A DNA stretch of 64,000 nucleotides from Natrinema marinum (GTDB lineage Archaea > Halobacteriota > Halobacteria > Halobacteriales > Natrialbaceae). Positions 1 through 64,000 of the stretch are shown here, piece after piece. Numbering within the stretch: the first letter of the stretch is position 1; each line of letters begins with the position of its first letter. The translations under genes and the position numbers were made by a program. The notes under the pieces are model-generated. The model was not told where the DNA came from. It did not search any database and saw only the letters and a program-made list of their open reading frames with translations. The DNA lies in contig NZ_CP100763.1 in NCBI RefSeq assembly GCF_024296685.1, forward strand, positions 2,294,001 through 2,358,000, in the 5' to 3' direction.

Positions 1-1
1 G

Positions 2-355
2 CAGCACGTCGAGACGTGGTTCTCGCGGCTGCCGGGCGTGTACTACCCCTCGTTTCGACTGAACTACGTTCGGATATTCGCCGACGGCGATCGGATCGTC
101 GTCGAGTACGAGGAGATCGACACCGAGCGGTCGGTCGACCTCACGCGCTTTCAGCGACTCGTCGCGCGCCGGCCACCGGAGCCGGACCCGATTCCAACGC
201 GGACGGTGATCGATCCGGACGGGTCGCTCGAGCTCCCCGCCTCGGAGTCGGATCTCGATGCCGACCTCGAGCGGCGAGTCGCTGCCGGCAGCACCGACGC
301 CGCGGACTCGAGCGCGGGAGAACGTGCGGACGACGAGCGCGACCGCACTCGGTGA
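2..355 (+). CDS. C-terminal part of a hypothetical protein (5' truncated by window edge)
   Basis: The reading frame is open from base 2 to a TGA at 353-355. A GTG at 38 could be read as a start, but the frame in front of it (residues QHVETWFSRLPG) has the same character, so I treat the gene as entering from outside the window. The visible 117 residues begin with a compact stretch of mixed beta strand and charge (VRIFADGDRIVVEYEEID) and end in an acidic, Ser/Asp/Arg-rich tail typical of haloarchaeal C-termini. No catalytic or metal-binding motif is visible and I do not recognise the family. Confidence 0.6.
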   Translation, partial: QHVETWFSRLPGVYYPSFRLNYVRIFADGDRIVVEYEEIDTERSVDLTRFQRLVARRPPEPDPIPTRTVIDPDGSLELPASESDLDADLERRVAAGSTDAADSSAGERADDERDRTR

Positions 356-462
356 GTCGCTCCGATGGACGCCGAGCGGCCCCGTTCGTTCGGAGGTGGT
401 GGATCGGGCGGGTGACCTCCGTGCCAGCACGCTCACGACGTGTGCCAATCGCTAAGTAGTCC

Positions 463-479
463 CACGCCCATGGGGCGTG
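463..479. promoter_or_regulatory. Perfect inverted repeat just before the start codon at 481
   Basis: Arms cacgccc and gggcgtg (7 bp, perfect) flank the trinucleotide atg and end one base before the ATG at 481. A weak TATA-like gctaagtagt lies at 451-460, so the repeat spans the expected transcription start. It could be a repressor operator or a short 5' hairpin. The function is inferred only from position and symmetry. Confidence 0.4.
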
Positions 480-480
480 T

Positions 481-774
481 ATGTGGTTCTCCCGGAACCG
501 CACGGAGATGGTGACCTGCCTCGCCTGTGGCGCCGAGCGCCCGCGCGACGAGGCCCGCGAGTACGACAAGTACGGCGACCGCTGGGACCGCGCTGACAAG
601 ACGTTCGAACACCTCTGTAAGTCCTGCCACCGCGAGCTCTGTCACCACCCGCGCGACGAACTCGAGGCGCTGCTCGTCGATCTCGAGGCCGGCGAGCGAA
701 GCCGAGACGCGTTTCTCGCGAGCTATCTCGCGGCGGTCGAAGAACGGTACGGCACGCTCGAGGAGGAGTACTGA
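481..774 (+). CDS. Small zinc-finger protein, haloarchaeal hypothetical
   Basis: The 97-residue acidic protein has two Cys pairs, CLAC at about residues 13-16 and CKSC at about 46-49 followed by His and further Cys/His (CHRELCHH), spaced as in a treble-clef or rubredoxin-like knuckle binding one zinc. The C-terminal half is charged and helical. Such small zinc proteins are frequent in haloarchaea and mostly uncharacterised; nucleic-acid or protein binding is plausible but not shown. The ATG at 481 follows an inverted repeat and a TATA-like site at leaderless spacing. Confidence 0.75.
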   Translation: MWFSRNRTEMVTCLACGAERPRDEAREYDKYGDRWDRADKTFEHLCKSCHRELCHHPRDELEALLVDLEAGERSRDAFLASYLAAVEERYGTLEEEY

Positions 775-828
775 CGAGCAAACCGGTAGCCTCGAACCGA
801 CCCGCCGACGACCGACCGGCCTCTGGCT

Positions 829-1479
829 TCAATCGCCGCCACCGTCGATCATCGACGTGACCAGCGCCGACTCCGCGTTCCGCAGCAACTCGCCGGCCGT
901 GCTACTGGCACAGCCGAGTTCGTCGGCGACCGCGGCGACACCGCCGGTGCGGGGCACCTCGTAGTAGCCGACGGCGACGGCAGTCTCGAGGGCCTCCCGC
1001 TGGCGGTCGGTCACCGTCGCCGGCGGCAAGCGGCGTTCGAAATCGCCGACCCGCTCGATGGTGCCATCGGCCAGGCGCGTCAGGCCGTCGTAGAACTCAG
1101 TCAACGCGTCTGCCCGGCCGACGGCCTCGAACCGCACCGTTCCGTCGTCGCGAAACGTGATCGGCGGCAGGAAGACGACCCTCGAGTCCGAGACGAGCGC
1201 CAGAATCGATTCCTCGAACTCGTAGGCTATCTGATGGACGAACACGTACGTCCCGTCGTCGCCCACGACGAAATCGGCGGTCTCGACGCTGTCGACGGCG
1301 GTCAGCACCTCGGCGGCGGCCGCTCGCCCGGCGTCGAACCAGAGCAGCGTCGTCACGGTCCCCATCGGTCCCCACATCAGTAGTTCGGCGGAGGACACGC
1401 CGTCTACCGTTGCGAGCCGGCGATGCAGGGGATGCGTCATCGTATCCGGGTACGTAACGCCGAACGTCACCTGCTTCAT
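829..1479 (-). CDS. HTH-10 (bacterio-opsin activator-like) transcriptional regulator
   Basis: The C-terminal 50-60 residues contain the HTH-10 signature: TDRQREALETAVAVGYYEVP, then an 'elgcasstagellrnae'-type helix-turn-helix. The N-terminal 150 residues form the usual GAF/PAS-like sensory half of Bat-type regulators, which often control metabolic or stress genes. I start at the ATG at 1479 (MKQVTFGV) rather than further upstream because ctttaagtg lies about 28 nt in front of it, the normal spacing for a leaderless haloarchaeal mRNA, and because family proteins are 210-220 aa. It is divergent from the hydrolase at 1566. The ligand is unknown. Confidence 0.88.
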   Translation of the reverse strand: MKQVTFGVTYPDTMTHPLHRRLATVDGVSSAELLMWGPMGTVTTLLWFDAGRAAAAEVLTAVDSVETADFVVGDDGTYVFVHQIAYEFEESILALVSDSRVVFLPPITFRDDGTVRFEAVGRADALTEFYDGLTRLADGTIERVGDFERRLPPATVTDRQREALETAVAVGYYEVPRTGGVAAVADELGCASSTAGELLRNAESALVTSMIDGGGD

Positions 1480-1565
1480 CGTCCGGCGGTTTCTCGTATC
1501 TGCACTTAAAGAACCGCACTCATCCGGGAAAACGCCCTCCGTAGAGCGGGACCAATCACGGACCG

Positions 1566-2504
1566 ATGGCACGCACGCGCTTCGATCGATCGGACCACCG
1601 ATCGTCGCTCGAGGAGGACGCGGCGGAGACGGGTTCAGCGAAAACGGATTCGGTGTCGACCGTGACGGTCGGCGACCGAGGGAAGGTCACGTACGCGACG
1701 TACGGCGACCCCGACGGAGCGCCGGTCGTCGTCCTCCACGGCACCCCCGGGTCGCTCGTCTTCGGACAGTTGTTCGACGACTGCGCGCGGGAATACGGCG
1801 TCCGGGTCCTCGCGCCGGAGCGACCCGGATACGGACGGACGCCGCCGTGGCCCGACCGAGAGCTGACCGATACCGGCCCGATCATCGCCGCGGTGCTCGC
1901 GGACGCCGAGGTCGAGCGCGCCGGCCTGATCGGTTTCTCCGGCGGCGGGCCACACGCGCTCGCGACCGCCGCGACGCACGGTGACCTCGTCGAGTCGATC
2001 GATATCGTCTCCGGCGCGCCGCCGTGGTCGCAGCTCCCCGAGAAACCCGCGGCCCAGCGGCTACTCGGCGTTCTCGCGACGAAGACACCGTCGCTCCTGA
2101 AAGGACTGCTTCGGGGACAGACGTGGGCCGCCGGCCGGTTGCCGCCGTCGTTCGTTCTCGCACAGTATACGACGGCGGCGGAGCGAGCCGAGATTCCGAG
2201 GGGCGCGGCGGCCCGCGTTCGGCGCGACTTCTGCGAGGCGCTCGCGACTCACCGGGAGGGGTTCGCCGCTGAAACCCGCCTGTTCACGGCGCCGTGGGAG
2301 TTCTCCCTCGCCGCGGTCGACCGACCGATCCGGCTCTGGCACGGCGATAGCGACGGGAACGCTCCGCTCGAGGGCGTTCGGCGACTCGCCGAGGACCTGC
2401 CGAACGGCGAGTTACGGGTGCTCGAGGGCGCGGGCCACCTGACCACGCTGCTTCGAAGCAGGGAGAGAGTACTCCGCGACCACGGGTGCTCGGACGACGA
2501 ATAA
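1566..2504 (+). CDS. Alpha/beta-hydrolase fold protein
   Basis: A 312-aa single-domain hydrolase. After a disordered acidic N-terminus (about 35 residues) come the oxyanion segment LHGTPG, the nucleophile elbow GFSGGG (Ser is the likely nucleophile), a late Asp in WHGDSDG and the catalytic His in GAGHL. This arrangement matches the esterase/epoxide hydrolase/haloperoxidase-like branch; the substrate cannot be inferred. It is transcribed away from the HTH-10 regulator at 829-1479, with 86 bp between their starts, so it is a possible target of that regulator. Confidence 0.85.
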   Translation: MARTRFDRSDHRSSLEEDAAETGSAKTDSVSTVTVGDRGKVTYATYGDPDGAPVVVLHGTPGSLVFGQLFDDCAREYGVRVLAPERPGYGRTPPWPDRELTDTGPIIAAVLADAEVERAGLIGFSGGGPHALATAATHGDLVESIDIVSGAPPWSQLPEKPAAQRLLGVLATKTPSLLKGLLRGQTWAAGRLPPSFVLAQYTTAAERAEIPRGAAARVRRDFCEALATHREGFAAETRLFTAPWEFSLAAVDRPIRLWHGDSDGNAPLEGVRRLAEDLPNGELRVLEGAGHLTTLLRSRERVLRDHGCSDDE

Positions 2505-2588
2505 CCGACCTCGTCCGGCGGTGAGCGGGCCGGGCTTCCTCGTCCCCGTCCCGACACGACTTTCACCCTTACGTCCGTAGGCGGTGCC

Positions 2589-3887
2589 ATGAGCGACGAC
2601 GCACAGGCCGATGCCGGTACGGCCGAAGGGCAGGGTCCCGTCGAAATCTCGGAGGACCTCGCGCGCCACCTCGAGAACAAGCGCGACGAGCTGTTCGAGA
2701 AGCTCGAGATTCGCGACGAGTTTCCGCCGGAGGTCCTCGAGGAAGCGGAGGCGCGGACGGAGGACGTTCAGTCGGAGATCACCGACGAGATCGACGAGCG
2801 GAAAGACCTGCGCGACCTGACGACGTGGACGACGGACCCGATCGACGCCCAGGACTTCGACGACGCGCTCTCGATCGAGGAGCGCGACGACGAGTACGTC
2901 CTCTGGGTCCACATCGCCGACGTGACCCACTACGTCAACCCCGAAACGGCGATGTGGGACGAGGCTGTCGAGCGGGGCAACACGGTCTACCTGCCCGGCT
3001 ACACCATTCACATGCTGCCGCCGGTGCTGGCCGAGACGGTCTGCTCGCTGGTCCCCAACGAGGAGCGACTCGCCCACACCGTCGAGATGCACCTCGACAA
3101 GGAGCATCTGAGCTACGAAAACATCGAGATCTACAAATCCGTCATCGAGTCCGACGAGCGCCTGACCTACTCGCAGGCCGAGAACCGACTCGAGGACCCC
3201 GACGCCGACCTCCACGAGGAGAACACACTGGTCTACGAGGTGGCAAACCGCATGCACGAACAGCGCAAGGAAGACGGCTCACTCGTCTTGAACCCGGCCC
3301 GCGACCGCGCCCACACCATCATCGAGGAGTGCATGCTGAAGGCCAACAAGGCCGTCACGCACGAACTGATGTGGAACCGCGGCGTCGAGGCCATGTACCG
3401 GGTCCACCCACAGCCCAGCCCCGACGAGTGGTCCGAGGCCCTTCAGGAGATTCAGGATCTCGACGGCGTCTCGATCCCCGGCAGCACGTGGGACGACCCC
3501 CGCAAAGCGGTCAACGCGACGCTCGAGGAGGCGCCGGGCCGCCAACTCGACAAGATCCAGTGGGCCGTGATGAAGGTGATGCCTCGAGCGCGGTACATGA
3601 ACGACCCGTTCGGCGGCCACCACGCGCTGAACTTCGAGATCTACGGCCACTTCACCAGCCCCATCCGCCGCCTCTCCGACCTGATCAACCACTGGATCGT
3701 CTACCAGAACGACGTGCCCGAGAACCTCGTCGAACTCTGCGATCGCGCCAGCGACAAGCAAAAAGACGCCGAGCAGTGCGAGCGCGAGTACAAGACCTTC
3801 CTGCAGGAGGTCGGCCTCGATCCGATGGCGGTCAACAACCGCGGGATCGAAGTCGTCGACGAGGAAGAAGCAGAGAAGACGCTATAG
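2589..3887 (+). CDS. rnr: RNB-domain exoribonuclease (RNase R/II family)
   Basis: The 432-aa protein contains the RNB catalytic centre: residues 83-92 read DPIDAQDFDD, giving the Asp cluster that binds two Mg ions, followed by the strand VLWVHIADVTHYV. Late RNB motifs (HHALNFEIYGHFTSPIRR) are present. Bacterial RNase R is about 800 aa with cold-shock and S1 domains; here essentially only the RNB domain and a charged N-terminal helical region are present, the form found in haloarchaea. It should degrade RNA 3' to 5'. Lack of S1/CSD domains suggests reliance on partners or on structured-RNA exclusion. Confidence 0.9.
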   Translation: MSDDAQADAGTAEGQGPVEISEDLARHLENKRDELFEKLEIRDEFPPEVLEEAEARTEDVQSEITDEIDERKDLRDLTTWTTDPIDAQDFDDALSIEERDDEYVLWVHIADVTHYVNPETAMWDEAVERGNTVYLPGYTIHMLPPVLAETVCSLVPNEERLAHTVEMHLDKEHLSYENIEIYKSVIESDERLTYSQAENRLEDPDADLHEENTLVYEVANRMHEQRKEDGSLVLNPARDRAHTIIEECMLKANKAVTHELMWNRGVEAMYRVHPQPSPDEWSEALQEIQDLDGVSIPGSTWDDPRKAVNATLEEAPGRQLDKIQWAVMKVMPRARYMNDPFGGHHALNFEIYGHFTSPIRRLSDLINHWIVYQNDVPENLVELCDRASDKQKDAEQCEREYKTFLQEVGLDPMAVNNRGIEVVDEEEAEKTL

Positions 3888-3989
3888 CGGCCGATCGTCG
3901 TCCGATTTTCTCTCCTCCTCGATCCCACCACGTGCGGGGGCGCACGCTGGATCACGGTGACCGTGGCGGGAACCGTGATCCGAAGCCGT

Positions 3990-4119
3990 GCGAGGTCTTC
4001 GTGAATCCTGCGAACGAAGGCTTGGAAGGCGCGACGCGTCTTCCAGTGGATGAGTGAGTGACCAACGGGAACGAACGAATCGGTTGGGGAGGACGTGGTG
4101 ATTCCTTGTTGCCAGTAGA
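3990..4119. repeat. Dispersed hairpin-bearing repeat, short copy (A)
   Basis: This stretch matches 8984-9175 over several blocks: gcgaggtcttcg, a hairpin with arms ggaaggcgc/gcgtcttcc, then gtggatgagtgagtgacc, acgggaacga, and atcggttggggagg. The stem contains a G.T(U) wobble where copy B has G-C, so pairing is preserved although bases differ. Copy B carries about 60 extra bases between the last two blocks. No ORF spans it convincingly. The rest of the 302-bp gap (3888-4189) shows nothing else I recognise. Confidence 0.7.
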
Positions 4120-4189
4120 AGACAGAATCTCGAGCCGTCAGCCACCACTTCACAATCGAACCGTCAGCCACCGCTGCACGAACGAGACG

Positions 4190-4972
4190 CTACAACCCCT
4201 CACGCTCGAGGAAGTCCAACACCGCGTCGGTAAACCGATCGTCCGGCACCGTGGTCAGGTGGTCTTCACCCTCGATAACGACGGCCTCGCCGTTCGGAAA
4301 GCCGTCCGCGAGCGGTTCGGGGTCGCCCGTGATGTCGTCGTGTTCGCCGGCGACGATCACCACCGGATGTTCGACCTGCGCGATCTCGTCCCAGTCGGCG
4401 GGCGCCGTTCGCGTCCGGGCGCAGGCCGCGAGCGCCTCGAGGTCGTTGTCCGTCGTCTCCGCGAAGAGCCGGAACCGCTTGCCAAGCGGGTCCGTTACGT
4501 CCTCGGAGTCGTCGGCCAGCAGCCCGTCGGCGATCCGGTCGCCGGCGTCGCTCGGTTCGATGGTCGCCGCGCCGATCCCGGCCAGTACGCCGGCGTTGAA
4601 CCGCTCGGGGTGACGGTACAGGGCTTCGGTGCCGATCCGGCCGCCCATCGAGTAGCCGAAGAAGTCGGCCCGGTCGATCTCGAGGTGGTCCAGCAGGCGG
4701 ACCACGTCCGCCGCCATGATGTCCGTTTCGTAGGCCGCCGGGTCGTGCGGTTTCTCGCTCTCGCCGTGGCCCCGGCAGTCGAGTGCGATCACCCGCCGAC
4801 CGGCCTCGAGCAGCGTGTCGTCCCAGTCGCGGTCGCGCCAGTTCTCCTGCCGGCTCGAGGCGAAGCCGTGGACGAGGACGACCGGCGGGGCGGAGCCGTC
4901 GCCGTCTTCGGGAGTGAGATCGTCGTACGCGAGCTGCACGCCGGCGGCATTAAATGTGGCACCCGTTGGCAT
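4190..4972 (-). CDS. Alpha/beta-hydrolase (putative esterase/C-C hydrolase)
   Basis: A 260-aa hydrolase with LVHGFASS (oxyanion region), DCRGHGES, nucleophile elbow GYSMGG and the late catalytic pair Asp in AGEHDDIT and His in EGEDHLT. The length and motif order are typical for the alpha/beta-hydrolase family that includes esterases and meta-cleavage product hydrolases; the substrate is not determinable. It stands alone, convergent with the repeat region downstream of the RNase gene. The start at ATG 4972 has a taggtat element about 30 nt upstream. Confidence 0.87.
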   Translation of the reverse strand: MPTGATFNAAGVQLAYDDLTPEDGDGSAPPVVLVHGFASSRQENWRDRDWDDTLLEAGRRVIALDCRGHGESEKPHDPAAYETDIMAADVVRLLDHLEIDRADFFGYSMGGRIGTEALYRHPERFNAGVLAGIGAATIEPSDAGDRIADGLLADDSEDVTDPLGKRFRLFAETTDNDLEALAACARTRTAPADWDEIAQVEHPVVIVAGEHDDITGDPEPLADGFPNGEAVVIEGEDHLTTVPDDRFTDAVLDFLEREGL

Positions 4973-5051
4973 GAACGGGAGATGCGTGCGACGATACCTA
5001 ACAGTTCGGCTTCCGGTATCTCGAGAGGCGTTCGGCGACGGCGTCGTTCGC

Positions 5052-5606
5052 TCACTCGTCTACAGCCGGGAGCGACTTCTCGTAGACGTGCTCCTCGAGG
5101 CCGGACCCCAGATCGGAATCGCGCGTTTTGAGGCGCTCGAAGCCGCGAGATTCGTAGAAGGAGATGCCGACCGCGTTGCTCGCGAGGACGGCCAGCCGGA
5201 GGCGGTCGAACGCCCGCGAGAGCAGGGTCTCGAGGTGCTCGAGCAGCGCGGTCCCGACGCCCTCGCGCCAGCGATCGGGGCGGACGTACAGCCGCGCGAG
5301 AAACGCCACCGACGCGTCCTCCGGCCAGGGAACGGCGTGGGCGAAGCCCTCGAGGGCGGGCTCGAGGTCGGTCCCGGTCGCGGCGTCCGCAGTGGCCGAC
5401 TCGGCGACGAGAAAAACGGCGTTCTCGCGGCCGTTCGTGCCCGTGATCGCCGACTCAAGGTCGCCGATCGCGTACCAATCGGAGACCACGTCGTCGACCC
5501 TCTCGGCGCCGAGAACGTCGTCGTAGGCGCCGTGCCAGCTCTCGCGGGCGACCTCGTGGATCTCCCAGCAGTCGTCGACCGTCGCACGCCGGACGGTTCG
5601 CGTCAC
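5052..5606 (-). CDS. GNAT family N-acetyltransferase
   Basis: The domain starts at VRRATVDDCWEIHEVARESW and contains the acetyl-CoA motif A as LYVRPDRWREGVGTALLEHL (R/Q-x-x-G-x-G/A type) and a C-terminal SFYESRGFE, so this is a complete GNAT fold of 184 aa. I chose the GTG at 5606. A T-rich ctttttgg lies about 30 nt upstream of it, as for leaderless starts, and the 32 residues added by the ATG at 5702 do not look like GNAT sequence. Acceptor substrate unknown; N-terminal protein or small-amine acetylation are both possible. Confidence 0.82.
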   Translation of the reverse strand: MTRTVRRATVDDCWEIHEVARESWHGAYDDVLGAERVDDVVSDWYAIGDLESAITGTNGRENAVFLVAESATADAATGTDLEPALEGFAHAVPWPEDASVAFLARLYVRPDRWREGVGTALLEHLETLLSRAFDRLRLAVLASNAVGISFYESRGFERLKTRDSDLGSGLEEHVYEKSLPAVDE

Positions 5607-5866
5607 GACGAGGCGTACCAGCGCGGCCGCCAAAAAGCAGTGCCCGACAGCTACCGGATCGGTACGGTCAGGGTCCGATGAATCGCCGCGATCGCCCGTC
5701 ATCGCCCCAGTGGCGCGACGACTCGAGATCGTTTTGATGAGTTTGCCACTACTATTATGGCCGCAAGCGCCGAACGAATCGGTGGCGGGCAGACGGGCCG
5801 TTCTCGAGGGAGCGGCCTCACCACAATCCCGCCTGCCTCTCCCTTCCGCTTTCTCGTAGGGGTCTG

Positions 5867-6205
5867 TTAGTGCGCGGGTGCGTACGTGTCCGAAAAGACG
5901 TTGAGGCAGACGACACCGCCGACGATGAGCGCGATGCCGACGAACCCGGCAATGTCGACCGATTCGTCGAATAACACGACGCCGATGAGGGCGGCGGCGA
6001 TGATCCCCAGCGCGGACCAGGTCGCGTACACGAATCCGATCGGAAACTCCTGCAGCGAGAGGCTGAGAAGATAAAAGGAGCCGATATACCCCGCGACGAC
6101 GATGGCGGTGGGAACGGGGTTGGTAAAGCCGTCCGAGAATTTGAGCGCCGTCGTCCCGGTCACTTCCGCCGCTATCGCGATCGCCAGGTAGAGGTACGCT
6201 CGCAT
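5867..6205 (-). CDS. SMR family small multidrug exporter (EmrE/SugE-like)
   Basis: 112 residues with four hydrophobic segments, the length of the SMR family. The essential membrane Glu14 is present (IAAEVTGT), as is the family pattern YATWSALG in TM3. These proteins act as antiparallel dimers exchanging protons for cationic drugs, quaternary amines or guanidinium. Which of these applies is not visible: single-gene SMRs are usually EmrE- or SugE/Gdx-type. It sits alone between a GNAT gene and a surface protein gene. Confidence 0.9.
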   Translation of the reverse strand: MRAYLYLAIAIAAEVTGTTALKFSDGFTNPVPTAIVVAGYIGSFYLLSLSLQEFPIGFVYATWSALGIIAAALIGVVLFDESVDIAGFVGIALIVGGVVCLNVFSDTYAPAH

Positions 6206-6376
6206 GCGGCGATATCGTTGGACGGTTACTATGAACGGTTCGCTTCGATCGACGGATCAGTGCTCGCAGTCAAGCAGCGGAACGGGCGATGTGGAGCGAT
6301 CGGGCACGGCGAGAGCGTCAGCGGCGTCGAAAACAGGGCGAAGACGGAAACAGAGGGGGTAGCGAGTCGGTCGCGG

Positions 6377-7669
6377 CTAGCGCTCGAGTCGCGTGCGCAG
6401 TGCGGCCATCGAGATCGCGATCACGGCGACGCCGGCGCCGAAGCCGGGAGTGCTGTCGCCGCTGGCGCCGCTCGAGTCGCCACCGGAACCGCCACTCGAG
6501 CCGTCAGCGGAGTCGTCCGAACCACTGCCGTTGCCGTCGATCGTCGCGGTCCGCGTCGAGAAGTGGTTGACCGCGATATAGACGGTCGCCTGCCCCTCCG
6601 CCTGAGCGTCCTGAACGACCATGTATCGTGATTGATCGCCCCCGATCGCGCTCTCGAGTTCGCTCTTCGAGGACGCCTCCACGGCGGCCTCGCCGTCGAT
6701 GCGCACCGAGATGTCCTCGAGGTTGCCGACGGCCTCCTCGGAGACGGTCGTCATCACGACCGTCCCCTCGTGGACGGCGCGATCGATGGTCACGTTGACC
6801 CGGTTGTTCGCGGACTGGCTCACGTTCGCGGAGGTCTCCTGCCCGTAGGTGACGGCGTCGGTCACGAGTTCGCCGTCGCGCTGTTCGGCGGTCACGTCGA
6901 CGGCCGCCGACCCCTCGGCGATCAGCGACTCCTCGTATTGGGCCCGCTCGTCTCGCTCGCCGTCGGCGTAGGAGCGGAACGCCAGCGTCGCGTTCGCGCC
7001 GAGATCGGCCGTCACGTTGCCGTCGGCGACGCCGACCTCGCCGTCGCCAACCACGAGGAAGACGCCCTGCCGGTCGCCGGTCTCGACTCGGACGCGCTCG
7101 CCCTCCTCGCTGGCCTCCGCTTCGGCCGCGAGATCGGCTTCGACGTACTGGGCCTCGTCGCCGCTCTCGACGACCAGCGTCCCGCGTTGCGTGTCGTGAG
7201 CCGAGAGCGTCGCACCGCTCTCGGCCCGAATCTGCGCGCTGGCCTGCGTCTGGCTCGCCACCGACAGTCCCGCGCCGTTCAGGTTCGTCGCCGCCTCGAG
7301 CCCGAGGCTGCCGTCGAGGCCGCCGCTGGAACTCGAGTCAGCCTCGCGCTGGGACTGGACGGCGACGGACGCGAAAGTCCGTTCGCCGCCGACGCGGTAA
7401 TCGGTGATCGCGTCGCCCTCGACGTCGAAGGCGACGTTCGCGCCGGCGTAGGCCGAGCCGTCGGCGTCGGACTGCGTCGCGAGCGTCGTCTCGGTCTCGG
7501 TGCTGGCGTCAGCGGTGGTCTCGAGACCGGTCCCGCTATCGACCTCGGCGTCGGCCTCGATGGTCGTACGCGATTCCTCCGCGGTCGTCGCAGCTGCACC
7601 GGCCGCGGCCATCGTCACGGTGCTCGTGGCCACGAGCAGTGCAACCAGTAGCGCAGCGCCTCGATTCAT
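6377..7669 (-). CDS. Secreted PGF-CTERM surface protein
   Basis: The start is placed at ATG 7669 because it gives a clean signal peptide (MNRGAALLVALLVATSTVTM..AAGAAA). The mature part is about 380 residues rich in Ala, Thr, Ser, Asp and Glu, with repeated beta-like segments and N-glycosylation sequons (for example NAT, NVS, NGS). The C-terminus has a Ser/Gly/Asp linker followed by STPGFGAGVAVIA, a hydrophobic segment and Arg residues. That is the PGF-CTERM signal processed by archaeosortase A, so the product should be lipid-anchored on the cell surface. No enzymatic domain recognised. Confidence 0.82.
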   Translation of the reverse strand: MNRGAALLVALLVATSTVTMAAAGAAATTAEESRTTIEADAEVDSGTGLETTADASTETETTLATQSDADGSAYAGANVAFDVEGDAITDYRVGGERTFASVAVQSQREADSSSSGGLDGSLGLEAATNLNGAGLSVASQTQASAQIRAESGATLSAHDTQRGTLVVESGDEAQYVEADLAAEAEASEEGERVRVETGDRQGVFLVVGDGEVGVADGNVTADLGANATLAFRSYADGERDERAQYEESLIAEGSAAVDVTAEQRDGELVTDAVTYGQETSANVSQSANNRVNVTIDRAVHEGTVVMTTVSEEAVGNLEDISVRIDGEAAVEASSKSELESAIGGDQSRYMVVQDAQAEGQATVYIAVNHFSTRTATIDGNGSGSDDSADGSSGGSGGDSSGASGDSTPGFGAGVAVIAISMAALRTRLER

Positions 7670-7810
7670 TGCAAGCCGTGACTTTCGTCGTGACCGTAAA
7701 ACCCGTTCTGACAAATCCGTCCAAACGTCGCGGGGCCGCCGGCCGCCCGCGCTCTACGGCCGACGCTACTCGGCCGCGGTCGACCGGTACCGGCCGACCC
7801 GCCCGTCGCG

Positions 7811-8764
7811 CTACCGCGAGATGTCCTCGCCGCTCTCTTTGACGACGGTCTCGACCTCTTGGGCGGTGACGAGCGCGACGTCGCCGGGGATCGTCCGTTT
7901 GAGCGACGCCGTCGCCGTAGCGTACTCGAGAGCGGCCGGCACGTCGTCGCCGTCGAGCCGGCGGGCGATGAACGCGCCGGTGAACGCGTCGCCGGTGCCG
8001 ATCGGATCGACGGTATCGGTCTCGTAGGCCTCCTGATCGTGGACAACGCTGTCGTGCCAGCCGACCGCGCCGTCCGCGCCGCGGGTGACGACGACGGTCG
8101 TGAAGTCGTACTGGGAGCCGAGTTTGTGCGCGAGCTGGCGCGGGTCGCCCTCGAAGCCGAGGACGGTCCGCGCGTCGCGGGCGGCGATCACGAGGATGTC
8201 GATACCCGGAAACAGCCGAGTGAGCGTCTCTCGAGCCTCATCGGGCGACCAGAGCTTGCGCCGGTAGTTAAAGTCGAACGCCGTCGAGGTACCGCCTTTC
8301 CGGGCCGCCTTGAGCAGGTTCAGCGTCGTGTCCCGAAGCGTCGAGGAGAGCGCCGGCGTGATACCCGTCGTGAAGAAGACCTGCGCGTTCTGGATCCGCT
8401 CGAGGTCGAACTCGCGGGCCTCGGCCGTCGACACCGCGGTGTTCTCCCGATCGTAGATCACGTTCGTCCCGCGGGGCTTGCCGGCGTGCTCGAGGTAGTA
8501 CGTTCCCTGACGGCCGCGGTGGCTCCAGACCACGTCCGTCTCGATGCCGTGACCCCGGAGTTCGCCGACGACGCGCCGGCCAAGCGCCGTCTCGGGGACC
8601 TTCGACAGCCAGGTCGCCGACGCGCCCAGTCGGCTCGCCGCGATGGCGACGTTGCTCTCCGCGCCCGCGGCGCGGACCTCGAACTCGCCGGCGTTCTCGA
8701 GGCGTTCGTTCCCCGGCGGCGACAGCCGGAGCATCGTCTCGCCGAAGGTGACGATGTCGCTCAC
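7811..8764 (-). CDS. kdgK: 2-keto-3-deoxygluconate (KDG) kinase, PfkB family
   Basis: A 317-aa ribokinase-fold enzyme starting SDIVTFGETMLRLSPPGNERL, the beginning seen in haloarchaeal KDG kinases. The PfkB signature near the C-terminus (DPIGTGDAFTGAF) supplies the catalytic Asp and anion hole. It would phosphorylate KDG to KDPG in the semi-phosphorylative Entner-Doudoroff route used by haloarchaea for glucose. The family start coincides with GTG 8764, which overlaps the stop of a micro-ORF (8761-8817) by GTGA; the upstream GTG at 8824 would add 20 non-homologous residues. A matching aldolase-family gene lies at 28089. Confidence 0.88.
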   Translation of the reverse strand: MSDIVTFGETMLRLSPPGNERLENAGEFEVRAAGAESNVAIAASRLGASATWLSKVPETALGRRVVGELRGHGIETDVVWSHRGRQGTYYLEHAGKPRGTNVIYDRENTAVSTAEAREFDLERIQNAQVFFTTGITPALSSTLRDTTLNLLKAARKGGTSTAFDFNYRRKLWSPDEARETLTRLFPGIDILVIAARDARTVLGFEGDPRQLAHKLGSQYDFTTVVVTRGADGAVGWHDSVVHDQEAYETDTVDPIGTGDAFTGAFIARRLDGDDVPAALEYATATASLKRTIPGDVALVTAQEVETVVKESGEDISR

Positions 8765-8817
8765 GGCTCGACCCCCCGGATCGTGCGGCTGCGAACTGCG
8801 ATGTGGCCCTCGGTCAT
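8761..8817 (-). CDS. 18-codon upstream micro-ORF overlapping kdgK
   Basis: An ATG at 8817 lies about 28 nt from a TATA box (8841-8850), the exact position for a leaderless start. It opens a frame of 18 codons (MTEGHIAVRSRTIRGVEP) whose TGA overlaps the KDG kinase GTG by four bases. Translational coupling or a regulatory leader peptide would explain how the internal GTG is initiated without a Shine-Dalgarno sequence. It may also be chance; comparison with relatives is needed to decide. Confidence 0.4.
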   Translation of the reverse strand: MTEGHIAVRSRTIRGVEP

Positions 8818-8840
8818 ACCCCACTCAACGAACGGCGTTG

Positions 8841-8850
8841 CTATAAGTTA
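8841..8850 (-). promoter_or_regulatory. TATA box for the kdgK transcript
   Basis: On the minus strand the sequence taacttatag is a good haloarchaeal TATA element. Transcription would begin around 8817-8820, 53 or more nt before the KDG kinase GTG and on top of the micro-ORF ATG. Confidence 0.55.
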
Positions 8851-8983
8851 TGGCGGTCTGTCAACGCGGCATCACGCTCGAGCAGTGACGGAGAACCGCG
8901 TTTCGACTCTACCTACCAGCCGACAGCGGTGGCGTGCGCTGGCCGACGGTTCGCCGACGGCGAACCGTCTGTTCGACTTCGCG

Positions 8984-9175
8984 CGAGGTCTTCGCGAGTG
9001 AAATGAGCGAATGGCTCGGAAGACGCACCGCGTCTTCCGGTGGATGAGTGAGTGACCGACGGGAACGAGCGTTAGCGCGGGACCGAAGGTCCCGCGAACC
9101 ATACGAACGGGGCAAAGCCCCGTGAGTAGAAATCGGTTGGGGAGGGTGTGGAAATCCCTCGTCGCCACGGTAGTG
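8984..9175. repeat. Dispersed hairpin-bearing repeat, long copy (B)
   Basis: Same family as 3990-4119. It contains three perfect hairpins: ggaagacgc/gcgtcttcc (9018-9038), cgcgggacc/ggtcccgcg with GAA loop (9076-9096) and acggggc/gccccgt with AAA loop (9107-9123). The last two lie in about 60 bases absent from copy A, either a hairpin-pair insertion here or a deletion there. ORFs through it differ in every frame and share no codon pattern with copy A, so I read it as noncoding or mobile sequence. It fills most of the gap between 8825 and 9278. Confidence 0.7.
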
Positions 9176-9278
9176 GGGCGCTCGCCGATCTTTTCTCATC
9201 AAGAACAAGAGGCGATCGAGGTCGCCGTTTCCGAGCCGACCCAAAGGCTATACCATAGCTTCGCTAACAGGTTCCCGA

Positions 9279-9527
9279 ATGGTGTCGGCAGACGGATTAA
9301 AAACGTGGTTCGACTACCAACTGCTCTTCACGGGGATCGCGATCGCGTTCGTCGTCGTCATCGCCGTGTGGAGCCGACTCGTGGCGTACCTGGGGACGCT
9401 TCCGCTCGCAGACTCGAGCGTCGATTCCACTAACCCGACGGTCGCGCTCGCGGTCACGGGCGGCGGTATCCTCACGATTGTCCTGCTGGTCGTGCTGGCG
9501 GGACTGCTGAACCGAGACCGGAAGTAA
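9279..9527 (+). CDS. Small two-TM membrane protein
   Basis: 82 residues with two strong hydrophobic segments (about 17-37, FTGIAIAFVVVIAVW, and 54-76, VALAVTGGGILTIVLLVV) and a basic C-terminus. A TATA element (ctatacc at 9248-9254) lies about 28 nt before the ATG, consistent with a leaderless transcript. No functional motif seen. The gene is convergent with rtcA, 16 bp from its end. Confidence 0.7.
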   Translation: MVSADGLKTWFDYQLLFTGIAIAFVVVIAVWSRLVAYLGTLPLADSSVDSTNPTVALAVTGGGILTIVLLVVLAGLLNRDRK

Positions 9528-9543
9528 CCTCCGAACCCACGAC

Positions 9544-10614
9544 CTAACGGCCCTCGTCCAGCGGCGACGCGACCGAGATCACCGCCGCCTCCTCCCGCTC
9601 GAGTCCCACATCCACCCCGAACTCCGCGAGCAACTCGCATCCGGCCTCGAGGTGGTCGGTCACGGCCGGCACCCGAACTCGGCCACCAGCAACGGCAAGG
9701 AAGACGAGCAACTGATCCGCCATGTGCCGGTCGACGGGCGCCACGCCCTCGAGAAAGCGATTCGCCGCGTCGGCGGCGTCCTCGCCGACGCGCTCGGCGG
9801 GCTTCCCGCGCTCGCCCAGGGCGGAAAATCCCGCAACGGCGGTCCCGTGATCGACGCGAAGTACCAGCGCGGAGCCCGGCGACGGGCTCTCGGCGGTCGT
9901 CACGCGGCGCTCGAGCACCTCGTCGGCTCCGAGAACCAGCCGCTCGAGCGCGCCTTCTGCCTGCCGGTGGGCCACGTCGCGGTCCGCCAGCGACTCCGAT
10001 TCCGTCGAGTAGAGCCGGACGCCCTCGAGCGGGCCGCGCTCGAGAATATCGATCGGCTCGAGGCTCGAGGGCTCGAGTCGAAGCGTCGCCCGTCCCCCGC
10101 CGGCGGGGTAGAAGCCGCGGCGGTCGACCTCGCAGGCGGCCGCGAGGCCGTAGCGGCGACAGAGCGGCAGTTTCACGTGTCGAAAATAGTCCAGCGGCGG
10201 CGACCACGCCACGTCCGTCCCGCCGGTGGCCGTCACCGACAGCGGCGACTCGAGGACCGCCGACAGCGGCAGGAGGGCGTCGAACAGTAACATGGCGCTG
10301 CCGGCGGTCCCGATGTCGACGGCGTACTCGCCGCCCTCGAGCCTCGCATTCGCTGCACCTGAACCGGTGCCGCCGCCCTCGAGCCCCGGCTCGAATTCGA
10401 TCGTCTCCGCGCCGAGTTCGGCCCCCGAACCGTCGGCGTCGCAGATCTCGGTCATCGTCTCGAGGACCGCCAGATGTTGATGGGCCAGGCCGGGCGTCGG
10501 CCGGTCGCCGCGGACGTTCTCGAGCCGGACCGGCTCGTTCCGGAGGACTGACAGCGCGAGCGCGGTGCGGAAGAACTGGCCGCCGGCGCTCGAGCCGTCG
10601 AGCGTTCTGGTCAT
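9544..10614 (-). CDS. rtcA: RNA 3'-terminal phosphate cyclase
   Basis: 356 aa, close to the family norm of about 340. The family signature RRGFYPAGGGRA and the catalytic-His segment RHMADQLLVFLA are present, as is the N-terminal SSAGGQFFRTALALS. The enzyme converts RNA 3'-phosphate to a 2',3'-cyclic phosphate through an adenylated His and ATP. Archaeal copies are often unlinked to RtcB, as here. An in-frame acidic loop (GLEGGGTGSGAANARLEGG) is a halophilic extension. It is followed on the same strand by nothing; upstream 10615-10691 separates it from a small membrane protein gene. Confidence 0.92.
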   Translation of the reverse strand: MTRTLDGSSAGGQFFRTALALSVLRNEPVRLENVRGDRPTPGLAHQHLAVLETMTEICDADGSGAELGAETIEFEPGLEGGGTGSGAANARLEGGEYAVDIGTAGSAMLLFDALLPLSAVLESPLSVTATGGTDVAWSPPLDYFRHVKLPLCRRYGLAAACEVDRRGFYPAGGGRATLRLEPSSLEPIDILERGPLEGVRLYSTESESLADRDVAHRQAEGALERLVLGADEVLERRVTTAESPSPGSALVLRVDHGTAVAGFSALGERGKPAERVGEDAADAANRFLEGVAPVDRHMADQLLVFLAVAGGRVRVPAVTDHLEAGCELLAEFGVDVGLEREEAAVISVASPLDEGR

Positions 10615-10691
10615 GGAGGTCCGTTCGGGCTCGAGTCACCTACCGGTGGCGACAGTCGGGATCGCCGGCGCGGTCTCGAGTGCTCGGCCGC

Positions 10692-10976
10692 TCACCCGGC
10701 GAGCGCGCCGAACAGCGTCAGAACACCGGCGACCGTCGTGGCAGCCCCGAGAATCGGGAGGAACTCCCGCGTGATCCACCGGGTCTGTCCGCCACCGCGG
10801 GCGAACGTGTCGGTGTGCCACCACGCGAGCGCGAGCGCGCCCGCCTCGACGGCAGCGACGAGTTCGGCCCCGAGTACCACGAAGGGCGTCCCGACTAGCA
10901 CGCCGCTGAGTGCGGTCAACATGCCACCGATGCTGATACCGGCCAGCCCAGCCGGCCCCCGACGTTGCGGTTGCAT
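10692..10976 (-). CDS. Small membrane protein, three predicted TM segments
   Basis: Starting from ATG 10976 (MQPQRRGPAGLAG) gives 94 residues with three hydrophobic stretches: GISIGGMLTALSGVLV, VLGAELVAAVEAGALALA and LPILGAATTVAGVLTLFG. The longer frame upstream of this ATG is polar and Arg/Pro-rich and looks noncoding. Same strand as rtcA, 77 bp upstream of its start, so possibly cotranscribed. No family recognised. Confidence 0.65.
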   Translation of the reverse strand: MQPQRRGPAGLAGISIGGMLTALSGVLVGTPFVVLGAELVAAVEAGALALAWWHTDTFARGGGQTRWITREFLPILGAATTVAGVLTLFGALAG

Positions 10977-11116
10977 CGTCGGTCGGGGAGTACGACGATC
11001 CGGCTGAAAAGCGTACCGCGGAAACCCAGAGGATGCGTGCAGGTCGGCCGCCGTCAACCGGCGATCGGGTTCCGGTTGCTGAAGCTTTTCCCCGCTCCGC
11101 GGGGGAGGTGTTGCAG

Positions 11117-12445
11117 ATGCGACTCTGGCGCGACCCGCTCCGACGGCGGTGGATTCTCTGGGCAACGATGGGCCTCGCCTTTCTGCTGGTCAACGCGAAC
11201 CGGCTCTCGACGGCGGTCCTCGCGGAGGACCTCATGGCCGCGTTCGGCACGACGGGCGCACAACTGGGGACGCTCCACGCCTTCTTCTTCTGGGTGTACG
11301 CCGCCATGCAGATTCCGACCGGGATCCTGGCGGACCGGGTCGGCCCCCGTCGCACCGCGGCGGTCGGCGCGGCGGTGATGAGCGTCGGCACGATCGGCTT
11401 CGCGGCGGCGAACAGCTACCTTGCGGCGGTGCTGGCCCGCGGGCTCGTCGGCCTCGGCGGTAGCGTAATTTTCGTCTGTATCCTCCGCTTTTGTGCCACC
11501 TGGTTCCGCGCCGACGAGTTCGCGACGATGAGCGGCCTCACGTTCACCCTCTCGGGGATCGGCGGCGTCTTCGCGACGACCCCGCTCGCGATCGTCGTCG
11601 GGGCCGTCGGCTGGCGGACGGCGATCGGCTCGCTCGGCGCCGTCGGGTTCGTCGTCGCCGTCGCCGTGTTCGCGCTCGTGCGGGACACGCCCGCGAAGGC
11701 CGGCTTCGAGCCGATCGAGGGCGTCCCCGAACAGGAGACGCTCACCGGGGCAGAGCTTCGCTCCTCGCTGGCGGACGTGCTTCGGGACCCACTCGTCTGG
11801 CTCGTCGCGCTCATGCTCTTTTGCTCGAGCGGCGTCAACCTCACCCTGTTCGGGCTCTGGGGCGTGCCGTACGTCGTCCAGACCTACGACGTGACGGTGA
11901 CGACGGCCTCGACGATCACCCTGCTCGGCGGGATCGGTATCATGATCGGGCCGCCGGCGATCGGCTGGCTCTCGGACCGCCTCGAGCGCCGGATGGAACT
12001 CCTAGTCGCCGGTGGCGGCTGTTTCGTCGCCTGTCTCGGGCTGATCGCGGTCACGGGGAAGCCGCCGCTGCCCGTCGTCGGCCTCGTCTTCTTCCTGGCC
12101 GGCTTCCTGCTGGGCGCGTTCCTGCTCGGCTATGCCGTCGTCAAGGACCGCCACCCAAGCAGCGCGAGCGGGATCTCGACCGGAACGGTCAACGCCGGGG
12201 CGTTCGTCGGGGCCGCGATCCTGCCGACGGTGATGGGCTGGGCGCTCGACGCCTACTGGACCGGCGAACTCGTCGGCGGCGTCCGCGTCTACACCCCGTT
12301 CGGCTACCGGATCGCGTTCGGTATCGCCACGGCCGCCGGCGCGGTCGCCTTCGGCTGTGCGCTCTGGCTCTACCGCCACGAACGCGCGACCCACTCGGAG
12401 GCAGACGCTCGAGACGCGAGCGCTGAGGGGCTGGGCGGCGAGTAA
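11117..12445 (+). CDS. Major facilitator superfamily transporter
   Basis: 442 residues with about 12 hydrophobic segments. The MFS motif A is visible between TM2 and TM3 (GILADRVGPRRTA) and again as WLSDRLERRME in the second half. I place the start at ATG 11117 because it is preceded at 6-nt spacing by the Shine-Dalgarno-like ggaggtg (11104-11110), while the frame to 11033 adds only polar residues. The overall pattern (early NANRLSTAVLAEDLMAAFGTT, then HAFFFWVYAAMQIPTG) resembles the ACS/hexuronate-nitrate-type anion symporter branch. Substrate unassigned. Confidence 0.88.
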   Translation: MRLWRDPLRRRWILWATMGLAFLLVNANRLSTAVLAEDLMAAFGTTGAQLGTLHAFFFWVYAAMQIPTGILADRVGPRRTAAVGAAVMSVGTIGFAAANSYLAAVLARGLVGLGGSVIFVCILRFCATWFRADEFATMSGLTFTLSGIGGVFATTPLAIVVGAVGWRTAIGSLGAVGFVVAVAVFALVRDTPAKAGFEPIEGVPEQETLTGAELRSSLADVLRDPLVWLVALMLFCSSGVNLTLFGLWGVPYVVQTYDVTVTTASTITLLGGIGIMIGPPAIGWLSDRLERRMELLVAGGGCFVACLGLIAVTGKPPLPVVGLVFFLAGFLLGAFLLGYAVVKDRHPSSASGISTGTVNAGAFVGAAILPTVMGWALDAYWTGELVGGVRVYTPFGYRIAFGIATAAGAVAFGCALWLYRHERATHSEADARDASAEGLGGE

Positions 12446-12489
12446 CGGGTCAGCGCCGACGCGTTTCCTCGGCGGCCGCCGCGAGCCGA

Positions 12490-14664
12490 TTACCCGCCGT
12501 GGCCGGGATAATCCCGCTCGAATCGATCCTCGATCTCCGCCTCGTCGAACTGCACGATCACCGGCCGGCCGTGCGGGCAGGCGTAGGGGTTCTCGCAGTC
12601 GTCTAAGGCCTCGAGCAATTCGACGACCGATCCCTCCGTCAGCGACGTGTTGCCGGTGATCGAGGGATAACAGGCCAGATCGCCGAGAAACTCGTCGGCC
12701 AGCGCGTCGACCGTCTCCGCGCCCGCCTCGCGGTCGCCCTCGAGGAACGAGGCGAGCACGTCCCGCAGCCGACCGGGCTCGAGCGTCTCCGCGAACACCG
12801 CGGGGACGGTCGTCACCGCGACCGTCCGGTCGTCGGTCCGATCGGCGTAGAATCCCAGTCGGGAGAGCGCCTCGCGGTAGTGTTCGAATGCCTCGGCCTC
12901 CGCGGCCGTCAACTCGAGGTCGACCGGTTCGGCGAGTGCCTGCGCGCTCGGATCGTCGGCGAACGCTCGCTGCAGCCGCTCGTAGTTGACGCGTTCGTCG
13001 GCGGCGTGCTGGTCGATCAAGACGAGTCCGTCGGGTGTCTCGCAGACGAGATAGGTGTCGTGCAACTGGCCCAGCACCCGCAGCGATGGCAGCGAGTCGA
13101 ACGTGGTCTCCCCGCCCGTCGCTGCCTCGCCGGTCAGCGTCCGCTGTTCGGTCGCGGCGTCGAATTTGCGCTCGCGCTCTGGGCCGGCGTCGGAACTCGA
13201 GCCGCGGGCCGAGGGTGAACCCCGGTCGCGATCAGCGGTCGGCCCGCTCGAGCGGGAGCGGGTTTCCGTCGACCCCGTCACAGTACTCTCGTCCGCGTTC
13301 GACGCCGCCGTCTCCGTCGTCCGTTCGCTTCGCGGCGTCGCCGTCGGCCCGTCGTTCGGTGACGGCCGTGTCTCGTCGCCCGGCCGACTCGAGCCGACCC
13401 CCGCACTGGCGTGTGCGGTCTCGGAATCGCCATCCGGCGGCGCGTCGTTCGGCTCGGCCGCCGAGACGCTATCGCCGTCGGCCGACGACCCGGCGGTTTC
13501 GCTGCTCCCCTCGAGCGTCGTCGGCTCGTGGTCGGGCGTTTCGGCGTTGGCATCTCGCCCGTCACCGGGCTCGACCCGCGCTTCACCCGGCGCCGACCGC
13601 CCCCGCGGTGCCCGCGAGCGGAGCAGGCCGTGCTCGAGCAGCGCCGACTCGACGGCCGAATCGACCTGGCGGCGGACCGCGTCGTCGTCGTCGAACCGTA
13701 CCTCGCGCTTTCTGGGATGGACGTTCACGTCGACGGCGTCGCCGGGCACCTCGAGGAAGAGCGTGACGAAGGGGTAGCGGTCGCCGCCGAGTTGCGTGCC
13801 GTAGGCGCCCATGATCCCCTCGCGGACGGCGTCGGCGGTGACGGCGCGACCGTTGACGTACGTCGCGAGGTAATCCCGGCTCGAGCGGTTGGTCTCCGGA
13901 TGGGAAACGAGCCCCGAGACGGAGTCGAGCGGTCCCGGTGGGAGGTCGTCGCCGTCGGCCTCGACCGGGATCATGGCCGAAGCGACCTCGCGGCCGTAGA
14001 CGGCCAGCAGGGCGGCCTGGAGGTCGCCCTGCCCGGTCGTCGAGAATACCTCGCGGCCGTCGTGGGTCAGCGAGACGGCCACGTCGGGGTTGGCCAGCGC
14101 GTAGCGCGTGACGACGCGGTTGACGTGGGCGAACTCCGTCGCCGTCGTCTTGAGGAACTTCCGGCGCGCGGGCGTGTTGTAGAAGAGATCCTCGACCTCG
14201 ACGATCGTCCCCGTCGGACAGCCGGTCGGCTCGACGCTCGTCACGTCGCCGCCCTCGGAGACGAGTTCCGTCCCCGCGCCGTCGGCCTCGCGCGGTCGCG
14301 AGCGGATGGTCAGCCGCGACACCGAGCCGATCGTGTGCAGGGCCTCGCCCCGGAATCCCAGCGTGGCGACGCCCGATTCTAAGTCCTCGAGGCCGTCGAT
14401 CTTGCTGGTCGTGTGCTCGCGGACGGCCGCGCGGAGATCGGCCTCGGTCATCCCGTGACCGTCGTCGGCGACCCGGATCAGGTCGGTGCCGCCCGCCTCG
14501 ACGGCGACATCGACGCTCGAAGCGTCGGCGTCTACGCTGTTCTCGACCAGTTCCTTCACCGCGCTGGCGGGCCGCTCGACGACCTCGCCGGCGGCGATGC
14601 GGGCGACGGTGTCGTCGTCGAGCCGGTGGATCTCGGTCTCGGATGGGGTGCTCTCGTCGCTCAT
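12490..14664 (-). CDS. mutL: DNA mismatch repair protein MutL
   Basis: 724 aa. The N-terminal GHKL ATPase shows ELVENSVDADAS, DDGHGM and TLGFRGEAL; the C-terminal dimerisation domain starts near residue 530. The endonuclease motif DQHA(x)2E(x)4E is intact as DQHAADERVNYE, and a late CPHGRP segment completes the metal site, so this should be a nicking MutL of the MutH-less type. Between the two lies a long (about 170 aa) acidic Ser/Thr/Glu linker, a halophilic feature. MutS is encoded about 2 kb away on the same strand. Confidence 0.96.
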   Translation of the reverse strand: MSDESTPSETEIHRLDDDTVARIAAGEVVERPASAVKELVENSVDADASSVDVAVEAGGTDLIRVADDGHGMTEADLRAAVREHTTSKIDGLEDLESGVATLGFRGEALHTIGSVSRLTIRSRPREADGAGTELVSEGGDVTSVEPTGCPTGTIVEVEDLFYNTPARRKFLKTTATEFAHVNRVVTRYALANPDVAVSLTHDGREVFSTTGQGDLQAALLAVYGREVASAMIPVEADGDDLPPGPLDSVSGLVSHPETNRSSRDYLATYVNGRAVTADAVREGIMGAYGTQLGGDRYPFVTLFLEVPGDAVDVNVHPRKREVRFDDDDAVRRQVDSAVESALLEHGLLRSRAPRGRSAPGEARVEPGDGRDANAETPDHEPTTLEGSSETAGSSADGDSVSAAEPNDAPPDGDSETAHASAGVGSSRPGDETRPSPNDGPTATPRSERTTETAASNADESTVTGSTETRSRSSGPTADRDRGSPSARGSSSDAGPERERKFDAATEQRTLTGEAATGGETTFDSLPSLRVLGQLHDTYLVCETPDGLVLIDQHAADERVNYERLQRAFADDPSAQALAEPVDLELTAAEAEAFEHYREALSRLGFYADRTDDRTVAVTTVPAVFAETLEPGRLRDVLASFLEGDREAGAETVDALADEFLGDLACYPSITGNTSLTEGSVVELLEALDDCENPYACPHGRPVIVQFDEAEIEDRFERDYPGHGG

Positions 14665-14790
14665 GGTGATGTGGCGTCGGCGACGGCGAGTTCCGACGCG
14701 CCTGTGTGACTGGATATCCCTACAGACGGCTGCTGGTTAGGTCTTGCGTCCCGATCGGCGAAAAACGAGAACGAGGCCGGTCTCGAGCGC

Positions 14791-15591
14791 TCAGTCCTCG
14801 AGACCGAGGTCCTGTGACGTCGAGTTGCCGGCCCGCGGGACGCCCTTCACGGTCACGGTCTCGCCGTTCATGAAGGAGGCGGCGGGACTCGAGAGGAACT
14901 GCGCCACGTCGGCGATGTCCTCCCCGTAGCCGATGCGGCGGTCGGCCTGCTCGCGGGGCGGCATGTCCTCGCTGTCGATGCCGAGCGTCTCGGCGACGCC
15001 GGGGGTCTGAATCAGCCCGGGCGCGATACAGTTGATGCGGATGCCGTATTCGGCCCACTCGGCGGCCAGCGTCTCAGTCAGGCGGATGATCGCGGCCTTC
15101 GACGCGCTGTAGTGGCTCTCGCCGGGCGCGGCGTGCTGGCCGTTGACCGAGGAGAGGTTGATGATGACGCCGCCGTCGCCCTCGCGCATGACCTCGCCGG
15201 CCAGTTGCGTGCAGTGGACCGTGCTATTGAGATTGAGGTCGACGATGGTCTTCCAGCCGTTCTCGGAGATGTCCTCGAAGGGCGCGACGAACTCCCCACC
15301 GGCGTTGTTGACGAGGATGTCGATATCGCCGAACTCGTCGACCGTCTCGTCGACTAAGTTCTGGACCTGCTCGCGCTCACGGACGTTACACTCGACCGCG
15401 AGCGCGTCGGCCGCGTCGTCGGCCTCGTTGATCCCCTCGGCGACCGGGCCGACGCGGTCCATCGACCGCGAGCAGATCGCCACGTTCGCGCCGCCGGCCG
15501 CGAGCGTCTCCGCGATCGCCTGGCCGATTCCCTGGCTCGCTCCGGTGACGATTGCGGTCTTCCCCGCAACGTCGAAGTCAGCTTCGTGCAT
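14791..15591 (-). CDS. Short-chain dehydrogenase/reductase
   Basis: 266-aa classical SDR: cofactor motif TGASQGIG, structural NNAG, catalytic Ser in INLSSVNG and YSASK tetrad. The residue pattern after strand 2 (CSRSMDR) suggests NADP(H) preference through the basic residue, an inference. A C-terminal FMNGETVTVKGVPRAG resembles 2,4-dienoyl-CoA/enoyl reductases and 3-oxoacyl-ACP reductases. The physiological substrate is unknown. It sits between mutL and mutS with no obvious operon partner. Confidence 0.9.
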   Translation of the reverse strand: MHEADFDVAGKTAIVTGASQGIGQAIAETLAAGGANVAICSRSMDRVGPVAEGINEADDAADALAVECNVREREQVQNLVDETVDEFGDIDILVNNAGGEFVAPFEDISENGWKTIVDLNLNSTVHCTQLAGEVMREGDGGVIINLSSVNGQHAAPGESHYSASKAAIIRLTETLAAEWAEYGIRINCIAPGLIQTPGVAETLGIDSEDMPPREQADRRIGYGEDIADVAQFLSSPAASFMNGETVTVKGVPRAGNSTSQDLGLED

Positions 15592-16055
15592 CGTGCTACC
15601 GAGTGCCCTATCGGCTCAAAGTTCTATCGATGGACGACGGCACCGCCGTCTTTCGGTCACGCCCGTGTGAGTGGCGAAAACGTCCAGCGATTTACCGGCG
15701 TAGCCCGCGACTCGAGCGCGATCGATGAGCCCGGAAACCGTTCGATCGACCCGGAACCCGCCGGGGACGATCGTCCCGAATTTCCCCGTTCGAGGGGTTT
15801 TTGATCCGCGTTCGTTTGATAGCGTCTACTGCCGGACGCGTGACACGGGGAACGCAAAGCGGTATCTGCTCGCCGGGTTTCTGAGCAACGTCGTCGTCGT
15901 CGGTCGCGATATTGGGGCACCTCGAGCAGCGACGAACGGGAATCGACCGAGTCCGCGTTCACGTGCGTCGATCCGAGCGCGGGATTCGGTGAAAGGGCTA
16001 AGTCGAACCCGGTCTTGAGAGCCATCGACGGACGCGCAGACTGGTGTTCATCACG
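15592..16055. other. 464-bp intergenic stretch without a convincing gene
   Basis: Two overlapping ORFs on opposite strands cross this region. Both have scrambled, Arg/Ser/Pro-rich translations, and one also runs antisense through the small zinc protein gene at 16056. I see no RNA gene, hairpin series or repeat here beyond ordinary GC-rich spacer. Confidence 0.5.
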
Positions 16056-16250
16056 ATGACTACCTACACTGTCGAGGTACCCGACGGGAACGAACGTGGC
16101 ATGCGAATCGTATGCGACGAACACGGCGACGCCGAGGAGTTCCAGCCCGGCTATCGGACGGTCGCCTTCCACTGCGAGGGCTGTGGCGTCGAACTCGAGG
16201 TCACCCTCCACGACCTCCGCGAGTGGCGAGACCTCGGCGAGATGTGCTGA
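16056..16250 (+). CDS. Small CxxC protein
   Basis: Starting at ATG 16056 the product is 64 aa: MTTYTVEVPDGNERGMRIV followed by CDEHGDAEEF and, later, CEGCGVELEV. The Cys/His set (C, H, CxxC and a terminal Cys) suggests a single zinc site in a compact beta-rich domain. Small zinc proteins of this type are common in haloarchaea and some are conditionally important, but no function can be assigned from sequence. Confidence 0.72.
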   Translation: MTTYTVEVPDGNERGMRIVCDEHGDAEEFQPGYRTVAFHCEGCGVELEVTLHDLREWRDLGEMC

Positions 16251-16367
16251 CGGCGCGTCGATCGGACCGAGAGCGGCGGCGTTGCTGCCGAACGCGAGTG
16301 TCGCATCGACACTGTTCGCCAGAGACCAATAGTGAATGTTATAACTATTTTCGATGTGGAATCATTC

Positions 16368-16568
16368 ATGGAGCTAGCGACAGGGTACCAGTTTCTGCGG
16401 ACGTTTGGAATTCTCGCGATACTCGCAGTGGTGCTTTCGGGAATACTGTCCCCGCCCGACCCCATCACGCAACTGCTGTACCTTGGTCCGTTCTTGCTCG
16501 GTGCGTTGCTGCTGGCAGCGCTCCGAACGTACACGGACATCCTCGAGGCGATCGAACTCGGGCGCTAA
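16368..16568 (+). CDS. Small two-TM membrane protein
   Basis: The ATG at 16368 (MELATGYQFLRTFG) is 26 nt from a TATA element (ttataact, 16339-16346), so I prefer it to the in-frame GTG at 16332, which lies inside the promoter. The 66-aa product has two hydrophobic helices (GILAILAVVLSGIL and LGPFLLGALLLAAL) and a polar acidic end. No family recognised. It is convergent with mutS. Confidence 0.65.
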   Translation: MELATGYQFLRTFGILAILAVVLSGILSPPDPITQLLYLGPFLLGALLLAALRTYTDILEAIELGR

Positions 16569-16615
16569 CTGGCGTCCGTTCGGCCGAACCGACAGTCGAT
16601 AGCTACAGCAGGTGC

Positions 16616-19333
16616 TCACTCCTCGAGTCGCTCCTGTAGTTCCTGAACCTTCGAGACGAGTTCGATCGGCGGCGTCGCGTTCACGTCCATCGACTCGAGG
16701 TCCGCGAGGACGGCCTCCGTCTCGGGATCGAGCGCGGGGGCGTCGTCGGCCGCCGTCGGCCCGCCGTCGGTCGACGCGGCCTGCTCCTCGCCGCCCGTCT
16801 GCATCGTCCCGCTACCGAGGTCGAAGACCGCCTGCACTGGCTCGCTCGAGCCACCGCCTTTGGCCTCGATGGCCTTCTCTTCGCGCAACCGCTCGAGGAC
16901 GTCCCTCGAGCGGTCGACGACGGGGTCGGGAACCCCCGCTAGGTCGGCGACGTGGATGCCGTAGGAGCGGTCGGTGGGGCCGTCCCGCACCGTTCGGAGG
17001 AAGGTCACGTCGCCGTCGCGTTCGTCCGCGGCGACGTGGACGTTGGCGACGCGAGGGAGCTTTTCCGCGAGGCCGGTGAGTTCGTGGTAGTGAGTCGCGA
17101 AGAGCGTCTTCGCTTTCACCTCGTTGTGCAGGTACTCCGTGGCGGCCCACGCGATGGAGATGCCGTCGTAGGTCGCGGTGCCCCGGCCCACCTCGTCTAA
17201 GATGACCAGCGACTCCTCGGTCGCGGCGTGCAGGATGTTCGAGAGCTCGCTCATCTCGACCATGAACGTCGACCGGCCCTGCGCGAGTTCGTCGAGCGCA
17301 CCGACGCGGGTGAAGATGCCGTCGACCAGTCCGATCTCGGCCTCCTTTGCCGGGACGAAACTACCGATCTGGGCCAGCAAGACGATGCAGGCGACCTGTC
17401 GCATGTACGTCGATTTCCCGGACATGTTGGGCCCGGTGACGACGAGGAAGCCCCGATCCTCGTCTGCGCGCCCACTGGCGCGTTCCTGACCGGCGGCTTC
17501 GGTCGCCGGCCCCAGTCGCACGTCGTTGGGGACGAACTCCGTCGTCTGCTCGACGACCGGATGGCGACCCTGTTCGATCTCGAGGCGGTCGCCGCGATGC
17601 AACTCGGGTTGGACCCAGCGGTTCTCGGCCGCGTGGGTCGCGAGACTGGCGAGCGCGTCGACCGACGCCAGCGCCCGCCCCACGTCCTGTAGCAGTTCGG
17701 CCCGCGCGGCGACCTCTTCCCGGAGGTCGCTGAAGAGGTCGTACTCGAGGTCGCCGCGTCGCTCCTCGAGGCGAAGGATCTCGCGTTCTTTCTCCTCGAG
17801 TTCGTCGGTGGTAAAGCGCTTCGAGTTCTTCAGCGTCTTGATCTCCTCGTAGTGATCGGGGACGCCGTCGGCGGCCGACTTGCCGACCTGGATGTAGTAG
17901 CCGTCGGTCTTGTTCCGGTCGACGGTCACGTGGGAGAGGCCGTACTGGCCCTTCTCGCGGTCGGCCAGCGTCTCGAGCCACTCTCGAACCGCCTCGTGGC
18001 GCTCGATCACCTCGTCGAGGTCGTCGTCGTACCCGTACTGGAGGAGTTCGCCCTGGGTCACCGTCGACGGCGGATCGTCGGCGATCGCTTCAGCGAGCGT
18101 CTCACGCAGGTCGCGGGCGGCCTCCCGATCGGGCCGGTCGACGATCTCGGCGAGCGGCGAGTCCGCGAGGTCGGGGTTCGACGCGATCGCCTCGGCCAGC
18201 GCCGGGAGCACGGCCAGCGTCTCGTGCACCGCGACCAGGTCGCGGGCGTCCGCGCTGCCGTGGGTGGCCTTCGACGCGAGCCGCGCCAGATCGTAGGCCT
18301 CGCCGAGCGTCTCCTGGATCTCGTCGCGGGCCAGCGCCGCCGACGAGAGCGCGGCAACGCTCTCCTGGCGGCGTTCGAGGACCTCGAGCGAGCGTCTGGG
18401 GCGCTGGAGCCACTCCTTCAAGAGCCGGGCGCCGGCGCTGGTCTCGGTGTGGTCGATCGTCGCGAACAGCGAGCCGTCGCGCTCGCCCTGCATGGTCTCG
18501 GTCAGCTCGAGGTTGCGCTGGGTGGTCGCGTCCAGCGTGACGTGGTCGTCGCCGTGGTGGGCCTGAATGCGAGTCATCGAGGCCAGTACGCCCGCGCCGG
18601 TCTCCTCGACGTACGAGAGGACGGCGCCGGCGGCGGCGATCGCGGGTTGGGCGACCGACAGCCGGTCGACGGTCTCGGCTCCGAACTGGTCGCGCACCCG
18701 GTGGTCGGCCCGTTTGGGCGCGAACGCCTCCGTCTCGTGGAGCGTCAGCGTGGCGTCGCTGCGTTCGCGCACCCGGTTGAGAAGGTCGTCGTCTGTCCGC
18801 ACGTCCGGTCCCGGCAGGATCTCGACCGGGTCGAACCGGTAGAGTTCCGTCAGCGCGTCGTCGGCGTCGTCGGCCGCCGCGACCAGAAAGCGACCGGTCG
18901 TCACGTCCGCGAAGGCCAGCCCGTACCCCGCGTCGGTCGACGAGCCGCCGGCGCTCGAGCCGTCGACGACCGCCGCGAGGTACTGGGCGTCGGCGTCGCT
19001 GGTCTCGAGCAAGGTGCCGGGGGTCACGACGCGGACGATCTCGCGGGCGTGGCCTGAGTCGGTCTCGTACTGGTCGGCGACGGCGACGCGGTAGCCCCGT
19101 TCGACGAGCGCCTTGAGATAGGGCGTCAGATCGTCGATCGGGACGCCGGCCATGGGGTACGACGAGCCGTGGGAGGACTTCTGTGAGACCTTGAGGTCGA
19201 GTTCCTCGCTGACGAGTTCGGCGTCCTCGCCGAAGAACTCGTAGAAGTCGCCACACTGCATCGCCAGTAGTTCCGCGTCGGTCCCCTCTTTCAGGGAGAA
19301 GAACTCACCGACGATCCCCGTCGCCTCGGTCAT
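16616..19333 (-). CDS. mutS: DNA mismatch repair protein MutS (MutS1)
   Basis: 905 aa from ATG 19333. The mismatch-reading Phe-x-Glu is at residues 30-32 (DFYEFF), followed by connector, core and clamp domains. The ATPase carries P-loop GPNMSGKSTYMRQ, Walker B VILDEVGRGTATYDG and the trans-acting signature. The frame extends 93 codons further upstream, but that part is compositionally noncoding and would precede the conserved TEATGIVGEFFSLK start. The C-terminal about 80 residues (acidic linker then PPIELVSKVQELQERLEE) resemble the MutS tetramerisation/coiled helix. It works with MutL at 12490. Confidence 0.96.
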   Translation of the reverse strand: MTEATGIVGEFFSLKEGTDAELLAMQCGDFYEFFGEDAELVSEELDLKVSQKSSHGSSYPMAGVPIDDLTPYLKALVERGYRVAVADQYETDSGHAREIVRVVTPGTLLETSDADAQYLAAVVDGSSAGGSSTDAGYGLAFADVTTGRFLVAAADDADDALTELYRFDPVEILPGPDVRTDDDLLNRVRERSDATLTLHETEAFAPKRADHRVRDQFGAETVDRLSVAQPAIAAAGAVLSYVEETGAGVLASMTRIQAHHGDDHVTLDATTQRNLELTETMQGERDGSLFATIDHTETSAGARLLKEWLQRPRRSLEVLERRQESVAALSSAALARDEIQETLGEAYDLARLASKATHGSADARDLVAVHETLAVLPALAEAIASNPDLADSPLAEIVDRPDREAARDLRETLAEAIADDPPSTVTQGELLQYGYDDDLDEVIERHEAVREWLETLADREKGQYGLSHVTVDRNKTDGYYIQVGKSAADGVPDHYEEIKTLKNSKRFTTDELEEKEREILRLEERRGDLEYDLFSDLREEVAARAELLQDVGRALASVDALASLATHAAENRWVQPELHRGDRLEIEQGRHPVVEQTTEFVPNDVRLGPATEAAGQERASGRADEDRGFLVVTGPNMSGKSTYMRQVACIVLLAQIGSFVPAKEAEIGLVDGIFTRVGALDELAQGRSTFMVEMSELSNILHAATEESLVILDEVGRGTATYDGISIAWAATEYLHNEVKAKTLFATHYHELTGLAEKLPRVANVHVAADERDGDVTFLRTVRDGPTDRSYGIHVADLAGVPDPVVDRSRDVLERLREEKAIEAKGGGSSEPVQAVFDLGSGTMQTGGEEQAASTDGGPTAADDAPALDPETEAVLADLESMDVNATPPIELVSKVQELQERLEE

Positions 19334-19774
19334 ACTCGGGGAGTGTCCTTCCACCTCAAAAACCCTGCGGGATCCGCGGTGAAAGTGATCGGCGGCGAGC
19401 GCTCGAGAGGATCCATCGTGACCGACGGCGGCCATCGAGACGAAAACGCTGCCAGAAGGTGATGTCGAACGGGCCCCCAGTGGTGTGTCCGGAAGAGGGG
19501 AGGGGGAGGGCCGGGAACGGCCAGTCGGTCGAACTGGCGGTGAAACGGCCTCCGATCGCGGCGAGGGAGGGTGGTCTCTCGGAGAGTCGGACGGTCCTCT
19601 GGCAACGACCAAGTCGCCCTCGCCGATTGTTGCTACGGGACCGCCGAGTAAACTTATTCGCCAGTTAAAACGGTTCGAGCGGCCGAAATTCGTCCGAGCA
19701 CGGATTCACCCGCTCGAGGCGCGGGCGTTGCTGTCGCCGCTAGTACAGCCTCGCGGCGAGTGGCACTGCGATCG
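19334..19774. other. 441-bp intergenic stretch
   Basis: Only short overlapping ORFs with irregular composition are found. A possible TATA element, aaacttattcg, lies at about 19651 but no gene with normal codon composition follows on the plus strand. Nothing else recognised. Confidence 0.45.
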
Positions 19775-20020
19775 TCACCCGCCGTGTCTCCGATACCAGA
19801 CGCGGGCACCGATCGGCGACTCGTCGTCCTCGAGATCGAGTCTGCGCAAGACGAGGTCCCGCACCGCGACCGTCACGACGAGTTCGACTGGGGCGCCGTC
19901 TTCGGGAGCCACCTCGAAGACGGCGTGGCCGTCCCGCCGGCCGATGGCTTCGATCGTCCCGACGGACCACCGCTCGAGGTCGTGGGTCGGCTGTCGCGCG
20001 TGGATCCTGTCGTGGGGCAT
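19775..20020 (-). CDS. Small conserved-looking hypothetical protein
   Basis: 81 residues, MPHDRIHARQPTHDLERWSV onward, with a beta-rich acidic middle (HAVFEVAPEDGAPVELVVTV) and a C-terminal VWYRRHGG. The composition matches halophilic coding sequence, unlike the other frames here. It lies 66 bp downstream of the ABC permease gene on the same strand and could be the last gene of that operon. No motif or family recognised. Confidence 0.6.
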   Translation of the reverse strand: MPHDRIHARQPTHDLERWSVGTIEAIGRRDGHAVFEVAPEDGAPVELVVTVAVRDLVLRRLDLEDDESPIGARVWYRRHGG

Positions 20021-20086
20021 AAGAAAGCAGAGGCGCCCCGCGACCGAGAGCGTGGCGGGACAGGCGTCGGTGGTCAGTCGAGGTCG

Positions 20087-20899
20087 TCAGTAGTCCCCGA
20101 GGACGCCGAGCCGTCTCGCCCGGCGGGTCGCCCACTGGAAGACGGCGTACCCGAGCGCGAAGTAGCCGATGGCGACGCCGAGCAGAACCGCGAGGTCGGC
20201 CGGCGGGAACTCCCAGAGCCGGACGTCGTCGATCATCGTCCGCTGGAGGAGTGCGCTGCCCTGAGCGAGCGGGAGCCATCGCAGCCAGCCCAGGTCGAAC
20301 GCGGGCGCGGAGATCAGGACGATGAACCCGAACTGGAGCAGGTTGAGCCAGTTGCCGATCTGTTTGTAGAGGACCGTGACGCCGCCGGCCGCGAGCCCGA
20401 GGCCGAGCACCGAGACGATGCTGAGCGTCGCGACGACGACGATCGTTCCCAGGTTCAACTCGAGGCTCGTCCCGGTGACGACGATCATCACCGCCAGCAG
20501 TATCGTCGCGATGACGAACGACCGGACGATCTTCGCGAGCCCTTTCAGCAGCGCGACGGGGGCGAAGCCGAACGGCGACATCACGTGACGCTCGAGGGTC
20601 CCCCACTGCACTTCGCTCCCGATGTCGTTCGAGATCGAGGAGTACGCGCCCACGGACAGCGACCACAGGAAGTAGCCGACGATGATCCCCTCGATCGAGT
20701 CGGTGAGCGCCTGCCCGGCGACCATCCGACCGCCGTAGAACAGCAGCCCGAAGAAGAACACCGAGATGACGAGCCCGCCGACGGCGTTGGCGGGATAGCG
20801 GACGAAGATCAGGTACTCGCGGTAGAGCACGGCCCGCGCGAGGTGCCGATAGCCGGCCGGCCGCGGCGTCTCGCCCGCGTCGGGCCCGGCCGCGGTCAT
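20087..20899 (-). CDS. ABC-2 type exporter permease
   Basis: 270 aa with six hydrophobic segments in the ABC-2 arrangement: GLVISVFFFGLLFY, GIIVGYFLWSLSVGAYSS, FVIATILLAVMIVV, IVVVATLSIVSVLGLGLA, FGFIVLISAPAFDLGW and LAVLLGVAIGYFALGYAVF. Family members pair with one ATPase to export drugs, polysaccharide or lipids. The start overlaps the stop of the ATPase gene at 20896 (ATGA), so the two are cotranslated. Substrate unknown. Confidence 0.88.
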   Translation of the reverse strand: MTAAGPDAGETPRPAGYRHLARAVLYREYLIFVRYPANAVGGLVISVFFFGLLFYGGRMVAGQALTDSIEGIIVGYFLWSLSVGAYSSISNDIGSEVQWGTLERHVMSPFGFAPVALLKGLAKIVRSFVIATILLAVMIVVTGTSLELNLGTIVVVATLSIVSVLGLGLAAGGVTVLYKQIGNWLNLLQFGFIVLISAPAFDLGWLRWLPLAQGSALLQRTMIDDVRLWEFPPADLAVLLGVAIGYFALGYAVFQWATRRARRLGVLGDY

Positions 20900-22014
20900 C
20901 GGTCACCTCGGTCGGCCGCCGTCAGATCGACGAAGACGTCCTCGAGGTCGGGCTCGACCGTTCGAACGCGCTCGAGCGCCACGTCGTTGCGTCGGAGGAG
21001 ATCCATCAGGTCGTAGAGTCCGTCGCTGTCGGTCACGACCTCGATCCGGGGGCTGGGATCGTCCAAGTCGACGCTCATCGCGTCGAACCGTCGTCGCAGG
21101 GCCGACACGACCGCGGCGTCGAGATCGCTGCTCGTGATCCGAACGCGGTGTCGGTCCGTGTCGGACAGCAGCGCCTCGACCGTGTCGTCCGCGATGATCT
21201 CCCCGCCGGACATGATGAGGACGCGATCACAGACCGTCTCGACGACGTCCATATCGTGGCTGCTGAGGACGACGGTGAGGGCTTCCTCCTCGGCGAGACG
21301 CCGCAGTTCCCGCTGGAGCGTTCGCGAACTCTCGACGTCGAGCCCCAGCGTGGGTTCGTCGAGAAAGACGACCGACGCGCCGCCGGCGAGGGCGCTCGCC
21401 AGCGACACCTTCTGTTTCATTCCGCGGGAGAGTTCGCGGACCGGAACGTCCGCTTTCGCCTCGAGATCGAGTTTCGCCAGCAGTCGATCGTGGCGCTCGC
21501 GGACCGAGTTCGGATCGACACCGCCGATCGTGGCGAAATAGCGGAGGTTCTCGCGGACCGTCAGCCGCCAGTAGTCGTTGCGCGCCCCTTCCAACATCGC
21601 GTCGACGAAACCGTAGGCCTCTCGCGGCCGCTCGTAGAGGTCGACGCCTCGAATCCGAACGGTTCCCGCGTCCGGGATCACCATGCCGAGGATCGATTTG
21701 ATGAGCGTCGTCTTCCCGGCACCGTTTGGCCCCAGCAACCCGACGATCGAGCCGGTTTCGATATCGACGCTGACGTCGTTCACGGCGGTGACCGCCGCGT
21801 CACCCTCACCGAACCGCTTGGACAGCCCGGTCACCGAAACGGCGATGTCACGGTCGTCCATCGCCGACGACTCGAGGCTGTTCGGACGAGTGTCTGACCC
21901 AGTACTACCGAGAGCCGAGGCTGTAACGCCGTCGCCGGTGCCCACAGCCGTCTCCTCACCGTCCGACATCGCTCCTTCACCGCTCGTGATCCCACCGTTC
22001 TCTCGCGCGGTCAC
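20896..22014 (-). CDS. ABC transporter ATP-binding protein
   Basis: Walker A GPNGAGKTT, Q-loop region, signature LSRGMKQKVSLA (a degenerate LSGGQ) and Walker B VVFLDEPTLGLD are in order, followed by a DrrA-like C-terminal domain (about residues 280-372). The N-terminal 50 residues before MDDRDIAVSVTGLSKRF are acidic and disordered; the true start could be that internal ATG. I keep GTG 22014 because a T-rich element lies about 25 nt upstream. Partner is the permease at 20087-20899. Confidence 0.87.
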   Translation of the reverse strand: MTARENGGITSGEGAMSDGEETAVGTGDGVTASALGSTGSDTRPNSLESSAMDDRDIAVSVTGLSKRFGEGDAAVTAVNDVSVDIETGSIVGLLGPNGAGKTTLIKSILGMVIPDAGTVRIRGVDLYERPREAYGFVDAMLEGARNDYWRLTVRENLRYFATIGGVDPNSVRERHDRLLAKLDLEAKADVPVRELSRGMKQKVSLASALAGGASVVFLDEPTLGLDVESSRTLQRELRRLAEEEALTVVLSSHDMDVVETVCDRVLIMSGGEIIADDTVEALLSDTDRHRVRITSSDLDAAVVSALRRRFDAMSVDLDDPSPRIEVVTDSDGLYDLMDLLRRNDVALERVRTVEPDLEDVFVDLTAADRGDR

Positions 22015-22124
22015 AGTACTGATTCAGGGAACCGAGCTACAAAAGCGGGAGGCCACCGGCACGGGACGCCGAACGCGAGGCGTTCGCCCGCAACAACGTC
22101 GCGATCGGCCAGCAGCGCCAGACG

Positions 22125-23099
22125 CTACGCGAGCAATTCGTCGGCCAGTAATGCGAGGCTCTCGTCACCCTCGTCGGCCGCGTCGGGAACCGCGAGCATG
22201 ACCTCCTCGATGCCGGCGTCGGCGTAGTCGGCGAGTCGGTCGCGGACCGCGGCCGGCGTTCCGGTGGGAGCGGTCTCGACGTAGCCCGAGAGGAAGAACT
22301 CGCGGGGTTCGCTCGGCTCGTCGGGCAGGAAGTCGTCCCGGAACGTTTCGCGTTTCTCTTCGGCCGCCTCGGTGGTCTCGCCGACGAAGACGAACAGTTC
22401 GGCGGACGTGCGGATCTCGTCGTACCGCGCTTCGCTCTCGCAGTGGTCCCGCAACACGTCGAGTTTCTCCGCGAAGCCGTCGGGCTCGAGCGTGCCGTAG
22501 TTCCAGCCGTCGGCCAACTCGGCGGTGTAGCGCAGGGTGAACGCCTCGCCCCCGCCGCCGATCCAGATCGGCGGGTGGGGGTTCTGTACCGGCTGCGGTT
22601 CGCAAAAGGCTTCGTCGAGGTCGACCGCGAGGTGCTCGCCCTCGTGGCTGTACGTGTCGTTCGTCCACAGGCCCTGCAGGATCTCGACGGTCTCAGCCAG
22701 TCGGCGGAGCCGCTTTGCGGGAGGCTCGCGGAACTCGTAGCCAAAGCGCTGATACTCGTCCTCGTACCAGCCTCCGCCCAGTCCCAACTCGAGCCGACCG
22801 TCGCTGACGTGATCGACCGTCGCCGCCATCTTCGCGAGCAGCGCCGGATGGCGGTAGGACTGGCTGGTGACGAGCGTGCCCAGTCGGATCCGGTCGGTCG
22901 CCTCGGCGACCGCGCTCAGCGTCGTCCAGCACTCCTGGGTCGCCCGGCGCGGGTCGCCGATCCACGACTGGAAGTGGTCCTCGAGCCAGACCGCGTCGTA
23001 GCCCAGCCGTTCGGCCTCGAGTGCGGTCGCCCGGATCGTGCCGATGTCGGTGCCGTACTGCGGGAGGATATAGCCGACCGAGAGGTCGGTCGCGCTCAT
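22125..23099 (-). CDS. LLM-class flavin/F420-dependent oxidoreductase
   Basis: 324 aa from ATG 23099 (MSATDLSVGYILPQYGTDIG). The luciferase-like TIM-barrel pattern is clear: AVWLEDHFQSW, LGTLVTSQSYRHPALLAKMAATVDH, GRLELGLGGGWYEDEYQRFG and HPPIWIGGGGEAFTLR. In archaea these mostly use coenzyme F420 to oxidise or reduce small organic molecules; the substrate is unknown. Its ATG overlaps the stop of the ThiD-ThiN gene upstream (ATGA), so it is co-translated with a thiamine gene, which hints at but does not prove a link to thiamine salvage. Confidence 0.88.
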   Translation of the reverse strand: MSATDLSVGYILPQYGTDIGTIRATALEAERLGYDAVWLEDHFQSWIGDPRRATQECWTTLSAVAEATDRIRLGTLVTSQSYRHPALLAKMAATVDHVSDGRLELGLGGGWYEDEYQRFGYEFREPPAKRLRRLAETVEILQGLWTNDTYSHEGEHLAVDLDEAFCEPQPVQNPHPPIWIGGGGEAFTLRYTAELADGWNYGTLEPDGFAEKLDVLRDHCESEARYDEIRTSAELFVFVGETTEAAEEKRETFRDDFLPDEPSEPREFFLSGYVETAPTGTPAAVRDRLADYADAGIEEVMLAVPDAADEGDESLALLADELLA

Positions 23100-24457
23100 T
23101 CGGCCACCTCCTCGTCGAGTGCTAGCGTCCGATCGGCGAGCGTCTCGGCGTCCGGCGCGACCAGTTTCACGAGCGCCTCCTTGCCAACCTCGCCGCGGTC
23201 GACGACCGCGACGGGGGGTTCGTCCCGATCCGCGAACGCCTGCCTGGCGCCCCAGCCCATCGTCCGTCCCTCGGTCTCCTCGACCGCGGTCGGCTGCTCG
23301 CCGCGATCGTACTCCGCGACCGGCCACTCGAGGGCCTCGAGCGCGTCTTCCACGTCGGCGTCGAACCGACAGTTGACGGCGAATCGCAGATCGGGGACGA
23401 ACTCCCGCGCCGACAGGAGGAAGCGAGCGACGTGGCTCGAGGCGCCGAACCGAACGCCGCGGTTCGGGTGGACCCCCGAGAGGGTGCGGGTGATCCGGCC
23501 CTCGACGGCGGCGGTCTCGGCGACGGACTCGGCGTAGGGCGTCGCGCCGACGACGTTCATGCCGACTTCGGGTACCAGCGCCGAGACGTCGGCGTCGACG
23601 ACCTGCTCGACGACCGCCTGCACGTCCTCGGCGGTCACCTCGCGGGCGGCCTCGTTTCGCAGCGGCGCCATGTGGTTGACCGCGCCGTGGCCCTCGCCAA
23701 CGTCGTAGTGGTATCGGACCGCGCGCGCGAGGAAGTCGGTCGCGCCCGCCACGGCCGGCTCGAGCGCCGCTCCGTTCGCCAGCCGGGCCGTGATCGCCGC
23801 AGCGAGCGCACAGCCCGAGCCGTGGGTGGCGTCCGTGTCGACGCGGGGGTGGTCGAAGGTTCGGACCGTCTCCTCGGTGACGAGCACGTCTCGAACGCGC
23901 TCGCCGGGGACGTGGCCGCCCTTGACGAGGACCGCGTCGACGCCGGTCTCGAGGACCGCCTCGCCGGCCTCGCGGGCCGTCTCCTCGTCGGTGACGGCCA
24001 CGTCGGTCAACACCTCGGCCTCGTCGGCGTTGGGGGTCACGACGGTCGCCCGGCTCAGGAGGTCCTCGTAGGCTCGTTCGGCCTCGGCCTCGAGCAGCCG
24101 GTCGCCGGAGGTCGCGACCATGACGGGGTCGACCACCAGCGGGAAGTCGAACTCGCGAGCGTACTCGGCGACGGTCTCGATGACCTCGGTCGTCGCGAGC
24201 ATTCCCGTCTTGGCCGCGCCCACGTCGAAGTCGTCGGTGACGGCCTCGAGTTGCGCCTCGATCTCTTCGATCGGGAGGACGTGAGAGGACTCGACGCCGC
24301 GCGTGTTCTGGGCGGTGACGGCGGTGATCGCCGACGTGCCGAAGACGCCGTGGGCGGCCATCGTCGCGAGGTCGGCCTGAATCCCCGCGCCGCCGCCGGA
24401 GTCACTGCCCGCGATCGTCAGCCCGACCGGCCGCTGTTCGGGTGCTGGCGTTCTCAT
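23096..24457 (-). CDS. thiDN: ThiD-ThiN fusion: HMP(-P) kinase / thiamine-phosphate synthase
   Basis: 453 aa. Residues 1 to about 265 are a ribokinase-fold ThiD (GLTIAGSDSGGGAGIQADL at the start; DATHGSGCALAAAITARLANG near its end), which phosphorylates hydroxymethylpyrimidine and its phosphate. Residues about 280-453 match ThiN (VPEVGMNVVGATPYA, FGASSHVARFLLSA), the archaeal thiamine-phosphate synthase that replaces ThiE. Fusion of the two is the known archaeal arrangement. It is the first gene of a two-gene unit with the LLM oxidoreductase at 22125. Confidence 0.92.
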   Translation of the reverse strand: MRTPAPEQRPVGLTIAGSDSGGGAGIQADLATMAAHGVFGTSAITAVTAQNTRGVESSHVLPIEEIEAQLEAVTDDFDVGAAKTGMLATTEVIETVAEYAREFDFPLVVDPVMVATSGDRLLEAEAERAYEDLLSRATVVTPNADEAEVLTDVAVTDEETAREAGEAVLETGVDAVLVKGGHVPGERVRDVLVTEETVRTFDHPRVDTDATHGSGCALAAAITARLANGAALEPAVAGATDFLARAVRYHYDVGEGHGAVNHMAPLRNEAAREVTAEDVQAVVEQVVDADVSALVPEVGMNVVGATPYAESVAETAAVEGRITRTLSGVHPNRGVRFGASSHVARFLLSAREFVPDLRFAVNCRFDADVEDALEALEWPVAEYDRGEQPTAVEETEGRTMGWGARQAFADRDEPPVAVVDRGEVGKEALVKLVAPDAETLADRTLALDEEVAE

Positions 24458-24645
24458 GGGCGATCGTATTCCGCGGTTGTACTAAGCGATACTGGTCGGC
24501 GGGGTAACTGCGCATCTCACGAGAACATACGACCAGACCGGCCGCTCCGTCGACCGTTTTCGACCGGTAGTGCGCCGGCAGCGGCGGCCGATGGTTTCAT
24601 GTTTATAACAACTATAATTATTATCTCTTGGAGGAACGGAGTGGC

Positions 24646-25425
24646 ATGAACGAACGCTCGCGATCGAGGCGGCGCTATCTGGTTACTCTCGGCGCAGTCG
24701 GCGCGACCGCGCTGGCGGGATGCCAGGAGCAGACCGACGCCAACGCGACCGGAACCGACGGGGAAACGGACGGACCGACGAGTAACGGGAACGGGGCTGG
24801 CCTCAGCGACGACGGTATCGAGGACCCGTCAGCACTCATCTCGACGACCCAGAGCACGCTGACGAAGCAGGGGTACGAACTCACCGAGGAGCTATCGACG
24901 ACCGGCATGGAGCTGAACGAACGCTCACAGCGCACGCGCAGCAGCCCCACGGCCGAGCGACAGCTCTCCGTTCTCGAGACCGCATCGAAGACGAGTCGAA
25001 CCTTCGCCGACGGCGGGGCCTACTACGTCCAGACGACGGAGAACGGGGAGACGACGACATCGACGCAGGAGCTAAACGGCTCGTTCGAGCGGACACACAC
25101 GCCCGATCACCTCACCAGAAAACGGAGCCTCGGCGGCGTCCTCGAGGCCGGAAGCTACGTCTCCGCGGGGACGACCACGCGAAACGGCCGCGAGCTTCGA
25201 CAGTTCGACCTCGAGTCGATCGGGATTCAGCAACCGGGCGTCGAGATCTCGAGTTCGAGCGGGACGGTGCTGGCCACCGACGACGGGGTCGTCTTCGAGG
25301 CCACGCTCTCGTTCGAGGGGAGCGCCGAGGGCACGGCGATCACGCGCGAGCAGTCGGTCGCCGTCACCGAACTCGGCGAGGTCACGGTCGAGCGGCCGTC
25401 CTGGGTCGACGCGGCAGAGCAGTAA
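24646..25425 (+). CDS. Tat-exported lipoprotein, hypothetical
   Basis: The N-terminus has a twin-arginine region (RSRSRRRYLVTLGAVGAT) and a lipobox LAGC, so the mature protein starts at the Cys and is membrane-anchored outside the cell. The 259-aa product then has an acidic Thr/Gly linker and a beta-rich domain with repeated Thr/Ser. I prefer ATG 24646 to the TTG at 24628: an AT-rich TATA tract lies at about 24604-24622, about 28 nt upstream. No ligand-binding motif recognised. Confidence 0.78.
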   Translation: MNERSRSRRRYLVTLGAVGATALAGCQEQTDANATGTDGETDGPTSNGNGAGLSDDGIEDPSALISTTQSTLTKQGYELTEELSTTGMELNERSQRTRSSPTAERQLSVLETASKTSRTFADGGAYYVQTTENGETTTSTQELNGSFERTHTPDHLTRKRSLGGVLEAGSYVSAGTTTRNGRELRQFDLESIGIQQPGVEISSSSGTVLATDDGVVFEATLSFEGSAEGTAITREQSVAVTELGEVTVERPSWVDAAEQ

Positions 25426-25763
25426 GCGTTCGCGTTACGTGTCCGTCTCGCGGCCAGCGCCGCGTAGGCGGCCCGCGATGGATCGACGAGCGGATAGTCG
25501 AATCGGTCGCCGTCGACGAGAACCGCTCCACGGTCGTTCGAGGCGGTCTCGGCACAGCCGATCGCCGATTCGGACGGGCGACTGCGCCACTGGTTCGCCA
25601 CCGAGTGGTATAATATAAATTATCGTGCCAGTGGAACCACCGACGTACCAAACAATGCAGGGTGAATAGCTAATCGTGTTGAATTACAAGAGAACGTACT
25701 TGTCATGCGTCCGTATACACGCGAGTCGACGACGGCCGAGGGAACGGAGCGAAAGGGGGTCGA
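25426..25763. other. 338-bp AT-richer promoter region upstream of the H-NOX gene
   Basis: The spacer contains a conspicuous AT run, ggtataatataaattatcg (25605-25624), and a second, weaker gttgaattacaag near 25679. Both lie well upstream of the ATG at 25764, so the H-NOX/chemoreceptor transcript may have a leader of tens to over 100 nt, unlike most genes here. The ORFs crossing it are not convincing. Confidence 0.45.
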
Positions 25764-26417
25764 ATGCACGGAATAATTCTGAAGACGCTGCAGGCGTTCG
25801 TCGTCGACACGTACGGCGAGGACGCCTGGCTGGCGGTCCAGCGAGACGCCGACATCGAGGAGAAAGTCTACGTGCCGGTCACGGTCTATCCGGACGGCGA
25901 TGTCTACGAAATCGCGCGGACCGCCGGCGAACTCACCGACCAGTCTCCGCGGACGATCCTGACCCAGTACGGCGAGTGGGTCGTTCCGGCGCTGCTCGAG
26001 ACCTACGATCTTCACATCGACGACGAGTGGCAGGGACTCGAGTTGATCGCGAACATCCAGCAGTTCCACACGTCGCTGCGGACGCGAGACATGACGACGG
26101 TGACGACGCCCCGAATCCGCTCCGAACGGATCGACGAAAACCGCGTGCGGATCACCTACGACTCCGACCGAAAGCTCTGTGACGTTGCCCGCGGCGCGAT
26201 TCAGGGCGTCGCCGAGCGCTTCGACGAGGAATTGGTGGCCGAGGAGCGGACGTGTATGCACGAGGGCGACGATGCCTGTCGGTTCGATATCCGGCGGCCC
26301 GTGTCCGCACGTCCGGGCGTCGCGGCGGACTCGAGCACCGAAGATGCCGCGGAGACGGACGTCGGGTTCGAGTTCGACTCGTCGGCCGACGCGGGAACCG
26401 GAGGAACGCATGACTGA
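25764..26417 (+). CDS. H-NOX heme-NO-binding sensor protein
   Basis: 217 aa. The first 180 residues match the H-NOX domain: start MHGIILKTLQAFVVDTYGED, proximal heme ligand His102 in NIQQFHTSL, and the heme-propionate motif YxSxR as Tyr132-Ser134-Arg136. Cys139, Cys164 and Cys172 occur at the positions that bind structural zinc in proteobacterial H-NOX proteins; the fourth ligand is not at 161 (Glu) but His166 is close. The tail (about 180-217) is acidic and disordered. No distal Tyr typical of O2-binding members is obvious, so NO sensing is inferred. It overlaps the chemoreceptor gene by 8 nt, strongly implying a functional pair. Confidence 0.92.
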   Translation: MHGIILKTLQAFVVDTYGEDAWLAVQRDADIEEKVYVPVTVYPDGDVYEIARTAGELTDQSPRTILTQYGEWVVPALLETYDLHIDDEWQGLELIANIQQFHTSLRTRDMTTVTTPRIRSERIDENRVRITYDSDRKLCDVARGAIQGVAERFDEELVAEERTCMHEGDDACRFDIRRPVSARPGVAADSSTEDAAETDVGFEFDSSADAGTGGTHD

Positions 26418-28026
26418 GGCCGCGACGGCCGCCGACGGCGAGTCGCCGATACCGGCGTCGATCCAGTCGCAGCGCCCGTTTGGCTTCGCCATCGCGGTCG
26501 TCTGTCTTGGCGTGGTCGCCGTCAGCGCCGCCGCGATCGGGCTCGGCGAGGTTTCGGTGACGGTCATCGGCGTCGGCCTCGCCGGCGCGGTCGCAACGGG
26601 TACGAGCGCGGGGGTCGTCGCGGCGGTCTCCGACGCACGAGACGCACCGCGGGAACGGGACAACCTGCGCGACGGGATCGCCGAGGTGACCGATCGGACG
26701 GCGCGGCTCGCCGACGATGACCCGGACGTGTCCTTCGCGACCGATCGGGACGACGAATTCGCCCGGCTCGAGGCGGCCCTTGCCTCGGTGCAGCAACGGC
26801 TCGCGGCGGGCGAGCGGACCGATCGGTCGCTCGACGATCTCGAGCGGACGGTCGAAACCCACGCCGAGACGACGCGAGCGGTCGCCGAGGGCGATCTCAC
26901 CCGGCGGTTCGAGGGGTCGGACGACCACGGTGCGATCGACGACTTGGCCGGCAACTCGAACGCGATGCTCGCCGAGATCGAGGACACGTTCGGGACGCTG
27001 AAGTCGTTCTCCGGCGAGGTCGTCACCTACAGCCGCGAACTCACCACGAGCATGGAGACGGTCCGCGCGGAGGGCGAGCGGACCAGCGAGTCGCTGACCG
27101 CGGTCGTCAGCGACAACGAGGAGCAAAACGAGCAGCTGCGAACCGTCGCGGCCGAGATGGAGTCGTTCTCGACGACGATCGAGGAGATCGCCGCGACGGC
27201 ATCAGAGGTCGCCGACACCGCGGACAAGACCGCCCGCGCCGGCCAGGAGGGGAGCCGCGCCGCGGACGACGCGATCGAGGGGATGGACGTGATCGACGCG
27301 GAGACCGAACGCACCCTCGAGGAGATCGAGGAACTCGAGGCCGAAGCCGAGCGGATCGACGACCTCGTCGAGTCGATCAGCGACATCGCCGAGCAGACCA
27401 ACATGCTGGCGCTCAACGCCAATATCGAGGCGACGCGGTCCGACAGCGGCGGCGAGCAAGGGTTCGGCGCGGTCGCCGACGAGATCCAGAACCTCTCCGA
27501 GGAGGTCTACGAGTCGGTCCAGGCCGTCGAAGAGCGCCTCGAGGGACTCAAACGCCGGGCGATCGCGGCGGCGGACGAGGTCCGGACGAGCCGCGATCGC
27601 ATCGAGGACAGCGTCGCCGACGTCGAGGCGGCCGCGGGCGCACTCGAGCGGATCGCCGACCTCGCCGAGCGGACCAACGACGGCGTCCAGGAGATTTCCG
27701 CGGCGACCGAACAGCAGGCCTCGGCGACAGAAGAGGTCGTCGTGCTGGTCGAAAACGCCGCCGAGACGAGCGACGAGACGGCCCGAACCTCCGCCAGAGC
27801 GGCTCGACGGGCGTCCGCTCAGGCCGACGCCCTCTCTCACGTCGCTCGCAGCGCGACCGTCCTCACCGAGCAGGCCGGCGAGCTGAACGCCCAACTCGAG
27901 CGTTACGACACCGAGAGCGGCTACGACCTCCCCGAAGCGCGAACCGCGGACGACGTGGATCCGGAAGCGGTCTCGACGGCCGACCCGACGCCGGGGACGG
28001 TCGACGGCGGTAGCGGGAGCCGATAG
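26410..28026 (+). CDS. Methyl-accepting chemotaxis protein partnered with H-NOX
   Basis: 538 aa from ATG 26410. Two adjacent hydrophobic segments near the N-terminus (GFAIAVVCLGVVAVSAAAIG and VSVTVIGVGLAGAVATG) have almost no loop between them, so there is no extracytoplasmic ligand domain. A HAMP-like region follows (AEGDLTRRFEG), then the long coiled coil with the hairpin tip IAEQTNMLALNANIEATR that binds CheA/CheW, and Gln/Glu-rich methylation helices. With no sensor domain of its own, it should receive the signal from the cytosolic H-NOX protein encoded immediately upstream. Output would be flagellar/archaellar taxis. Confidence 0.93.
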   Translation: MTEAATAADGESPIPASIQSQRPFGFAIAVVCLGVVAVSAAAIGLGEVSVTVIGVGLAGAVATGTSAGVVAAVSDARDAPRERDNLRDGIAEVTDRTARLADDDPDVSFATDRDDEFARLEAALASVQQRLAAGERTDRSLDDLERTVETHAETTRAVAEGDLTRRFEGSDDHGAIDDLAGNSNAMLAEIEDTFGTLKSFSGEVVTYSRELTTSMETVRAEGERTSESLTAVVSDNEEQNEQLRTVAAEMESFSTTIEEIAATASEVADTADKTARAGQEGSRAADDAIEGMDVIDAETERTLEEIEELEAEAERIDDLVESISDIAEQTNMLALNANIEATRSDSGGEQGFGAVADEIQNLSEEVYESVQAVEERLEGLKRRAIAAADEVRTSRDRIEDSVADVEAAAGALERIADLAERTNDGVQEISAATEQQASATEEVVVLVENAAETSDETARTSARAARRASAQADALSHVARSATVLTEQAGELNAQLERYDTESGYDLPEARTADDVDPEAVSTADPTPGTVDGGSGSR

Positions 28027-28088
28027 CGCCGGCGCGAGCGCTGCCGGAACCGCGGGTATTTACCACGCCGCCAACCGTTCGCTTGCCC

Positions 28089-28988
28089 ATGCACGGTACC
28101 GGCGTTCCCCTCGTCACGCCGTTCGATACGTCCGGGCGTGTCGACCGCGCTCGGCTCGAGGCGCTCGTCCGCTGGTTCGAGGACGGCGGCGTCGATTTCC
28201 TGGTCCCCTGTGGCTCCTCGGGTGAGGCACCGCTGTTGACGACGGACGAGCGCGTCCGGGTCGTCGAGACCGTCGCCGATGCGACTGACCTGCCGGTGCT
28301 CGCCGGCACCGGCCGCGAGGGATACGGACCCACGCTCGAGACGACCGAACGCGCCGCCGCGGTCGGCGCCGACGCGGCGCTCGTGGTGACGCCGTCCTAC
28401 TACGGGTCCGACGACGCGGGTCTCGAAGCCTACTACCGCGATCTCGCCGACGACTCGCCGATCCCGATCTACCTCTACAGCGTCCCGAAGTTCACCGGTC
28501 ACGCGCTCTCGCCGCGTACCGTCGCCTCGCTCGCGGGCCACGAGAACGTCGCGGGAATCAAGGACTCGAGCGGCAGCCTCGAGTCGCTGCAGCGCCTCGT
28601 CGAGCTGACCGCCGACGAGTCGTTCGCGGTGCTGGTCGGCAGCGGGAGCGTCTACGCGGCCGGGCTCGCGGCGGGTGCCGACGGCGGCGTGCTCGCGATG
28701 GCGAACGTCGTCCCCGAGCGGGCGAGCGAGATCTATCGCCATCACGCGGACGGCGGGAGTGAGGAGGCGCGATCGCTCAACGCCTCGCTCGTCGAACTCA
28801 ACCGCGCGGTGACGACGCGCTACGGCGTGCCGGGCGTCAAAGCCGCCCTCTCGGCGCGGGATCGCCCGGCCGGCTCGCTCCGACGGCCGCTCCGACCGCT
28901 CGAGGACGCGGCGCGACGGGACCTCGAGTCGACCCTCGCGGATGCGCTCGAGGCGACGAACGCAGTGGACGCCGGTTCGACGACGTAA
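28089..28988 (+). CDS. kdgA: DHDPS/NAL-family aldolase (KD(P)G aldolase-like)
   Basis: 299 aa from ATG 28089 (MHGTGVPLVTPFDTSGRVD). The TIM-barrel class I aldolase pattern is present: phosphate/carboxylate-binding PCGSSGEAPLL (GTTGE variant), Tyr in IYLYSVPKF and Schiff-base Lys in AGIKDSSGS. In haloarchaea the nearest characterised relatives are KDG/KDPG aldolases of the semi-phosphorylative Entner-Doudoroff route; dihydrodipicolinate synthase is the alternative and I cannot exclude it. A KDG kinase gene occurs 20 kb away but not in an operon. The symbol is therefore tentative. Confidence 0.78.
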   Translation: MHGTGVPLVTPFDTSGRVDRARLEALVRWFEDGGVDFLVPCGSSGEAPLLTTDERVRVVETVADATDLPVLAGTGREGYGPTLETTERAAAVGADAALVVTPSYYGSDDAGLEAYYRDLADDSPIPIYLYSVPKFTGHALSPRTVASLAGHENVAGIKDSSGSLESLQRLVELTADESFAVLVGSGSVYAAGLAAGADGGVLAMANVVPERASEIYRHHADGGSEEARSLNASLVELNRAVTTRYGVPGVKAALSARDRPAGSLRRPLRPLEDAARRDLESTLADALEATNAVDAGSTT

Positions 28989-29073
28989 CCGAAATCGGCA
29001 TCGCGGGCTGCCGGCCGAACCCGTGTTTGGTTACTGCTAAGAGTGAAGGAGACGGCCCGCATAGGCGGTGTAG

Positions 29074-30177
29074 ATGGCGTACTCGTTCCGATCGCGGACC
29101 GACGCGAGTCTCGAGTTCTCCGCCAGCGAACTCGCGGGTGCGCTAGGTGATTCAGTTACGGTGCTGCCGCTGCTGGTCGCGCTGGCCGCGACGACGACGG
29201 TCTCGCTCCCGCACGTCCTCGTCGGCTTCGGCGTCTTTCAGATCGTCTGGGGGCTCTACTACGGCCTGCCCCTCTCCGTCGAGCCGATGAAGGCGCTGAT
29301 CGGGCTGGCCATCGTCGGCGCGCTTTCGTACGCCGAACTCGCCGCGGCCGGGCTGCTGGCCGGCGGCGTGTTGCTGGTCGTCGGCCAGATCGGCCTCGTC
29401 GGTCGGCTCCAGCGGGTCGTCGACGAGCCGGTCATCCGCGGCGTTCAGCTCGCCGTCGCGCTGCTCTTGCTCGAGGCGGCCGTCGGGCTCTCGGTCGGGA
29501 ACCCGCCCGTCGCGGCGGCCGGCCTCGCAGTCGTCGGCCTGCTGGCGCTCGCGGGCTACCGGGGGGCAAGCGTCCTCGTCGTCCTCGGACTCGGCGGGGC
29601 CGCGGCCGTCGCGACGGCCGGCGTACCGACACCGGCGGTCCCCGACCCGACGCTCTTCCCCGCCGGCACGCCGACGTTCAGCGGAGCCGCGCTCGAGGGG
29701 ACCGTCGCCCAACTGGGAATGACGGTCGGGAACGCGGCCATCGCGACCGCGCTGCTCTGTGGCGACCTCTACGGGCGAGATATCTCGGCGGACACGCTCT
29801 CGCGGAGCATGGGCGTCACTTGCCTCGCGGCGGTCCCACTCGGCGGCGTACCGATGTGTCACGGCAGCGGCGGGCTCGCCGGGAAGTACGCCTTCGGCGC
29901 GCGGACCGGCGGCGCGAACGTCCTGCTCGGGATCGGCTACCTCGCGCTCGCGCTCGTCGCGACCGGCGCGCTGCTCGCCGCGTTCCCGACGGCCGTCCTC
30001 GGCGTCTTGCTCGTCGTCGTCGCGCTCGAGTTGGCGAAGGCGGCGTTCGAGCCGATCGCTGGATGGCGGGCACTGGCGGCCGTTCTCGCCGTTGGACTCC
30101 TCGGGCTGGCGGTTAACGTCGGTATCGCGTTCGTCATCGGTGCCGTGGCGTTCCGGCTGGCCGCCCGTCGGGAGTAA
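29074..30177 (+). CDS. MOT1-like molybdate/sulfate permease
   Basis: 367 aa, hydrophobic throughout with about 10-11 TM segments. MOT1-family blocks are visible: ELAGALGDSVTVLPLLVAL near the start, LSVEPMKALIGLAI (a variant of PxQPMKA) and VPMCHGSGGLAGKYAFGART. These transporters carry molybdate or sulfate without ATP. Several molybdoenzymes are known in haloarchaea, but none is encoded in this window, so the substrate is inferred from family only. Confidence 0.85.
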   Translation: MAYSFRSRTDASLEFSASELAGALGDSVTVLPLLVALAATTTVSLPHVLVGFGVFQIVWGLYYGLPLSVEPMKALIGLAIVGALSYAELAAAGLLAGGVLLVVGQIGLVGRLQRVVDEPVIRGVQLAVALLLLEAAVGLSVGNPPVAAAGLAVVGLLALAGYRGASVLVVLGLGGAAAVATAGVPTPAVPDPTLFPAGTPTFSGAALEGTVAQLGMTVGNAAIATALLCGDLYGRDISADTLSRSMGVTCLAAVPLGGVPMCHGSGGLAGKYAFGARTGGANVLLGIGYLALALVATGALLAAFPTAVLGVLLVVVALELAKAAFEPIAGWRALAAVLAVGLLGLAVNVGIAFVIGAVAFRLAARRE

Positions 30178-30411
30178 CTGGGTGTGAAATGCGAGACCTA
30201 CTCGATGGCGAGGGGCCGCGATATACGTCGCGTTCGTCCCATCCCCCATCACGTGATTGCCAAATAGTACCAGACACCGTGGTTACAGTGACGGATGGAA
30301 CGGCCCGTACGACGGAGATGCAGTCTCCGGACTTGTCCTGTCGATCGAGCGGCATCGACCGACGACAGGTTCTTTTACAGCACTTATGAGTAGTGCGATA
30401 CGATCGCTACT

Positions 30412-31704
30412 ATGTTCCGCCGAGTTGGGCGGTCGGCCGTCGATCTCGTCGCACTCGTGGCGGCCCTGTTCGACCCGTTTTCGTTGTACGTCGTGTTGAT
30501 TCTCTACTGGGGAGATCTGATCGGGGAGACGATTCGGCGGTTCTGTCAGGCGGTGGTCGCGGCTCCGCGCGAGGAGTATTCGCCGACCGAACCACCAGCA
30601 ATGCACAGGAACGGCGATCCGAACCCGTTCAGGTTTGTAACCCCGAAGCTCGGAACCGTCCGGCCGGTCGATTGGCTACCACCGATCGCGGTTCACAACC
30701 TCAAGCCCGGCGTAGTGGGGCTCGTCGCTCTGTCTTTGACCGCCCTCGCTGTCGGCCTGACGACGACGGTTCTGGAGCCGCCGTTCACGATTCGATCGTG
30801 GCCGACGATCGGGATACTGGCTGTCGGGAGTCTCGCAATCGTCGTGAAACACGGCCGGTCTTTCCGGCGGTTCGTCCGCTCCGATCGCCCACCGGCCAAG
30901 CGGGTTCTCCCGGGCCTACAATGGCTCGGAACGATCCTGATGGTGGTTCCAGTCTCCATCGTCGACGGCGCGTATGCGGATTTCGACCCCACAGTCGGGT
31001 TCTCCGCGATGGCGGTCGCACTCATCGCCGGGCGGATCACGTACGTGCTACGTCGGAGCTCGTCACCGAGCGGGGCAGACTCGTTCGAACGTTCGGCGCC
31101 GACGGGACGACCGATCGAACGGTTTCAGACCGACGGCCACGCGGTTCGGATCGCGGGAGTAATCGACGGAATCGTACCCCGACTCGAGTCGGACGTACTC
31201 AACCTCTATTCCCGTCTCGCAGCCATTTTCATGGTGCTTGCCGGGTGGTTCTTCGGGTCGTTCTTCGTGGGACTGGCGGCAGCGACTGTCGGGGCCGGCG
31301 CCGTGCTCATCGCGGTCGTGATCGGCTTCGCGCTCGCGGGTATCGCTCACTTCGAGGTGGCGTTCGGGGCGATGGAATACCGGCTGTACGACGACGAGTT
31401 AGTCGCATACGACACTCGACTCGACGCCGTTCAGTGGCGCGCCCCGCTGGACGCGATTCGAAACGTCTCCGTTCAACGGGGGTTCTGGACGGGACCCGCC
31501 GGCACGAATGCGGCGACGGTCACGATAGACCGAACCGATTTGAGTGTCGAACAGTCTCCCTACGGGTTCTACCGGCAAACGCTCGTGTACGTCGAGACAC
31601 CCGAACGGGTCGCAGACCGGCTCCGCCAAGAAACGACACGGCGATACGGCGAGGAGGGACCGACGGGTGGTATTCCGAACCGATCGAGTGAACTCCGCAG
31701 TTAG
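30412..31704 (+). CDS. Membrane protein with N-terminal DUF6498-like region and C-terminal PH-like domain
   Basis: 430 aa. The N-terminus contains LFDPFSLYVVLILYWGDLIGE and further helices like haloarchaeal DUF6498 proteins; around residue 280 two long TM segments (AAIFMVLAGWFFGSFFVGL, GAVLIAVVIGFALAG) precede a bacterial-PH-like (bPH2) domain, YRLYDDELVAYDTRLD onward. bPH2 domains read membrane-lipid or protein partners. Base composition is noticeably less GC-biased than its neighbours. Function unknown; the domain assignments are moderate-confidence readings. Confidence 0.72.
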   Translation: MFRRVGRSAVDLVALVAALFDPFSLYVVLILYWGDLIGETIRRFCQAVVAAPREEYSPTEPPAMHRNGDPNPFRFVTPKLGTVRPVDWLPPIAVHNLKPGVVGLVALSLTALAVGLTTTVLEPPFTIRSWPTIGILAVGSLAIVVKHGRSFRRFVRSDRPPAKRVLPGLQWLGTILMVVPVSIVDGAYADFDPTVGFSAMAVALIAGRITYVLRRSSSPSGADSFERSAPTGRPIERFQTDGHAVRIAGVIDGIVPRLESDVLNLYSRLAAIFMVLAGWFFGSFFVGLAAATVGAGAVLIAVVIGFALAGIAHFEVAFGAMEYRLYDDELVAYDTRLDAVQWRAPLDAIRNVSVQRGFWTGPAGTNAATVTIDRTDLSVEQSPYGFYRQTLVYVETPERVADRLRQETTRRYGEEGPTGGIPNRSSELRS

Positions 31705-32022
31705 ATCTCCGGGCCGAGTTTTCACGACGTATCGATCCCGTGTCGATGCAATCGTCGATGGCGCCGCTGGTCTGCACGGCCAGCGACAAAACACTGATCC
31801 GAACGAGGAGAACGGTTCCGGCCACAGCCACCGGAATCGTAGCTATCAACTCCCGTCACCGACGGGGGTTGACGGCTCTCGCCACTCGAGCGACAGCGGC
31901 TCGCCCGCCCGGGAGACCATCGGAGTCGCGCCGGTTCCGGTGACTGCACCCGCATGAGCGCCTGAACTGACCGATCCCCCCGAGACGCGGTGCTTTTCTC
32001 TCCGGACTGCGAAAGACCGACG
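31705..32022. other. 318-bp intergenic stretch
   Basis: No ORF with plausible composition, RNA gene or repeat was recognised. It separates the PH-like membrane protein from the PIN-like gene pair. Confidence 0.45.
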
Positions 32023-32130
32023 ATGACCGCGAGCTGGGGCGACCTGTTCGACCGCGCGGCAGGACACGACGGCGACCTCGAGTCGATTCGGACGGCGCTC
32101 GAGGAAATCCGGGAGGGAGACGATGGCTGA
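32023..32130 (+). CDS. 35-aa protein overlapping a PIN-like gene (possible antitoxin or partner)
   Basis: The ATG at 32023 opens a frame of 35 codons: MTASWGDLFDRAAGHDGD, then a helical acidic end (IRTALEEIREGDDG). Its TGA (32128-32130) overlaps the ATG of the next gene by 8 nt, a strong sign of translational coupling. Size, acidity and position fit a minimal antitoxin or a binding peptide for the PIN-like protein, but no antitoxin fold is recognisable. Confidence 0.6.
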   Translation: MTASWGDLFDRAAGHDGDLESIRTALEEIREGDDG

Positions 32131-32602
32131 GGACGAGGGGCCGAACCCGGCTCGCGTCGTCGCCGACGCCGACGTGCTCGCGGCGGACTTGCTCGTCGGC
32201 GGCGACGCCCGCGAGGCGCTGGACCACGTCCGGCGACACTCCTGGGTCGAACTGGTCGCCAGCGACCCGCTGCTCGCAGAGACCGAACGACTCGTGACGG
32301 CACTCGCCGACGCGGATCTGGCCGCCGATCACCGCGAGCGCCTCGAAGCCGACCGCGTGGCGGTCGACCAGCCCGAGGGCGACCACCCGGCGCTGGCGTC
32401 GGCCTATCAGGGTGGGGCGGCGCACCTGCTGTCCTACGACGAGCGGCTGCGATCGGCGAAAGCGGGACTCACGCTCCAGCCCCGCGTGTCGGTCAGCGTT
32501 CGCCCGCCGGACGCGTTCGCCCGCCTGTTCGATCCCGAAAGCCTCTACGAGGTCGTCGAGGGCGGCACGTATCCGGGACCGGATCAAGATCCCCGAACGT
32601 GA
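32123..32602 (+). CDS. PIN-like nuclease-fold protein (DUF7384-like)
   Basis: 159 aa. The start ARVVADADVLAADLLVGGDA matches the first PIN strand with an Asp cluster; a second acidic position lies in ASDPLLAETERLV, and a third near AAHLLSYDERLRSA, giving the usual PIN order of acidic residues. PIN domains are metal-dependent RNases, including VapC toxins, but also occur as nucleases outside TA systems. The 35-aa ORF in front overlaps it by 8 nt. Whether this is a toxin is not shown. Confidence 0.72.
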   Translation: MAEDEGPNPARVVADADVLAADLLVGGDAREALDHVRRHSWVELVASDPLLAETERLVTALADADLAADHRERLEADRVAVDQPEGDHPALASAYQGGAAHLLSYDERLRSAKAGLTLQPRVSVSVRPPDAFARLFDPESLYEVVEGGTYPGPDQDPRT

Positions 32603-32710
32603 ACGGGGCCGCGAACCGCGACGGGCGGTACGATCGCAGCAGATCGCTTCGCAGCCCCTGCAATTCCGCCGAGAACCTTATCAGACGGGAGCCCCGAGTA
32701 GTGAGGGGTA

Positions 32711-33835
32711 ATGAACGAACTCCGTACCGGACTGAGCTACGGTGACGTGCTCCTCGTCCCGAACCGGTCGCCGGTCGACAGCCGCAGCGACGTGGCTCTC
32801 TCGACGGCGTTCACACCGAGTATCGACCTCGAGACGCCGCTCGTCTCCGCGGCGATGGACACCGTCACGGAGGCCGAACTGGCGATCGAACTCTCCCGCG
32901 CGGGCGGGCTCGGCGTCCTCCACCGGTTTCTCACGCCCGAGGAACAGGCCGCACAGACCGAGCGGGTGAAGGCCGCCGACGAACGGGTCGCCGCCGCCGT
33001 CGGGATCAACGAGGACTACGTCGCCCGCAGCGACGCGCTGGTGGCCGCCGGCGTCGACGCGCTCGTCGTCGACGTGGCGCACGGCCACCTCGAGACCTCG
33101 CTCGAGGCCGTCGAGCGTCTGAGCGAGGAGTTCCCGGAGACGGACCTCGTCGCCGGCAACGTCGCCACGCCCGCGGGTGTCGAGGACCTCGCGGCCGCCG
33201 GAGCCGACTGCGTGAAGGTCGGCATCGGTCCGGGCTCGCACTGTACGACTCGGAAGGTTGCCGGCGCCGGCGTCCCGCAGCTGACCGCGGTCGACGACTG
33301 CGCGACGGCCGCCGAGGACCTCGACGTGACGATCTGTGCCGACGGCGGGATCCGCACCTCCGGCGACGCGGTAAAGGCGTTGATGGCGGGGGCCGACACC
33401 GTGATGCTCGGGAGCCTCTTCGCCGGCACCGAGGAGGCCCCCGGCGCGGTAGTCGAGGTAGAGGGGACGCGCTACAAGCGCTCGCGCGGGATGGCGACCA
33501 CGACGGCCGCCGAAAAGCGCGACGACAAGGACGCCGACGTGCGGGCGGACGAGGGCGTCGAGGCGCTGACGCCGTACAAGGGGCCGGTCGCCGACGTCGT
33601 CGTGGAGTTCCGCGCAGGCATCCAGTCGGGACTCTCCTACTGCGGCGGCCACACGATTCCGGCCGCCCGAGAAAAGGCCGAGTTCATCCGCGTCGCCCCC
33701 AGCGCGAAAGAACGCGAGGGCTACCACGCCGATCAGGACTGGGAGGGCGTCAGCGTCGACAGCGAGGCCGTCACCGTCACCGAGTCGGACCTCGCCGAGG
33801 ACGGCGCGAGCGACGCCGTCGAGAGCGACGACTAG
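32711..33835 (+). CDS. IMP dehydrogenase / GMP reductase family enzyme without CBS domains
   Basis: 374 aa TIM barrel. Hallmarks: [19 protein letters not shown], catalytic loop [20 protein letters not shown] with Cys178, and the phosphate-binding GGIRTSGD. The CBS pair of normal IMPDH is absent. The flap region ([19 protein letters not shown]) lacks the Arg-Tyr pair that IMPDH uses to activate water, which points to GMP reductase-like chemistry, whereas VAGAGVPQ is more IMPDH-like. It could interconvert IMP, XMP or GMP. The C-terminal 50 residues are an acidic tail. Precise activity left open. Confidence 0.85.
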
Positions 33836-34160
33836 CGACGGCGCAGGCAAAGCGACGCGGTCCTCGTGGTCGGCCTCGAGCGAAAGCCACCAGAGGCGAC
33901 CGCGACCCTCGATTTCGTGCGTCTCCAGACGCCGTCGGCCGCCAGTTCGGCGAGCCGGGCGACCATTTCGTCGGTCGGAACGCCGTACTCGTTGGCCAGA
34001 TAGCGCGTGGTCGCGACCGGCATCGGGGCGGTGCGAGTCGATTCGACGATCGTCTCGGCGGGGAGCGACCGCTGGACGCGGAATCGGACGGCACAGAGCA
34101 ACGTACGCGGCGCTCTCGGTTTATTCCCGCGGCGACCCCGAGGTCCGGGCCGTCCGTCAC
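33836..34160 (-). pseudogene. Frameshifted winged-helix-type gene
   Basis: One minus frame reads RFRVQRSLPAETIVEST, then TTRYLANEYGVPTDEMVARL and ELAADG, a helix-turn-helix. Directly after it, the expected wing LETHEIEGRGRLWWLSL is present but in another frame; one added base after GGC at about 33930 would join them (giving GRLETH). The N-terminal side may need another one-base shift near 34098, where INRERRV precedes LLCAVRFRV in a neighbouring frame. The wing frame has no nearby stop and runs into the 3' end of the gene at 32711. I read this as a decayed gene; a base-call error is the alternative. Confidence 0.5.
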
Positions 34161-34214
34161 CGATCGCCGGGAGACACCTGTATCGATTTATCCCTGGTCT
34201 GCGATGGACCGACC

Positions 34215-34667
34215 ATGACACGACCGATCCTCGTCGCGTTCGACGAATCGCCACAGGCAACCGCCGCGTTACGCCACGCGCTCTCGACGTACGACGACGC
34301 GGAGTTCCACGTTCTCCACGTCAACGACCCGCGAGAGTGGTCATCCGTCGACGGGATCGACGGCATCTTCTACTCGGAGGCCGCCTTCGAGCAGTCCCAG
34401 GAAGCCGCCGAGGCGCTGCTCGAGGACGCCGAAGCGATCGCCCGGGAGTACGGCGCGGAGATCGAAACGGCGACCGAGGTCGGAACGGTGGCCGAGACGG
34501 TCGTCGACTACGCCCAGGAACACGACGTCGGTCACATCGTCCTCGGGAGCCACGGCCGCCGCGGCCTCTCGCGGTTCCTGCTCGGCAGCGTCGCCGAGCG
34601 GATCGCCAAGCGAGCGCCCGTCTCGGTGACGATCATCCGCGAGGAGAACCCGAAAGCCGACGCGTAG
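34215..34667 (+). CDS. Universal stress protein (UspA family)
   Basis: 150 aa with the UspA fold: N-terminal RPILVAFDESPQATAALRHA and the ATP-binding motif G-2x-G-9x-G-S visible as GSHGRRGLSRFLLGS. The ATP-binding class usually has a signalling or stress role. A TATA element (gatttatcc, about 34185-34193) lies about 26 nt before the ATG, indicating a leaderless transcript. Confidence 0.92.
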   Translation: MTRPILVAFDESPQATAALRHALSTYDDAEFHVLHVNDPREWSSVDGIDGIFYSEAAFEQSQEAAEALLEDAEAIAREYGAEIETATEVGTVAETVVDYAQEHDVGHIVLGSHGRRGLSRFLLGSVAERIAKRAPVSVTIIREENPKADA

Positions 34668-34711
34668 GCGTCGACGACCGGCACATGCCGAAGACCGGTT
34701 CGGCCGGTCGG

Positions 34712-35371
34712 CTACTCGGCGGCGGTCCGCCGTCGGTCGCCCCAGAGCCGGTCTTCGGGCGTCTCGAGGGCGACTTCCACCTCGTTGGTTCGCAGGAACG
34801 GCGGCGTCCACGGATCGTTGTACTGCAACAACACCGGCGCGTCGCTCGGCTCGATGTCCCGCCGCGAGAGGGCCTCGAGCAGGCGTTCGCGCTGCCGGTC
34901 GACGCGGTCGTCGGTCGGGTACCACGAGAACCGTCGCGCCGCGACCGTCCGCGGCGGTTCGACGACGAGTTGCACTGCGGGATCGGTCGGCGTCGGGGCC
35001 GTCGCGGGCGAGTACGATGCCGGGAGGTAGAACGCCATCGTCACGCCGCCCCCGTCGGAGTCCGTCCGCACCGGTGTCGTCATCGAGATCGATTCACCGC
35101 GGGTCGCCACCGGCGCGGTCATCGCGATGTCCTCGCTTCGCGCGTTCGAGCCGGAGATGTACCGGAAGAGCCGCTGGAACGCCGTCCGCTCGTCGCCGGC
35201 CGTCGTCTCGACGAGGACGAGTTGCGGATACCGCCGTATTTCGACGCCGTCGAATCGCTCGAGCGTCTCCGACGGCACGCGTTCGGTCGTCCGGCTGACG
35301 TAGACGCCCCAGCCGATCCACGCCGCCAGCAGGCCGCCGGCACCGATCAACAGTCGCCGTATCGATCGCAT
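34712..35371 (-). CDS. SOUL/heme-binding-like protein, membrane-anchored
   Basis: 219 aa from ATG 35371, which gives a clean N-terminal membrane anchor (RSIRRLLIGAGGLLAAWIGW). The SOUL domain follows: VEIRRYPQLVLVET, FQRLFRYISGSNARSEDIAM, MTAPVAT and the second-half VLLQYNDPWTPPFLRTNEVE. SOUL proteins bind heme or related tetrapyrroles in some eukaryotes; in prokaryotes the role is unclear. The longer frame upstream is not halophilic-coding in composition. Confidence 0.87.
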   Translation of the reverse strand: MRSIRRLLIGAGGLLAAWIGWGVYVSRTTERVPSETLERFDGVEIRRYPQLVLVETTAGDERTAFQRLFRYISGSNARSEDIAMTAPVATRGESISMTTPVRTDSDGGGVTMAFYLPASYSPATAPTPTDPAVQLVVEPPRTVAARRFSWYPTDDRVDRQRERLLEALSRRDIEPSDAPVLLQYNDPWTPPFLRTNEVEVALETPEDRLWGDRRRTAAE

Positions 35372-35534
35372 ACGCCCCGGACGACGCCGAGCGGCAAAGC
35401 CACGAGGGGTACGTTCACCGGAACGGAACGCTTCGGGCGCTCGGTCGGCTCCCGACGGGGAGCACAACCCAACATCCGCTCCGCGGCGGTCGACCGCTGA
35501 CAGCTATAAGGCTCGAGCCGTGGTCGTCTCGGCC

Positions 35535-36494
35535 GTGAGCGACGCCGAAGCCCACCCCGTCGCTGTCGACGGCCTGACGAAGTACTACGGGGACGTACGG
35601 GGCGTCGAGGACCTCACGTTCGCCGTCGAGCGCGGGGAGATCTTCGGTTTCCTCGGGCCGAACGGCGCGGGGAAGTCGACGGCGATCCGCGTCCTGCTCG
35701 GACTGCTGAAACCGACCGACGGCGAAGCCAGCCTGCTGGGCCGCGATGTCACGAACCGAGAGGAACTGCGGGAGTTGAAACGCCACCTCGGCTACCTGCC
35801 CAGCGACGTCACCTTCTACGACCGCGTCACCGGCGCGGAGGTTCTCGACTACTTCGGCCGACTGCGGGGCGACGAGCGCCGTGCGGAACTCGTCGACCGG
35901 TTTCCGTCCCCCCTCGAGCGGAAGATCAAGACCTACTCGAGCGGGAACAGACAGAAACTGGCCATCGTCGCGACGTTCATGCACGATCCCGAGCTGGCGA
36001 TCATGGACGAGCCGACCTCGGGGTTGGACCCGCTCGTCCAGAACGAGTTCTACGAGCTGCTCGAGGAGCGCCGAGCGCGGGGGCGGACGAGCGTCTTCTC
36101 CTCGCACGTCCTGAGCGAGGTGCGCCGCGTCTGCGACCGCGTCGGGATCATCAGGAACGGCCGGCTGATCGAACTCGACACGGTCGCGAACATCCTCGCC
36201 GAGGGCGGGACGATCGTCACCGTGCGGCTGGCCGAGGAGCCGCCGCCGTCGGCGCTCGAGTTCCCAGGAACGGCGCGCGTCGAGCGCCAGGACGGACGCT
36301 ATCGGCTCGTCCTCGCGGAAGAGTTCGACGCACTGATCGACCGACTGCACGAGTACACGGTGCTCGATCTCGAGGTCCGCGAGGCGTCCATCGAGGACGT
36401 GTTCATGCACTTCTACGGCGATAGCGACGCCGAAGACGGCGCGTCCGCGTCGGCCGGAGACGGCTCCCGACAGGGAACCGCAGGTTCCCACTGA
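35535..36494 (+). CDS. ABC transporter ATP-binding protein
   Basis: 319 aa: Walker A GPNGAGKST, a variant signature YSSGNRQKLAI in place of LSGGQ, Walker B LAIMDEPTSGLD, and a His switch in FSSHVLSE. The C-terminal 90 residues form a regulatory beta domain. The start is GTG 35535, about 30 nt from tataag (35503-35508), rather than GTG 35520. Its likely permease is at 37879, separated only by an antiparallel surface-protein gene. The three genes form a recurrent haloarchaeal cluster type; cargo unknown. Confidence 0.88.
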   Translation: MSDAEAHPVAVDGLTKYYGDVRGVEDLTFAVERGEIFGFLGPNGAGKSTAIRVLLGLLKPTDGEASLLGRDVTNREELRELKRHLGYLPSDVTFYDRVTGAEVLDYFGRLRGDERRAELVDRFPSPLERKIKTYSSGNRQKLAIVATFMHDPELAIMDEPTSGLDPLVQNEFYELLEERRARGRTSVFSSHVLSEVRRVCDRVGIIRNGRLIELDTVANILAEGGTIVTVRLAEEPPPSALEFPGTARVERQDGRYRLVLAEEFDALIDRLHEYTVLDLEVREASIEDVFMHFYGDSDAEDGASASAGDGSRQGTAGSH

Positions 36495-36500
36495 TCCGCG

Positions 36501-37706
36501 TCAGCGCCGGCGAAGCCACCAGACCGCTGCGAGGACGAGGACCACCGCGACGACTGCGAAGGGAGCGACGGAGTCGACGTCGGCTTCCTCATCCGATTCG
36601 ACGATCGAGACCGGCACCGGTTCCGGGTCCGCGGCCGTCCGTCGGCCGGTTCCGGTGTCGTAGGTGAGCGCGACCGCGGCGCTGGCGGTCGTCTCGATCG
36701 CGTCCGTCGACGACTCGAGGGGGAAGCGGACCGTTTCGGACTCGCCGGCCTCGAGCGTTCCGACGTACGCCGTCGGCGACTCGGTCGACAGCGGCGGGCT
36801 GACGTTCAGCGCGGCGACGACGCCCGTGACCGAGTCCTCGTCGTCGTTCGTGATCCGCACCGCGTAGATCCCCGTTCCGTCGACGGGAATCTCGCCGGTC
36901 ACGGGCTCGACATCGAGCGAACGAGAGGCCGTGACCGGAATCCCGAGGACGGCCGGACCGCCGGTCACCACGGTTTCGTCGTCCTCGTCGTCGAACTCGT
37001 CATCGTCCTCGTTTTCTTCGTCGTCGAACTCGCCGTCGTTGCCGTCGGTCTCGTTCAGGTCGTCGATCTCGTCGGCAGCGTCCTCTTCGACCGCGTACTG
37101 GACGCTCGCATACAGCGGGTACCGTCCCGGTTCGACCTCAGCCGCGGCGAGGTCGACGTCGATGGACTCGGTGTTGCCGGGCCAGATGTCCTCGAGGTAG
37201 ACCGACTGGACCGCCTGGGACGGGGTCGAGCCGAGCGACAGCGCACCGGCCGGCGCGCGCAGCGTCACGACGACGTCCGTCGCCTGTCGGTCGCCGTCGT
37301 TGGTCACCTCGAGGACGACCGTCGCGGCGTCGCTCGCCCGGATGGACTGGTTGTCCGCCACGGCGACGGTGACGTTGGCCTCGGCCGCCCGCGCGATCGG
37401 CTCCGTCGTGGCTGCGTCCGCGCTAGTGGCGGTCGGTTGCTCGCCGTTTACCGGCGCTCGGGTTCCGGCTTCGGTCTCGAGCGGCGACTCGTTCGACGGG
37501 ACGGGTTGCCCCGCAGTCTCGGCCGCGGTTGCGTTTCGGACGCCGGTCTCGTTCTCGGACCGGTCGTCCTGCAGCGCCGGAGGCGGCGGCTCGCGGATGA
37601 CGACTCCCGCTGCGGCGCTGCTGACCGTCACCAGCGCGAAGAGCACGCAGCAGCCGACGAAGACGGCACGACGCGGCCGACTCGAGCCGCCCGCCTGCCT
37701 CATCAT
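36501..37706 (-). CDS. Secreted protein with NEW3/CARDB-like repeats and C-terminal membrane anchor
   Basis: 401 aa. A signal peptide (RRAVFVGCCVLFALVTVSSAAAG) is followed by an acidic linker, then two Ig-like repeats: VTVAVADNQSIRASDAATVV with VTNDGDRQATDVVVTL, and VEPVTGEIPVDGTGIYAVRITNDDEDSVTG. These have the NEW3/CARDB pattern, with a highly acidic insert (DDEENEDDDEFDDEDDE) between. The C-terminus is a TM helix plus WWLRRR. It should sit on the outer face of the membrane. It lies antiparallel between the ATPase and permease of one exporter. TATA at about 37732-37740, leaderless start. Confidence 0.82.
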   Translation of the reverse strand: MMRQAGGSSRPRRAVFVGCCVLFALVTVSSAAAGVVIREPPPPALQDDRSENETGVRNATAAETAGQPVPSNESPLETEAGTRAPVNGEQPTATSADAATTEPIARAAEANVTVAVADNQSIRASDAATVVLEVTNDGDRQATDVVVTLRAPAGALSLGSTPSQAVQSVYLEDIWPGNTESIDVDLAAAEVEPGRYPLYASVQYAVEEDAADEIDDLNETDGNDGEFDDEENEDDDEFDDEDDETVVTGGPAVLGIPVTASRSLDVEPVTGEIPVDGTGIYAVRITNDDEDSVTGVVAALNVSPPLSTESPTAYVGTLEAGESETVRFPLESSTDAIETTASAAVALTYDTGTGRRTAADPEPVPVSIVESDEEADVDSVAPFAVVAVVLVLAAVWWLRRR

Positions 37707-37707
37707 G

Positions 37708-37728
37708 TCACCGCCGGAACGGCGGTGA
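37708..37728. promoter_or_regulatory. Perfect inverted repeat overlapping the start region of the surface-protein gene
   Basis: Arms tcaccgcc and ggcggtga (8 bp, perfect) around ggaac lie between the TATA element and the ATG of the gene at 36501-37706, where a repressor would block initiation. Function inferred from position only. Confidence 0.42.
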
Positions 37729-37878
37729 ACGGCATAAAGTGTCGGACCCGTTGCGGGAGCAAACCGCCGGCTTACCGGGCCGTTGCCGGGACAACTGGTG
37801 GTTACCCCGAACGGTCCCGGTCGAGCGGGATCGACCTATAAGTCGCAGGCCCTCGTCGGCGACAACGAGGGGCGCGAC

Positions 37879-38679
37879 ATGCTCGAGATCACGTCGTTCG
37901 AGGCCGGCCGTCGGCTACGGGGCGCGCTGTTGCTCTCGGGCGCGCTGCTCGCGCTGATCGGCCTCACCGTCGGCCTCTTTCCGTCGATTCAGGAGACGGG
38001 TGCCGACCTGGACGCCTACCTCGAGTCGCTGCCGCCGGAGGCGACGCGGGCGTTCGTCGGCAACGTGACCACGCTGACGACGATCGAGGGGTACCTCGTC
38101 TCGCAACTCTACCAGTTCGGCTGGGTGTTGCTGCTCGCGATCTACTACGCCTATGCGGCCGCCTCGACGGTCGCGGGGGAAGTCGAACGCGGGACGGTGG
38201 GGCTGACGCTCTCGCTGCCGGTGACGCGGACGCGACTCGTCGTCGGAAAGTACCTGTCGCTCGTTCCGGGTGTCGTCCTCGTCAACGCGATCACCTTCCT
38301 CGGGGTCTATCTCGGGGTGGTGTTCGTCGACGAGTCGATCGACGTGATCGACCTCTTCGCGGTTCACGCGTACTCGATCGCCTACCTGCTCGCCTGTGCC
38401 GGCGTCGGACTGCTGGCCTCGGTCGCGTTCGACTCCGTCCGGCGGGCCCAGACCGCCGGGGCCGGGGCGGTCTTCGGGCTGTTCCTCCTCGACACGTTCA
38501 CGTTCGACACCGATTACGAGTGGCTCGGCGACCTCGCCGCTTCGCGGTACTTCGACCCCGGCGCGATCCTCGTCGACGGAGAGGTCGCGTGGGCCGACCT
38601 CTCCGTGCTCCTCGTCGCCGTCGTCGTTCTCGTCGTCGTCAGCAGCGAGTACTTCGAGCGTCGAGACCTCTCGGGCTGA
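37879..38679 (+). CDS. ABC-2 family exporter permease
   Basis: 266 aa from ATG 37879 (MLEITSFEAGRRLRGALLLS). Six hydrophobic segments with a large loop between the first two, and the ABC-2 coupling region AGEVERGTVGLTLSLPVTRTRLVVGKYL after TM2, as in YtrC/NosY-type permeases. A TATA element cctataag is at about 37834-37841 and a GAGG Shine-Dalgarno-like sequence at 37867-37870. The frame to 37783 is not supported. Its ATPase is very likely the gene at 35535. Confidence 0.85.
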   Translation: MLEITSFEAGRRLRGALLLSGALLALIGLTVGLFPSIQETGADLDAYLESLPPEATRAFVGNVTTLTTIEGYLVSQLYQFGWVLLLAIYYAYAAASTVAGEVERGTVGLTLSLPVTRTRLVVGKYLSLVPGVVLVNAITFLGVYLGVVFVDESIDVIDLFAVHAYSIAYLLACAGVGLLASVAFDSVRRAQTAGAGAVFGLFLLDTFTFDTDYEWLGDLAASRYFDPGAILVDGEVAWADLSVLLVAVVVLVVVSSEYFERRDLSG

Positions 38680-38738
38680 GTCGAGCGAATCGCTGTGCGG
38701 GGGCGGATTATTTATTCGAAATCGTCGTCCGTCGAACC

Positions 38739-38933
38739 ATGGATTCACCGGAGAGCGAACGGCGCTGTCACGTGCTCATCGGCATCGCACTGGTCCTGTT
38801 GACGATCGGAATCGGCTACGACTTCGTCGTCGGAACGAAACTGGCCGACTTCGTGGTGATCATCGCGGGGCTGTTCATCGGCTGGGTGGCCTTTCTCTAC
38901 TGTCTCGGCCACGCCTCCGGCTGGGGTGACTGA
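38739..38933 (+). CDS. Small two-TM membrane protein
   Basis: 64 aa from ATG 38739: a short polar start (MDSPESERRCHV), then IGIALVLLTIGIGYDFVVG and FVVIIAGLFIGWVAFLYCLG, two TM helices. TATA-like attatttatt at 38707-38716 gives leaderless spacing of about 27. It is 60 bp downstream of the ABC permease. Function unknown. Confidence 0.68.
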   Translation: MDSPESERRCHVLIGIALVLLTIGIGYDFVVGTKLADFVVIIAGLFIGWVAFLYCLGHASGWGD

Positions 38934-38954
38934 GGTGCTCGAGCGGCCCGCCGA

Positions 38955-39506
38955 TCACTGGCCGCGCTCGGCGTACCACGCCGCGAATCGCTCGAGCGCC
39001 CGGCCCCGGTGGGAGATCGCGTTCTTCTCTTCGGTGCTCATCTCGGCCATCGTCGCCCCGTTGTACTCGAAGATGGGATCGTAGCCGAACCCGCCCTCGC
39101 CGCGAGGGGCGACGAGCGTGCCGGCGACCGAGCCTTCGAACGTCTCGGTCTTCTCGCCGTCCGCGTACGCGAGCACGGTCCGGAAGTGCGCGCGGCGGTT
39201 CGCTTCGGTCTTCGCGAGCCGCCAGAGGCGCTCGACGCCGACGGTGTCCTCGACGTACGCCGAGTACGGCCCCGGAAACCCGCCCAGCGCGTCGATGAAC
39301 AGCCCCGCGTCGTCGACCAGGACCGGCTCGTCGCTCCCCAGTTCCTCGAAGGCTTCGCGGGCACCGTGGGTCGCGATCTCGGCGAGCGAGTCGCTCTGGA
39401 CCTCCGTGTAGTCGTACTCGAACTGTTCGACGGGCTCGATCCCCTCGAGGTAGTCACGCGCCTCGCGGACCTTCCCCTCGTTGCCGGTGACGAATCGGAT
39501 GGCCAT
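38955..39506 (-). CDS. rdgB: XTP/dITP pyrophosphatase (HAM1/RdgB family)
   Basis: 183 aa from ATG 39506: IRFVTGNEGKVREAR (the TxNxxK motif of the family), VLVDDAGLFIDALGGFPGPYSAY and GEGGFGYDPIF and SHRGRAL. The enzyme removes deaminated purine nucleotides (XTP, dITP) from the pool by hydrolysis to the monophosphate. The frame upstream of this ATG adds a few residues that are not family-like. Confidence 0.93.
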   Translation of the reverse strand: MAIRFVTGNEGKVREARDYLEGIEPVEQFEYDYTEVQSDSLAEIATHGAREAFEELGSDEPVLVDDAGLFIDALGGFPGPYSAYVEDTVGVERLWRLAKTEANRRAHFRTVLAYADGEKTETFEGSVAGTLVAPRGEGGFGYDPIFEYNGATMAEMSTEEKNAISHRGRALERFAAWYAERGQ

Positions 39507-39573
39507 GTTCGGGCGACGGTCCGGCGACGGCAAAGCGTCGTCGGTTGCGACCGAGCCCGATCGGTGCGTCCGC

Positions 39574-40230
39574 TCACAGCTCGAGACTGTCCATCACCGT
39601 CGACTCGGCTTTCCGCAGGTGTTCGGCGGCCGTCCCCGGCGCGCAGTCGAGTTCCGCGGCGACGTCGTCGACGCTCGCCGACCGCGGCACGTCGAAGTAG
39701 CCCACTTCGCGAGCGATCCGCAGGGCCTCGCGCTGGCGGGCGGTCAGCGCCCCGACTGCGGCGTCACCGCCGTCGTACTCGCCGACGCGCTCGACGCTCG
39801 TCTCGATCCCCTCGGGGATCTCCTCGAGCGCCCGCTGTAGGTCGGCCGGATCGCCGACAACGGAAAAGCGAACCGTCCAGTCGGAGCGGTACTCGAGCGG
39901 CGGCAAGGTCACGAGGCTCCCGCGCGTGAAGGTCTCGAGCAGCCGGTCATCGACGTCGTCGGGCACGTCGCGCACGTAGACGGTGAACGACCGGTCGCCG
40001 GTCCGCGTGAGCTCGTAGTCGCTCACCCGCCCGGTCTCCGCGAGGGCGGTCTCGTAGACGGTGGGGTCGCCGACGACGTGGAAAATAAAGGCGTTGTCGT
40101 CGCCGCCGTCGCCGGTGAAGTTCCCGTGGACCATCCGGTAGGCGTCGAAGGCATCGCTGTCGGCGACGAACCGGTGCATCGGATGGATGGTCTCGGCATC
40201 GTACCGAAGCGTGAGCCGAACGGTCTTCAC
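39574..40230 (-). CDS. HTH-10 (bacterio-opsin activator-like) regulator
   Basis: 218 aa. The C-terminus carries ALTARQREALRIAREVGYFD and a helix-turn-helix with ELDCAPGTAAEHLRKAE; the N-terminal half is the Bat-type sensory region. The start is GTG 40230 with a very strong TATA (gtatataaatag) about 26 nt upstream, so a leaderless mRNA. The same AT box also serves the divergent nuoCD-like gene at 40314, making that a candidate target. Confidence 0.88.
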   Translation of the reverse strand: MKTVRLTLRYDAETIHPMHRFVADSDAFDAYRMVHGNFTGDGGDDNAFIFHVVGDPTVYETALAETGRVSDYELTRTGDRSFTVYVRDVPDDVDDRLLETFTRGSLVTLPPLEYRSDWTVRFSVVGDPADLQRALEEIPEGIETSVERVGEYDGGDAAVGALTARQREALRIAREVGYFDVPRSASVDDVAAELDCAPGTAAEHLRKAESTVMDSLEL

Positions 40231-40250
40231 GGGCGGTCGTTCCGGCCCGC

Positions 40251-40261
40251 GTATATAAATA
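40251..40261. promoter_or_regulatory. TATA box shared by the regulator at 39574 and nuoCD-like gene at 40314
   Basis: gtatataaata lies 21-31 nt before the regulator's GTG and about 53-63 nt before the nuoCD ATG. For the regulator it is at leaderless distance; for nuoCD it would give a leader of about 25-30 nt. Confidence 0.6.
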
Positions 40262-40313
40262 GCCTAGCGACTGTCGCAGCATCGACTCGGCCGCGCCGTG
40301 CGAACGGGCGGTT

Positions 40314-41978
40314 ATGTCATCACGTTCGACGCTCGAGTCCGAACCGGCCGCGGGAGGATCGAATCGGGAGCTCGACCTCGAGGGGCTGCTCGGCGAGACC
40401 GTCCTCTCGCGCGACGACCATCTGAACGCGCCGGGCGTCGTGATCCGGCCGGACGATGTACAGGCGGTGCTCGCGACGCTTCGCGACGAGGCCGGCTTCG
40501 ACCACTGTTCCTGCGTCACCGCCCAGGAGTACCCAGATCGATTCGAGACGATCTATCACCTGAAGTCCTACGACGACCCGACCCGCGAGGCGAGCGTCGT
40601 CGTGCCGACGCCGACCGACGAGCCGGTCAGCGAATCCGCCGAGCCGGTCTTCCGGACCGCGGAGTGGCACGAGCGCGAGGCCTACGACCTCGTCGGCCTC
40701 GAGTACGAGGACCATCCCGACCTCCGGCGCATCCTGTTGCCCGAAACGTGGCAGGGTCACCCACTCTCGCGGTCCTACGACCAGGAGGGATCGCAGATCG
40801 TGACCCTCTCGGAGCACGCGAACCCGCTCGCGGACGACGAGCACGACGCCGCCACGGACACGATGTTTCTCAACATCGGCCCGCACCACCCGTCGACCCA
40901 CGGCGTCATGCACGTGAAAGCGGTGTTGGACGGCGAGACGGTCATCGACGTCGACCCCGACATCGGCTACATCCACCGCTGCGAAGAACAGCTGTGCCAG
41001 CAGGGAACCTACCGCCACCAGATCATGCCCTACCCCGACCGCTGGGACTGGATGTCGGGGCTGTGCAACGAGTGGGCCTACGCCCGCGCTGCCGAAGACC
41101 TGGCCGACCTCGAGGTTCCGGAGTACGCGCAGGTCATCCGGACGATGGGCGCGGAACTCTCGCGGCTCGCCTCCCACTTCATCTCGCTTGGCACCTACGC
41201 GCTGGATGTCTTCGGCGAGTTCACCGCCACCTTCCAGTATGCAATCCGCGACCGCGAACTCGTCCTCGAACTGCTCGAGGATCTGACCGGCCAGCGGATG
41301 ATGTACAACTACTTCCGGCTGGGCGGCGTCGCGTGGGACCTTCCCGAACCCCGCGCGGAGTTCATCGCGGAGACGCGGGACTTCTTAGACGGCCTCCCGG
41401 CCAAGATCGACGAGTACCACGACCTGCTGGTCACCAACGAGATCTTCCAGCGCCGCTGTATCGACACCGGCGTCCTCGAGCCCGAGACGGCCAAAGCGTA
41501 CGGCTGCACCGGCCCGGTCGCCCGTGCCTCTGGAATCGATTACGACCTCCGGCGAGACGATCCGTACGGGTATTACGACGACCTCGAGTGGGACGTCGTC
41601 ACGGAGCCCGACGGCGACAACTACAGCCGCGTGCTCGTCCGGATGCGCGAGGTCGAGGAGTCCGCGAAGCTCGTCGAACAGTGCCTCGATCTGCTCGCCG
41701 AGTGGCCCGAAGACGAACGCACGGTACAGAGCAACGTGCCGCGGACGCTCAAGCCGGAGTCCGACACTGAAACGTATCGCGCCGTCGAGGGCGCGAAGGG
41801 TGAACTCGGGATCTACATCCGCGCGGACGGCTCCGAGACGCCGGCCCGGTTCAAGATCCGGAGTCCGTGTTTCTCGAACCTCTCCGTGCTCCCCGAGATC
41901 GCGGAAGGGGAGTACATCCCGGACCTCGTCGCCGCGATCGGCAGTCTCGACTGTATCATGGGCGAGGTCGATCGCTGA
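40314..41978 (+). CDS. nuoCD: NuoC-NuoD fusion (NADH dehydrogenase-like complex subunit), unlinked to nuo genes
   Basis: 554 aa. Residues about 25-165 are NuoC-like (EWHEREAYDLVGLEYEDHPDLRRIL in that order). The rest is NuoD-like: FLNIGPHHPSTHGVMH, IGYIHRCEEQLCQQGTYRHQ, then the C-terminal SPCFSNLSVLPEI and IGSLDCIMGEVDR. This matches the haloarchaeal fused subunit that forms the quinone-facing module of complex I. Unusually no nuoA, nuoB, nuoH or other subunit is adjacent; the next gene is on the opposite strand. It may be a second copy with a different role. Sequence appears intact throughout. Confidence 0.93.
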   Translation: MSSRSTLESEPAAGGSNRELDLEGLLGETVLSRDDHLNAPGVVIRPDDVQAVLATLRDEAGFDHCSCVTAQEYPDRFETIYHLKSYDDPTREASVVVPTPTDEPVSESAEPVFRTAEWHEREAYDLVGLEYEDHPDLRRILLPETWQGHPLSRSYDQEGSQIVTLSEHANPLADDEHDAATDTMFLNIGPHHPSTHGVMHVKAVLDGETVIDVDPDIGYIHRCEEQLCQQGTYRHQIMPYPDRWDWMSGLCNEWAYARAAEDLADLEVPEYAQVIRTMGAELSRLASHFISLGTYALDVFGEFTATFQYAIRDRELVLELLEDLTGQRMMYNYFRLGGVAWDLPEPRAEFIAETRDFLDGLPAKIDEYHDLLVTNEIFQRRCIDTGVLEPETAKAYGCTGPVARASGIDYDLRRDDPYGYYDDLEWDVVTEPDGDNYSRVLVRMREVEESAKLVEQCLDLLAEWPEDERTVQSNVPRTLKPESDTETYRAVEGAKGELGIYIRADGSETPARFKIRSPCFSNLSVLPEIAEGEYIPDLVAAIGSLDCIMGEVDR

Positions 41979-42014
41979 CGAGCGCCGAATGACGAGAAAT
42001 CGAAGGAGCGCAGT

Positions 42015-42299
42015 TCAGTCGTCCGTATCGTCGACGATGACCTCGACGGGTTCGTCCGCTCGGTCCTCGTCGCCGCCGGACGCGCCCTGTTCTTGCTGCC
42101 AGAGGAGGCCGCCGGCAACGAGGACGACGATCCACGATCGCCAGTTGGCGAGGTTCAGGGTGTAGCCGACGCCGAAGGGTTTCTCGACGAGCATTCCCTC
42201 GCCTGGCTGCCAGTACGCCGAGAGCATGCGACCGATGCTCGGTCGTTCGAAGTTGTACGGTACCCCGAGAATCTCACCGGAGGTCGGCTTCTCTGCCAT
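42015..42299 (-). CDS. DUF5808-like small membrane-associated protein
   Basis: 94 aa. The centre reads LGVPYNFERPSIGRMLSAYW, MLVEKPFGVGYTLNLANW and then one TM segment (IVVLVAGGLLW), followed by an acidic tail. This matches the haloarchaeal DUF5808 pattern. A TATA element tactttatca (42321-42330) is about 27 nt before the ATG. Function unknown. Confidence 0.8.
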   Translation of the reverse strand: MAEKPTSGEILGVPYNFERPSIGRMLSAYWQPGEGMLVEKPFGVGYTLNLANWRSWIVVLVAGGLLWQQEQGASGGDEDRADEPVEVIVDDTDD

Positions 42300-42377
42300 G
42301 GCAGGTGATACGTCCTCCCCTGATAAAGTAATTGTGTGCTGTGACGACGGCTGCAGGAAGCCGACGGCGGTCAGCGC

Positions 42378-44135
42378 TCACTCGCCCGACTGGTACCGGC
42401 CGCGCCCCTCGACCTCGAGTAGACGCTCCAAGACCCGTTTCTCGCCGACCTCGCGGTAGCCCTCGCGGACCGCCTCGCGGAGCGGTTCGGGATCGTCGGC
42501 GGTCCCGACGAGGCTCTGGTCGAAGACGTGCAGGTCCATCGCGTAGTCCTCGACGTGGTCGGTGTGGTAGCCGAGGCCGAAGTCGATGAGGTAGGTTCGA
42601 CGCCCATCGCGCTCGCGGCCGTCGGCCGCTCGCTCGTCCGGTGGGCCGTCGCGTCCCGCACGCCCCACCCTGACGTTTCGCGTCGTCGGATCCCCGTGGA
42701 CGAACCCCGCGCGGTGAAGCCGCGCGAGGTGCCGACCCACGTCGCGGACCCGCTCGGCGGTCAGCCCGTCTCGCAGGTCGCGCTCGCCGACGTACTCGAG
42801 TTCGAGGCGCGCTTCCATCGGATCGATGTCTGAGAGAACCGGCGTCGGGACCCCCTCGCGGCGAGCCAGGCTGGTGAGGCGGGCCTCGAGCGTCGTCCGC
42901 TCGCGACGGAGCCGCTCGTCGAGTTCGGGATGGCGGTAGCGTTTTGCCTCGCGCCGTTTCGCGACCCGGCCCGCGTCCGGCTCGAGGTCGACCAGCGCCT
43001 CGGCCCCGCGAACCCGTGGATCGTCGTCTCCGCCAACGGCGCGGCCGGCAGCGAGCGCTGGCTCGTCGGCGTGCTCGCGGTTCCGTCCGTCACCGTTCGC
43101 TGTTCCGAGGCCCTCGCTTCGCCCGGACCTCGTGCGCCACGTCACTGGCACTTGATCCGGTCGGAAGTCGGGGTCGACGCGCGACGCCTCGAGGTCGAGC
43201 GTGTCGCCGGCATCGTACATCTTCGCGCCGAGCACCGCGATCATCCCGGCGTTGTCCCGCAGGAATCGGGGGTCGGGGGCGTGAAAGTCGGCTCCGCGCT
43301 GGGCACACATCTCCGCGAGCATCTCGCGCAGGCGGGCGTTCTGGCCGACACCGCCGCCGAGCACGAGTTCGTCGCTGCCCGTCAGCGAGAGGGCACGTTC
43401 CGACACCTCGGTCAGCATGCCGAAGATCGTTTCCTGCAGGGAGAAACAGACGTCCTCGACCGGCACGTCGTCATCGTATCGCTGCTTGGCGGCGCTCATG
43501 ATCCCAGAGAAGGAGAAATCCATCCCCTTGACGACGTAGGGGAGGTCGACGTACTCGCCGTCTTTCGCCGCTTCCTCGACCTTCGGTCCGCCGGGATGGG
43601 ACCAGCCGACGTGGCGGGTGAACTTGTCGATGGCGTTGCCGACACCGGTGTCCATCGTCTCCCCGAGGACGCGGTAGCGGCCGTCGCGGTAGGCCAGCAG
43701 GTGGGCGTTGGCCCCGCTGGCGTTGAGACAGACCGGGGAATCGAATCCAGAGGTGTGCCGGCCGATCTCGAGGTGGGCGACCATGTGGTTGACGCCGACC
43801 AGCGGCACCTCGAGGGCCTGGCTCAGCGCTCGAGCGGCGGTACCGACGACGCGAAGGCAGGGCCCGAGTCCGGGGCCACGGGAGAAGGCGACCGCGTCAA
43901 CCGGCGGCTCCGTCGCCCGTCCGTCGTGGGTCTCGCGGGCGTGCTCCAAGGCAGTCTCGACGACCTGTGGGATCGCGTCGTGCATGTGTTCTGACGCCTC
44001 ACGAGGGTGGATGCCGCCGCTTTCGGGCTGGTAGGCGTCGCTCTCGATGAACACGTCGTCGGTTGCGGCGTCGAAAACCGCCGCGCTGGCCGCCCAGGCG
44101 GTGCCTTCGATGCCGAGGATTCGGGTATCAGTCAC
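42378..44135 (-). CDS. Kae1-Bud32 fusion (t6A tRNA modification, KEOPS)
   Basis: 585 aa. The N-terminal two thirds is Kae1/TsaD: TRILGIEGTAWAASAAVFD, SRGPGLGPCLRV and the metal His pair in VNHMVAHLEIGRH. The C-terminal third is Bud32: Lys-region HGDPTTRNVRV (catalytic loop) and the DFG-like LIDFGLGYHTDHVEDY. The fusion is the archaeal arrangement for threonylcarbamoyl-adenosine synthesis on ANN-decoding tRNAs, and Bud32 regulates it as an ATPase/kinase. An acidic 60-80 aa linker joins them. Starts at GTG 44135, 62 bp after the eS31 stop. Confidence 0.94.
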   Translation of the reverse strand: MTDTRILGIEGTAWAASAAVFDAATDDVFIESDAYQPESGGIHPREASEHMHDAIPQVVETALEHARETHDGRATEPPVDAVAFSRGPGLGPCLRVVGTAARALSQALEVPLVGVNHMVAHLEIGRHTSGFDSPVCLNASGANAHLLAYRDGRYRVLGETMDTGVGNAIDKFTRHVGWSHPGGPKVEEAAKDGEYVDLPYVVKGMDFSFSGIMSAAKQRYDDDVPVEDVCFSLQETIFGMLTEVSERALSLTGSDELVLGGGVGQNARLREMLAEMCAQRGADFHAPDPRFLRDNAGMIAVLGAKMYDAGDTLDLEASRVDPDFRPDQVPVTWRTRSGRSEGLGTANGDGRNREHADEPALAAGRAVGGDDDPRVRGAEALVDLEPDAGRVAKRREAKRYRHPELDERLRRERTTLEARLTSLARREGVPTPVLSDIDPMEARLELEYVGERDLRDGLTAERVRDVGRHLARLHRAGFVHGDPTTRNVRVGRAGRDGPPDERAADGRERDGRRTYLIDFGLGYHTDHVEDYAMDLHVFDQSLVGTADDPEPLREAVREGYREVGEKRVLERLLEVEGRGRYQSGE

Positions 44136-44197
44136 GGCTGAAAACGGTTATCGGCGTTCGAGGCATCTCGGTACGATCGGGAGGGCGGCGTATCGCC

Positions 44198-44332
44198 TTA
44201 CTCCCACTCGGTGTAGCTGCACTTCCCGCAGTGCTTGCGGTCGCCGTGGTCGGCGAGGAAGACGTCGCCACAGCGCGGGCAGAGTTCGCCCTCGGTGCTG
44301 CCGTCGTCGCCGTAGAGATCGTAGTGTGCCAT
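44198..44332 (-). CDS. rps27ae: 30S ribosomal protein eS31 (S27ae)
   Basis: The ATG at 44332 gives a 44-aa protein beginning [17 protein letters not shown] and containing one zinc knuckle, CPRCGDVF then [11 protein letters not shown] (four Cys, spacing as in S27ae). It directly follows the S24e stop (TAA then ATG) and precedes Kae1-Bud32, the conserved archaeal order. Too short for standard ORF cut-offs but unmistakable. Confidence 0.92.
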
Positions 44333-44653
44333 TTAGGCTTCCTCCGCTTCGGGTTCGGCCTCGGCCTCTTCCTCGGCACCGATCTTGTTGCGCTCGAGCA
44401 TGTGGTCTTGCTCGACCTCGCGGGCGTAGTCGGCGGTGTCGTAGACCTTCGCTTGGCCGACGGTCTTGCGCATTCCAAACTTGGTGTCGAGTTTGCGGAT
44501 GACGACCTCGTCGGCGTCCTTGTTCAGTTTCGCGGCGAGGCTGTCCCGGACCTGCAGTCGCTCGGGGGTGGCGTCCTCGTGGGACAGTTCGAAGGTCACG
44601 TCGGTCCGATGCAACATGGGGTTCTCCTCTTCGGAGATGATGTCGACGTCCAT
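44333..44653 (-). CDS. rps24e: 30S ribosomal protein eS24
   Basis: 106 aa beginning MDVDIISEEENPMLHRTDV and with KLDTKFGMRKTVGQAKVYDT, the eS24 core. The C-terminal tail is Glu-rich. Its TAA abuts the ATG of eS31 with no spacer. This S24e-S27ae-Kae1/Bud32 block is conserved widely in archaea. Confidence 0.95.
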   Translation of the reverse strand: MDVDIISEEENPMLHRTDVTFELSHEDATPERLQVRDSLAAKLNKDADEVVIRKLDTKFGMRKTVGQAKVYDTADYAREVEQDHMLERNKIGAEEEAEAEPEAEEA

Positions 44654-44928
44654 GATATCACTCAGTTACCCTACTATCCCCGTGTAGCGCCTAAAAGGAT
44701 TTCGAAGCGCCCACCCGCTCGCCGCTGCCGTGTAGCGGTGTGCGGTCGTCGGTTCGGCGCTTGAGGCGAGCGGTCCGGGAGCGGCTGTCGGCACGGGATT
44801 CGCGACGACTCGGAGACGACCCACTCGAGGTACCAGCGAGTTCGATAGGCGAGATCGAAGTCTGACCGACTCGGTTCGTTCGTCTCGGTGAGGCGGTTCC
44901 GTGACCGCAGCACACGCGTTCCGAACGT

Positions 44929-46002
44929 TCAGGGAAGCGCCACGAGCCCGCGCGGCGTCTGCCCCTCGAGCTCCGCGTCCCGACCGATCCCGAGCTGCAC
45001 CCACGAGTCGCCGAAGTCCCGCGTGACGAAGAGCCCGCGGTTGGTCACCGCGTAAACGACCCCCGGTTGGCCGGTGGTCGCGAACGTCGCTCGAACGACG
45101 CCCTCACCGGTCGGCAGCCCGCAGCCCGCAAGGCGCTCCCACTCTTTCCCGCCGTCGCGGCGATAGACGTACGAGTCCGCCCGGCTCGCGGCGTGGGCCG
45201 ACCACGCGCCGCGTGCACTGGAGACGAGGACTCGATCCGGGTCACCGGGGTCGGGGACGACCGACCAGCAGTAGCGGTGTGCGAGGCCGTCCTGTGGTCG
45301 CCGCCAGGACCGGCCGCCGTCGTCGCTCTCCGCGTAGCCGTCGCCGGCCGCGGCGTAGACCCGCCCCTCCCGATCGGGATGGGTCGCGAGACTGTGATTA
45401 TCTCGGCGGGAGCCGTCGGGCCGCTCGCGCCAGGTCTCGCCGCCGTCGGGCGTGTAGACGAACGCACCGGCCTCGATCCCGACGGAGAGGCGGTCGGGAT
45501 CGAACGGGTCGACCTCGAGCCAGCGGACGTGGTGGGTGTGTGGCCGCGGCGGGAACGACCACTCGTCGGCCGACGGGAGGTCGGTCAGCCCCTCGAGACG
45601 AATCCAGGAGTCGCCGCCGTCGCGCGAGCGGTAGATCCGACTCGGTTCGGTGCCGGCGTAGACGACCCGTGGATCGTGCGGGCTGATAGTCAGCGACGTT
45701 ATGCGGTCGTTCCGGGGACCCACATCGCTCTCGTGCGCTCCGTTCGTGGCCGTCGAGTCGGTCCCGGCCCCTGCTCGAAACTCGGTCTCGAGGCGATGGA
45801 ACGTCTCGCCGCCGTCGGTGCTTCGCAAGCAGCCATCCTCGACGGTGCCAACGAACACGCGTTCTGGCGCGTCGGGACGGGCCACGACGCACTCGAGGTC
45901 GACGCCCTCGAGACCGGTAGTCGTCGTCCAGTCGCCGGGTTCGGAGCCGTCCCCGGTGCAGACGAGCAGTCGGTCCTCGAGTGCGACGTATACCGTTGCC
46001 AT
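44929..46002 (-). CDS. BNR/sortilin-like beta-propeller protein
   Basis: 357 aa from ATG 46002 (MATVYVALEDRLLVCTGDGS). Six or more repeats carry the Asp-box (SxDxGxxW type): STDGGETF, SRDGGDSW, TPDGGETW, SDDGGRSW, RRDGGKEW and TRDFGDSW. This is a glycosyl-hydrolase or sortilin-like propeller of the kind often annotated 'BNR repeat' or 'plant photosystem II HCF136-like'. No signal peptide is evident, so it is probably cytosolic; ligand unknown. The upstream frame to 46179 adds Arg-rich residues that look noncoding. Confidence 0.85.
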   Translation of the reverse strand: MATVYVALEDRLLVCTGDGSEPGDWTTTTGLEGVDLECVVARPDAPERVFVGTVEDGCLRSTDGGETFHRLETEFRAGAGTDSTATNGAHESDVGPRNDRITSLTISPHDPRVVYAGTEPSRIYRSRDGGDSWIRLEGLTDLPSADEWSFPPRPHTHHVRWLEVDPFDPDRLSVGIEAGAFVYTPDGGETWRERPDGSRRDNHSLATHPDREGRVYAAAGDGYAESDDGGRSWRRPQDGLAHRYCWSVVPDPGDPDRVLVSSARGAWSAHAASRADSYVYRRDGGKEWERLAGCGLPTGEGVVRATFATTGQPGVVYAVTNRGLFVTRDFGDSWVQLGIGRDAELEGQTPRGLVALP

Positions 46003-46208
46003 ACGGAGGCTACGCGCCCGAGCCGAATACCAGCTACGTCGATCCCACCGCCCGTCACACGTCGCAGTGTCCCATCTCGTCGAGCGTCGGCGGTCGTACC
46101 AGCCGGTCTCGAGACGCGTAGACGACGGCAAGCGATGACGAGCTGCGGCTGCCGGTGATCGGGTGTCCCCCCTGCGCACCCTGGCTCACCGGCGACGGGA
46201 ATCGGCCG

Positions 46209-46934
46209 CTATCGTGGCGGACTCGTCGGTGCCGCACCCCGGGTCCGTTCGGCCTCGGCCGACTGCTCCTCGCTCTCGCCGGTAATGAGCGTCGACATGA
46301 GGCGTGCTTCGATCCGGCGGAGGTGCTGTCCGACGGTCCCCGCAGAGCAGTCGAGGCGGGCGGCGATATCTTCGTAGGTCACCTGTCGTGGCTCCTCGTA
46401 GTAGCCTTCCTCGACGGCGACGCGGAGCACCTCCCGCTGGCGGTCCGTCAAGTCCGCGAACGGGCGGTTGTCGGACGGATCGTAGTTTCCAAGCGCCTCG
46501 ATTTCGACATCGGCGATCGCTTCGGTCTCCTCGATGATGTGGCGCAGCGATTCCTCGCGGCCGATCTCCGTGACCCGGAGTGATCGGTTTTCCGGCCCCG
46601 TGTACTCGAGCGGATAATCCAGGACTCCCGCGTGTCGCCGGTGGATCGCCAACAACTCGTGAGTGAGGTCACTCGGCCGGTAATGTAGCTGAAGGATCAT
46701 CGTTTCGCCGGCGTCGGTGAGCTGGTAGTCGACGACATTCGACCCGCTCTGCTCGAGCGCATTTCGAACGGTCGACTTGTCACCGCGAACTACCTTGTGA
46801 GAGATTATCGTCCCATCGCTCAGTTGGTCGATGTTCTGGATAGACTCGAACGTAACCCCCAGTTCACGGAGACGCTCCGCCCCCTGGTCGAAGTATCCCC
46901 GTGGTGGTTTGATAACGTACGTCACGTATCGCAT
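46209..46934 (-). CDS. HTH-10 (bacterio-opsin activator-like) regulator
   Basis: 241 aa starting MRYVTYVIKPPRGYFDQGAE. The C-terminal DLTDRQREVLRVAVEEGYYE and DIAARLDCSAGTVGQHLRRI form the HTH-10 domain. An AT-rich TATA-like stretch lies at about 46955-46963, 26 nt before the ATG, with a second at 46943-46948 nearer. It is the third Bat-type regulator in the window; its target is not evident. Confidence 0.88.
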   Translation of the reverse strand: MRYVTYVIKPPRGYFDQGAERLRELGVTFESIQNIDQLSDGTIISHKVVRGDKSTVRNALEQSGSNVVDYQLTDAGETMILQLHYRPSDLTHELLAIHRRHAGVLDYPLEYTGPENRSLRVTEIGREESLRHIIEETEAIADVEIEALGNYDPSDNRPFADLTDRQREVLRVAVEEGYYEEPRQVTYEDIAARLDCSAGTVGQHLRRIEARLMSTLITGESEEQSAEAERTRGAAPTSPPR

Positions 46935-47106
46935 ACAACCTAATTATACGCTTCTAATTAAAAACAGTTGTGACCATGAAGTGGTTAATTGAATAACAAG
47001 AAGTTAGTTCAAAATATGCTCTGAAAGGGTATCGACCGCATACTCATGGGCCCATCGGCCGTCGATTACGGAATCGGTTATCGGTTCAGGCCGTGGGGAA
47101 CCAGCC

Positions 47107-48222
47107 CTACGCGTAGTAGGGCCAGTAGAGCGACCGGCCCGTTTTCACCAGCCGCCAGAGCGGACTACAGCCGCGCTCCCAGACGAGGACCGGGACGGCT
47201 CGTCCGCCGAATCCCTCCTTGAACCGGAAGACGCCGTCGTCGAAGTTCGTGTTCGTGCTCCCGAAGTCGTACGTCTCGTACCCGTGCTCGATCCCCCACT
47301 GAAAGACGTGATCGTAGAGGAGTTCCGACGCGTGATCGTCGAAATACGCCTGTGGAACGGCGGCGAAGAAACCGTGAATCGCGTCGCGCTCGTCGTCGAG
47401 CAACTCGAGCATCCCGCCCGCGTACTCGCCATCGATGCGGATCGTCAGCAACAGGAGTCGGTCGTCCATCGCCTGGAGCGACTCGAAGAAGGAGAACGGG
47501 TAGACCTCGCCGCCGACGCGGTTCATAACGCGTTCGTACGTCCGATGGAACCGACGCAGGTTCTCGCGCGTGATTTCCTCCGCAACGATCTCGTACTCGG
47601 TGTCGCGGCCGCGCTCGATCCCCCGCCGGCGGCTCCGGCTCATGTCGGCGAGGATCTCGTCGTGGCCCTTGGTCAGATCGAGCAGAAACCGACACTCGCG
47701 GCGATGCGGGCGATAGCCGTGGGTCTGCAGTTCGTCGTTGTATCGGAGGTAGCTCGTATCGAGTCCACGGATCTGGTGTACGATCGTCCGTCCGCGACAG
47801 AGCTCCGGAGCGGTTTCGATCACGCGCTCGAGGGAGGCTTTCGTATCAGTCGGAAGCAGCGGCCCCCCGAAACCGGGATACAGCGACGACAGCCGGTCGA
47901 ACGGCGTCTTCTCGATTCCCACGACGAAGTTCGGTAGCAGGCCGATCGTGTTGCCGTCCTTGGTCACTACCTGATGTCTGGCCGGATAGTCAAGTCCCGT
48001 CTCGATCGCGTCGACCCACTCGTAGCGGTGAAAGACGCTTCCCCGACTCGAGCGCTCGACGATCCCGTTCCACTCGGATCGGCCGACTGCATCGACCGAG
48101 TCGACGACCCGTACCTCGAGAGTCGACTCGTCCGTTGCCGTGGACCGCCCGTACTGGTTCGCGAACAGCGAGCCGATCCGCTGGAGGCTCGAGCGAGCAC
48201 TGCCGCCGGTCTTTTGTGCCAT
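47107..48222 (-). CDS. FemAB/GNAT-like acyltransferase (BioF2-like)
   Basis: 371 aa from ATG 48222. The fold is a duplicated GNAT: first half FHRYEWVDAIETGLDYPA, NTIGLLPNFVVG, YPGFGGPLLPTD; second half with FHRTYERVMNRVGG, YAGGMLELLDDE and YDFGSTNTNFDDGVFRFKEGFGG. The last is the acyl-CoA/substrate-binding end shared by FemX and BioF2-type proteins. In archaea the acceptor is unlikely to be peptidoglycan; exopolysaccharide or lipid-linked acylation is more plausible but unproved. Confidence 0.82.
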   Translation of the reverse strand: MAQKTGGSARSSLQRIGSLFANQYGRSTATDESTLEVRVVDSVDAVGRSEWNGIVERSSRGSVFHRYEWVDAIETGLDYPARHQVVTKDGNTIGLLPNFVVGIEKTPFDRLSSLYPGFGGPLLPTDTKASLERVIETAPELCRGRTIVHQIRGLDTSYLRYNDELQTHGYRPHRRECRFLLDLTKGHDEILADMSRSRRRGIERGRDTEYEIVAEEITRENLRRFHRTYERVMNRVGGEVYPFSFFESLQAMDDRLLLLTIRIDGEYAGGMLELLDDERDAIHGFFAAVPQAYFDDHASELLYDHVFQWGIEHGYETYDFGSTNTNFDDGVFRFKEGFGGRAVPVLVWERGCSPLWRLVKTGRSLYWPYYA

Positions 48223-48416
48223 TGCCGGACCCAACGCCGGGCTCCCTATTTGGTAGTCCGTCCATTATGACCCGGATCGAAGACGGTAACGACCGCCAAC
48301 CGATTCGCGCGGCCGCCGTCCGTCGATGGGCCGTCGAGAGGCGGACACCGGGTCGCCGACGAGGAGAAAGCCACCGTCGTTAGTCGATCGATGGCGTCCG
48401 GCACACCGATACCGGA

Positions 48417-49124
48417 TTACAGCGACCGAACGAGAAACGCGCCCATGAGGACGACGATTGCGTTGAAGACGATCAGCGCGCCGACGTACGTCTGTGCCAT
48501 GACGTTCGACCCGTCGGCCAGCGACAGGAACTGTCCACCTGCGAGGACGAACGCGACGAAGAGCACGTAGACGAGCGTCTTGTGGACGGCGTCCTTCCGC
48601 ACCCGCTTGCTTGTGAGGGGGATCCGGTACTCGATCCGCTGGACCGTCTGGAGGACGGCGATCGACCCCTGACGGCTCGAGCGGCGGCCGAGCGATCGCT
48701 TGATCTGATACCAGATGTCGAGGTGCTCTGGCGCGATCTGGTGGCCGTAGATGATGAGGTGATCGTAGTTCTGGAAGATCGACCGCAGCTGCTTGTGGAT
48801 CCACTCCTTCGAGCCGGCGTTTAAGTTGTGGATGATCTTGACGCCGATGCAGTCGTCGATAACGAGGTCGCACTTCGCCGTCCGTTTTGGAATCGAGATC
48901 GAGTCCGCGAACGGGCTGTGTGATGTCTCTCGCAGATACTGACGGATGAATCGCCGGAGGCTGTACCGGACGTACTCTTGTGACCCAGTGTCGTATCTGT
49001 CGATCCAGGTCTCGACGCCACGGACCACTTCGTCGCGGAGACCGTCGCGATCGGTCGGGATCGGACGATCGACTGGAGATCGGTTCGTCGATCGGTGGGG
49101 AATCGGGGGTGCTGAGTAACTCAT
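48417..49124 (-). CDS. Unrecognised protein with C-terminal membrane anchor
   Basis: 235 aa. A charged N-terminal region (about 1-180) is followed by two TM helices: TLVYVLFVAFVLAGGQFLSL and VGALIVFNAIVVLMGAFLV. The middle contains KCDLVIDDCIGVKIIHNL and a helical DHLIIYGHQI, which faintly resembles the core strand of PD-(D/E)XK nucleases, but the required Glu-x-Lys pair is not clear. It lies beside the AT-rich, IS-bearing region and may be accessory. I do not assign a function. Confidence 0.65.
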   Translation of the reverse strand: MSYSAPPIPHRSTNRSPVDRPIPTDRDGLRDEVVRGVETWIDRYDTGSQEYVRYSLRRFIRQYLRETSHSPFADSISIPKRTAKCDLVIDDCIGVKIIHNLNAGSKEWIHKQLRSIFQNYDHLIIYGHQIAPEHLDIWYQIKRSLGRRSSRQGSIAVLQTVQRIEYRIPLTSKRVRKDAVHKTLVYVLFVAFVLAGGQFLSLADGSNVMAQTYVGALIVFNAIVVLMGAFLVRSL

Positions 49125-49500
49125 GGGGAATCGTGTCTCACAACCGTCGTGAGGTGGTCAATCGCCGGTGTGTTGTTCTCGTATCAGTACCTGTTCGCTT
49201 TCTATCTCTCCCTTTCTTCTCCACCATAGAAAAGATATCGGCTAGATGATGTTCAGAACTGTTGATCGGTCAAAAGGCAATCTACTAGGCCTCTAGACGC
49301 TGTTTAGAAGTATAATGTAAATTTTAAACGAATATACACCGTGTTGCAGTGTATTACGAAATCCGAACCGATTTTCCGACACTCATCGGTTCCTCTCGGT
49401 CGATACACCCCTCGTTTCCTCGGCAAGTCGACCTGGGTATCAGTTCCCGACTCGAGGCGGTCGTCGGCAGCATTCGATCTAGATACTTTCCGCGTGGAGA
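49125..49500. other. 376-bp AT-rich intergenic stretch
   Basis: Clearly lower GC than the genome around it, with runs such as agtataatgtaaattttaa around 49310. No real gene. It forms the left edge of an accessory-looking block containing IS remnants. Confidence 0.5.
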
Positions 49501-49593
49501 GGCACTGTCCAGTTTAGCACCTCCACCGGCGGTTGTTTGTTGAGTGACTGGTGCGGTCGCTGTGTGTTATGGTAGTGGACAAATTGTTCAAGC
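49501..49593 (-). mobile_element. Remnant of an IS6-type element (3' end of transposase plus terminal repeat)
   Basis: The plus strand begins ggcactgtcc, like the left end of the next element. On the minus strand it translates LEQFVHYHNTQRPHQSLN..., the transposase C-terminus, but the expected TAG is TGG, so the stop is lost. The copy abuts the fuller element at 49594 with no spacer. Confidence 0.75.
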
Positions 49594-49601
49594 GGCACTG
49601 T

Positions 49602-50335
49602 CTAGTTCTGCACCTCCTCGACTGGTACGTTTCCATCGAGAGCCTGATGCGGTCTCTGGTGGTTGTAGTAATGCGCGAACTGTTCAAGCCATTCTCTGGT
49701 GCTGGCCCGACTGCCAACCCAGGAATTATGGAAGCGGTTGATCCGCATTTTGAGGGTATGAAACCACTTTTCGAGGTGGTTTCGATCAACGTAGTCGAGG
49801 TGACCGCTCAACCCTACTCGAGAGAGGGCAGTCAGACAGCCAGCACCATCGACGAGAAACTCAGCGCCGGAGAGACCGTGGTTCTGGGCGAGTCCATGCA
49901 GAAACGCAGCAGCTGGATCGGTGCCTCGCCGACCAAAGGGTGCGACATCGAGAATGAGTTTCGTGTCGAGGTCTATTGCAGCGTACGTCCAAGGTCGATC
50001 GCCGTTACTCCTGACAGCGGTTTCGTCAATCGCGACCCGCGACGGCGAAGCCGTCCTCAGAACATGAGGTGTTCTGATGGGCCGCACGAGAGCGAAGCTC
50101 TCGTGGACGTCGGCGGGTTTGGCACGCTGTCAGCCAGCCGATGTACCCAGTGCCAGATTGCTTGATGAAAGCGTTCAGCGCCGAGTGAGCGACGAATTGC
50201 TCGTGTCTCCCGAAGCGAACATCCGATCGCGTAGAGCCGGACGGCGAACGCCCTGACGGGCGTCTCCGTCCGCTCTCGCTCCAAACAGTCATCAAATACC
50301 GCCGCGTAGCTCTCGCTGAGCAGGTCTGCGAGCAT
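49602..50335 (-). pseudogene. IS6-type transposase, frameshifted by a 56-bp insertion
   Basis: The 5' part (MLADLLSESYAAVFDD to about VHRLADSVPNPPT) is a helix-turn-helix N-terminus. The 3' part has the DDE motif: first Asp in RVAIDETAV, second in FLVDGAGCL, Glu in VDRNHLEKWFH, and ends AHYYNHQRPHQALD. Between them 56 bases (50052-50107) push the second part into another frame. Removing them would join PPT directly to ASPSRVAID, the order seen in relatives. The protein is therefore probably not made; the element may be mobilised in trans. Confidence 0.85.
50052..50107. repeat. 56-bp double-hairpin insertion inside the transposase gene
   Basis: Flanked by CGTC at 50052-50055 and 50108-50111, a candidate 4-bp target duplication. 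It holds two perfect hairpins: cagaaca/tgttctg (50058-50076, loop tgagg) and cacgagagc/gctctcgtg with GAA loop (50085-50105). The layout is similar to the two hairpins present in repeat copy B but absent from copy A. Confidence 0.7.
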
Positions 50336-50394
50336 TGTTCCAAACTACCTCTACGACCTGCTCGCTTCTCAAACTGCGCTACCTAGACGGTGCC

Positions 50395-50551
50395 GTCGTG
50401 CTGTTACTGACAGAGATTGAGCAGTTGGCGAACGCGCTGCTGCATACTGTGCGCGAATGCGGCACGAGGTCGTGACCGATTCACGAAAGTAGTGATTGCT
50501 CAGTACAGAAGTTGAATCTATCAGGATCACATCTCGGAGGTATGTCCAGCC
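50395..50551. other. Spacer between IS element and metal-uptake operon
   Basis: 157 bp, less GC-rich, with short fragments of reading frame (for example LTEIEQLANALLHTV on plus) that may be leftovers of another element, but I cannot identify one. Confidence 0.35.
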
Positions 50552-51316
50552 CTACACCTCGACACCGTTCGCGGCGGTCGCCGGGGCGACCTCGATAAGC
50601 TGGGCGATCTCTTCCGGAAGGCTCTGCTCGCCCGTCGGTGTCTCGACGGTTACCATCCCGAACGGCGCGATGTCGACTACCGTGAGTTGGACCTCCGGGC
50701 GAACGCCGGCATCGGCGAGGTACCGCAGTTCCGCGTCGCCTTGGTGGCGAATCCGCCCGACAGTCACGCGCTCGCCCTCGTCGACGTCGGCGAGACGGAT
50801 GGTTTCGCTCTCCTTGGGAAAGGACAGGTCGGCGTCGGGGATCGGATCGCCGTGCGGATCGACCGGGGGGTTGCCCAGTGCCTCGGCGATGCGGTCGGTC
50901 AGTTCCTTGGAGACGTGGTGCTCAAGTTTGTCGGCCTCGTCGTGGACGTCGGCCCAGTCGTAGTCGAGGAGTTCGGTCAAGAACGCTTCGAGAAGACGGT
51001 GGTGCCGGAGGATCTCGAGCGCAACGAGTTCGCCTTCCTCCGTGAGCGTCACACCCTTGTACTCCTCGCGGTCGACCAAGCCGCGTTCTTCGAGCTTTTT
51101 CAGCATGGAGGAAACGGTCGGTGCGGTGACCTCGAGATGGTCGGCGAGAGCAGAGGTCGACACCCGCCCGTCGCTGGTGTTCTCAATGGCGTGGATCGTC
51201 TTGATGTAGTCCTCCATGACCGCGCTCAGCATTCCTTTCGAGACATTCGACTGACCTCCCTTGTCGCTTCGGGTGCGACCGTCGTCTGGCGAGTCGCTAT
51301 CGCTGGTTGCGACCAT
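50552..51316 (-). CDS. DtxR-family metal-dependent repressor with FeoA-like C-terminus
   Basis: 254 aa from ATG 51316 (a GTG three bases earlier is in the same frame). N-terminal winged helix MLSAVMEDYIKTIHAIEN, then LADHLEVTAPTVSSMLKKLE; metal and dimer helices follow (HHRLLEAFLTELLDYDWADV), and a C-terminal SH3/FeoA-like domain around 180-240. This is the SirR/MntR type that represses metal uptake when Mn or Fe is plentiful. It is the last gene of an operon with the transporter, overlapping the permease stop, so the system is likely autoregulated. Confidence 0.93.
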   Translation of the reverse strand: MVATSDSDSPDDGRTRSDKGGQSNVSKGMLSAVMEDYIKTIHAIENTSDGRVSTSALADHLEVTAPTVSSMLKKLEERGLVDREEYKGVTLTEEGELVALEILRHHRLLEAFLTELLDYDWADVHDEADKLEHHVSKELTDRIAEALGNPPVDPHGDPIPDADLSFPKESETIRLADVDEGERVTVGRIRHQGDAELRYLADAGVRPEVQLTVVDIAPFGMVTVETPTGEQSLPEEIAQLIEVAPATAANGVEV

Positions 51317-52401
51317 CACCTATCCCCCGTCCCGGTACCGACATCGGCGCTGTCGGCCTCGATGCTACCCATGTCGGGCATAGCCTGTTCACCGCGGGCG
51401 GACTGGATCTTGCCCAGCGCGACGGCACAAATGTAGATTCCAACGGCGACGAGAACGATGACCCCACCGGCCGTGACACCACCGTAATAGGCGATGGCGA
51501 TACCTAGCAACACCGAAATTTCTGCGAGAACGACCGAGACGACGAGCGATTCGGAGAAACTTCGGGACACCTGAGTCGCGCCTGCTACTGGGACCACGAG
51601 CATCGCCGCGACGAGGATGACGCCCATGATCTGCATCGCACCGACGACGACCATCGCCGTCAGCATCACCATCACACGGTTGTACCAGTTCACCGAGATT
51701 CCGGAGACGGCGGCCGCGGTCTCATCGAAGGTTACGTACAGGAGCTGGTTGCGCGTCACGGCCACCGTCCCGACGATGACGGCGAACAGCACCAAGAGGA
51801 TAGCCGCGCTCTGGGGCGACACCGTGGCGAGATTGCCAAAGAGAAACTGGTTGACGCCGACGGCGAGCCCACCCGCGTTGAGGCTGATGAGTGTCGTTCC
51901 GAGCGCGAACCCAGTCGACAGGACGATGGCCATCGAGACGTCGTTGTAGGCGTCCGTGGTCTCGGAAATGAGCTCGATGAACAGCGCGGCGATCATCGCC
52001 ACGACGACGGCGGTGAGGTACGGCGAGACGCCGAGGTCGATGACGGCGTTCAGGAACAGGCCCACGGCAACGCCGGCGAAAGCAGTGTGGGCCAGCGCGT
52101 CGCCGATGAGCGCGAGCTGTCGGTGGACGAGGAACGTCCCGATGAGCGGCGCCATCACGCCGACGCAGAGCCCGACGAGGATCGCCCGGTGCATGAACCG
52201 ATAGCGCCGGTTCAGCATCTCCAGGCCCGTCAGGTAGTACGCCCAGTCCATCAGCCAGTACCACTGCTCTAAGACCCACAGGAGGACGCCGAAGACGAAC
52301 TCGCCGACGGCGCCCAGTCCGCTCTGCAGCGGGAGGGCCACCGACGGATCCACGCCGGCGAGCCCGCCCGCCGCGAGCGCGGCGACCACGCTCGCGCTCA
52401 T
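51316..52401 (-). CDS. Metal ABC transporter permease (ZnuB/MntB type)
   Basis: 361 aa with about 8-9 TM segments. Family blocks: FMHRAILVGLCVGVMAPLIGTFLVHRQLALIGDALAHTAFAGVA in that order, and later GISVNWYNRVM and MQIMGVILVAAMLVVPVAGA. The N-terminal 45 residues precede the first membrane helix. Its stop overlaps the repressor's start and its start overlaps the ATPase stop (ATGA), so the four genes are one transcript. Confidence 0.92.
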   Translation of the reverse strand: MSASVVAALAAGGLAGVDPSVALPLQSGLGAVGEFVFGVLLWVLEQWYWLMDWAYYLTGLEMLNRRYRFMHRAILVGLCVGVMAPLIGTFLVHRQLALIGDALAHTAFAGVAVGLFLNAVIDLGVSPYLTAVVVAMIAALFIELISETTDAYNDVSMAIVLSTGFALGTTLISLNAGGLAVGVNQFLFGNLATVSPQSAAILLVLFAVIVGTVAVTRNQLLYVTFDETAAAVSGISVNWYNRVMVMLTAMVVVGAMQIMGVILVAAMLVVPVAGATQVSRSFSESLVVSVVLAEISVLLGIAIAYYGGVTAGGVIVLVAVGIYICAVALGKIQSARGEQAMPDMGSIEADSADVGTGTGDR

Positions 52402-53222
52402 CCGTCCACCCCCGCGAGGGACCGCGCACCGGCGCCGAACGCCCGGGCCAGCGCGTCGCTGTCAACGAACTCGTCGGTCGGCCCGTCGAAGTACACCTCG
52501 CGGTTCAGGCAGACCACGCGGTCGGCGTGCTCGACGACCGCCCCGAGGTCGTGTTCGATGAGAAGGACGGTGATCCCTCCGGCGTTCAACTCCGCCAGCA
52601 GGTCGTAGAAGGCGTCGACCGACTCGGCGTCGACGCCGACGGTCGGCTCGTCCAGGACGAGCAGGTCGGCCTCGCCCGCCAGCGCCCGCGCGATGAACGC
52701 GCGCTGGCGCTGGCCGCCCGACAGTTGCGTGACGCGCCGGTCGGCGAACGCCGTCATCCCGACGGTCGCGAGCGCGTCGTCGACGATGGCCCAGTCCTCC
52801 TCGGAGAGGCGGCCGAATCCGACGTGGGGGAACCGCCCCATCTTCACCACCTCGCGGACGGTGATCGGCATCTCCTTCGCGGCGCTGGCATGCTGGGCGA
52901 CGTAGCCGACCCGTTCGCCGTTGTCGAAGCGGTCGGCGCGCTCGCCGAACAGGCGGGCCCGTCCCGCGTCGGGTTCGAGCAGCCCCAACATGAGCTGCAT
53001 CAGTGTCGACTTCCCGGAGCCGTTCGGCCCCACGATGGCGACGTACTCACCCGGGTCGATCGTCAGCGAAACGTCCTCGATCACGGGTGCCGCTGTGTAA
53101 CCGAAGGTGACGTCCGAGACGTCGATGACCGTCTCGCTCGCTGTGGCGTCCGAATCCATCGCGGCGGTTGTCTGCTCGTCTGTGCCGGCTGCGCTCCCGG
53201 AATCGGCATCTTGCGTGCTCAT
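52398..53222 (-). CDS. Metal ABC transporter ATP-binding protein (ZnuC/MntA type)
   Basis: 274 aa from ATG 53222, which overlaps the binding-protein stop by 4 bp. Walker A GPNGSGKSTLM, Q-loop GYVAQHAS, signature LSGGQRQRAFIARAL and Walker B LLVLDEPTVGVD are all canonical. An acidic disordered 35-residue N-terminus is a halophilic feature. It powers import by the permease at 51316. Confidence 0.93.
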   Translation of the reverse strand: MSTQDADSGSAAGTDEQTTAAMDSDATASETVIDVSDVTFGYTAAPVIEDVSLTIDPGEYVAIVGPNGSGKSTLMQLMLGLLEPDAGRARLFGERADRFDNGERVGYVAQHASAAKEMPITVREVVKMGRFPHVGFGRLSEEDWAIVDDALATVGMTAFADRRVTQLSGGQRQRAFIARALAGEADLLVLDEPTVGVDAESVDAFYDLLAELNAGGITVLLIEHDLGAVVEHADRVVCLNREVYFDGPTDEFVDSDALARAFGAGARSLAGVDG

Positions 53223-54295
53223 AATGGTTCGAAGTTCCGCCACTGCTCCAGCCAGTCCTCCGACGGGGCTGCGTCTTCGGGTGTCTTGTTGCCGAGGACG
53301 ATCTCGAACGTGGGCATGTTGATGTTGTAAGCGATCTCTTCATAGCCCCAGTTCTCCTCGACCCACTCCTCACGGACGCCCGCATACGGCGTTACCGGGA
53401 AGTACGCCTCCACAGCTGTCTCGCGGACAAGTTGCTGAGCCGGGCGTTGGGACTCAAAGACGCCGTTGGCGATGTACTGGATGTCGTTCTCGCGGATGAC
53501 TCTCTCCGCCTCGCGGATGTCCGCGGGCTTGACATCGCCGCTCGCCGCGAGGTTCGTTACTAGCGGCCGCATGCGAACGCCGTATCGTGTACCGATGTAC
53601 TGGAAGGCGTTGTGTGCGGCCAGTTGAACGATGTCGCGCTCAGTTCGGTCGAAGATAGTCTGGTAATCCGAATCGATACGGTCGAGTACCTCGGACTTGT
53701 ACGTCTCGGCGTTCTCGCGGAAGGTGTCGGCGTGTTCCGGGACGACCTTGGCAAACCCCTTGCCGATGTTGTCGACGGACTGCTTTGCACGCCGGGGATC
53801 CAGCCAGAAGTGCGGGTCCTTCCCGCGTTGAGCGCCGACACCCTCCTCCTCGCGATCGAGGGTCGCGGCGAGGTCCACCAGGTCGATGTCCTCCCGGACG
53901 TTGATCAGTGCCGTCTCTACGTCGTCGCCCTCGATCGTCTCGATGGCACGGTCGGCCCAGGGCTGGAAGTCCTCCCCGACGTGAACGAACGCGTCCGCCT
54001 CGATGATGCGCTGGGTGATACTGGCGTTTGGCTCCCAACCGTGGCCGTGCAGCCCCGTCGGGACGAGGTTCTCCACCGTCAGCGGAGTCCCATCGGCGAT
54101 CTGCCGGCCGAAGTCGAAGAAGCTGAAGAACGAGGCCACGGCGACTGGTCCGTCGCTTCCGTAGTCACTCGCGGACTCTTCCGGTGCGTTCGGCAGTGCT
54201 GTGCACCCGGCCAGTCCCACCAGTACCGCCGTACCGCCTGCGCGTAGCGCGTCTCGTCGCGTCACTGCTTGTCCGTCACATGATTTTTGTAACAT
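53219..54295 (-). CDS. Metal-binding lipoprotein (ZnuA/MntC/SitA family), Tat-exported
   Basis: 358 aa from ATG 54295. The N-terminus has a twin-arginine (TRRDALRAGGTAVLVGLAGC) and lipobox, so it is lipid-anchored. The fold shows HGHGWEPNAS, DPHFWLDPRRAKQ and LAAHNAFQYIGTRYG: the His/Asp set of cluster A-I metal receptors, though the His-rich loop of Zn-specific ZnuA is absent. Mn or Fe is therefore at least as likely as Zn. It is the first gene of the metal operon. Confidence 0.92.
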   Translation of the reverse strand: MLQKSCDGQAVTRRDALRAGGTAVLVGLAGCTALPNAPEESASDYGSDGPVAVASFFSFFDFGRQIADGTPLTVENLVPTGLHGHGWEPNASITQRIIEADAFVHVGEDFQPWADRAIETIEGDDVETALINVREDIDLVDLAATLDREEEGVGAQRGKDPHFWLDPRRAKQSVDNIGKGFAKVVPEHADTFRENAETYKSEVLDRIDSDYQTIFDRTERDIVQLAAHNAFQYIGTRYGVRMRPLVTNLAASGDVKPADIREAERVIRENDIQYIANGVFESQRPAQQLVRETAVEAYFPVTPYAGVREEWVEENWGYEEIAYNINMPTFEIVLGNKTPEDAAPSEDWLEQWRNFEPL

Positions 54296-54316
54296 AATAG
54301 TGTCCAAAGATCTCGA

Positions 54317-54330
54317 TTAGCCTTGTCTAA
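54317..54330. promoter_or_regulatory. Candidate DtxR-type operator upstream of the metal operon
   Basis: ttagccttgtctaa: arms TTAG and CTAA separated by 6, resembling the DtxR/IdeR/MntR palindrome (TTAGG...CCTAA). It lies 22-35 bp before the binding-protein ATG, overlapping the expected TATA position on the minus strand. A repressor bound there would block the whole operon, including its own gene. Confidence 0.55.
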
Positions 54331-54360
54331 ACCTCAGTTTGTCACACCCGCATGTATAGA

Positions 54361-54975
54361 TTATGGTTTTAGAAACCTGATGGTGTGAATTCTATCTCGG
54401 GATGCAGAATATGCGTGAAGAACAACTGGCGGCAGAGTAGTGCGAAAAATCTCGAGGATTGTCGTCTCTATGTCCTCGTCGTCGACCAATCCAAGCGCCC
54501 GAAGCTCGCTCTTCGGAAGCACAACACCGCCCGACGTACGACCAACTTGTATCAATTCGCTATGTTGTCGTGTCCGGTCGATCGCGGCATCGTGTGGCTC
54601 GCCTTCGTGTGTCTCGCCGGTCGCGTGGCACATCTCGTGTCCGTCGTCAGGACTGCCGTCAGTCGACTCGACGCTGATCAACTCGAGGAAGTCGGCCTTC
54701 CGGAGCGCACAGAGATAAGCGCACGGCACGTCGTGGTACTGCCAGCCCTTGCAGTCGCATCGACCGATGTACTCGTCGTCCTCGAGACCGAGCGCGCAGT
54801 AGTGGACGTCCTCGCCGTCTCTGAGTGTCACCTTGTAGCCGAACCGGCCGAACGACTTGACCAGTGCCTCTCGTGGGTCCGCTCGAGTCCATGACCCCGT
54901 CTTACCGTCGCATTCAGTCAGGAAGTCGAGAGGTCCACCGTCCGAGGGAGATCGAAAGGTACTCACGCTGAACAC
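54361..54975 (-). CDS. SWIM-like zinc-finger protein with altered ligand
   Basis: 204 aa. Around residues 60-90 the sequence RCDCKGWQYHDVPCAYLC matches SWIM (C-x-C-x9-C-x-H) except that the final His is Tyr87; His81 and Cys89 are nearby. SWIM domains bind DNA or proteins. The C-terminal half has an AbrB-like strand pattern (IQVGRTSGGVVLPKSELRAL) that could be a swapped-hairpin DNA-binding domain. If both readings hold, it is a two-domain regulator. No partner gene is adjacent. Confidence 0.7.
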   Translation of the reverse strand: MFSVSTFRSPSDGGPLDFLTECDGKTGSWTRADPREALVKSFGRFGYKVTLRDGEDVHYCALGLEDDEYIGRCDCKGWQYHDVPCAYLCALRKADFLELISVESTDGSPDDGHEMCHATGETHEGEPHDAAIDRTRQHSELIQVGRTSGGVVLPKSELRALGLVDDEDIETTILEIFRTTLPPVVLHAYSASRDRIHTIRFLKP

Positions 54976-55145
54976 CCCGATTTCCTTCGATCTAATCGGC
55001 AGACGGCGTCGACCCGGTCAAGTTCGAGGGCATGACTCGGATTTTTCCCTGTTTATTCCGGCGGGAGCGCTCGAGCAAATTGTCTACGCGAAGACTAACG
55101 ATACGACTAAACGAATAATTCGAAACGTCAAAATATCTGAATGAG

Positions 55146-55178
55146 CTCGTCGGGATTGAGCAAACCCGAAGGGTTTGC
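55146..55178. repeat. Partial tRNA-3'-end-like copy with GAA-loop hairpin
   Basis: ctcgtcgggatt (55146-55157) is identical to the 3' end of the tRNA-Ala gene at 55230-55241. It is followed by a perfect hairpin gcaaaccc/gggtttgc with GAA loop (55160-55178). The tRNA copy continues ttgaacccga, so the two diverge after 12 nt but both read on into a cccga block. It could be an old tRNA duplication, an integration scar or an instance of the same hairpin family. Confidence 0.55.
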
Positions 55179-55225
55179 GATGTTCGACGAGTCCGCGACT
55201 GAACGAGCGAAGCGATGTGAAGAAG

Positions 55226-55297
55226 TGGACTCGTCGGGATTTGAACCCGAGGCCTCTTCCTTGCGAAGGAAGCGATCTACCACTGATCTACGAGCCC
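55226..55297 (-). tRNA. tRNA-Ala (anticodon CGC)
   Basis: 72 nt on the minus strand. Acceptor stem 5' GGGCTCG pairs with 3' CGAGTCC, including the G3:U70 wobble that identifies tRNA-Ala. D arm with GATC/GATC, anticodon stem CTTCC/GGAAG with loop TTCGCAA (anticodon CGC), T arm TCGGG-TTCAAAT-CCCGA, discriminator A73. CCA is not encoded. No intron. It marks the right edge of the accessory-looking block. Confidence 0.95.
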
Positions 55298-55417
55298 TCG
55301 CACGTTCTTACCCGCGGTCTCTATTTGAGGCTTGTGTTTCGGGAGCGGAGCGGGACACCGACCCACGGAGGACGCTCGAGCGGGCTACCCGAACACGGCC
55401 TCGGAGTTCGCAGTCGG

Positions 55418-56119
55418 TCAGGCGGCCGTTCGATCGCCGGTCGGCGGGTCGACGGCGAGGATGCGAGTGCGGCCCGCGAGCAGGCCGACGAGAAGGCCGG
55501 TGAAGTGGGCGATCAGCGCGACGCCGGGCGAGGCGGTCGCGAAGGTAAGCGCGACCGCGAGGCCGACGAACACGAGGATCGAGAGCCAGCGCGGGACATC
55601 GACGAACGACGCGAGACCGGACGAGAGCCGGTTCGACGCGACGAGATAGCCGAGCAGGGCGAAGACGGCGCCGCTGGCACCGAGAACGCCCGCTGTCGGC
55701 ACAACGGGGACGAACGGTATCGCCGCGAGGAGGCCAGTCAGAACGATCTGTGTGACGCCGGCGATCGCGCCCGTCGCCGCGAAAAACGCGTGAAACCGCC
55801 CGCGCGTCGTCGCCCGCGCGACCGGCCAGCCGAAGACGACCAGCGCGACGCTGTTCGAAACGAGGTGGCCCAATCCGGAGTGTGCGTAGACGCTCGTGAC
55901 GATCGTCCACGGGTTCGTCGAAAGCGGCGGGGCGAGGACGAACAGCCCGCCCATGACGCCGACGAGCGCCGTGAGCCACTGGACGACCGCCACGAGGACG
56001 AAGACGACGAGCAACTCGAGCACCGGTGCGATCGACCCGGGCTCGGGCTCGTCGTCCGTACTGGAATCGGGCCGCACGTACAGCTCCGACTGAGACCGTG
56101 ACCGCGAGCGCCTCGGCAT
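55418..56119 (-). CDS. Rhomboid-family intramembrane serine protease
   Basis: 233 aa from ATG 56119 (MPRRSRSRSQSELY). Six or so TM helices; the catalytic Ser is in GASGAVFALLGYLV, the His in ALIAHFTGLLVGLLAG, and HLVSNSVALVVFG matches TM2. Rhomboids cleave membrane substrates near TM ends. The N-terminal 25-30 residues are basic and cytoplasmic. It is 121 bp past the tRNA gene. Confidence 0.9.
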   Translation of the reverse strand: MPRRSRSRSQSELYVRPDSSTDDEPEPGSIAPVLELLVVFVLVAVVQWLTALVGVMGGLFVLAPPLSTNPWTIVTSVYAHSGLGHLVSNSVALVVFGWPVARATTRGRFHAFFAATGAIAGVTQIVLTGLLAAIPFVPVVPTAGVLGASGAVFALLGYLVASNRLSSGLASFVDVPRWLSILVFVGLAVALTFATASPGVALIAHFTGLLVGLLAGRTRILAVDPPTGDRTAA

Positions 56120-56282
56120 AGGTCCCGTTGGGACGGCAAGAGACAAAAGTCTCGGTGCAGGCCGGCGAGGTGCAGACGGCTCCGATCAGCGTGTCCGGAC
56201 CGCCAGCGCGGTCGCTATCGAACGGAGTTCCGTGTCCGCAAAAACGGTGATCTCCCGCACTCGAGTCGCGATCGATCGATCC

Positions 56283-56591
56283 TCAGTCTTCGAGGACGAT
56301 CTCGATCGAGACGTCGTTCGGCACCTGAATGCGCATGAGCTGTCGGAGTGCGCGTTCGTCGGCGTCCAGGTCGATCAGGCGCTTGTGGACGCGCATCTCC
56401 CAGTGCTCCCACGTGGCGGTGCCCTCGCCGTCAGGCGACTTCCGGGTCGGCACCTCGAGGGTCTTCGTCGGCAGCGGGATCGGACCGCTCAGGTTGACGC
56501 CGGTGTTGTTCGCGATCTCGCGGACGTCGTCGCAGATGTCGTCTAGGTCGTCTGGACTCGTGCCCGCGAGTCGAACGCGTGCCTGCTGCAT
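56283..56591 (-). CDS. rps10: 30S ribosomal protein uS10
   Basis: 102 aa: [38 protein letters not shown] and [20 protein letters not shown], the archaeal S10. It immediately follows the EF-1alpha stop (no spacer), the conserved archaeal pair. Confidence 0.95.
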
Positions 56592-57854
56592 TTATTTCTC
56601 GTGGACTTCGAGGACCTTGCCGGCGGCGATGGTCTGACCCATGTCGCGGATGGCGAAGCTCCCGAGTTCGGGAATCTCGCTGGACGGCTCGATGCTGAGG
56701 GGCTTTTGCGGTCGGATGGTGACCACAGCAGCGTCACCCGACTGGATGAAGTCGGGGTTCTCCTCGGCGACCTCGCCGCTCGAGGGGTCCATCTTCTTGT
56801 CGATGGACTCGATCGTACAGGCGACCTGGGCCGTGTGGGCGTGGAAGACCGGGGTGTAACCGGCCGTGATCACGGACGGGTGCTGCATGACGACGACCTG
56901 TGCCTGGAACGTCTCGGCGACGCTCGGTGGGTCGTCGGCGGGGCCACAGACGTCACCGCGGCGGATGTCGTCCTTGCCGATGCCGCGGACGTTGAATCCG
57001 ACGTTGTCACCGGGCTCGGCTTTGGGCACCTCTTCGTGGTGCATCTCGATGGTCTTGACTTCGCCGCCCACGTCGCTGGGCTGGAAGGAGACATCGTCGC
57101 CGGTGTTCATGATACCGGTCTCGATTCGTCCGACAGGGACGGTACCGATACCCGAAATCGTGTAGACGTCCTGGATGGGGAGTCGGAGCGGCGCGTCCGT
57201 CGGCGGCTCCGGCTCGGGCAGGTCGTTCAGGGCCTCGAGCAGGATCTCGCCGTCGTACCACGGCGTGTTGTCCGAGCGCTCGGCGATGTTGTCGCCCTCG
57301 AACGCCGAAATTGGGATGAACGAGGCGTCGTCGGTGTTGAACTGGACCTGCTTGAGCAGCTGGGTCACTTCGTCGACGACGTCGTTGTACGTCGACTCCT
57401 CGTAGTCGACGATGTCCATCTTGTTGATGCCGACGATGAGTTCGTCGATACCGAGGGTGCGAGCCAGGAAGACGTGCTCCTGGGTCTGGGGCGCGACGCC
57501 GTCGTCAGCGGCGACGACGAGAACGGCGTTGTCCGCCTGGGATGCGCCCGTGATCATGTTCTTCACGAAGTCCCGGTGGCCGGGACAGTCGACGATGGTG
57601 AAGTCGTAGGCGTCCGTGGAGAACTCCTGGTGGGCGATGTCGATGGTGACACCGCGCTCTCGCTCCTCGGCGAGGTTGTCCATGACGTAGGCGAACTCGA
57701 AGCCGCCCTTGCCTTTCTCCTCGGCTTCCTCGCGGTGCTGTTCGATGACGTGCTCGGGTACGCTCCCCGTCTCGTAGAGGAGTCGCCCCACGAGCGTACT
57801 CTTCCCGTGGTCAACGTGACCGATGATGGCCAGGTTCTGGTGTTGGTCGCTCAT
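56592..57854 (-). CDS. tuf: Elongation factor 1-alpha
   Basis: 420 aa. GTPase motifs G1 [10 protein letters not shown]3 DCPGHRDF and G4 NKMD, plus the domain II/III sequences typical of aEF1A. It delivers aminoacyl-tRNA to the ribosome. A clear TATA (gcttatatc, 57878-57886) lies about 27 nt upstream of the ATG, so the tuf-rps10 transcript is probably leaderless. Confidence 0.97.
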
Positions 57855-57877
57855 TGTTGTAGCTCACGCGCAGAGGC

Positions 57878-57886
57878 GCTTATATC
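57878..57886 (-). promoter_or_regulatory. TATA box of the tuf-rps10 operon
   Basis: gcttatatc on the plus strand (gatataagc on the minus) is 24-32 nt before the tuf ATG. Confidence 0.6.
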
Positions 57887-58014
57887 GGTCTCTTTGGCTC
57901 GTTGCGGTTAAAACCATTTCGAAAGCGTATTCAGCCGAGCCCGCCGCCCTCTTGCGGTTTGGCTAGTATTCACACGCCACGGAACGTTCGGTCGCCAGCG
58001 CACACTCCCGTCGC

Positions 58015-59697
58015 TCACGTCGGGACATCGATCGAGATGCGGGCTGTGCCGCCACTCGTTTCGACCGTGATCGAAGCCGGGGTCCGGTCGATAATCCCGG
58101 AGACGATCCAGAAGCCGATTCCGCTGTCGAGTTCCGGCGGCATCTCCTCGCCGCGTTCTAACACCGCGAGTTCGGCCTGCGGAAGGCCGGCGTCCTCGTC
58201 GATTACCACCGTCGCGCGGTCGGTCGTCCGCTCGATTCGCACCGCGATCGACGGCGACTGCTCGTCGCTACGCTCGAGAACGCTCTCGAGGAGGATCTCA
58301 CAGGCGTTCTCGAGCCACGGGTCAGTCTCGACGAGACACTCGTCGGGAGCCTCGAACGAGAGCGTCGCGCGGTCGTAGCGTGATCGGAACTCGGCGACGT
58401 GCGCTTCGAGGCGAGCGGCGAGATCGAACGGTTCGCTGACGGCGTCTCGGTCGGTGATGTCCTCGGTTCGGCGGGCCGTCCGGCTCGTTTCGATCAGATC
58501 GTCGCTCGTCTCGACGATCGTCTCGGCCAGATCGGCCCGTTCCCCGTCGGCCTCGGCGGCGATCAGTTCCGCGTATCCGCGAATCGCGGTCAAATCGTTG
58601 CGGATGTTGTGTCTGAGCACGCGAGCGAGCACCTGCCGGAGGAACTCGAGTTCAGACTCTCGGCGCTCGAGTTCGCGCTTTCGCCGTTTGAGCGGCGTGA
58701 TATCGCGCAGGACGATCAGTCGGCCCGACAGTACCGGCGTTCGCGAATCGTCCAGACGTGAACGCTGCAAGTGGAAGTACCGGCGGCACCCATCGGAAGC
58801 GACGGTTATCTCCGTGTCGACGCCGCCCGACTCCCGAAACCGATCGATCGCCTCGGGTATGGTGTCGAAAAACCGCTCGGCGGGCAGCCCGACGTAGTCG
58901 GGGCCGACGCCGACGAGTCGTCTGGCGGCTGGATTGCACGTGACGACGCGATCGTCGGCGTCGAGAACGACCGCGGCATCGTCCATCTCCTCGACGATGC
59001 GCTTGCGACCGACCGGAACCACGTCGAGGAAATCCGCCCGAAACAGCGCCCACGCGAGCGCGAACGCACTGGTGATGACGCCGAACGGAAGGATGGAGTA
59101 GACGTACTCCGCGATCAGGTAGATATCGACGACCGTGATGACGAGAGTCGGGAACCCAGCTGCGATGAGGGCGAGACTCTGTCGCCGTCGAACGCCGGGT
59201 GTGGTGACGGCGTGGGTGACGAGCACCAGCAGCGCCACACCAACGATCGCCATCGTGACGGCGATGATGGCGGTCGCCAGCGGTTCCGTCGCCGTCGTAT
59301 CGACGACCGGTCTGGCCGTCTCTCCCCAGACGCGGTGGTGCAGGGGGTTACTGAGCGACAGCACCTGCACGGCGATCACGACCGCGGCGAGCCCGCCGAC
59401 GAGCCGTGGCGTGAGTTCGTGCGTGTCGGTGTACTCGAGCGCCAGAAAGAGGTAGCCGATCGCGGCGAGCTGGCTGCCGAAAATGACGAGCGAGCCCAAC
59501 GCGAGAATCGTGAGAGACGATGTCGACGCGATGGCGATCCCGTAGGCCGTCGTCCAGATCGAGAGCCCGACGAGGGCGACGAGCAGCCCCGTGCTCCCAG
59601 GTTTCTCGCTGTGTCGCCGGCTGTAGGGAACGAGCACGAGCGGTAACAGGCCACAGCAGACGTATACGATCGGAAGCAGCGATGTCAGGGCGATCAT
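58015..59697 (-). CDS. Membrane histidine kinase-like protein with degenerate ATP-binding site
   Basis: 560 aa. An N-terminal 7TM-type sensor region (about 1-220) is followed by a PAS domain (VVLDADDRVVTCNPAARR), then an H-box with His in VLRHNIRNDLTAIRGYAELI. Compared with the paralogue upstream, the N-box asparagine is lost (LLESVLERS instead of LLENALEHN) and the G1 box reads IDEDAGLPQ instead of IDDDGPGIP. Autophosphorylation through its own ATP site is therefore doubtful; it may act as a phospho-acceptor or partner. It overlaps the other kinase gene by 4 nt. Confidence 0.85.
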   Translation of the reverse strand: MIALTSLLPIVYVCCGLLPLVLVPYSRRHSEKPGSTGLLVALVGLSIWTTAYGIAIASTSSLTILALGSLVIFGSQLAAIGYLFLALEYTDTHELTPRLVGGLAAVVIAVQVLSLSNPLHHRVWGETARPVVDTTATEPLATAIIAVTMAIVGVALLVLVTHAVTTPGVRRRQSLALIAAGFPTLVITVVDIYLIAEYVYSILPFGVITSAFALAWALFRADFLDVVPVGRKRIVEEMDDAAVVLDADDRVVTCNPAARRLVGVGPDYVGLPAERFFDTIPEAIDRFRESGGVDTEITVASDGCRRYFHLQRSRLDDSRTPVLSGRLIVLRDITPLKRRKRELERRESELEFLRQVLARVLRHNIRNDLTAIRGYAELIAAEADGERADLAETIVETSDDLIETSRTARRTEDITDRDAVSEPFDLAARLEAHVAEFRSRYDRATLSFEAPDECLVETDPWLENACEILLESVLERSDEQSPSIAVRIERTTDRATVVIDEDAGLPQAELAVLERGEEMPPELDSGIGFWIVSGIIDRTPASITVETSGGTARISIDVPT

Positions 59698-61397
59698 TTG
59701 ACTCGATCGAAAGCCATCGGCACCCGAAGCGAAACCAGCGTCCCGCCCTCATCGGTCTCGAACGTGACCGACGCGTCGGCCGCGTCCACGATCCAGTAGA
59801 CGATCCAGAGGCCGATCCCGCTCCCGTGTTCCAGCGGCGTCTCCTCGCCCTGTTCTAACACCGCGAGTTCCGCCCGCGGAATGCCGGGGCCGTCGTCGTC
59901 GATCGTCACCGTCGCGTGGTCGGTCGTTCGTTCGACGCGGACGTCGACCGACGGCTGCTGGCCGTCGTTGTGTTCGAGGGCGTTCTCGAGGAGGATGTCG
60001 CAGGCGTTCTCGAGCCACGGGTCGGTCTCGACGAGACACTCATCGGGGGCCTCGAACGAGAGCATCGCGCGGTCGTAGCGTGATCGGTACGCCACGAGGA
60101 GGTTCTCGAGGAGGGCGACGAGGTCGATCGTCTCGACGGTCGCGTTCCGATCGATGGCCCGTTCCATCAGGCGGGCCTTCCGGCTCGTCTCGATCAGATC
60201 GTCGCTCGTCTCGACGATCGTTTCGGCCAGGTCGGCCTGTTGCCCATCGGTCTCGGTGGCGATCAGTTCCGCGTAGCCGCGAACCGCGGTCAGATCGTTG
60301 CGAATGTTGTGTCTGAGCACGCGAGCAAGGACCTGCCGGAGGAACTCGAGTTCCGACTCTCGGCGCTCGAGTTCGCGCTCCCGCCGTTTGAGCGGCGTGA
60401 TATCGCGCAGGACGATGAGCCGCCCGGCGGGAAGCGACGCCCGCGAATCGTCGAGCCGGGAGATATTCAGGTGGAAGTGACGCCGCTCTCCCTCACACGA
60501 GAAGGTGGTCTCGGTATCGACGCCGTGCTCGTCGTAGAGCCGATCGACGCTCTCGGCGACGCTCCCGAAGAACTCCGTGACGGGCATGCCGGCGTAGTCG
60601 GGACCGACGCCGACGAGCCGGCGGGCAGCCGGGTTGCACTCGACGACGCGGTCGCGGCCGTCGAGGACGATCGCGGCATCGTCCATCTCCTCGACGATGC
60701 GCTTGCGGCCGACCGGGACCACCTCGAGGAAGTCCGCCCGAAACAGCGCCCACGCGAGCGCGAACGAACTGCCAACGAATCCGAACGGAAGGAGCACGAA
60801 GTCGGCGTCGGTCAAGACGAAGCTATCGACGAGAAAGAAGCCGATCGTCGGCGCGCCGGTGACGATGAGTGCGAGACTCTGTTTCCGACGGACGCCGCTC
60901 GCGGTTGCGGCGTCGAAGACGAGCAAGCACCACGCGACGACCCCGAGCACGAACGTGAGAACGACGACGACGATGGCTACCGGACCGAGCGTGAACTCGG
61001 TGAGAGGTGGGCTGGACGACCCGGCCCACACGAGGTGGTGAACGGGGTCCGTGATCGAGAGGAGTTGGACGAACACCACGACCGCTGCGAGCGCGCCGAG
61101 GAGCCGCCGCGTCGACTCGAGGGCGCCGGTGTACTCGGCGGCCATGAGGAAGTAGCCGATCGCGGTGAGTTGGCTGCCCAACCCGGTCAGCGTCGCGAGG
61201 AGGAGATAACTCAGGGACGCCGAAGCGACGAACAGCAGACCGATCGAAATCGACCACACCGACAGCCCGACGATCGACACCAGCAGCCCCGTTCGTCCCG
61301 GCTTCGATCCGGCCGATCTAATCGGCCCAACGAGAGCGAGCGGCAACAGGCCACAGCAAACGTACGCCGCTGGAAGAAACGACGCTGGTGACACCAT
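59694..61397 (-). CDS. Membrane sensor histidine kinase (7TM-PAS-HisKA-HATPase)
   Basis: 567 aa with the same layout as its neighbour: about seven TM helices, PAS (IVLDGRDRVVECNPAARR), H-box VLRHNIRNDLTAVRGY, N-box LLENALEHN, G1 IDDDGPGIP and G2 EHGSGIGLWIV. All catalytic motifs are intact. It is first in the pair and its stop (TGA) overlaps the second gene's ATG. No response regulator is adjacent, which is common for haloarchaeal kinases. The two are about as similar as a recent duplication, with the second kinase decayed. Confidence 0.9.
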   Translation of the reverse strand: MVSPASFLPAAYVCCGLLPLALVGPIRSAGSKPGRTGLLVSIVGLSVWSISIGLLFVASASLSYLLLATLTGLGSQLTAIGYFLMAAEYTGALESTRRLLGALAAVVVFVQLLSITDPVHHLVWAGSSSPPLTEFTLGPVAIVVVVLTFVLGVVAWCLLVFDAATASGVRRKQSLALIVTGAPTIGFFLVDSFVLTDADFVLLPFGFVGSSFALAWALFRADFLEVVPVGRKRIVEEMDDAAIVLDGRDRVVECNPAARRLVGVGPDYAGMPVTEFFGSVAESVDRLYDEHGVDTETTFSCEGERRHFHLNISRLDDSRASLPAGRLIVLRDITPLKRRERELERRESELEFLRQVLARVLRHNIRNDLTAVRGYAELIATETDGQQADLAETIVETSDDLIETSRKARLMERAIDRNATVETIDLVALLENLLVAYRSRYDRAMLSFEAPDECLVETDPWLENACDILLENALEHNDGQQPSVDVRVERTTDHATVTIDDDGPGIPRAELAVLEQGEETPLEHGSGIGLWIVYWIVDAADASVTFETDEGGTLVSLRVPMAFDRVK

Positions 61398-61492
61398 ACC
61401 GTTCGGGAAAACAAAACAGAGGAGATAGTAAATACATACCGGTGGTCGACGAAACCGAACGGGAGGACGGTTCGCGCCGTCGGTCGAAGTGT

Positions 61493-62440
61493 CTACAGCG
61501 GCGGCAGTCGGCCCACGTCCGACAACACCGCCGTCGCCGTCTCCGGGCCGCCGGCGCCGCGGCCGCTCGAGTGCAGCGAGCCGGCGTTACGCGTCTCGAT
61601 CTGGACGATATTTCGAGTGCCGGTCACCGCGAGCGCGCCGTTTTCGGGGACGAGCCGCGGGCCGACGCGGACGCCGTCGCGGGTCGCCTCGCCGATGAGT
61701 CGGATCGTCCGGCCGTCCTCGGCGGCGAGGTCGAGCGCGCTGCCGGGGACCGACTGGATGCCCTCGACCGTGGCGTCCGCAAGCGAGAACCCGCCGTCGG
61801 CGAGCACGTTCGCGAGGATGACGAACTTCAGGGCGGCGTCGGTGCCGTCGACGTCGAAGGTGGGGTCGGCCTCGGCGACGCCCAGATCCTGAGCCTCCGC
61901 GAGGACGTGCTCGTAGTCGAGCCCTTCGGCGGCCATCCGCGTGAGGATGAAGTTCGCGGTGCCGTTCAAGACGCCCCGAACCGCGGTGACGGCCTGCGGG
62001 GTGGAGTCTTCGATCGTCGAGAGGACCGGGATCGCACCGCCGACGGTCGCCTCGAATCGGATCGAGCCCGCGCTCTCGTCCTCGAGCGCGCGGAGTTCCT
62101 CGTAGCGCTCTGCGACCGGTCCTTTGTTGGCCAGCACGACGTGGCGGTCGGCCTCGAGCGCGCGCTGGACGTGTGAAAAGCCGGGTTCGGCGTCGCCGAG
62201 CGTCGTCGGCGTGGCCTCCACGAGCACGTCGTAGTCGGTCTCGAAGACATCCGCGGGAGCGGCGGCGCCGAGCGGTTCGTCGCCAGCCTTGCGCTCGAGG
62301 GCGTCGGCGACGGCGATGCCGTCGGAGTCGACGACGGCGCTGCTCGAGTCGGCGAGCGCGACGACCTCGTGGCCGTACTCGCCGGCGAGGTCGGCGACCG
62401 AGCGACCGACGTCGCCCGCGCCGAGGATTGCGAGATCCAT
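61493..62440 (-). CDS. hom: Homoserine dehydrogenase
   Basis: 315 aa. NAD(P)-binding start MDLAILGAGDVGRSVADL, then HVVLANKGPVAERYEEL, the catalytic segment GVLNGTANFILTRM and DVDGTDAALKFVILAN. The enzyme reduces aspartate semialdehyde to homoserine for threonine and methionine. Its ATG overlaps the stop of the ACT-domain gene by one base (TAATG), so the ACT protein may supply feedback control in trans. Confidence 0.95.
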   Translation of the reverse strand: MDLAILGAGDVGRSVADLAGEYGHEVVALADSSSAVVDSDGIAVADALERKAGDEPLGAAAPADVFETDYDVLVEATPTTLGDAEPGFSHVQRALEADRHVVLANKGPVAERYEELRALEDESAGSIRFEATVGGAIPVLSTIEDSTPQAVTAVRGVLNGTANFILTRMAAEGLDYEHVLAEAQDLGVAEADPTFDVDGTDAALKFVILANVLADGGFSLADATVEGIQSVPGSALDLAAEDGRTIRLIGEATRDGVRVGPRLVPENGALAVTGTRNIVQIETRNAGSLHSSGRGAGGPETATAVLSDVGRLPPL

Positions 62441-63006
62441 TAGGCTTCACCTCCAAGCAGGGGTTCGACGACGGTCAGGTCCTTGTCGGAGCCGATCGAG
62501 CGGATGGCCGCGAGCGCCTCCTCGGATCGCCCGGAATCGATCGCGAGGCGGGCGCGGGCGCTCGCGACGCCCTCGGTGCCCTCGGGCGCGGCGAGCGAGA
62601 GGTCCTGGACGACGGCGTCGGCCTCGTTTTCAATCCGCGAGAGGGTGTTCGAGAGGTCCGTCTCGACGAGGTGGCCGACCAGCACGACGTTTACTTCCTC
62701 GCCGTAGTGCTCTTGGCCGGCCTGAATGACGTTGACGCCGGCGTCGCGCAGCGCCTGGACGATGTCGTCGAATCGGTCGGGGGGACACTCGAGGTCGACC
62801 TCGACGGGGATGTGCCCGCGAGGCGTGATGTTGCCGCGTTCGTGGTGGATGCTCAGCAGATTGCCGCCGCTGTCGGCGATCGGGGCGAGCGCGCGGAGCA
62901 ACTCGCCGGGTTCGTCGACGAGCTCGAGCCGGACGGTGTAGGCCCGGACGCCGCCGTCGGTCTCGGCGTCGGGGTCGTCCTCGTCGGGCTCGGGTGTGTC
63001 ACCCAT
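62440..63006 (-). CDS. ACT-domain protein, likely homoserine dehydrogenase regulator
   Basis: 188 aa from ATG 63006. After an acidic start, VRAYTVRLELVDEPGELLRAL marks an ACT domain (amino-acid binding, usually dimeric) and the second half (about 100-185) is a further alpha/beta region. Haloarchaeal Hom lacks the C-terminal ACT of many bacterial enzymes, and this gene is translationally coupled to it, so I infer threonine-type feedback. This is context-based. Confidence 0.85.
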   Translation of the reverse strand: MGDTPEPDEDDPDAETDGGVRAYTVRLELVDEPGELLRALAPIADSGGNLLSIHHERGNITPRGHIPVEVDLECPPDRFDDIVQALRDAGVNVIQAGQEHYGEEVNVVLVGHLVETDLSNTLSRIENEADAVVQDLSLAAPEGTEGVASARARLAIDSGRSEEALAAIRSIGSDKDLTVVEPLLGGEA

Positions 63007-63159
63007 CGCCGACACCTCCTGTCTGCGGGCAGCTACACGTCATGATGTACGGTTGCGTAATGGGCGCGTAAAAGGATATAGGACTTCCCAAAACTCTCCG
63101 TCCCTGGCAACGGTAGACACGGATTCTATCGCCGACGAGGATATCACGTCGTTCGGCGC

Positions 63160-63525
63160 TCAGAGGTGGTCTTTCCCCGGATTCGACGATCCCCAGTCGC
63201 CGCGGCCCCCCTCGGTCCGGTCGACGCCCATGATCGACTCGGGCTGGTCGGGGCCGCCAAGACTGTCTCGCGCGTCGGGCACGCGCACGGTGACCTCGTC
63301 GACCTCGGGCCAGGAGAGAAGTTCGGCCTCGATGTTGCCCGTCGTCACGTCGCTGACCGAACAGCCCTTGCAGCCGCCGCCGAGTTCGATGACGACCTCG
63401 CCGGTCTCGGGGTCGGCCGACCGCACCGCGCTGGTCCCCCCGTGCATCTGGATGATGGGCATCTCGCGGGCCAACCACGCCTCGACGCGCTCTCGCAGCG
63501 ACGGGTCGTCGTCGGAGTCAGTCAT
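63160..63525 (-). CDS. NifU-like Fe-S scaffold domain protein
   Basis: 121 aa. NifU C-terminal domain: GGTSAVRSADPETGEVVIELG and the cluster-binding CxxC as GGCKGCSVSDVT. It would assemble or carry an Fe-S cluster. The C-terminal 35 residues are a polar extension. TATA at about 63551-63560 gives leaderless spacing. Confidence 0.9.
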   Translation of the reverse strand: MTDSDDDPSLRERVEAWLAREMPIIQMHGGTSAVRSADPETGEVVIELGGGCKGCSVSDVTTGNIEAELLSWPEVDEVTVRVPDARDSLGGPDQPESIMGVDRTEGGRGDWGSSNPGKDHL

Positions 63526-63585
63526 TGGTACCCATAGACGCTCGAGCGGGGTATACCTTGGGTCGCACGGCCGAAATCCGTCGAA

Positions 63586-64000
63586 TTAATCCTGAACGTT
63601 TCCGCCGCGTCGGCGCAGCCACTCGAGCGCGAGCGCGCCGCCCGCGAGCCCAGCACTGGCGGTGAAGCCAGGGATCGAATCGCCGCCCGCGTCGCTGCCG
63701 CCGCCCCCGTCGCTGCCGTCCCCAGCTCCGTCTCCGGAATCGCCGCCGGTTCCGTTCGTCGCGTTCGTTCCCTCGTCGGCCGCGAGCCAGTCGGGGTCGC
63801 GAAGCGACGGCGGATCGGCCTGCTCGCCGGCCTCGGCCGGGAAGGTGTAGAGCGCGCCCTCGAGGTCCGTGCCCGGAATCGCTTCCGTACTAGGGGCGAC
63901 GAAATACTCGCCACGCGCTGCAACGCGGGCCGTCCAGAACCCGGTTTCGGCAGGGTCGCGCCACCACGCGAGTCGGTCGGGGTTCGCCGGATCGGACACG
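63586..64000 (-). CDS. C-terminal part of a PGF-CTERM surface protein (truncated by window edge)
   Basis: The frame is open to the edge; the first codon seen is not a true start. The last 40 residues are a Gly/Ser/Asp linker (DGAGDGSDGGGGSDAGGD) then SIPGFTASAGLAGGALALEW and Arg residues, the PGF-CTERM signal for archaeosortase A. The part in front (STEAIPGTDLEGALYTFPAE) shows no recognisable domain. Confidence 0.78.
   Translation of the reverse strand, partial: VSDPANPDRLAWWRDPAETGFWTARVAARGEYFVAPSTEAIPGTDLEGALYTFPAEAGEQADPPSLRDPDWLAADEGTNATNGTGGDSGDGAGDGSDGGGGSDAGGDSIPGFTASAGLAGGALALEWLRRRGGNVQD

Follow-up and report, generated by a model that had tools for sequence, protein, structure and literature searches.

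In bacteria, H-NOX (heme-NO-binding) proteins with a Tyr in the distal heme pocket bind O2 and are fused to methyl-accepting chemotaxis proteins (MCPs), while those without this Tyr are NO sensors that keep out O2 and have kinases or cyclases as their targets (PMC12329717, PMC8738867). In the Tt/Cs fusions of strict anaerobes (Caldanaerobacter/Thermoanaerobacter), the H-NOX sensor feeds a membrane-anchored MCP domain within the same polypeptide, and the distal Tyr holds O2. The NO-sensing H-NOX proteins of Shewanella and Vibrio are stand-alone proteins with an apolar distal pocket and Cys residues at positions 139, 164 and 172, and the gene next door encodes the partner, i.e., HnoK or a diguanylate cyclase. 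In the bacterial proteins the proximal His is displaced by NO, and helices A-C and F provide the partner surface (PMC7108781).

In haloarchaea, two systems are comparable. Sensory rhodopsin II (SRII) and its transducer HtrII are encoded by a gene pair, where the sensor is a separate, membrane-bound retinal protein and the transducer is an MCP with two transmembrane (TM) helices and no ligand domain. Heme-based gas sensing via an MCP is found in HemAT, which is a soluble O2 sensor composed of a globin fused to the MCP.

Here, we describe a gene pair in a 64,000-nucleotide stretch (referred to as the window) of the Natrinema marinum genome, which is 3.77 Mb in size and assembled in one contig. 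The pair consists of an H-NOX gene and an MCP gene on the + strand, i.e., two open reading frames that overlap by 8 nt in a haloarchaeon, in contrast to the single bacterial polypeptide of the Tt/Cs fusions. It resembles the Shewanella and Vibrio systems in its stand-alone H-NOX, except that the partner is an MCP. It resembles SRII/HtrII in the architecture of the transducer, but in place of a membrane-bound retinal protein it has a soluble sensor of the heme type, so that contact with the MCP must be on the cytoplasmic side. As in HemAT, which this genome also encodes (L165), heme-based gas sensing via an MCP is proposed, but by an H-NOX rather than a globin and with sensor and transducer as separate proteins.

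The upstream gene (25764-26417) encodes an H-NOX protein of 217 residues. It matches the profile PF07700 at 116.6 bits (E 1.3e-33; curated cut-off 25.5) and also V4R at 40.5 bits, the latter being expected for the H-NOX superfamily. In the AlphaFold2 model (pLDDT 84.8), residues 1-180 form a folded domain, followed by an acidic tail (181-217) of low confidence. The closest structure in the PDB is 4u9b, the NO complex of the S. oneidensis H-NOX (Foldseek E 9e-15, target TM 0.88), and a second structure comparison with this entry (VIA) gave Z 22.8 and an rmsd of 2.3 over 179 residues. The residues that a first-pass annotation had picked out are all present, i.e., the proximal heme ligand His102 (codon cac, 26067-26069), the heme-propionate motif YxSxR with Y132, S134 and R136 (26157-26171), and Cys139 (26178-26180), Cys164 (26253-26255) and Cys172 (26277-26279), which together span 26178-26279. 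When 23 His-bearing homologues from haloarchaea were aligned, none of these residues varied. The heme-contacting Pro116 is also present, and the gene is under purifying selection (dN/dS about 0.14-0.24).

PF07700 was found above the cut-off in 84 of 391 haloarchaeal genomes. Sequence within about 6 kb on either side of nearly all of these matches was collected, which yielded 111 loci with 114 H-NOX sequences. Their tree splits cleanly into clade I (44 sequences at 41 loci), in which His102 is kept in every sequence, and clade II (70 sequences at 70 loci), in which it is absent from every sequence (0/70). The window protein belongs to clade I, where Pro116 is invariant as well.

The residues lining the distal pocket of the window H-NOX are apolar (L9, V74 and V141). 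Val141 is found at the position of Tyr140 in the Tt protein, a position occupied in clade I by V, L, F, W or I and in none of the 44 sequences by Tyr. Because the heme pocket lacks the O2-holding Tyr, NO is the most probable ligand, and the alternatives are CO or thiol redox signaling; the pocket predicts that O2 is excluded and that NO, possibly CO, is bound. That the pair instead responds to CO or O2, e.g., in aerotaxis, appears quite unlikely, even though the known H-NOX-MCP fusions of strict anaerobes do bind O2 (PMC8738867, PMC12329717) and a His-bearing relative from an actinobacterial metagenome-assembled genome (MAG; L154, 31% identity) adjoins a gene of the prismane/CO dehydrogenase family and a Crp-type regulator. 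The residue required for stable O2 binding is replaced by Val, and an MCP of the protoglobin (HemAT-type) kind is already present in the same genome. For the actinobacterial MAG itself, the surroundings of the H-NOX gene hint at sensing of CO or NO.

A second difference from the Tt/Cs fusions is found in the Cys site. The three residues Cys139, Cys164 and Cys172 correspond to the zinc-site cysteines of the S. oneidensis H-NOX, and all three are found in 44/44 clade I sequences. The fourth ligand position, 161, is His or Gln in the zinc-site H-NOX proteins of groups 2/3 (PMC7108781), including those of Shewanella and Vibrio, but Glu in the window protein and in 41 of the 44 clade I sequences. 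This site raises the possibility of a taxis receptor for which the signal is oxidant or thiol redox chemistry at the three Cys, with the heme being secondary. Cys oxidation switches the H-NOX proteins of V. cholerae and Caulobacter, i.e., the site reads oxidants in both genera (PMC7108781, PMC12329717), and the Caulobacter protein binds NO yet signals only via Cys oxidation (PMC12329717). Moreover, although clade II has no His, the three Cys are retained in most of its sequences (61-65 of 70), such that the site persists where the heme ligand is gone. However, His102, YxSxR and Pro116 are invariant in clade I, and none of them would be needed for sensing by thiols alone; with Glu at position 161 the metal site is putative, and an H-NOX from another archaeal group, described below, is found beside CheA without any of the Cys residues. 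Taken together, we regard signaling by thiol redox as unlikely.

The downstream gene (26410-28026) encodes an MCP of 538 residues, which matches PF00015 at 89.9 bits (E 2.2e-25). Two adjacent TM helices comprise residues 23-45 and 50-73 in the AlphaFold2 model (26476-26628; low confidence) and approximately 27-45 and 52-70 according to hydropathy. In the model, a long antiparallel hairpin comes next, and its tip IAEQTNMLALNANIEA (27385-27432, + strand), which is the CheA/CheW contact region, is near-invariant among the paired MCPs. No ligand domain was found, in agreement with the first-pass annotation, and no HAMP domain was matched in Pfam at E 0.1, with relatives giving sub-threshold matches only. 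The gene is under purifying selection (dN/dS 0.29-0.34). Among the six MCPs encoded in this genome it is the only one without its own sensor: four have ectodomains of roughly 250-290 residues and a HAMP domain, and one is the protoglobin form.

The N-terminal part of a profile built from the paired MCPs matches the SRII transducer HtrII (E 3.6e-9). HtrII, too, depends on a second protein for its input. The same match could be taken to mean that the window MCP is itself a sensory-rhodopsin transducer and that its link to H-NOX is incidental. This is most improbable, and we have rejected it, because the three rhodopsin-family genes of the genome are located at other sites and none of the H-NOX loci has a relative of these genes within 6 kb. 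Separately, a distant rhodopsin homologue adjoins an MCP with an ectodomain in this genome (L163/L188, G000:C1:3125288-3126693), and similar rhodopsin/MCP pairs have been reported in Natrialba magadii (PMC3403918).

The stop codon of the H-NOX gene and the start codon of the MCP gene share the 8 nt at 26410-26417 (ATGACTGA, + strand), exactly the overlap given in the first-pass annotation. The same ATG at -8 is found in 16 loci and an ATG at -4 in two others, and in more distant families the genes are separated by 120-620 nt. Across clade I, an MCP is located within 6 kb at 31 of the 41 loci, encoded on the same strand and, in nearly all cases, immediately after the H-NOX gene; two of the ten loci without an MCP (L055 and L058) stop at contig ends. 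Two findings that the first-pass annotation had named as refuting, a missing PF07700 match and separation of the two genes in every relative, were thus not obtained. The corresponding number for clade II is 3/70. These three MCPs (L071, L086 and L096) were rejected as partners: they lie 1.5-3.5 kb away, have ectodomains of about 250 residues and fall outside the clade of paired MCPs. The MCP match at one further locus (L074) is truncated and weak and was left out of the evidence. Pairs are found also in Natronorubrum, Natrarchaeobius, Natrialba and Halocatena, and this recurrence in several families shows that the pairing is not a matter of chance.

The two genes also share their history. Without the truncated match, the paired MCPs fall into a single clade (SH-aLRT 97) that excludes the remaining MCPs of the window genome, and H-NOX and MCP distances correlate with r 0.96 over 27 pairs. 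In eight genomes of the same genus that lack the clade I H-NOX, the MCP orthologue is absent too (best partial matches 39-43%), whereas three controls have the orthologue at full length and 75-78% identity. Apart from the truncated match, the partner MCPs of clade I have two close TM helices and no sensor, with exceptions in the helices only: by hydropathy none was found in L070 and L072, and in L067 only the first is above threshold. The association of His with MCP linkage has a Fisher p of 1.5e-15, but this value is confounded by phylogeny and carries no weight. The pairing of H-NOX with an MCP is thus real. There is strong support for a functional pair of H-NOX and sensor-less MCP in haloarchaea, from their conserved adjacency, the 8-nt overlap, co-absence and mirrored trees, and from the presence of CheA and archaellins.

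Variations on the arrangement are found as well. At four loci (L035, L037, L061 and L153) two tandem H-NOX genes precede the paired MCP, and at the three of these that were aligned both copies have the proximal His, which possibly reflects a heterodimeric sensor. The window genome harbors a second His-bearing H-NOX (L033, G000:C1:154192-154668), which stands alone amid unrelated genes and is conserved with L048 and L075.

An H-NOX gene may be co-expressed with an MCP gene and nevertheless act mainly on another target, such as CheA directly, a histidine kinase or transcription. Bacterial H-NOX proteins bind histidine kinases (PMC7108781), the H-NOX gene adjoins cheA in the second archaeal group discussed below, and one clade I H-NOX without an MCP (L056, G142:C2) is encoded on the same strand downstream of a multi-PAS histidine kinase. 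Against this, the overlap, the co-absence and the mirrored trees all connect H-NOX to one MCP clade that has no other sensor, which makes a main target other than the MCP very unlikely. The L056 arrangement resembles the bacterial H-NOX/kinase pairs.

In a phylum-wide sample, PF07700 was found in a second archaeal group (family f16), outside the haloarchaea but within the same phylum; two of its six genomes encode McrA. Here, the H-NOX gene is part of a che cluster, which in its most complete form (L171) reads MCP, CheW, MCP, CheY, CheX-like, CheB, H-NOX, CheA, with parts of this set being found at the other loci of the family (L168-L173). The f16 proteins keep the His and YxSxR but have neither the Cys residues nor the distal Tyr, and their residues suggest an NO-type H-NOX in a lineage independent of the haloarchaeal pairs. 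This position inside a che cluster is a second link between archaeal H-NOX and chemotaxis.

Clade II is larger than clade I (70 vs 44 sequences) and has a different genomic context. In 67 of its 70 loci the H-NOX gene lies directly downstream of prs (ribose-phosphate pyrophosphokinase, PRPP synthetase) on the same strand, an adjacency that never occurs in clade I. The position of His102 is occupied by Tyr in 39 of the 70 sequences and otherwise by Ala, Thr, Val or other residues, while YxSxR/YxTxR and the three Cys are mostly kept (e.g., L034:5941-6528). Because the proximal His was reported to be absolutely conserved among some 600 homologues that a BLAST survey with the V. cholerae H-NOX returned (PMC7108781), clade II looks like a heme-independent H-NOX derivative that lost the heme ligand.

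Upstream of the pair, a conserved element CCAAACAATGCAGGG (25648-25662, + strand), which precedes the start codon of the H-NOX gene by about 100 nt, is a candidate regulatory site. About ten related loci have it at an equivalent position, and a TATA-like stretch follows it. It is the sole zero-mismatch copy in the genome; since a scan of the whole genome returned no second zero-mismatch site of the motif CCMAACARTGYRGGG, no regulon could be proposed.

The machinery for an output is present in the window genome, which contains a CheA gene (C1:286531) and archaellin-family genes. PF02895 (CheA) was found in all pair-bearing genomes except one (G182), but this nearly complete co-occurrence is uninformative because 314 of the 391 genomes have CheA. 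A source of the signal may also be present. NO is toxic and is made by NirK-type denitrification, which is encoded by many haloarchaea. The window genome has a gene for a NirK-type nitrite reductase above the family cut-off, so that the cell may make NO itself. A strict co-occurrence of NirK with the pair was not found; about two thirds of the pair-bearing genomes are above the cut-off vs 208/391 overall.

The overlap of the two genes and their joint gain or loss in relatives suggest that a dissolved gas, most likely NO, probably guides the cells as they swim. We assign a probability of about 0.57 to a two-gene gas-taxis receptor in which H-NOX binds NO and controls the co-translated MCP, which in turn sets CheA and archaellum switching. 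Heme would be held by H-NOX through His102. The pocket around the ferrous iron is apolar and would not retain O2, and NO (CO being less likely) would bind there. If the bacterial proteins are a guide, the ligand would break or strain the His102-Fe bond, move helix F and rotate the two subdomains. A surface of H-NOX would thereby be exposed or hidden, and would contact the membrane-proximal coiled-coil/HAMP-like part of the MCP. Since the MCP is anchored in the membrane but lacks a ligand domain, its detachable sensor would be H-NOX, in the same way that HtrII relies on a sensory rhodopsin. Through its tip, the MCP would then set the activity of CheA and hence archaellum switching, and the response may be either attraction or avoidance. 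The first-pass annotation had concluded that NO steers motility. The functional pair is strongly supported, but this claim goes beyond the evidence: the pocket predicts that O2 is excluded and thus fits CO as well as NO, the Cys site allows redox sensing, and both heme binding and taxis are predictions.

H-NOX proteins, MCPs and their fusion were known already. For the split, NO-type archaeal form, no description was found in the open-access literature searched; the same search returned no NO chemoreceptor described in Archaea and no paper that treats H-NOX together with haloarchaea or Natrinema. A broader proposal, for which we consider the chances about even, is that NO-taxis is widespread in archaea, that its sensor is a soluble NO-type H-NOX working in trans with a dedicated, HtrII-like sensor-less transducer, breaking the bacterial rule by which O2 sensors are the ones joined to MCPs, and that control of chemotaxis by H-NOX arose or was retained in two or more archaeal lineages, namely in the haloarchaeal pairs and in the che operon of the lineage with McrA.

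The contrast between a His-bearing clade tied to MCPs and a His-less clade tied to prs offers a test of the role of H-NOX after loss of heme binding. The split between sensor and transducer offers a clean route, beside SRII/HtrII, to understanding how an MCP array comes under the control of a detachable heme sensor in haloarchaea.

Follow-up and report, generated by a model that had tools for sequence, protein, structure and literature searches.

We judge, at a probability of about three in four, that a 56-bp insert in an IS6-family transposase gene of Natrinema marinum is a copy of a gene-free, two-hairpin mobile repeat distributed throughout the haloarchaea, which enters RCG/hairpin targets and would move as single-stranded DNA by means of an enzyme supplied in trans. 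Comparison with related loci demonstrates, as far as sequences can, precise insertion, recurrence at the same site, a fixed orientation, a target preference and the decay of host genes.

The host gene lies on the minus strand, from 50335 to 49602 of the window (the whole stretch of 64,000 nucleotides analysed), and is interrupted at 50052-50107. An earlier note on this DNA had read these 56 bp as an insertion that frameshifts an IS6 transposase, and both the coordinates and the reading are right, with the correction that the gene is on the minus strand. Excision of the insert leaves a single open frame of 225 codons with no stop, and assignment to IS6 follows from the profile match, in which the IS6 transposase model NF033587 is split over the two parts of the gene: codons 1-76 (50108-50335, minus strand; 2.4e-11) and codons 77-225 plus the stop (49602-50051, minus strand; 4.5e-31). 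Pfam DDE matches of the transposase are under the gathering score. The whole IS6-family element, as read from the sequence, occupies 49594-50394 on the minus strand, with approximate ends GGCACTGTCTAG and the reverse complement of GGCACCGTCTAG. The insertion into this copy is recent, because the rest of its frame is intact. We note that a truncated end of a second IS6-like element (49506-49593) directly adjoins the copy.

On the gene strand the inserted element (50052-50107, minus strand), which is absent from collinear relatives and carries no gene, runs from TCCACGAG to TTCTGAG plus GACG. It contains the two perfect hairpins described in the earlier note: H1 (CACGAGAGC-nnn-GCTCTCGTG; 50085-50105, minus strand), which is 5' on the gene strand and has 9-bp arms and a 3-nt loop, and H2 (TCAGAACA-nnnnn-TGTTCTGA; 50057-50077, minus strand), which has 8-bp arms and a 5-nt loop here and, in most relatives, a 9-bp stem with a loop of 3 nt. 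Around the insertion the gene strand has CCCGCC GACG / TC-(CACGAGAGC TTC GCTCTCGTG)-CGGCCCA up to the end of the inner linker, and directly beyond it (TCAGAACA CCTCA TGTTCTGA)-G GACG / GC TTC GCCGTCGCGGG. The CGTC brackets that had been reported are present on the plus strand at 50052-50055 and again at 50108-50111. Folded as single-stranded DNA the insert region has a z of -4.1. Only two such hairpin pairs occur in the whole window, and ten 3-mer shuffles gave 0 or 1 each; the pair is beyond chance. A covariance model of the insert, R1, matches the window copy with 73.5 bits, and an Rfam search with the element found no matching RNA family. A second neighbouring perfect hairpin pair with 3-nt loops lies at 9076-9123 (CGCGGGACC-GAA-GGTCCCGCG and ACGGGGC-AAA-GCCCCGT), and its sequence is unrelated to the insert.

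Filled and empty sites among IS6 genes

A search for IS6 copies in 29 genomes of the genus recovered both kinds, some aligning through the insert and others splitting exactly around it with a 4-nt overlap, and at least 50 copies in Natrinema carry the two-hairpin unit at the identical site. The earlier note had predicted collinearity with insert-free relatives except for the 56 bp, and it is exactly these bases that are missing from them, with the 4-nt overlap at the junction. We aligned 83 copies, of which 53 bear the insert and 30 are free of it, and built a tree without the insert columns. Both borders are identical in all filled copies; the distribution of the insert on the tree needs 17 changes, of which well supported branches impose at least 10, and the hypothesis of one clade for its presence is rejected (p 2e-82). 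The nearest relative is insert-free for 29 of the 53 insert-bearing copies, and the host genes of some pairs that differ in the insert are very close (L017/L027, 96.9% identical; L014/L101, 97.1%; L010/L021, 95.9%). Conversely, identical 52-nt inserts occupy hosts that are only 62% (L009/L059), 68% (L033/L047) or 76% (L018/L054, L012/L039) identical. These inserts reflect gain and not an old shared insertion, because common descent would hardly keep 52 of 52 bases in diverged hosts.

Presence of the insert in all relatives, or borders that vary between them, had been named in advance as arguments against mobility. Many relatives do carry the insert, and at the same point, so that the first of these half applies, but the tree shows repeated insertion; the borders are fixed to the base. 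The proposition that such hairpin pairs move is thereby strongly supported, by precise filled and empty sites, by repeated independent insertion and by identical inserts in very diverged hosts. To judge from this sequence evidence, the hairpin pair is a mobile repeat, one whose insertions recur and are lethal to the host copy.

Within the IS6-site alignment the stems of H1 and H2 are conserved with compensatory changes and the 3-nt loops are free to vary. Hairpins that are otherwise identical often have as their loop either a given triplet or the reverse complement of it (TTC/GAA, AAA/TTT), an alternation that looks as if the stem-loop had been inverted. The element also exists in a longer form of 107 bp with four hairpins (H1, two further hairpins, H2); such relatives occur near position 1484 of L277, L289, L293 and L301, and are scattered over the IS6 tree too.

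Ends, target and orientation

Analysis of 84 distinct sites in 22 clusters gives an element that is usually 56 nt long, starts with T[TC]C and ends with GACG, with the same boundaries at all 22 site clusters. Where the left flank is not imposed it ends in CG in 15 of 15 clusters and at 80 of 85 distinct junctions, the tetranucleotides being GACG, GGCG, CACG, AGCG and a few others. In the window the target is GACG (CGTC on the plus strand), host bases 5' of the insertion at 50108-50111 (minus strand), and the second copy of the apparent 4-bp repeat is the terminal GACG of the element itself (50052-50055, minus strand; CGTC on the plus strand), which is kept at the right end even when the target is CACG, GGCG or AGCG. 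The rule indicated by these junctions is (R)CG followed by the element, whose own last four bases are GACG. The 4-bp target duplication proposed in the earlier note is thus real as a repeat at the window site and is not general: it appears in the IS6 gene because the target there is GACG, and elsewhere only CG or ACG is common to both sides, CG alone being constantly repeated. The ends of the element have at most CGTCC/GGACG in common.

Among the targets are two IS6 sites, the region of the RuvC motif in tnpB genes (VLG^VDLGVN), other repeats, and the terminal palindrome of IS605-type elements, CCCACG^GCTAAAGCCGTGGG (L079, L129, L209, L242, L265). At the window site the element sits in the 5' arm of a pre-existing host hairpin, GACGGC-nnn-GCCGTC (50041-50055, minus strand), which is present in nearly all insert-free relatives and whose 5' GACG is now split off by the element. 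More generally, the junction tends to lie 1-4 bp from the loop of a hairpin, within its 5' arm. Mean folding energy is -4.6 kcal/mol at the sites, compared with -3.1 for the remaining RCG of those loci (permutation p 0.0004), with empty sites represented by joined flanks and real empty copies existing for IS6 site 1; a stricter hairpin criterion holds at 11 of the 22 site clusters compared with 21% (p 0.002), half of the clusters failing it. All 42 distinct fills of the IS6 site point the same way (42 to 0), although the IS6 hairpin is nearly symmetric.

Movement and relation to known repeats

Single-strand transposition of the IS200/IS605 type involves elements with hairpins near both ends and no real inverted repeat, which insert 3' of a fixed short oligonucleotide. 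The element described here likewise has hairpins a few nucleotides from both ends and RCG as its left flank. We propose single-strand transposition for it because of its near-end hairpins, its insertion 3' of an oligonucleotide, its confinement to one strand, its length of 56 nt, and the want of a real inverted repeat or a constant 4-bp duplication. A 56-bp duplex would presumably be too short and too stiff to pair its own ends, whereas a 56-nt strand with two hairpins would not, and movement as single-stranded hairpin DNA is probable. The element inserts just 3' of RCG, often where the target strand already has a hairpin with that RCG in its 5' arm, and brings its own terminal GACG; in the window copy, entry into the GACGGC-nnn-GCCGTC hairpin caused a frameshift and inactivated an otherwise intact insertion sequence. 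The enzyme acting in trans may be HUH/Y1-like or another. Searches for a cognate transposase found none: there is no Y1 TnpA above the cut-off in its own genome and no Y1 transposase in several other genomes with many copies (G028, G023), and none of 30 Y1 loci scanned has H1/H2-like ends. The loci examined contain no autonomous, longer version that would have H1 at one end and H2 at the other; the scan of them yielded divergent copies, copies with four hairpins and a handful of chance matches, and nothing else. In L144/L159 an IS605 element has a look-alike pair of hairpins between its tnpA and tnpB, which was rejected as coincidental, since it lies inside the element.

The movement of REP-like and other short mobile repeats without a transposase is described as an open question in the parts of two papers on which we draw here (PMC3733652, PMC3119063). 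In the former (Di Nocera et al. 2013), CGTC-tagged REP dimers appear only in bacteria and have 4-5-nt loops and a CCA tail, and filled/empty site evidence does not figure in those parts of the paper. It is possible, if on the whole unlikely, that the haloarchaeal element is a true CGTC-REP, a REP/BIME-type dimer whose mobilising enzyme, a RAYT-like Y1 transposase, is now absent from the genome. Its right end is tagged GACG/CGTC, its dimers are head-to-head and its stems are of 9 bp; H2 bears CGTC, which is GACG on the gene strand, at almost every site, and the tag of H1 is CGTC or CGTT and consists partly of host bases. As in the CGTC-REP dimers so described, two adjacent palindromes with outward CGTC-type tags occur genome-wide with no dedicated transposase known. 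The loops, however, are mostly of 3 nt and the inner linker is TGGGCCG, giving a TGGG tail, as opposed to the 4-5-nt loops and CCA tail of that description (PMC3733652). Nor is there an associated Y1 gene.

Rickettsia palindromic elements (RPE) are in-frame insertions in proteins. Some are classed as CGTC repeats in the same parts of that paper (PMC3733652). The present element resembles them as a short palindrome inside protein genes, sometimes in frame (compare L090), and differs from them in sequence, phylum and size.

Closer in behavior is SMR-A of Haloquadratum walsbyi (HqIRS42, HqIRS43, HqIRS55), which in the relevant parts of Dyall-Smith et al. 2011 (PMC3119063) is about 110 bp long with prominent terminal inverted repeats, is described only in Haloquadratum, and has a mobilisation termed 'enigmatic'. 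Against that description the present element is likewise transposase-free and present in tens of copies, may likewise make no true target duplication, and it too invades other mobile elements, including the near-terminal palindromes of IS605-type elements at the five loci given above. SMR-A has no target duplication; here CG is always repeated, and four nucleotides when the target is GACG. The element differs in being of 56 bp, or 107 bp in its four-hairpin form, in lacking prominent terminal inverted repeats and in also entering the coding hairpins of IS6 and tnpB. Compared by description and not by element sequence, behavior matches SMR-A, and size and inverted repeats do not. PATEs, MITE-like derivatives of IS200/IS605, have ends resembling IS605 ends and, in the same parts of that paper (PMC3119063), share with our element a very short length (down to 52 bp), near-terminal palindromes, a short target oligonucleotide, the lack of terminal inverted repeats and perhaps that of a target duplication; unlike theirs, its H1 and H2 resemble no IS605 end examined here. 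We judge it to be a new, very widespread variant of the short hairpin mobile repeats, and not a proven member of SMR-A or CGTC-REP. Comparable mobile repeats were already known from one archaeon; in the present case the sequences themselves yield exact ends, target and many independent insertions. With one and the same target available in dozens of copies, filled and empty, the IS6 site reveals the exact ends, the target rule, the strand preference and what insertion does to the host element.

A more far-reaching reading is doubtful: that this gene-free ssDNA repeat family, which most genera of haloarchaea contain, homes in on the hairpins of a single strand, with transposase genes and transposon ends as its foremost targets, moves without a genomic Y1 transposase, and would in effect act as a genome-wide disabler of other mobile elements via a new mobilisation route.

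We consider it improbable that the element is an ordinary MITE moved as double-stranded DNA by a DDE transposase, with a 4-bp or a 2-bp CG duplication, or a serine-recombinase element with a CG core. Taken alone, the target and orientation data are compatible with either, CG recurs on either side of the element at almost every site, leaving a constant 2-bp CG repeat conceivable, and TYC...GGA could be a minimal inverted end. A MITE of this kind should have terminal inverted repeats and a duplication of constant length, but there is no real inverted repeat, the 4-nt repeat is not constant, 56 bp would be too short for a paired-end complex, and the orientation is single at near-symmetric hairpins.

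Spread among IS6 copies by ectopic gene conversion, and not by transposition, seems less probable again. Host and insert distances correlate (Spearman 0.43), and inserts within one genome are related (permutation p 0.02), although genome-specific subtypes (e.g. G006, G004, G017) are a modest signal overall. However, the identical inserts of L009 and L059 have flanking 60 nt that are 35-42% different, and the unit is found in unrelated sites (tnpB genes, IS605 end palindromes, other repeats and the second IS6 site), which already contradict gene conversion at non-IS6 sites.

Fate of the host genes and distribution of the element

Otherwise intact genes make up 7 of the 53 insert-bearing IS6 copies and 17 of the 30 insert-free ones (Fisher p 5e-5). 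The simplest reading is that insertion causes a frameshift and the death of the copy, followed by decay. Insertion of the hairpin pair is a very common way for haloarchaeal insertion sequences to lose their function and explains many annotated or missed IS6 'pseudogenes'.

Three in-frame copies are found in other genes. One, of 54 nt (L090, 1501-1554, genome G025), lies inside a fibrillarin gene (Pfam PF01269) and adds 18 residues (VQQTESAAAHQNSESSED); two others, of 57 nt, lie within tnpB genes (L087 and L260). A 55-nt copy at 1501-1555 of L088 (genome G019) frameshifts a metallo-hydrolase-like gene. Either a base has been lost there or the gene is dead, since removing the copy does not restore the frame.

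That the insert is skipped, as an archaeal BHB intron or by translational bypassing between the ACG/GACG copies as in T4 gene 60, leaving the gene functional, is most improbable: take-off and landing codons are identical, hairpins lie in the gap and some insert-bearing copies are otherwise intact (the window copy, L010, L017, L018, L035), but insert-bearing copies mostly decay, in place of the selection that a functional gene would be under, and both forms of skipping are rejected on this ground. Filled copies are, in addition, scattered tips of the tree, often beside insert-free sisters, the same unit occurs in non-coding palindromes, no RNA family was found, and the copies in the fibrillarin and tnpB genes have lengths divisible by three, as expected if they are translated.

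The mobile repeat extends well beyond IS6 genes and the genus. Model R1 has matches in every one of the 29 genomes searched in the genus and, within Halobacteriales, in 222 of 293 genomes and 72 of 87 genera, which, together with the non-IS6 sites, bears out the expectation in the earlier note that other genomes would have the 56-bp unit elsewhere. Hosts include Natrialba, Natronococcus, Haloterrigena, Halorubrum, Haloferax, Haloarcula, Halorientalis and a Haloquadratum MAG, in which the 56-nt unit is present (L307, L337), and a pattern scan of genome contigs for the hairpin pair returned 62 stretches. Genome G005 has about 60 model matches (e.g. L092, L131-L133), and those that were read lie within one larger repeated sequence (CCACAGCG^GTTCCAGACTCC). 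Some intergenic copies (L118, L085, L124, L245, L246) have T runs on one or both sides and are possibly used as transcription terminators.
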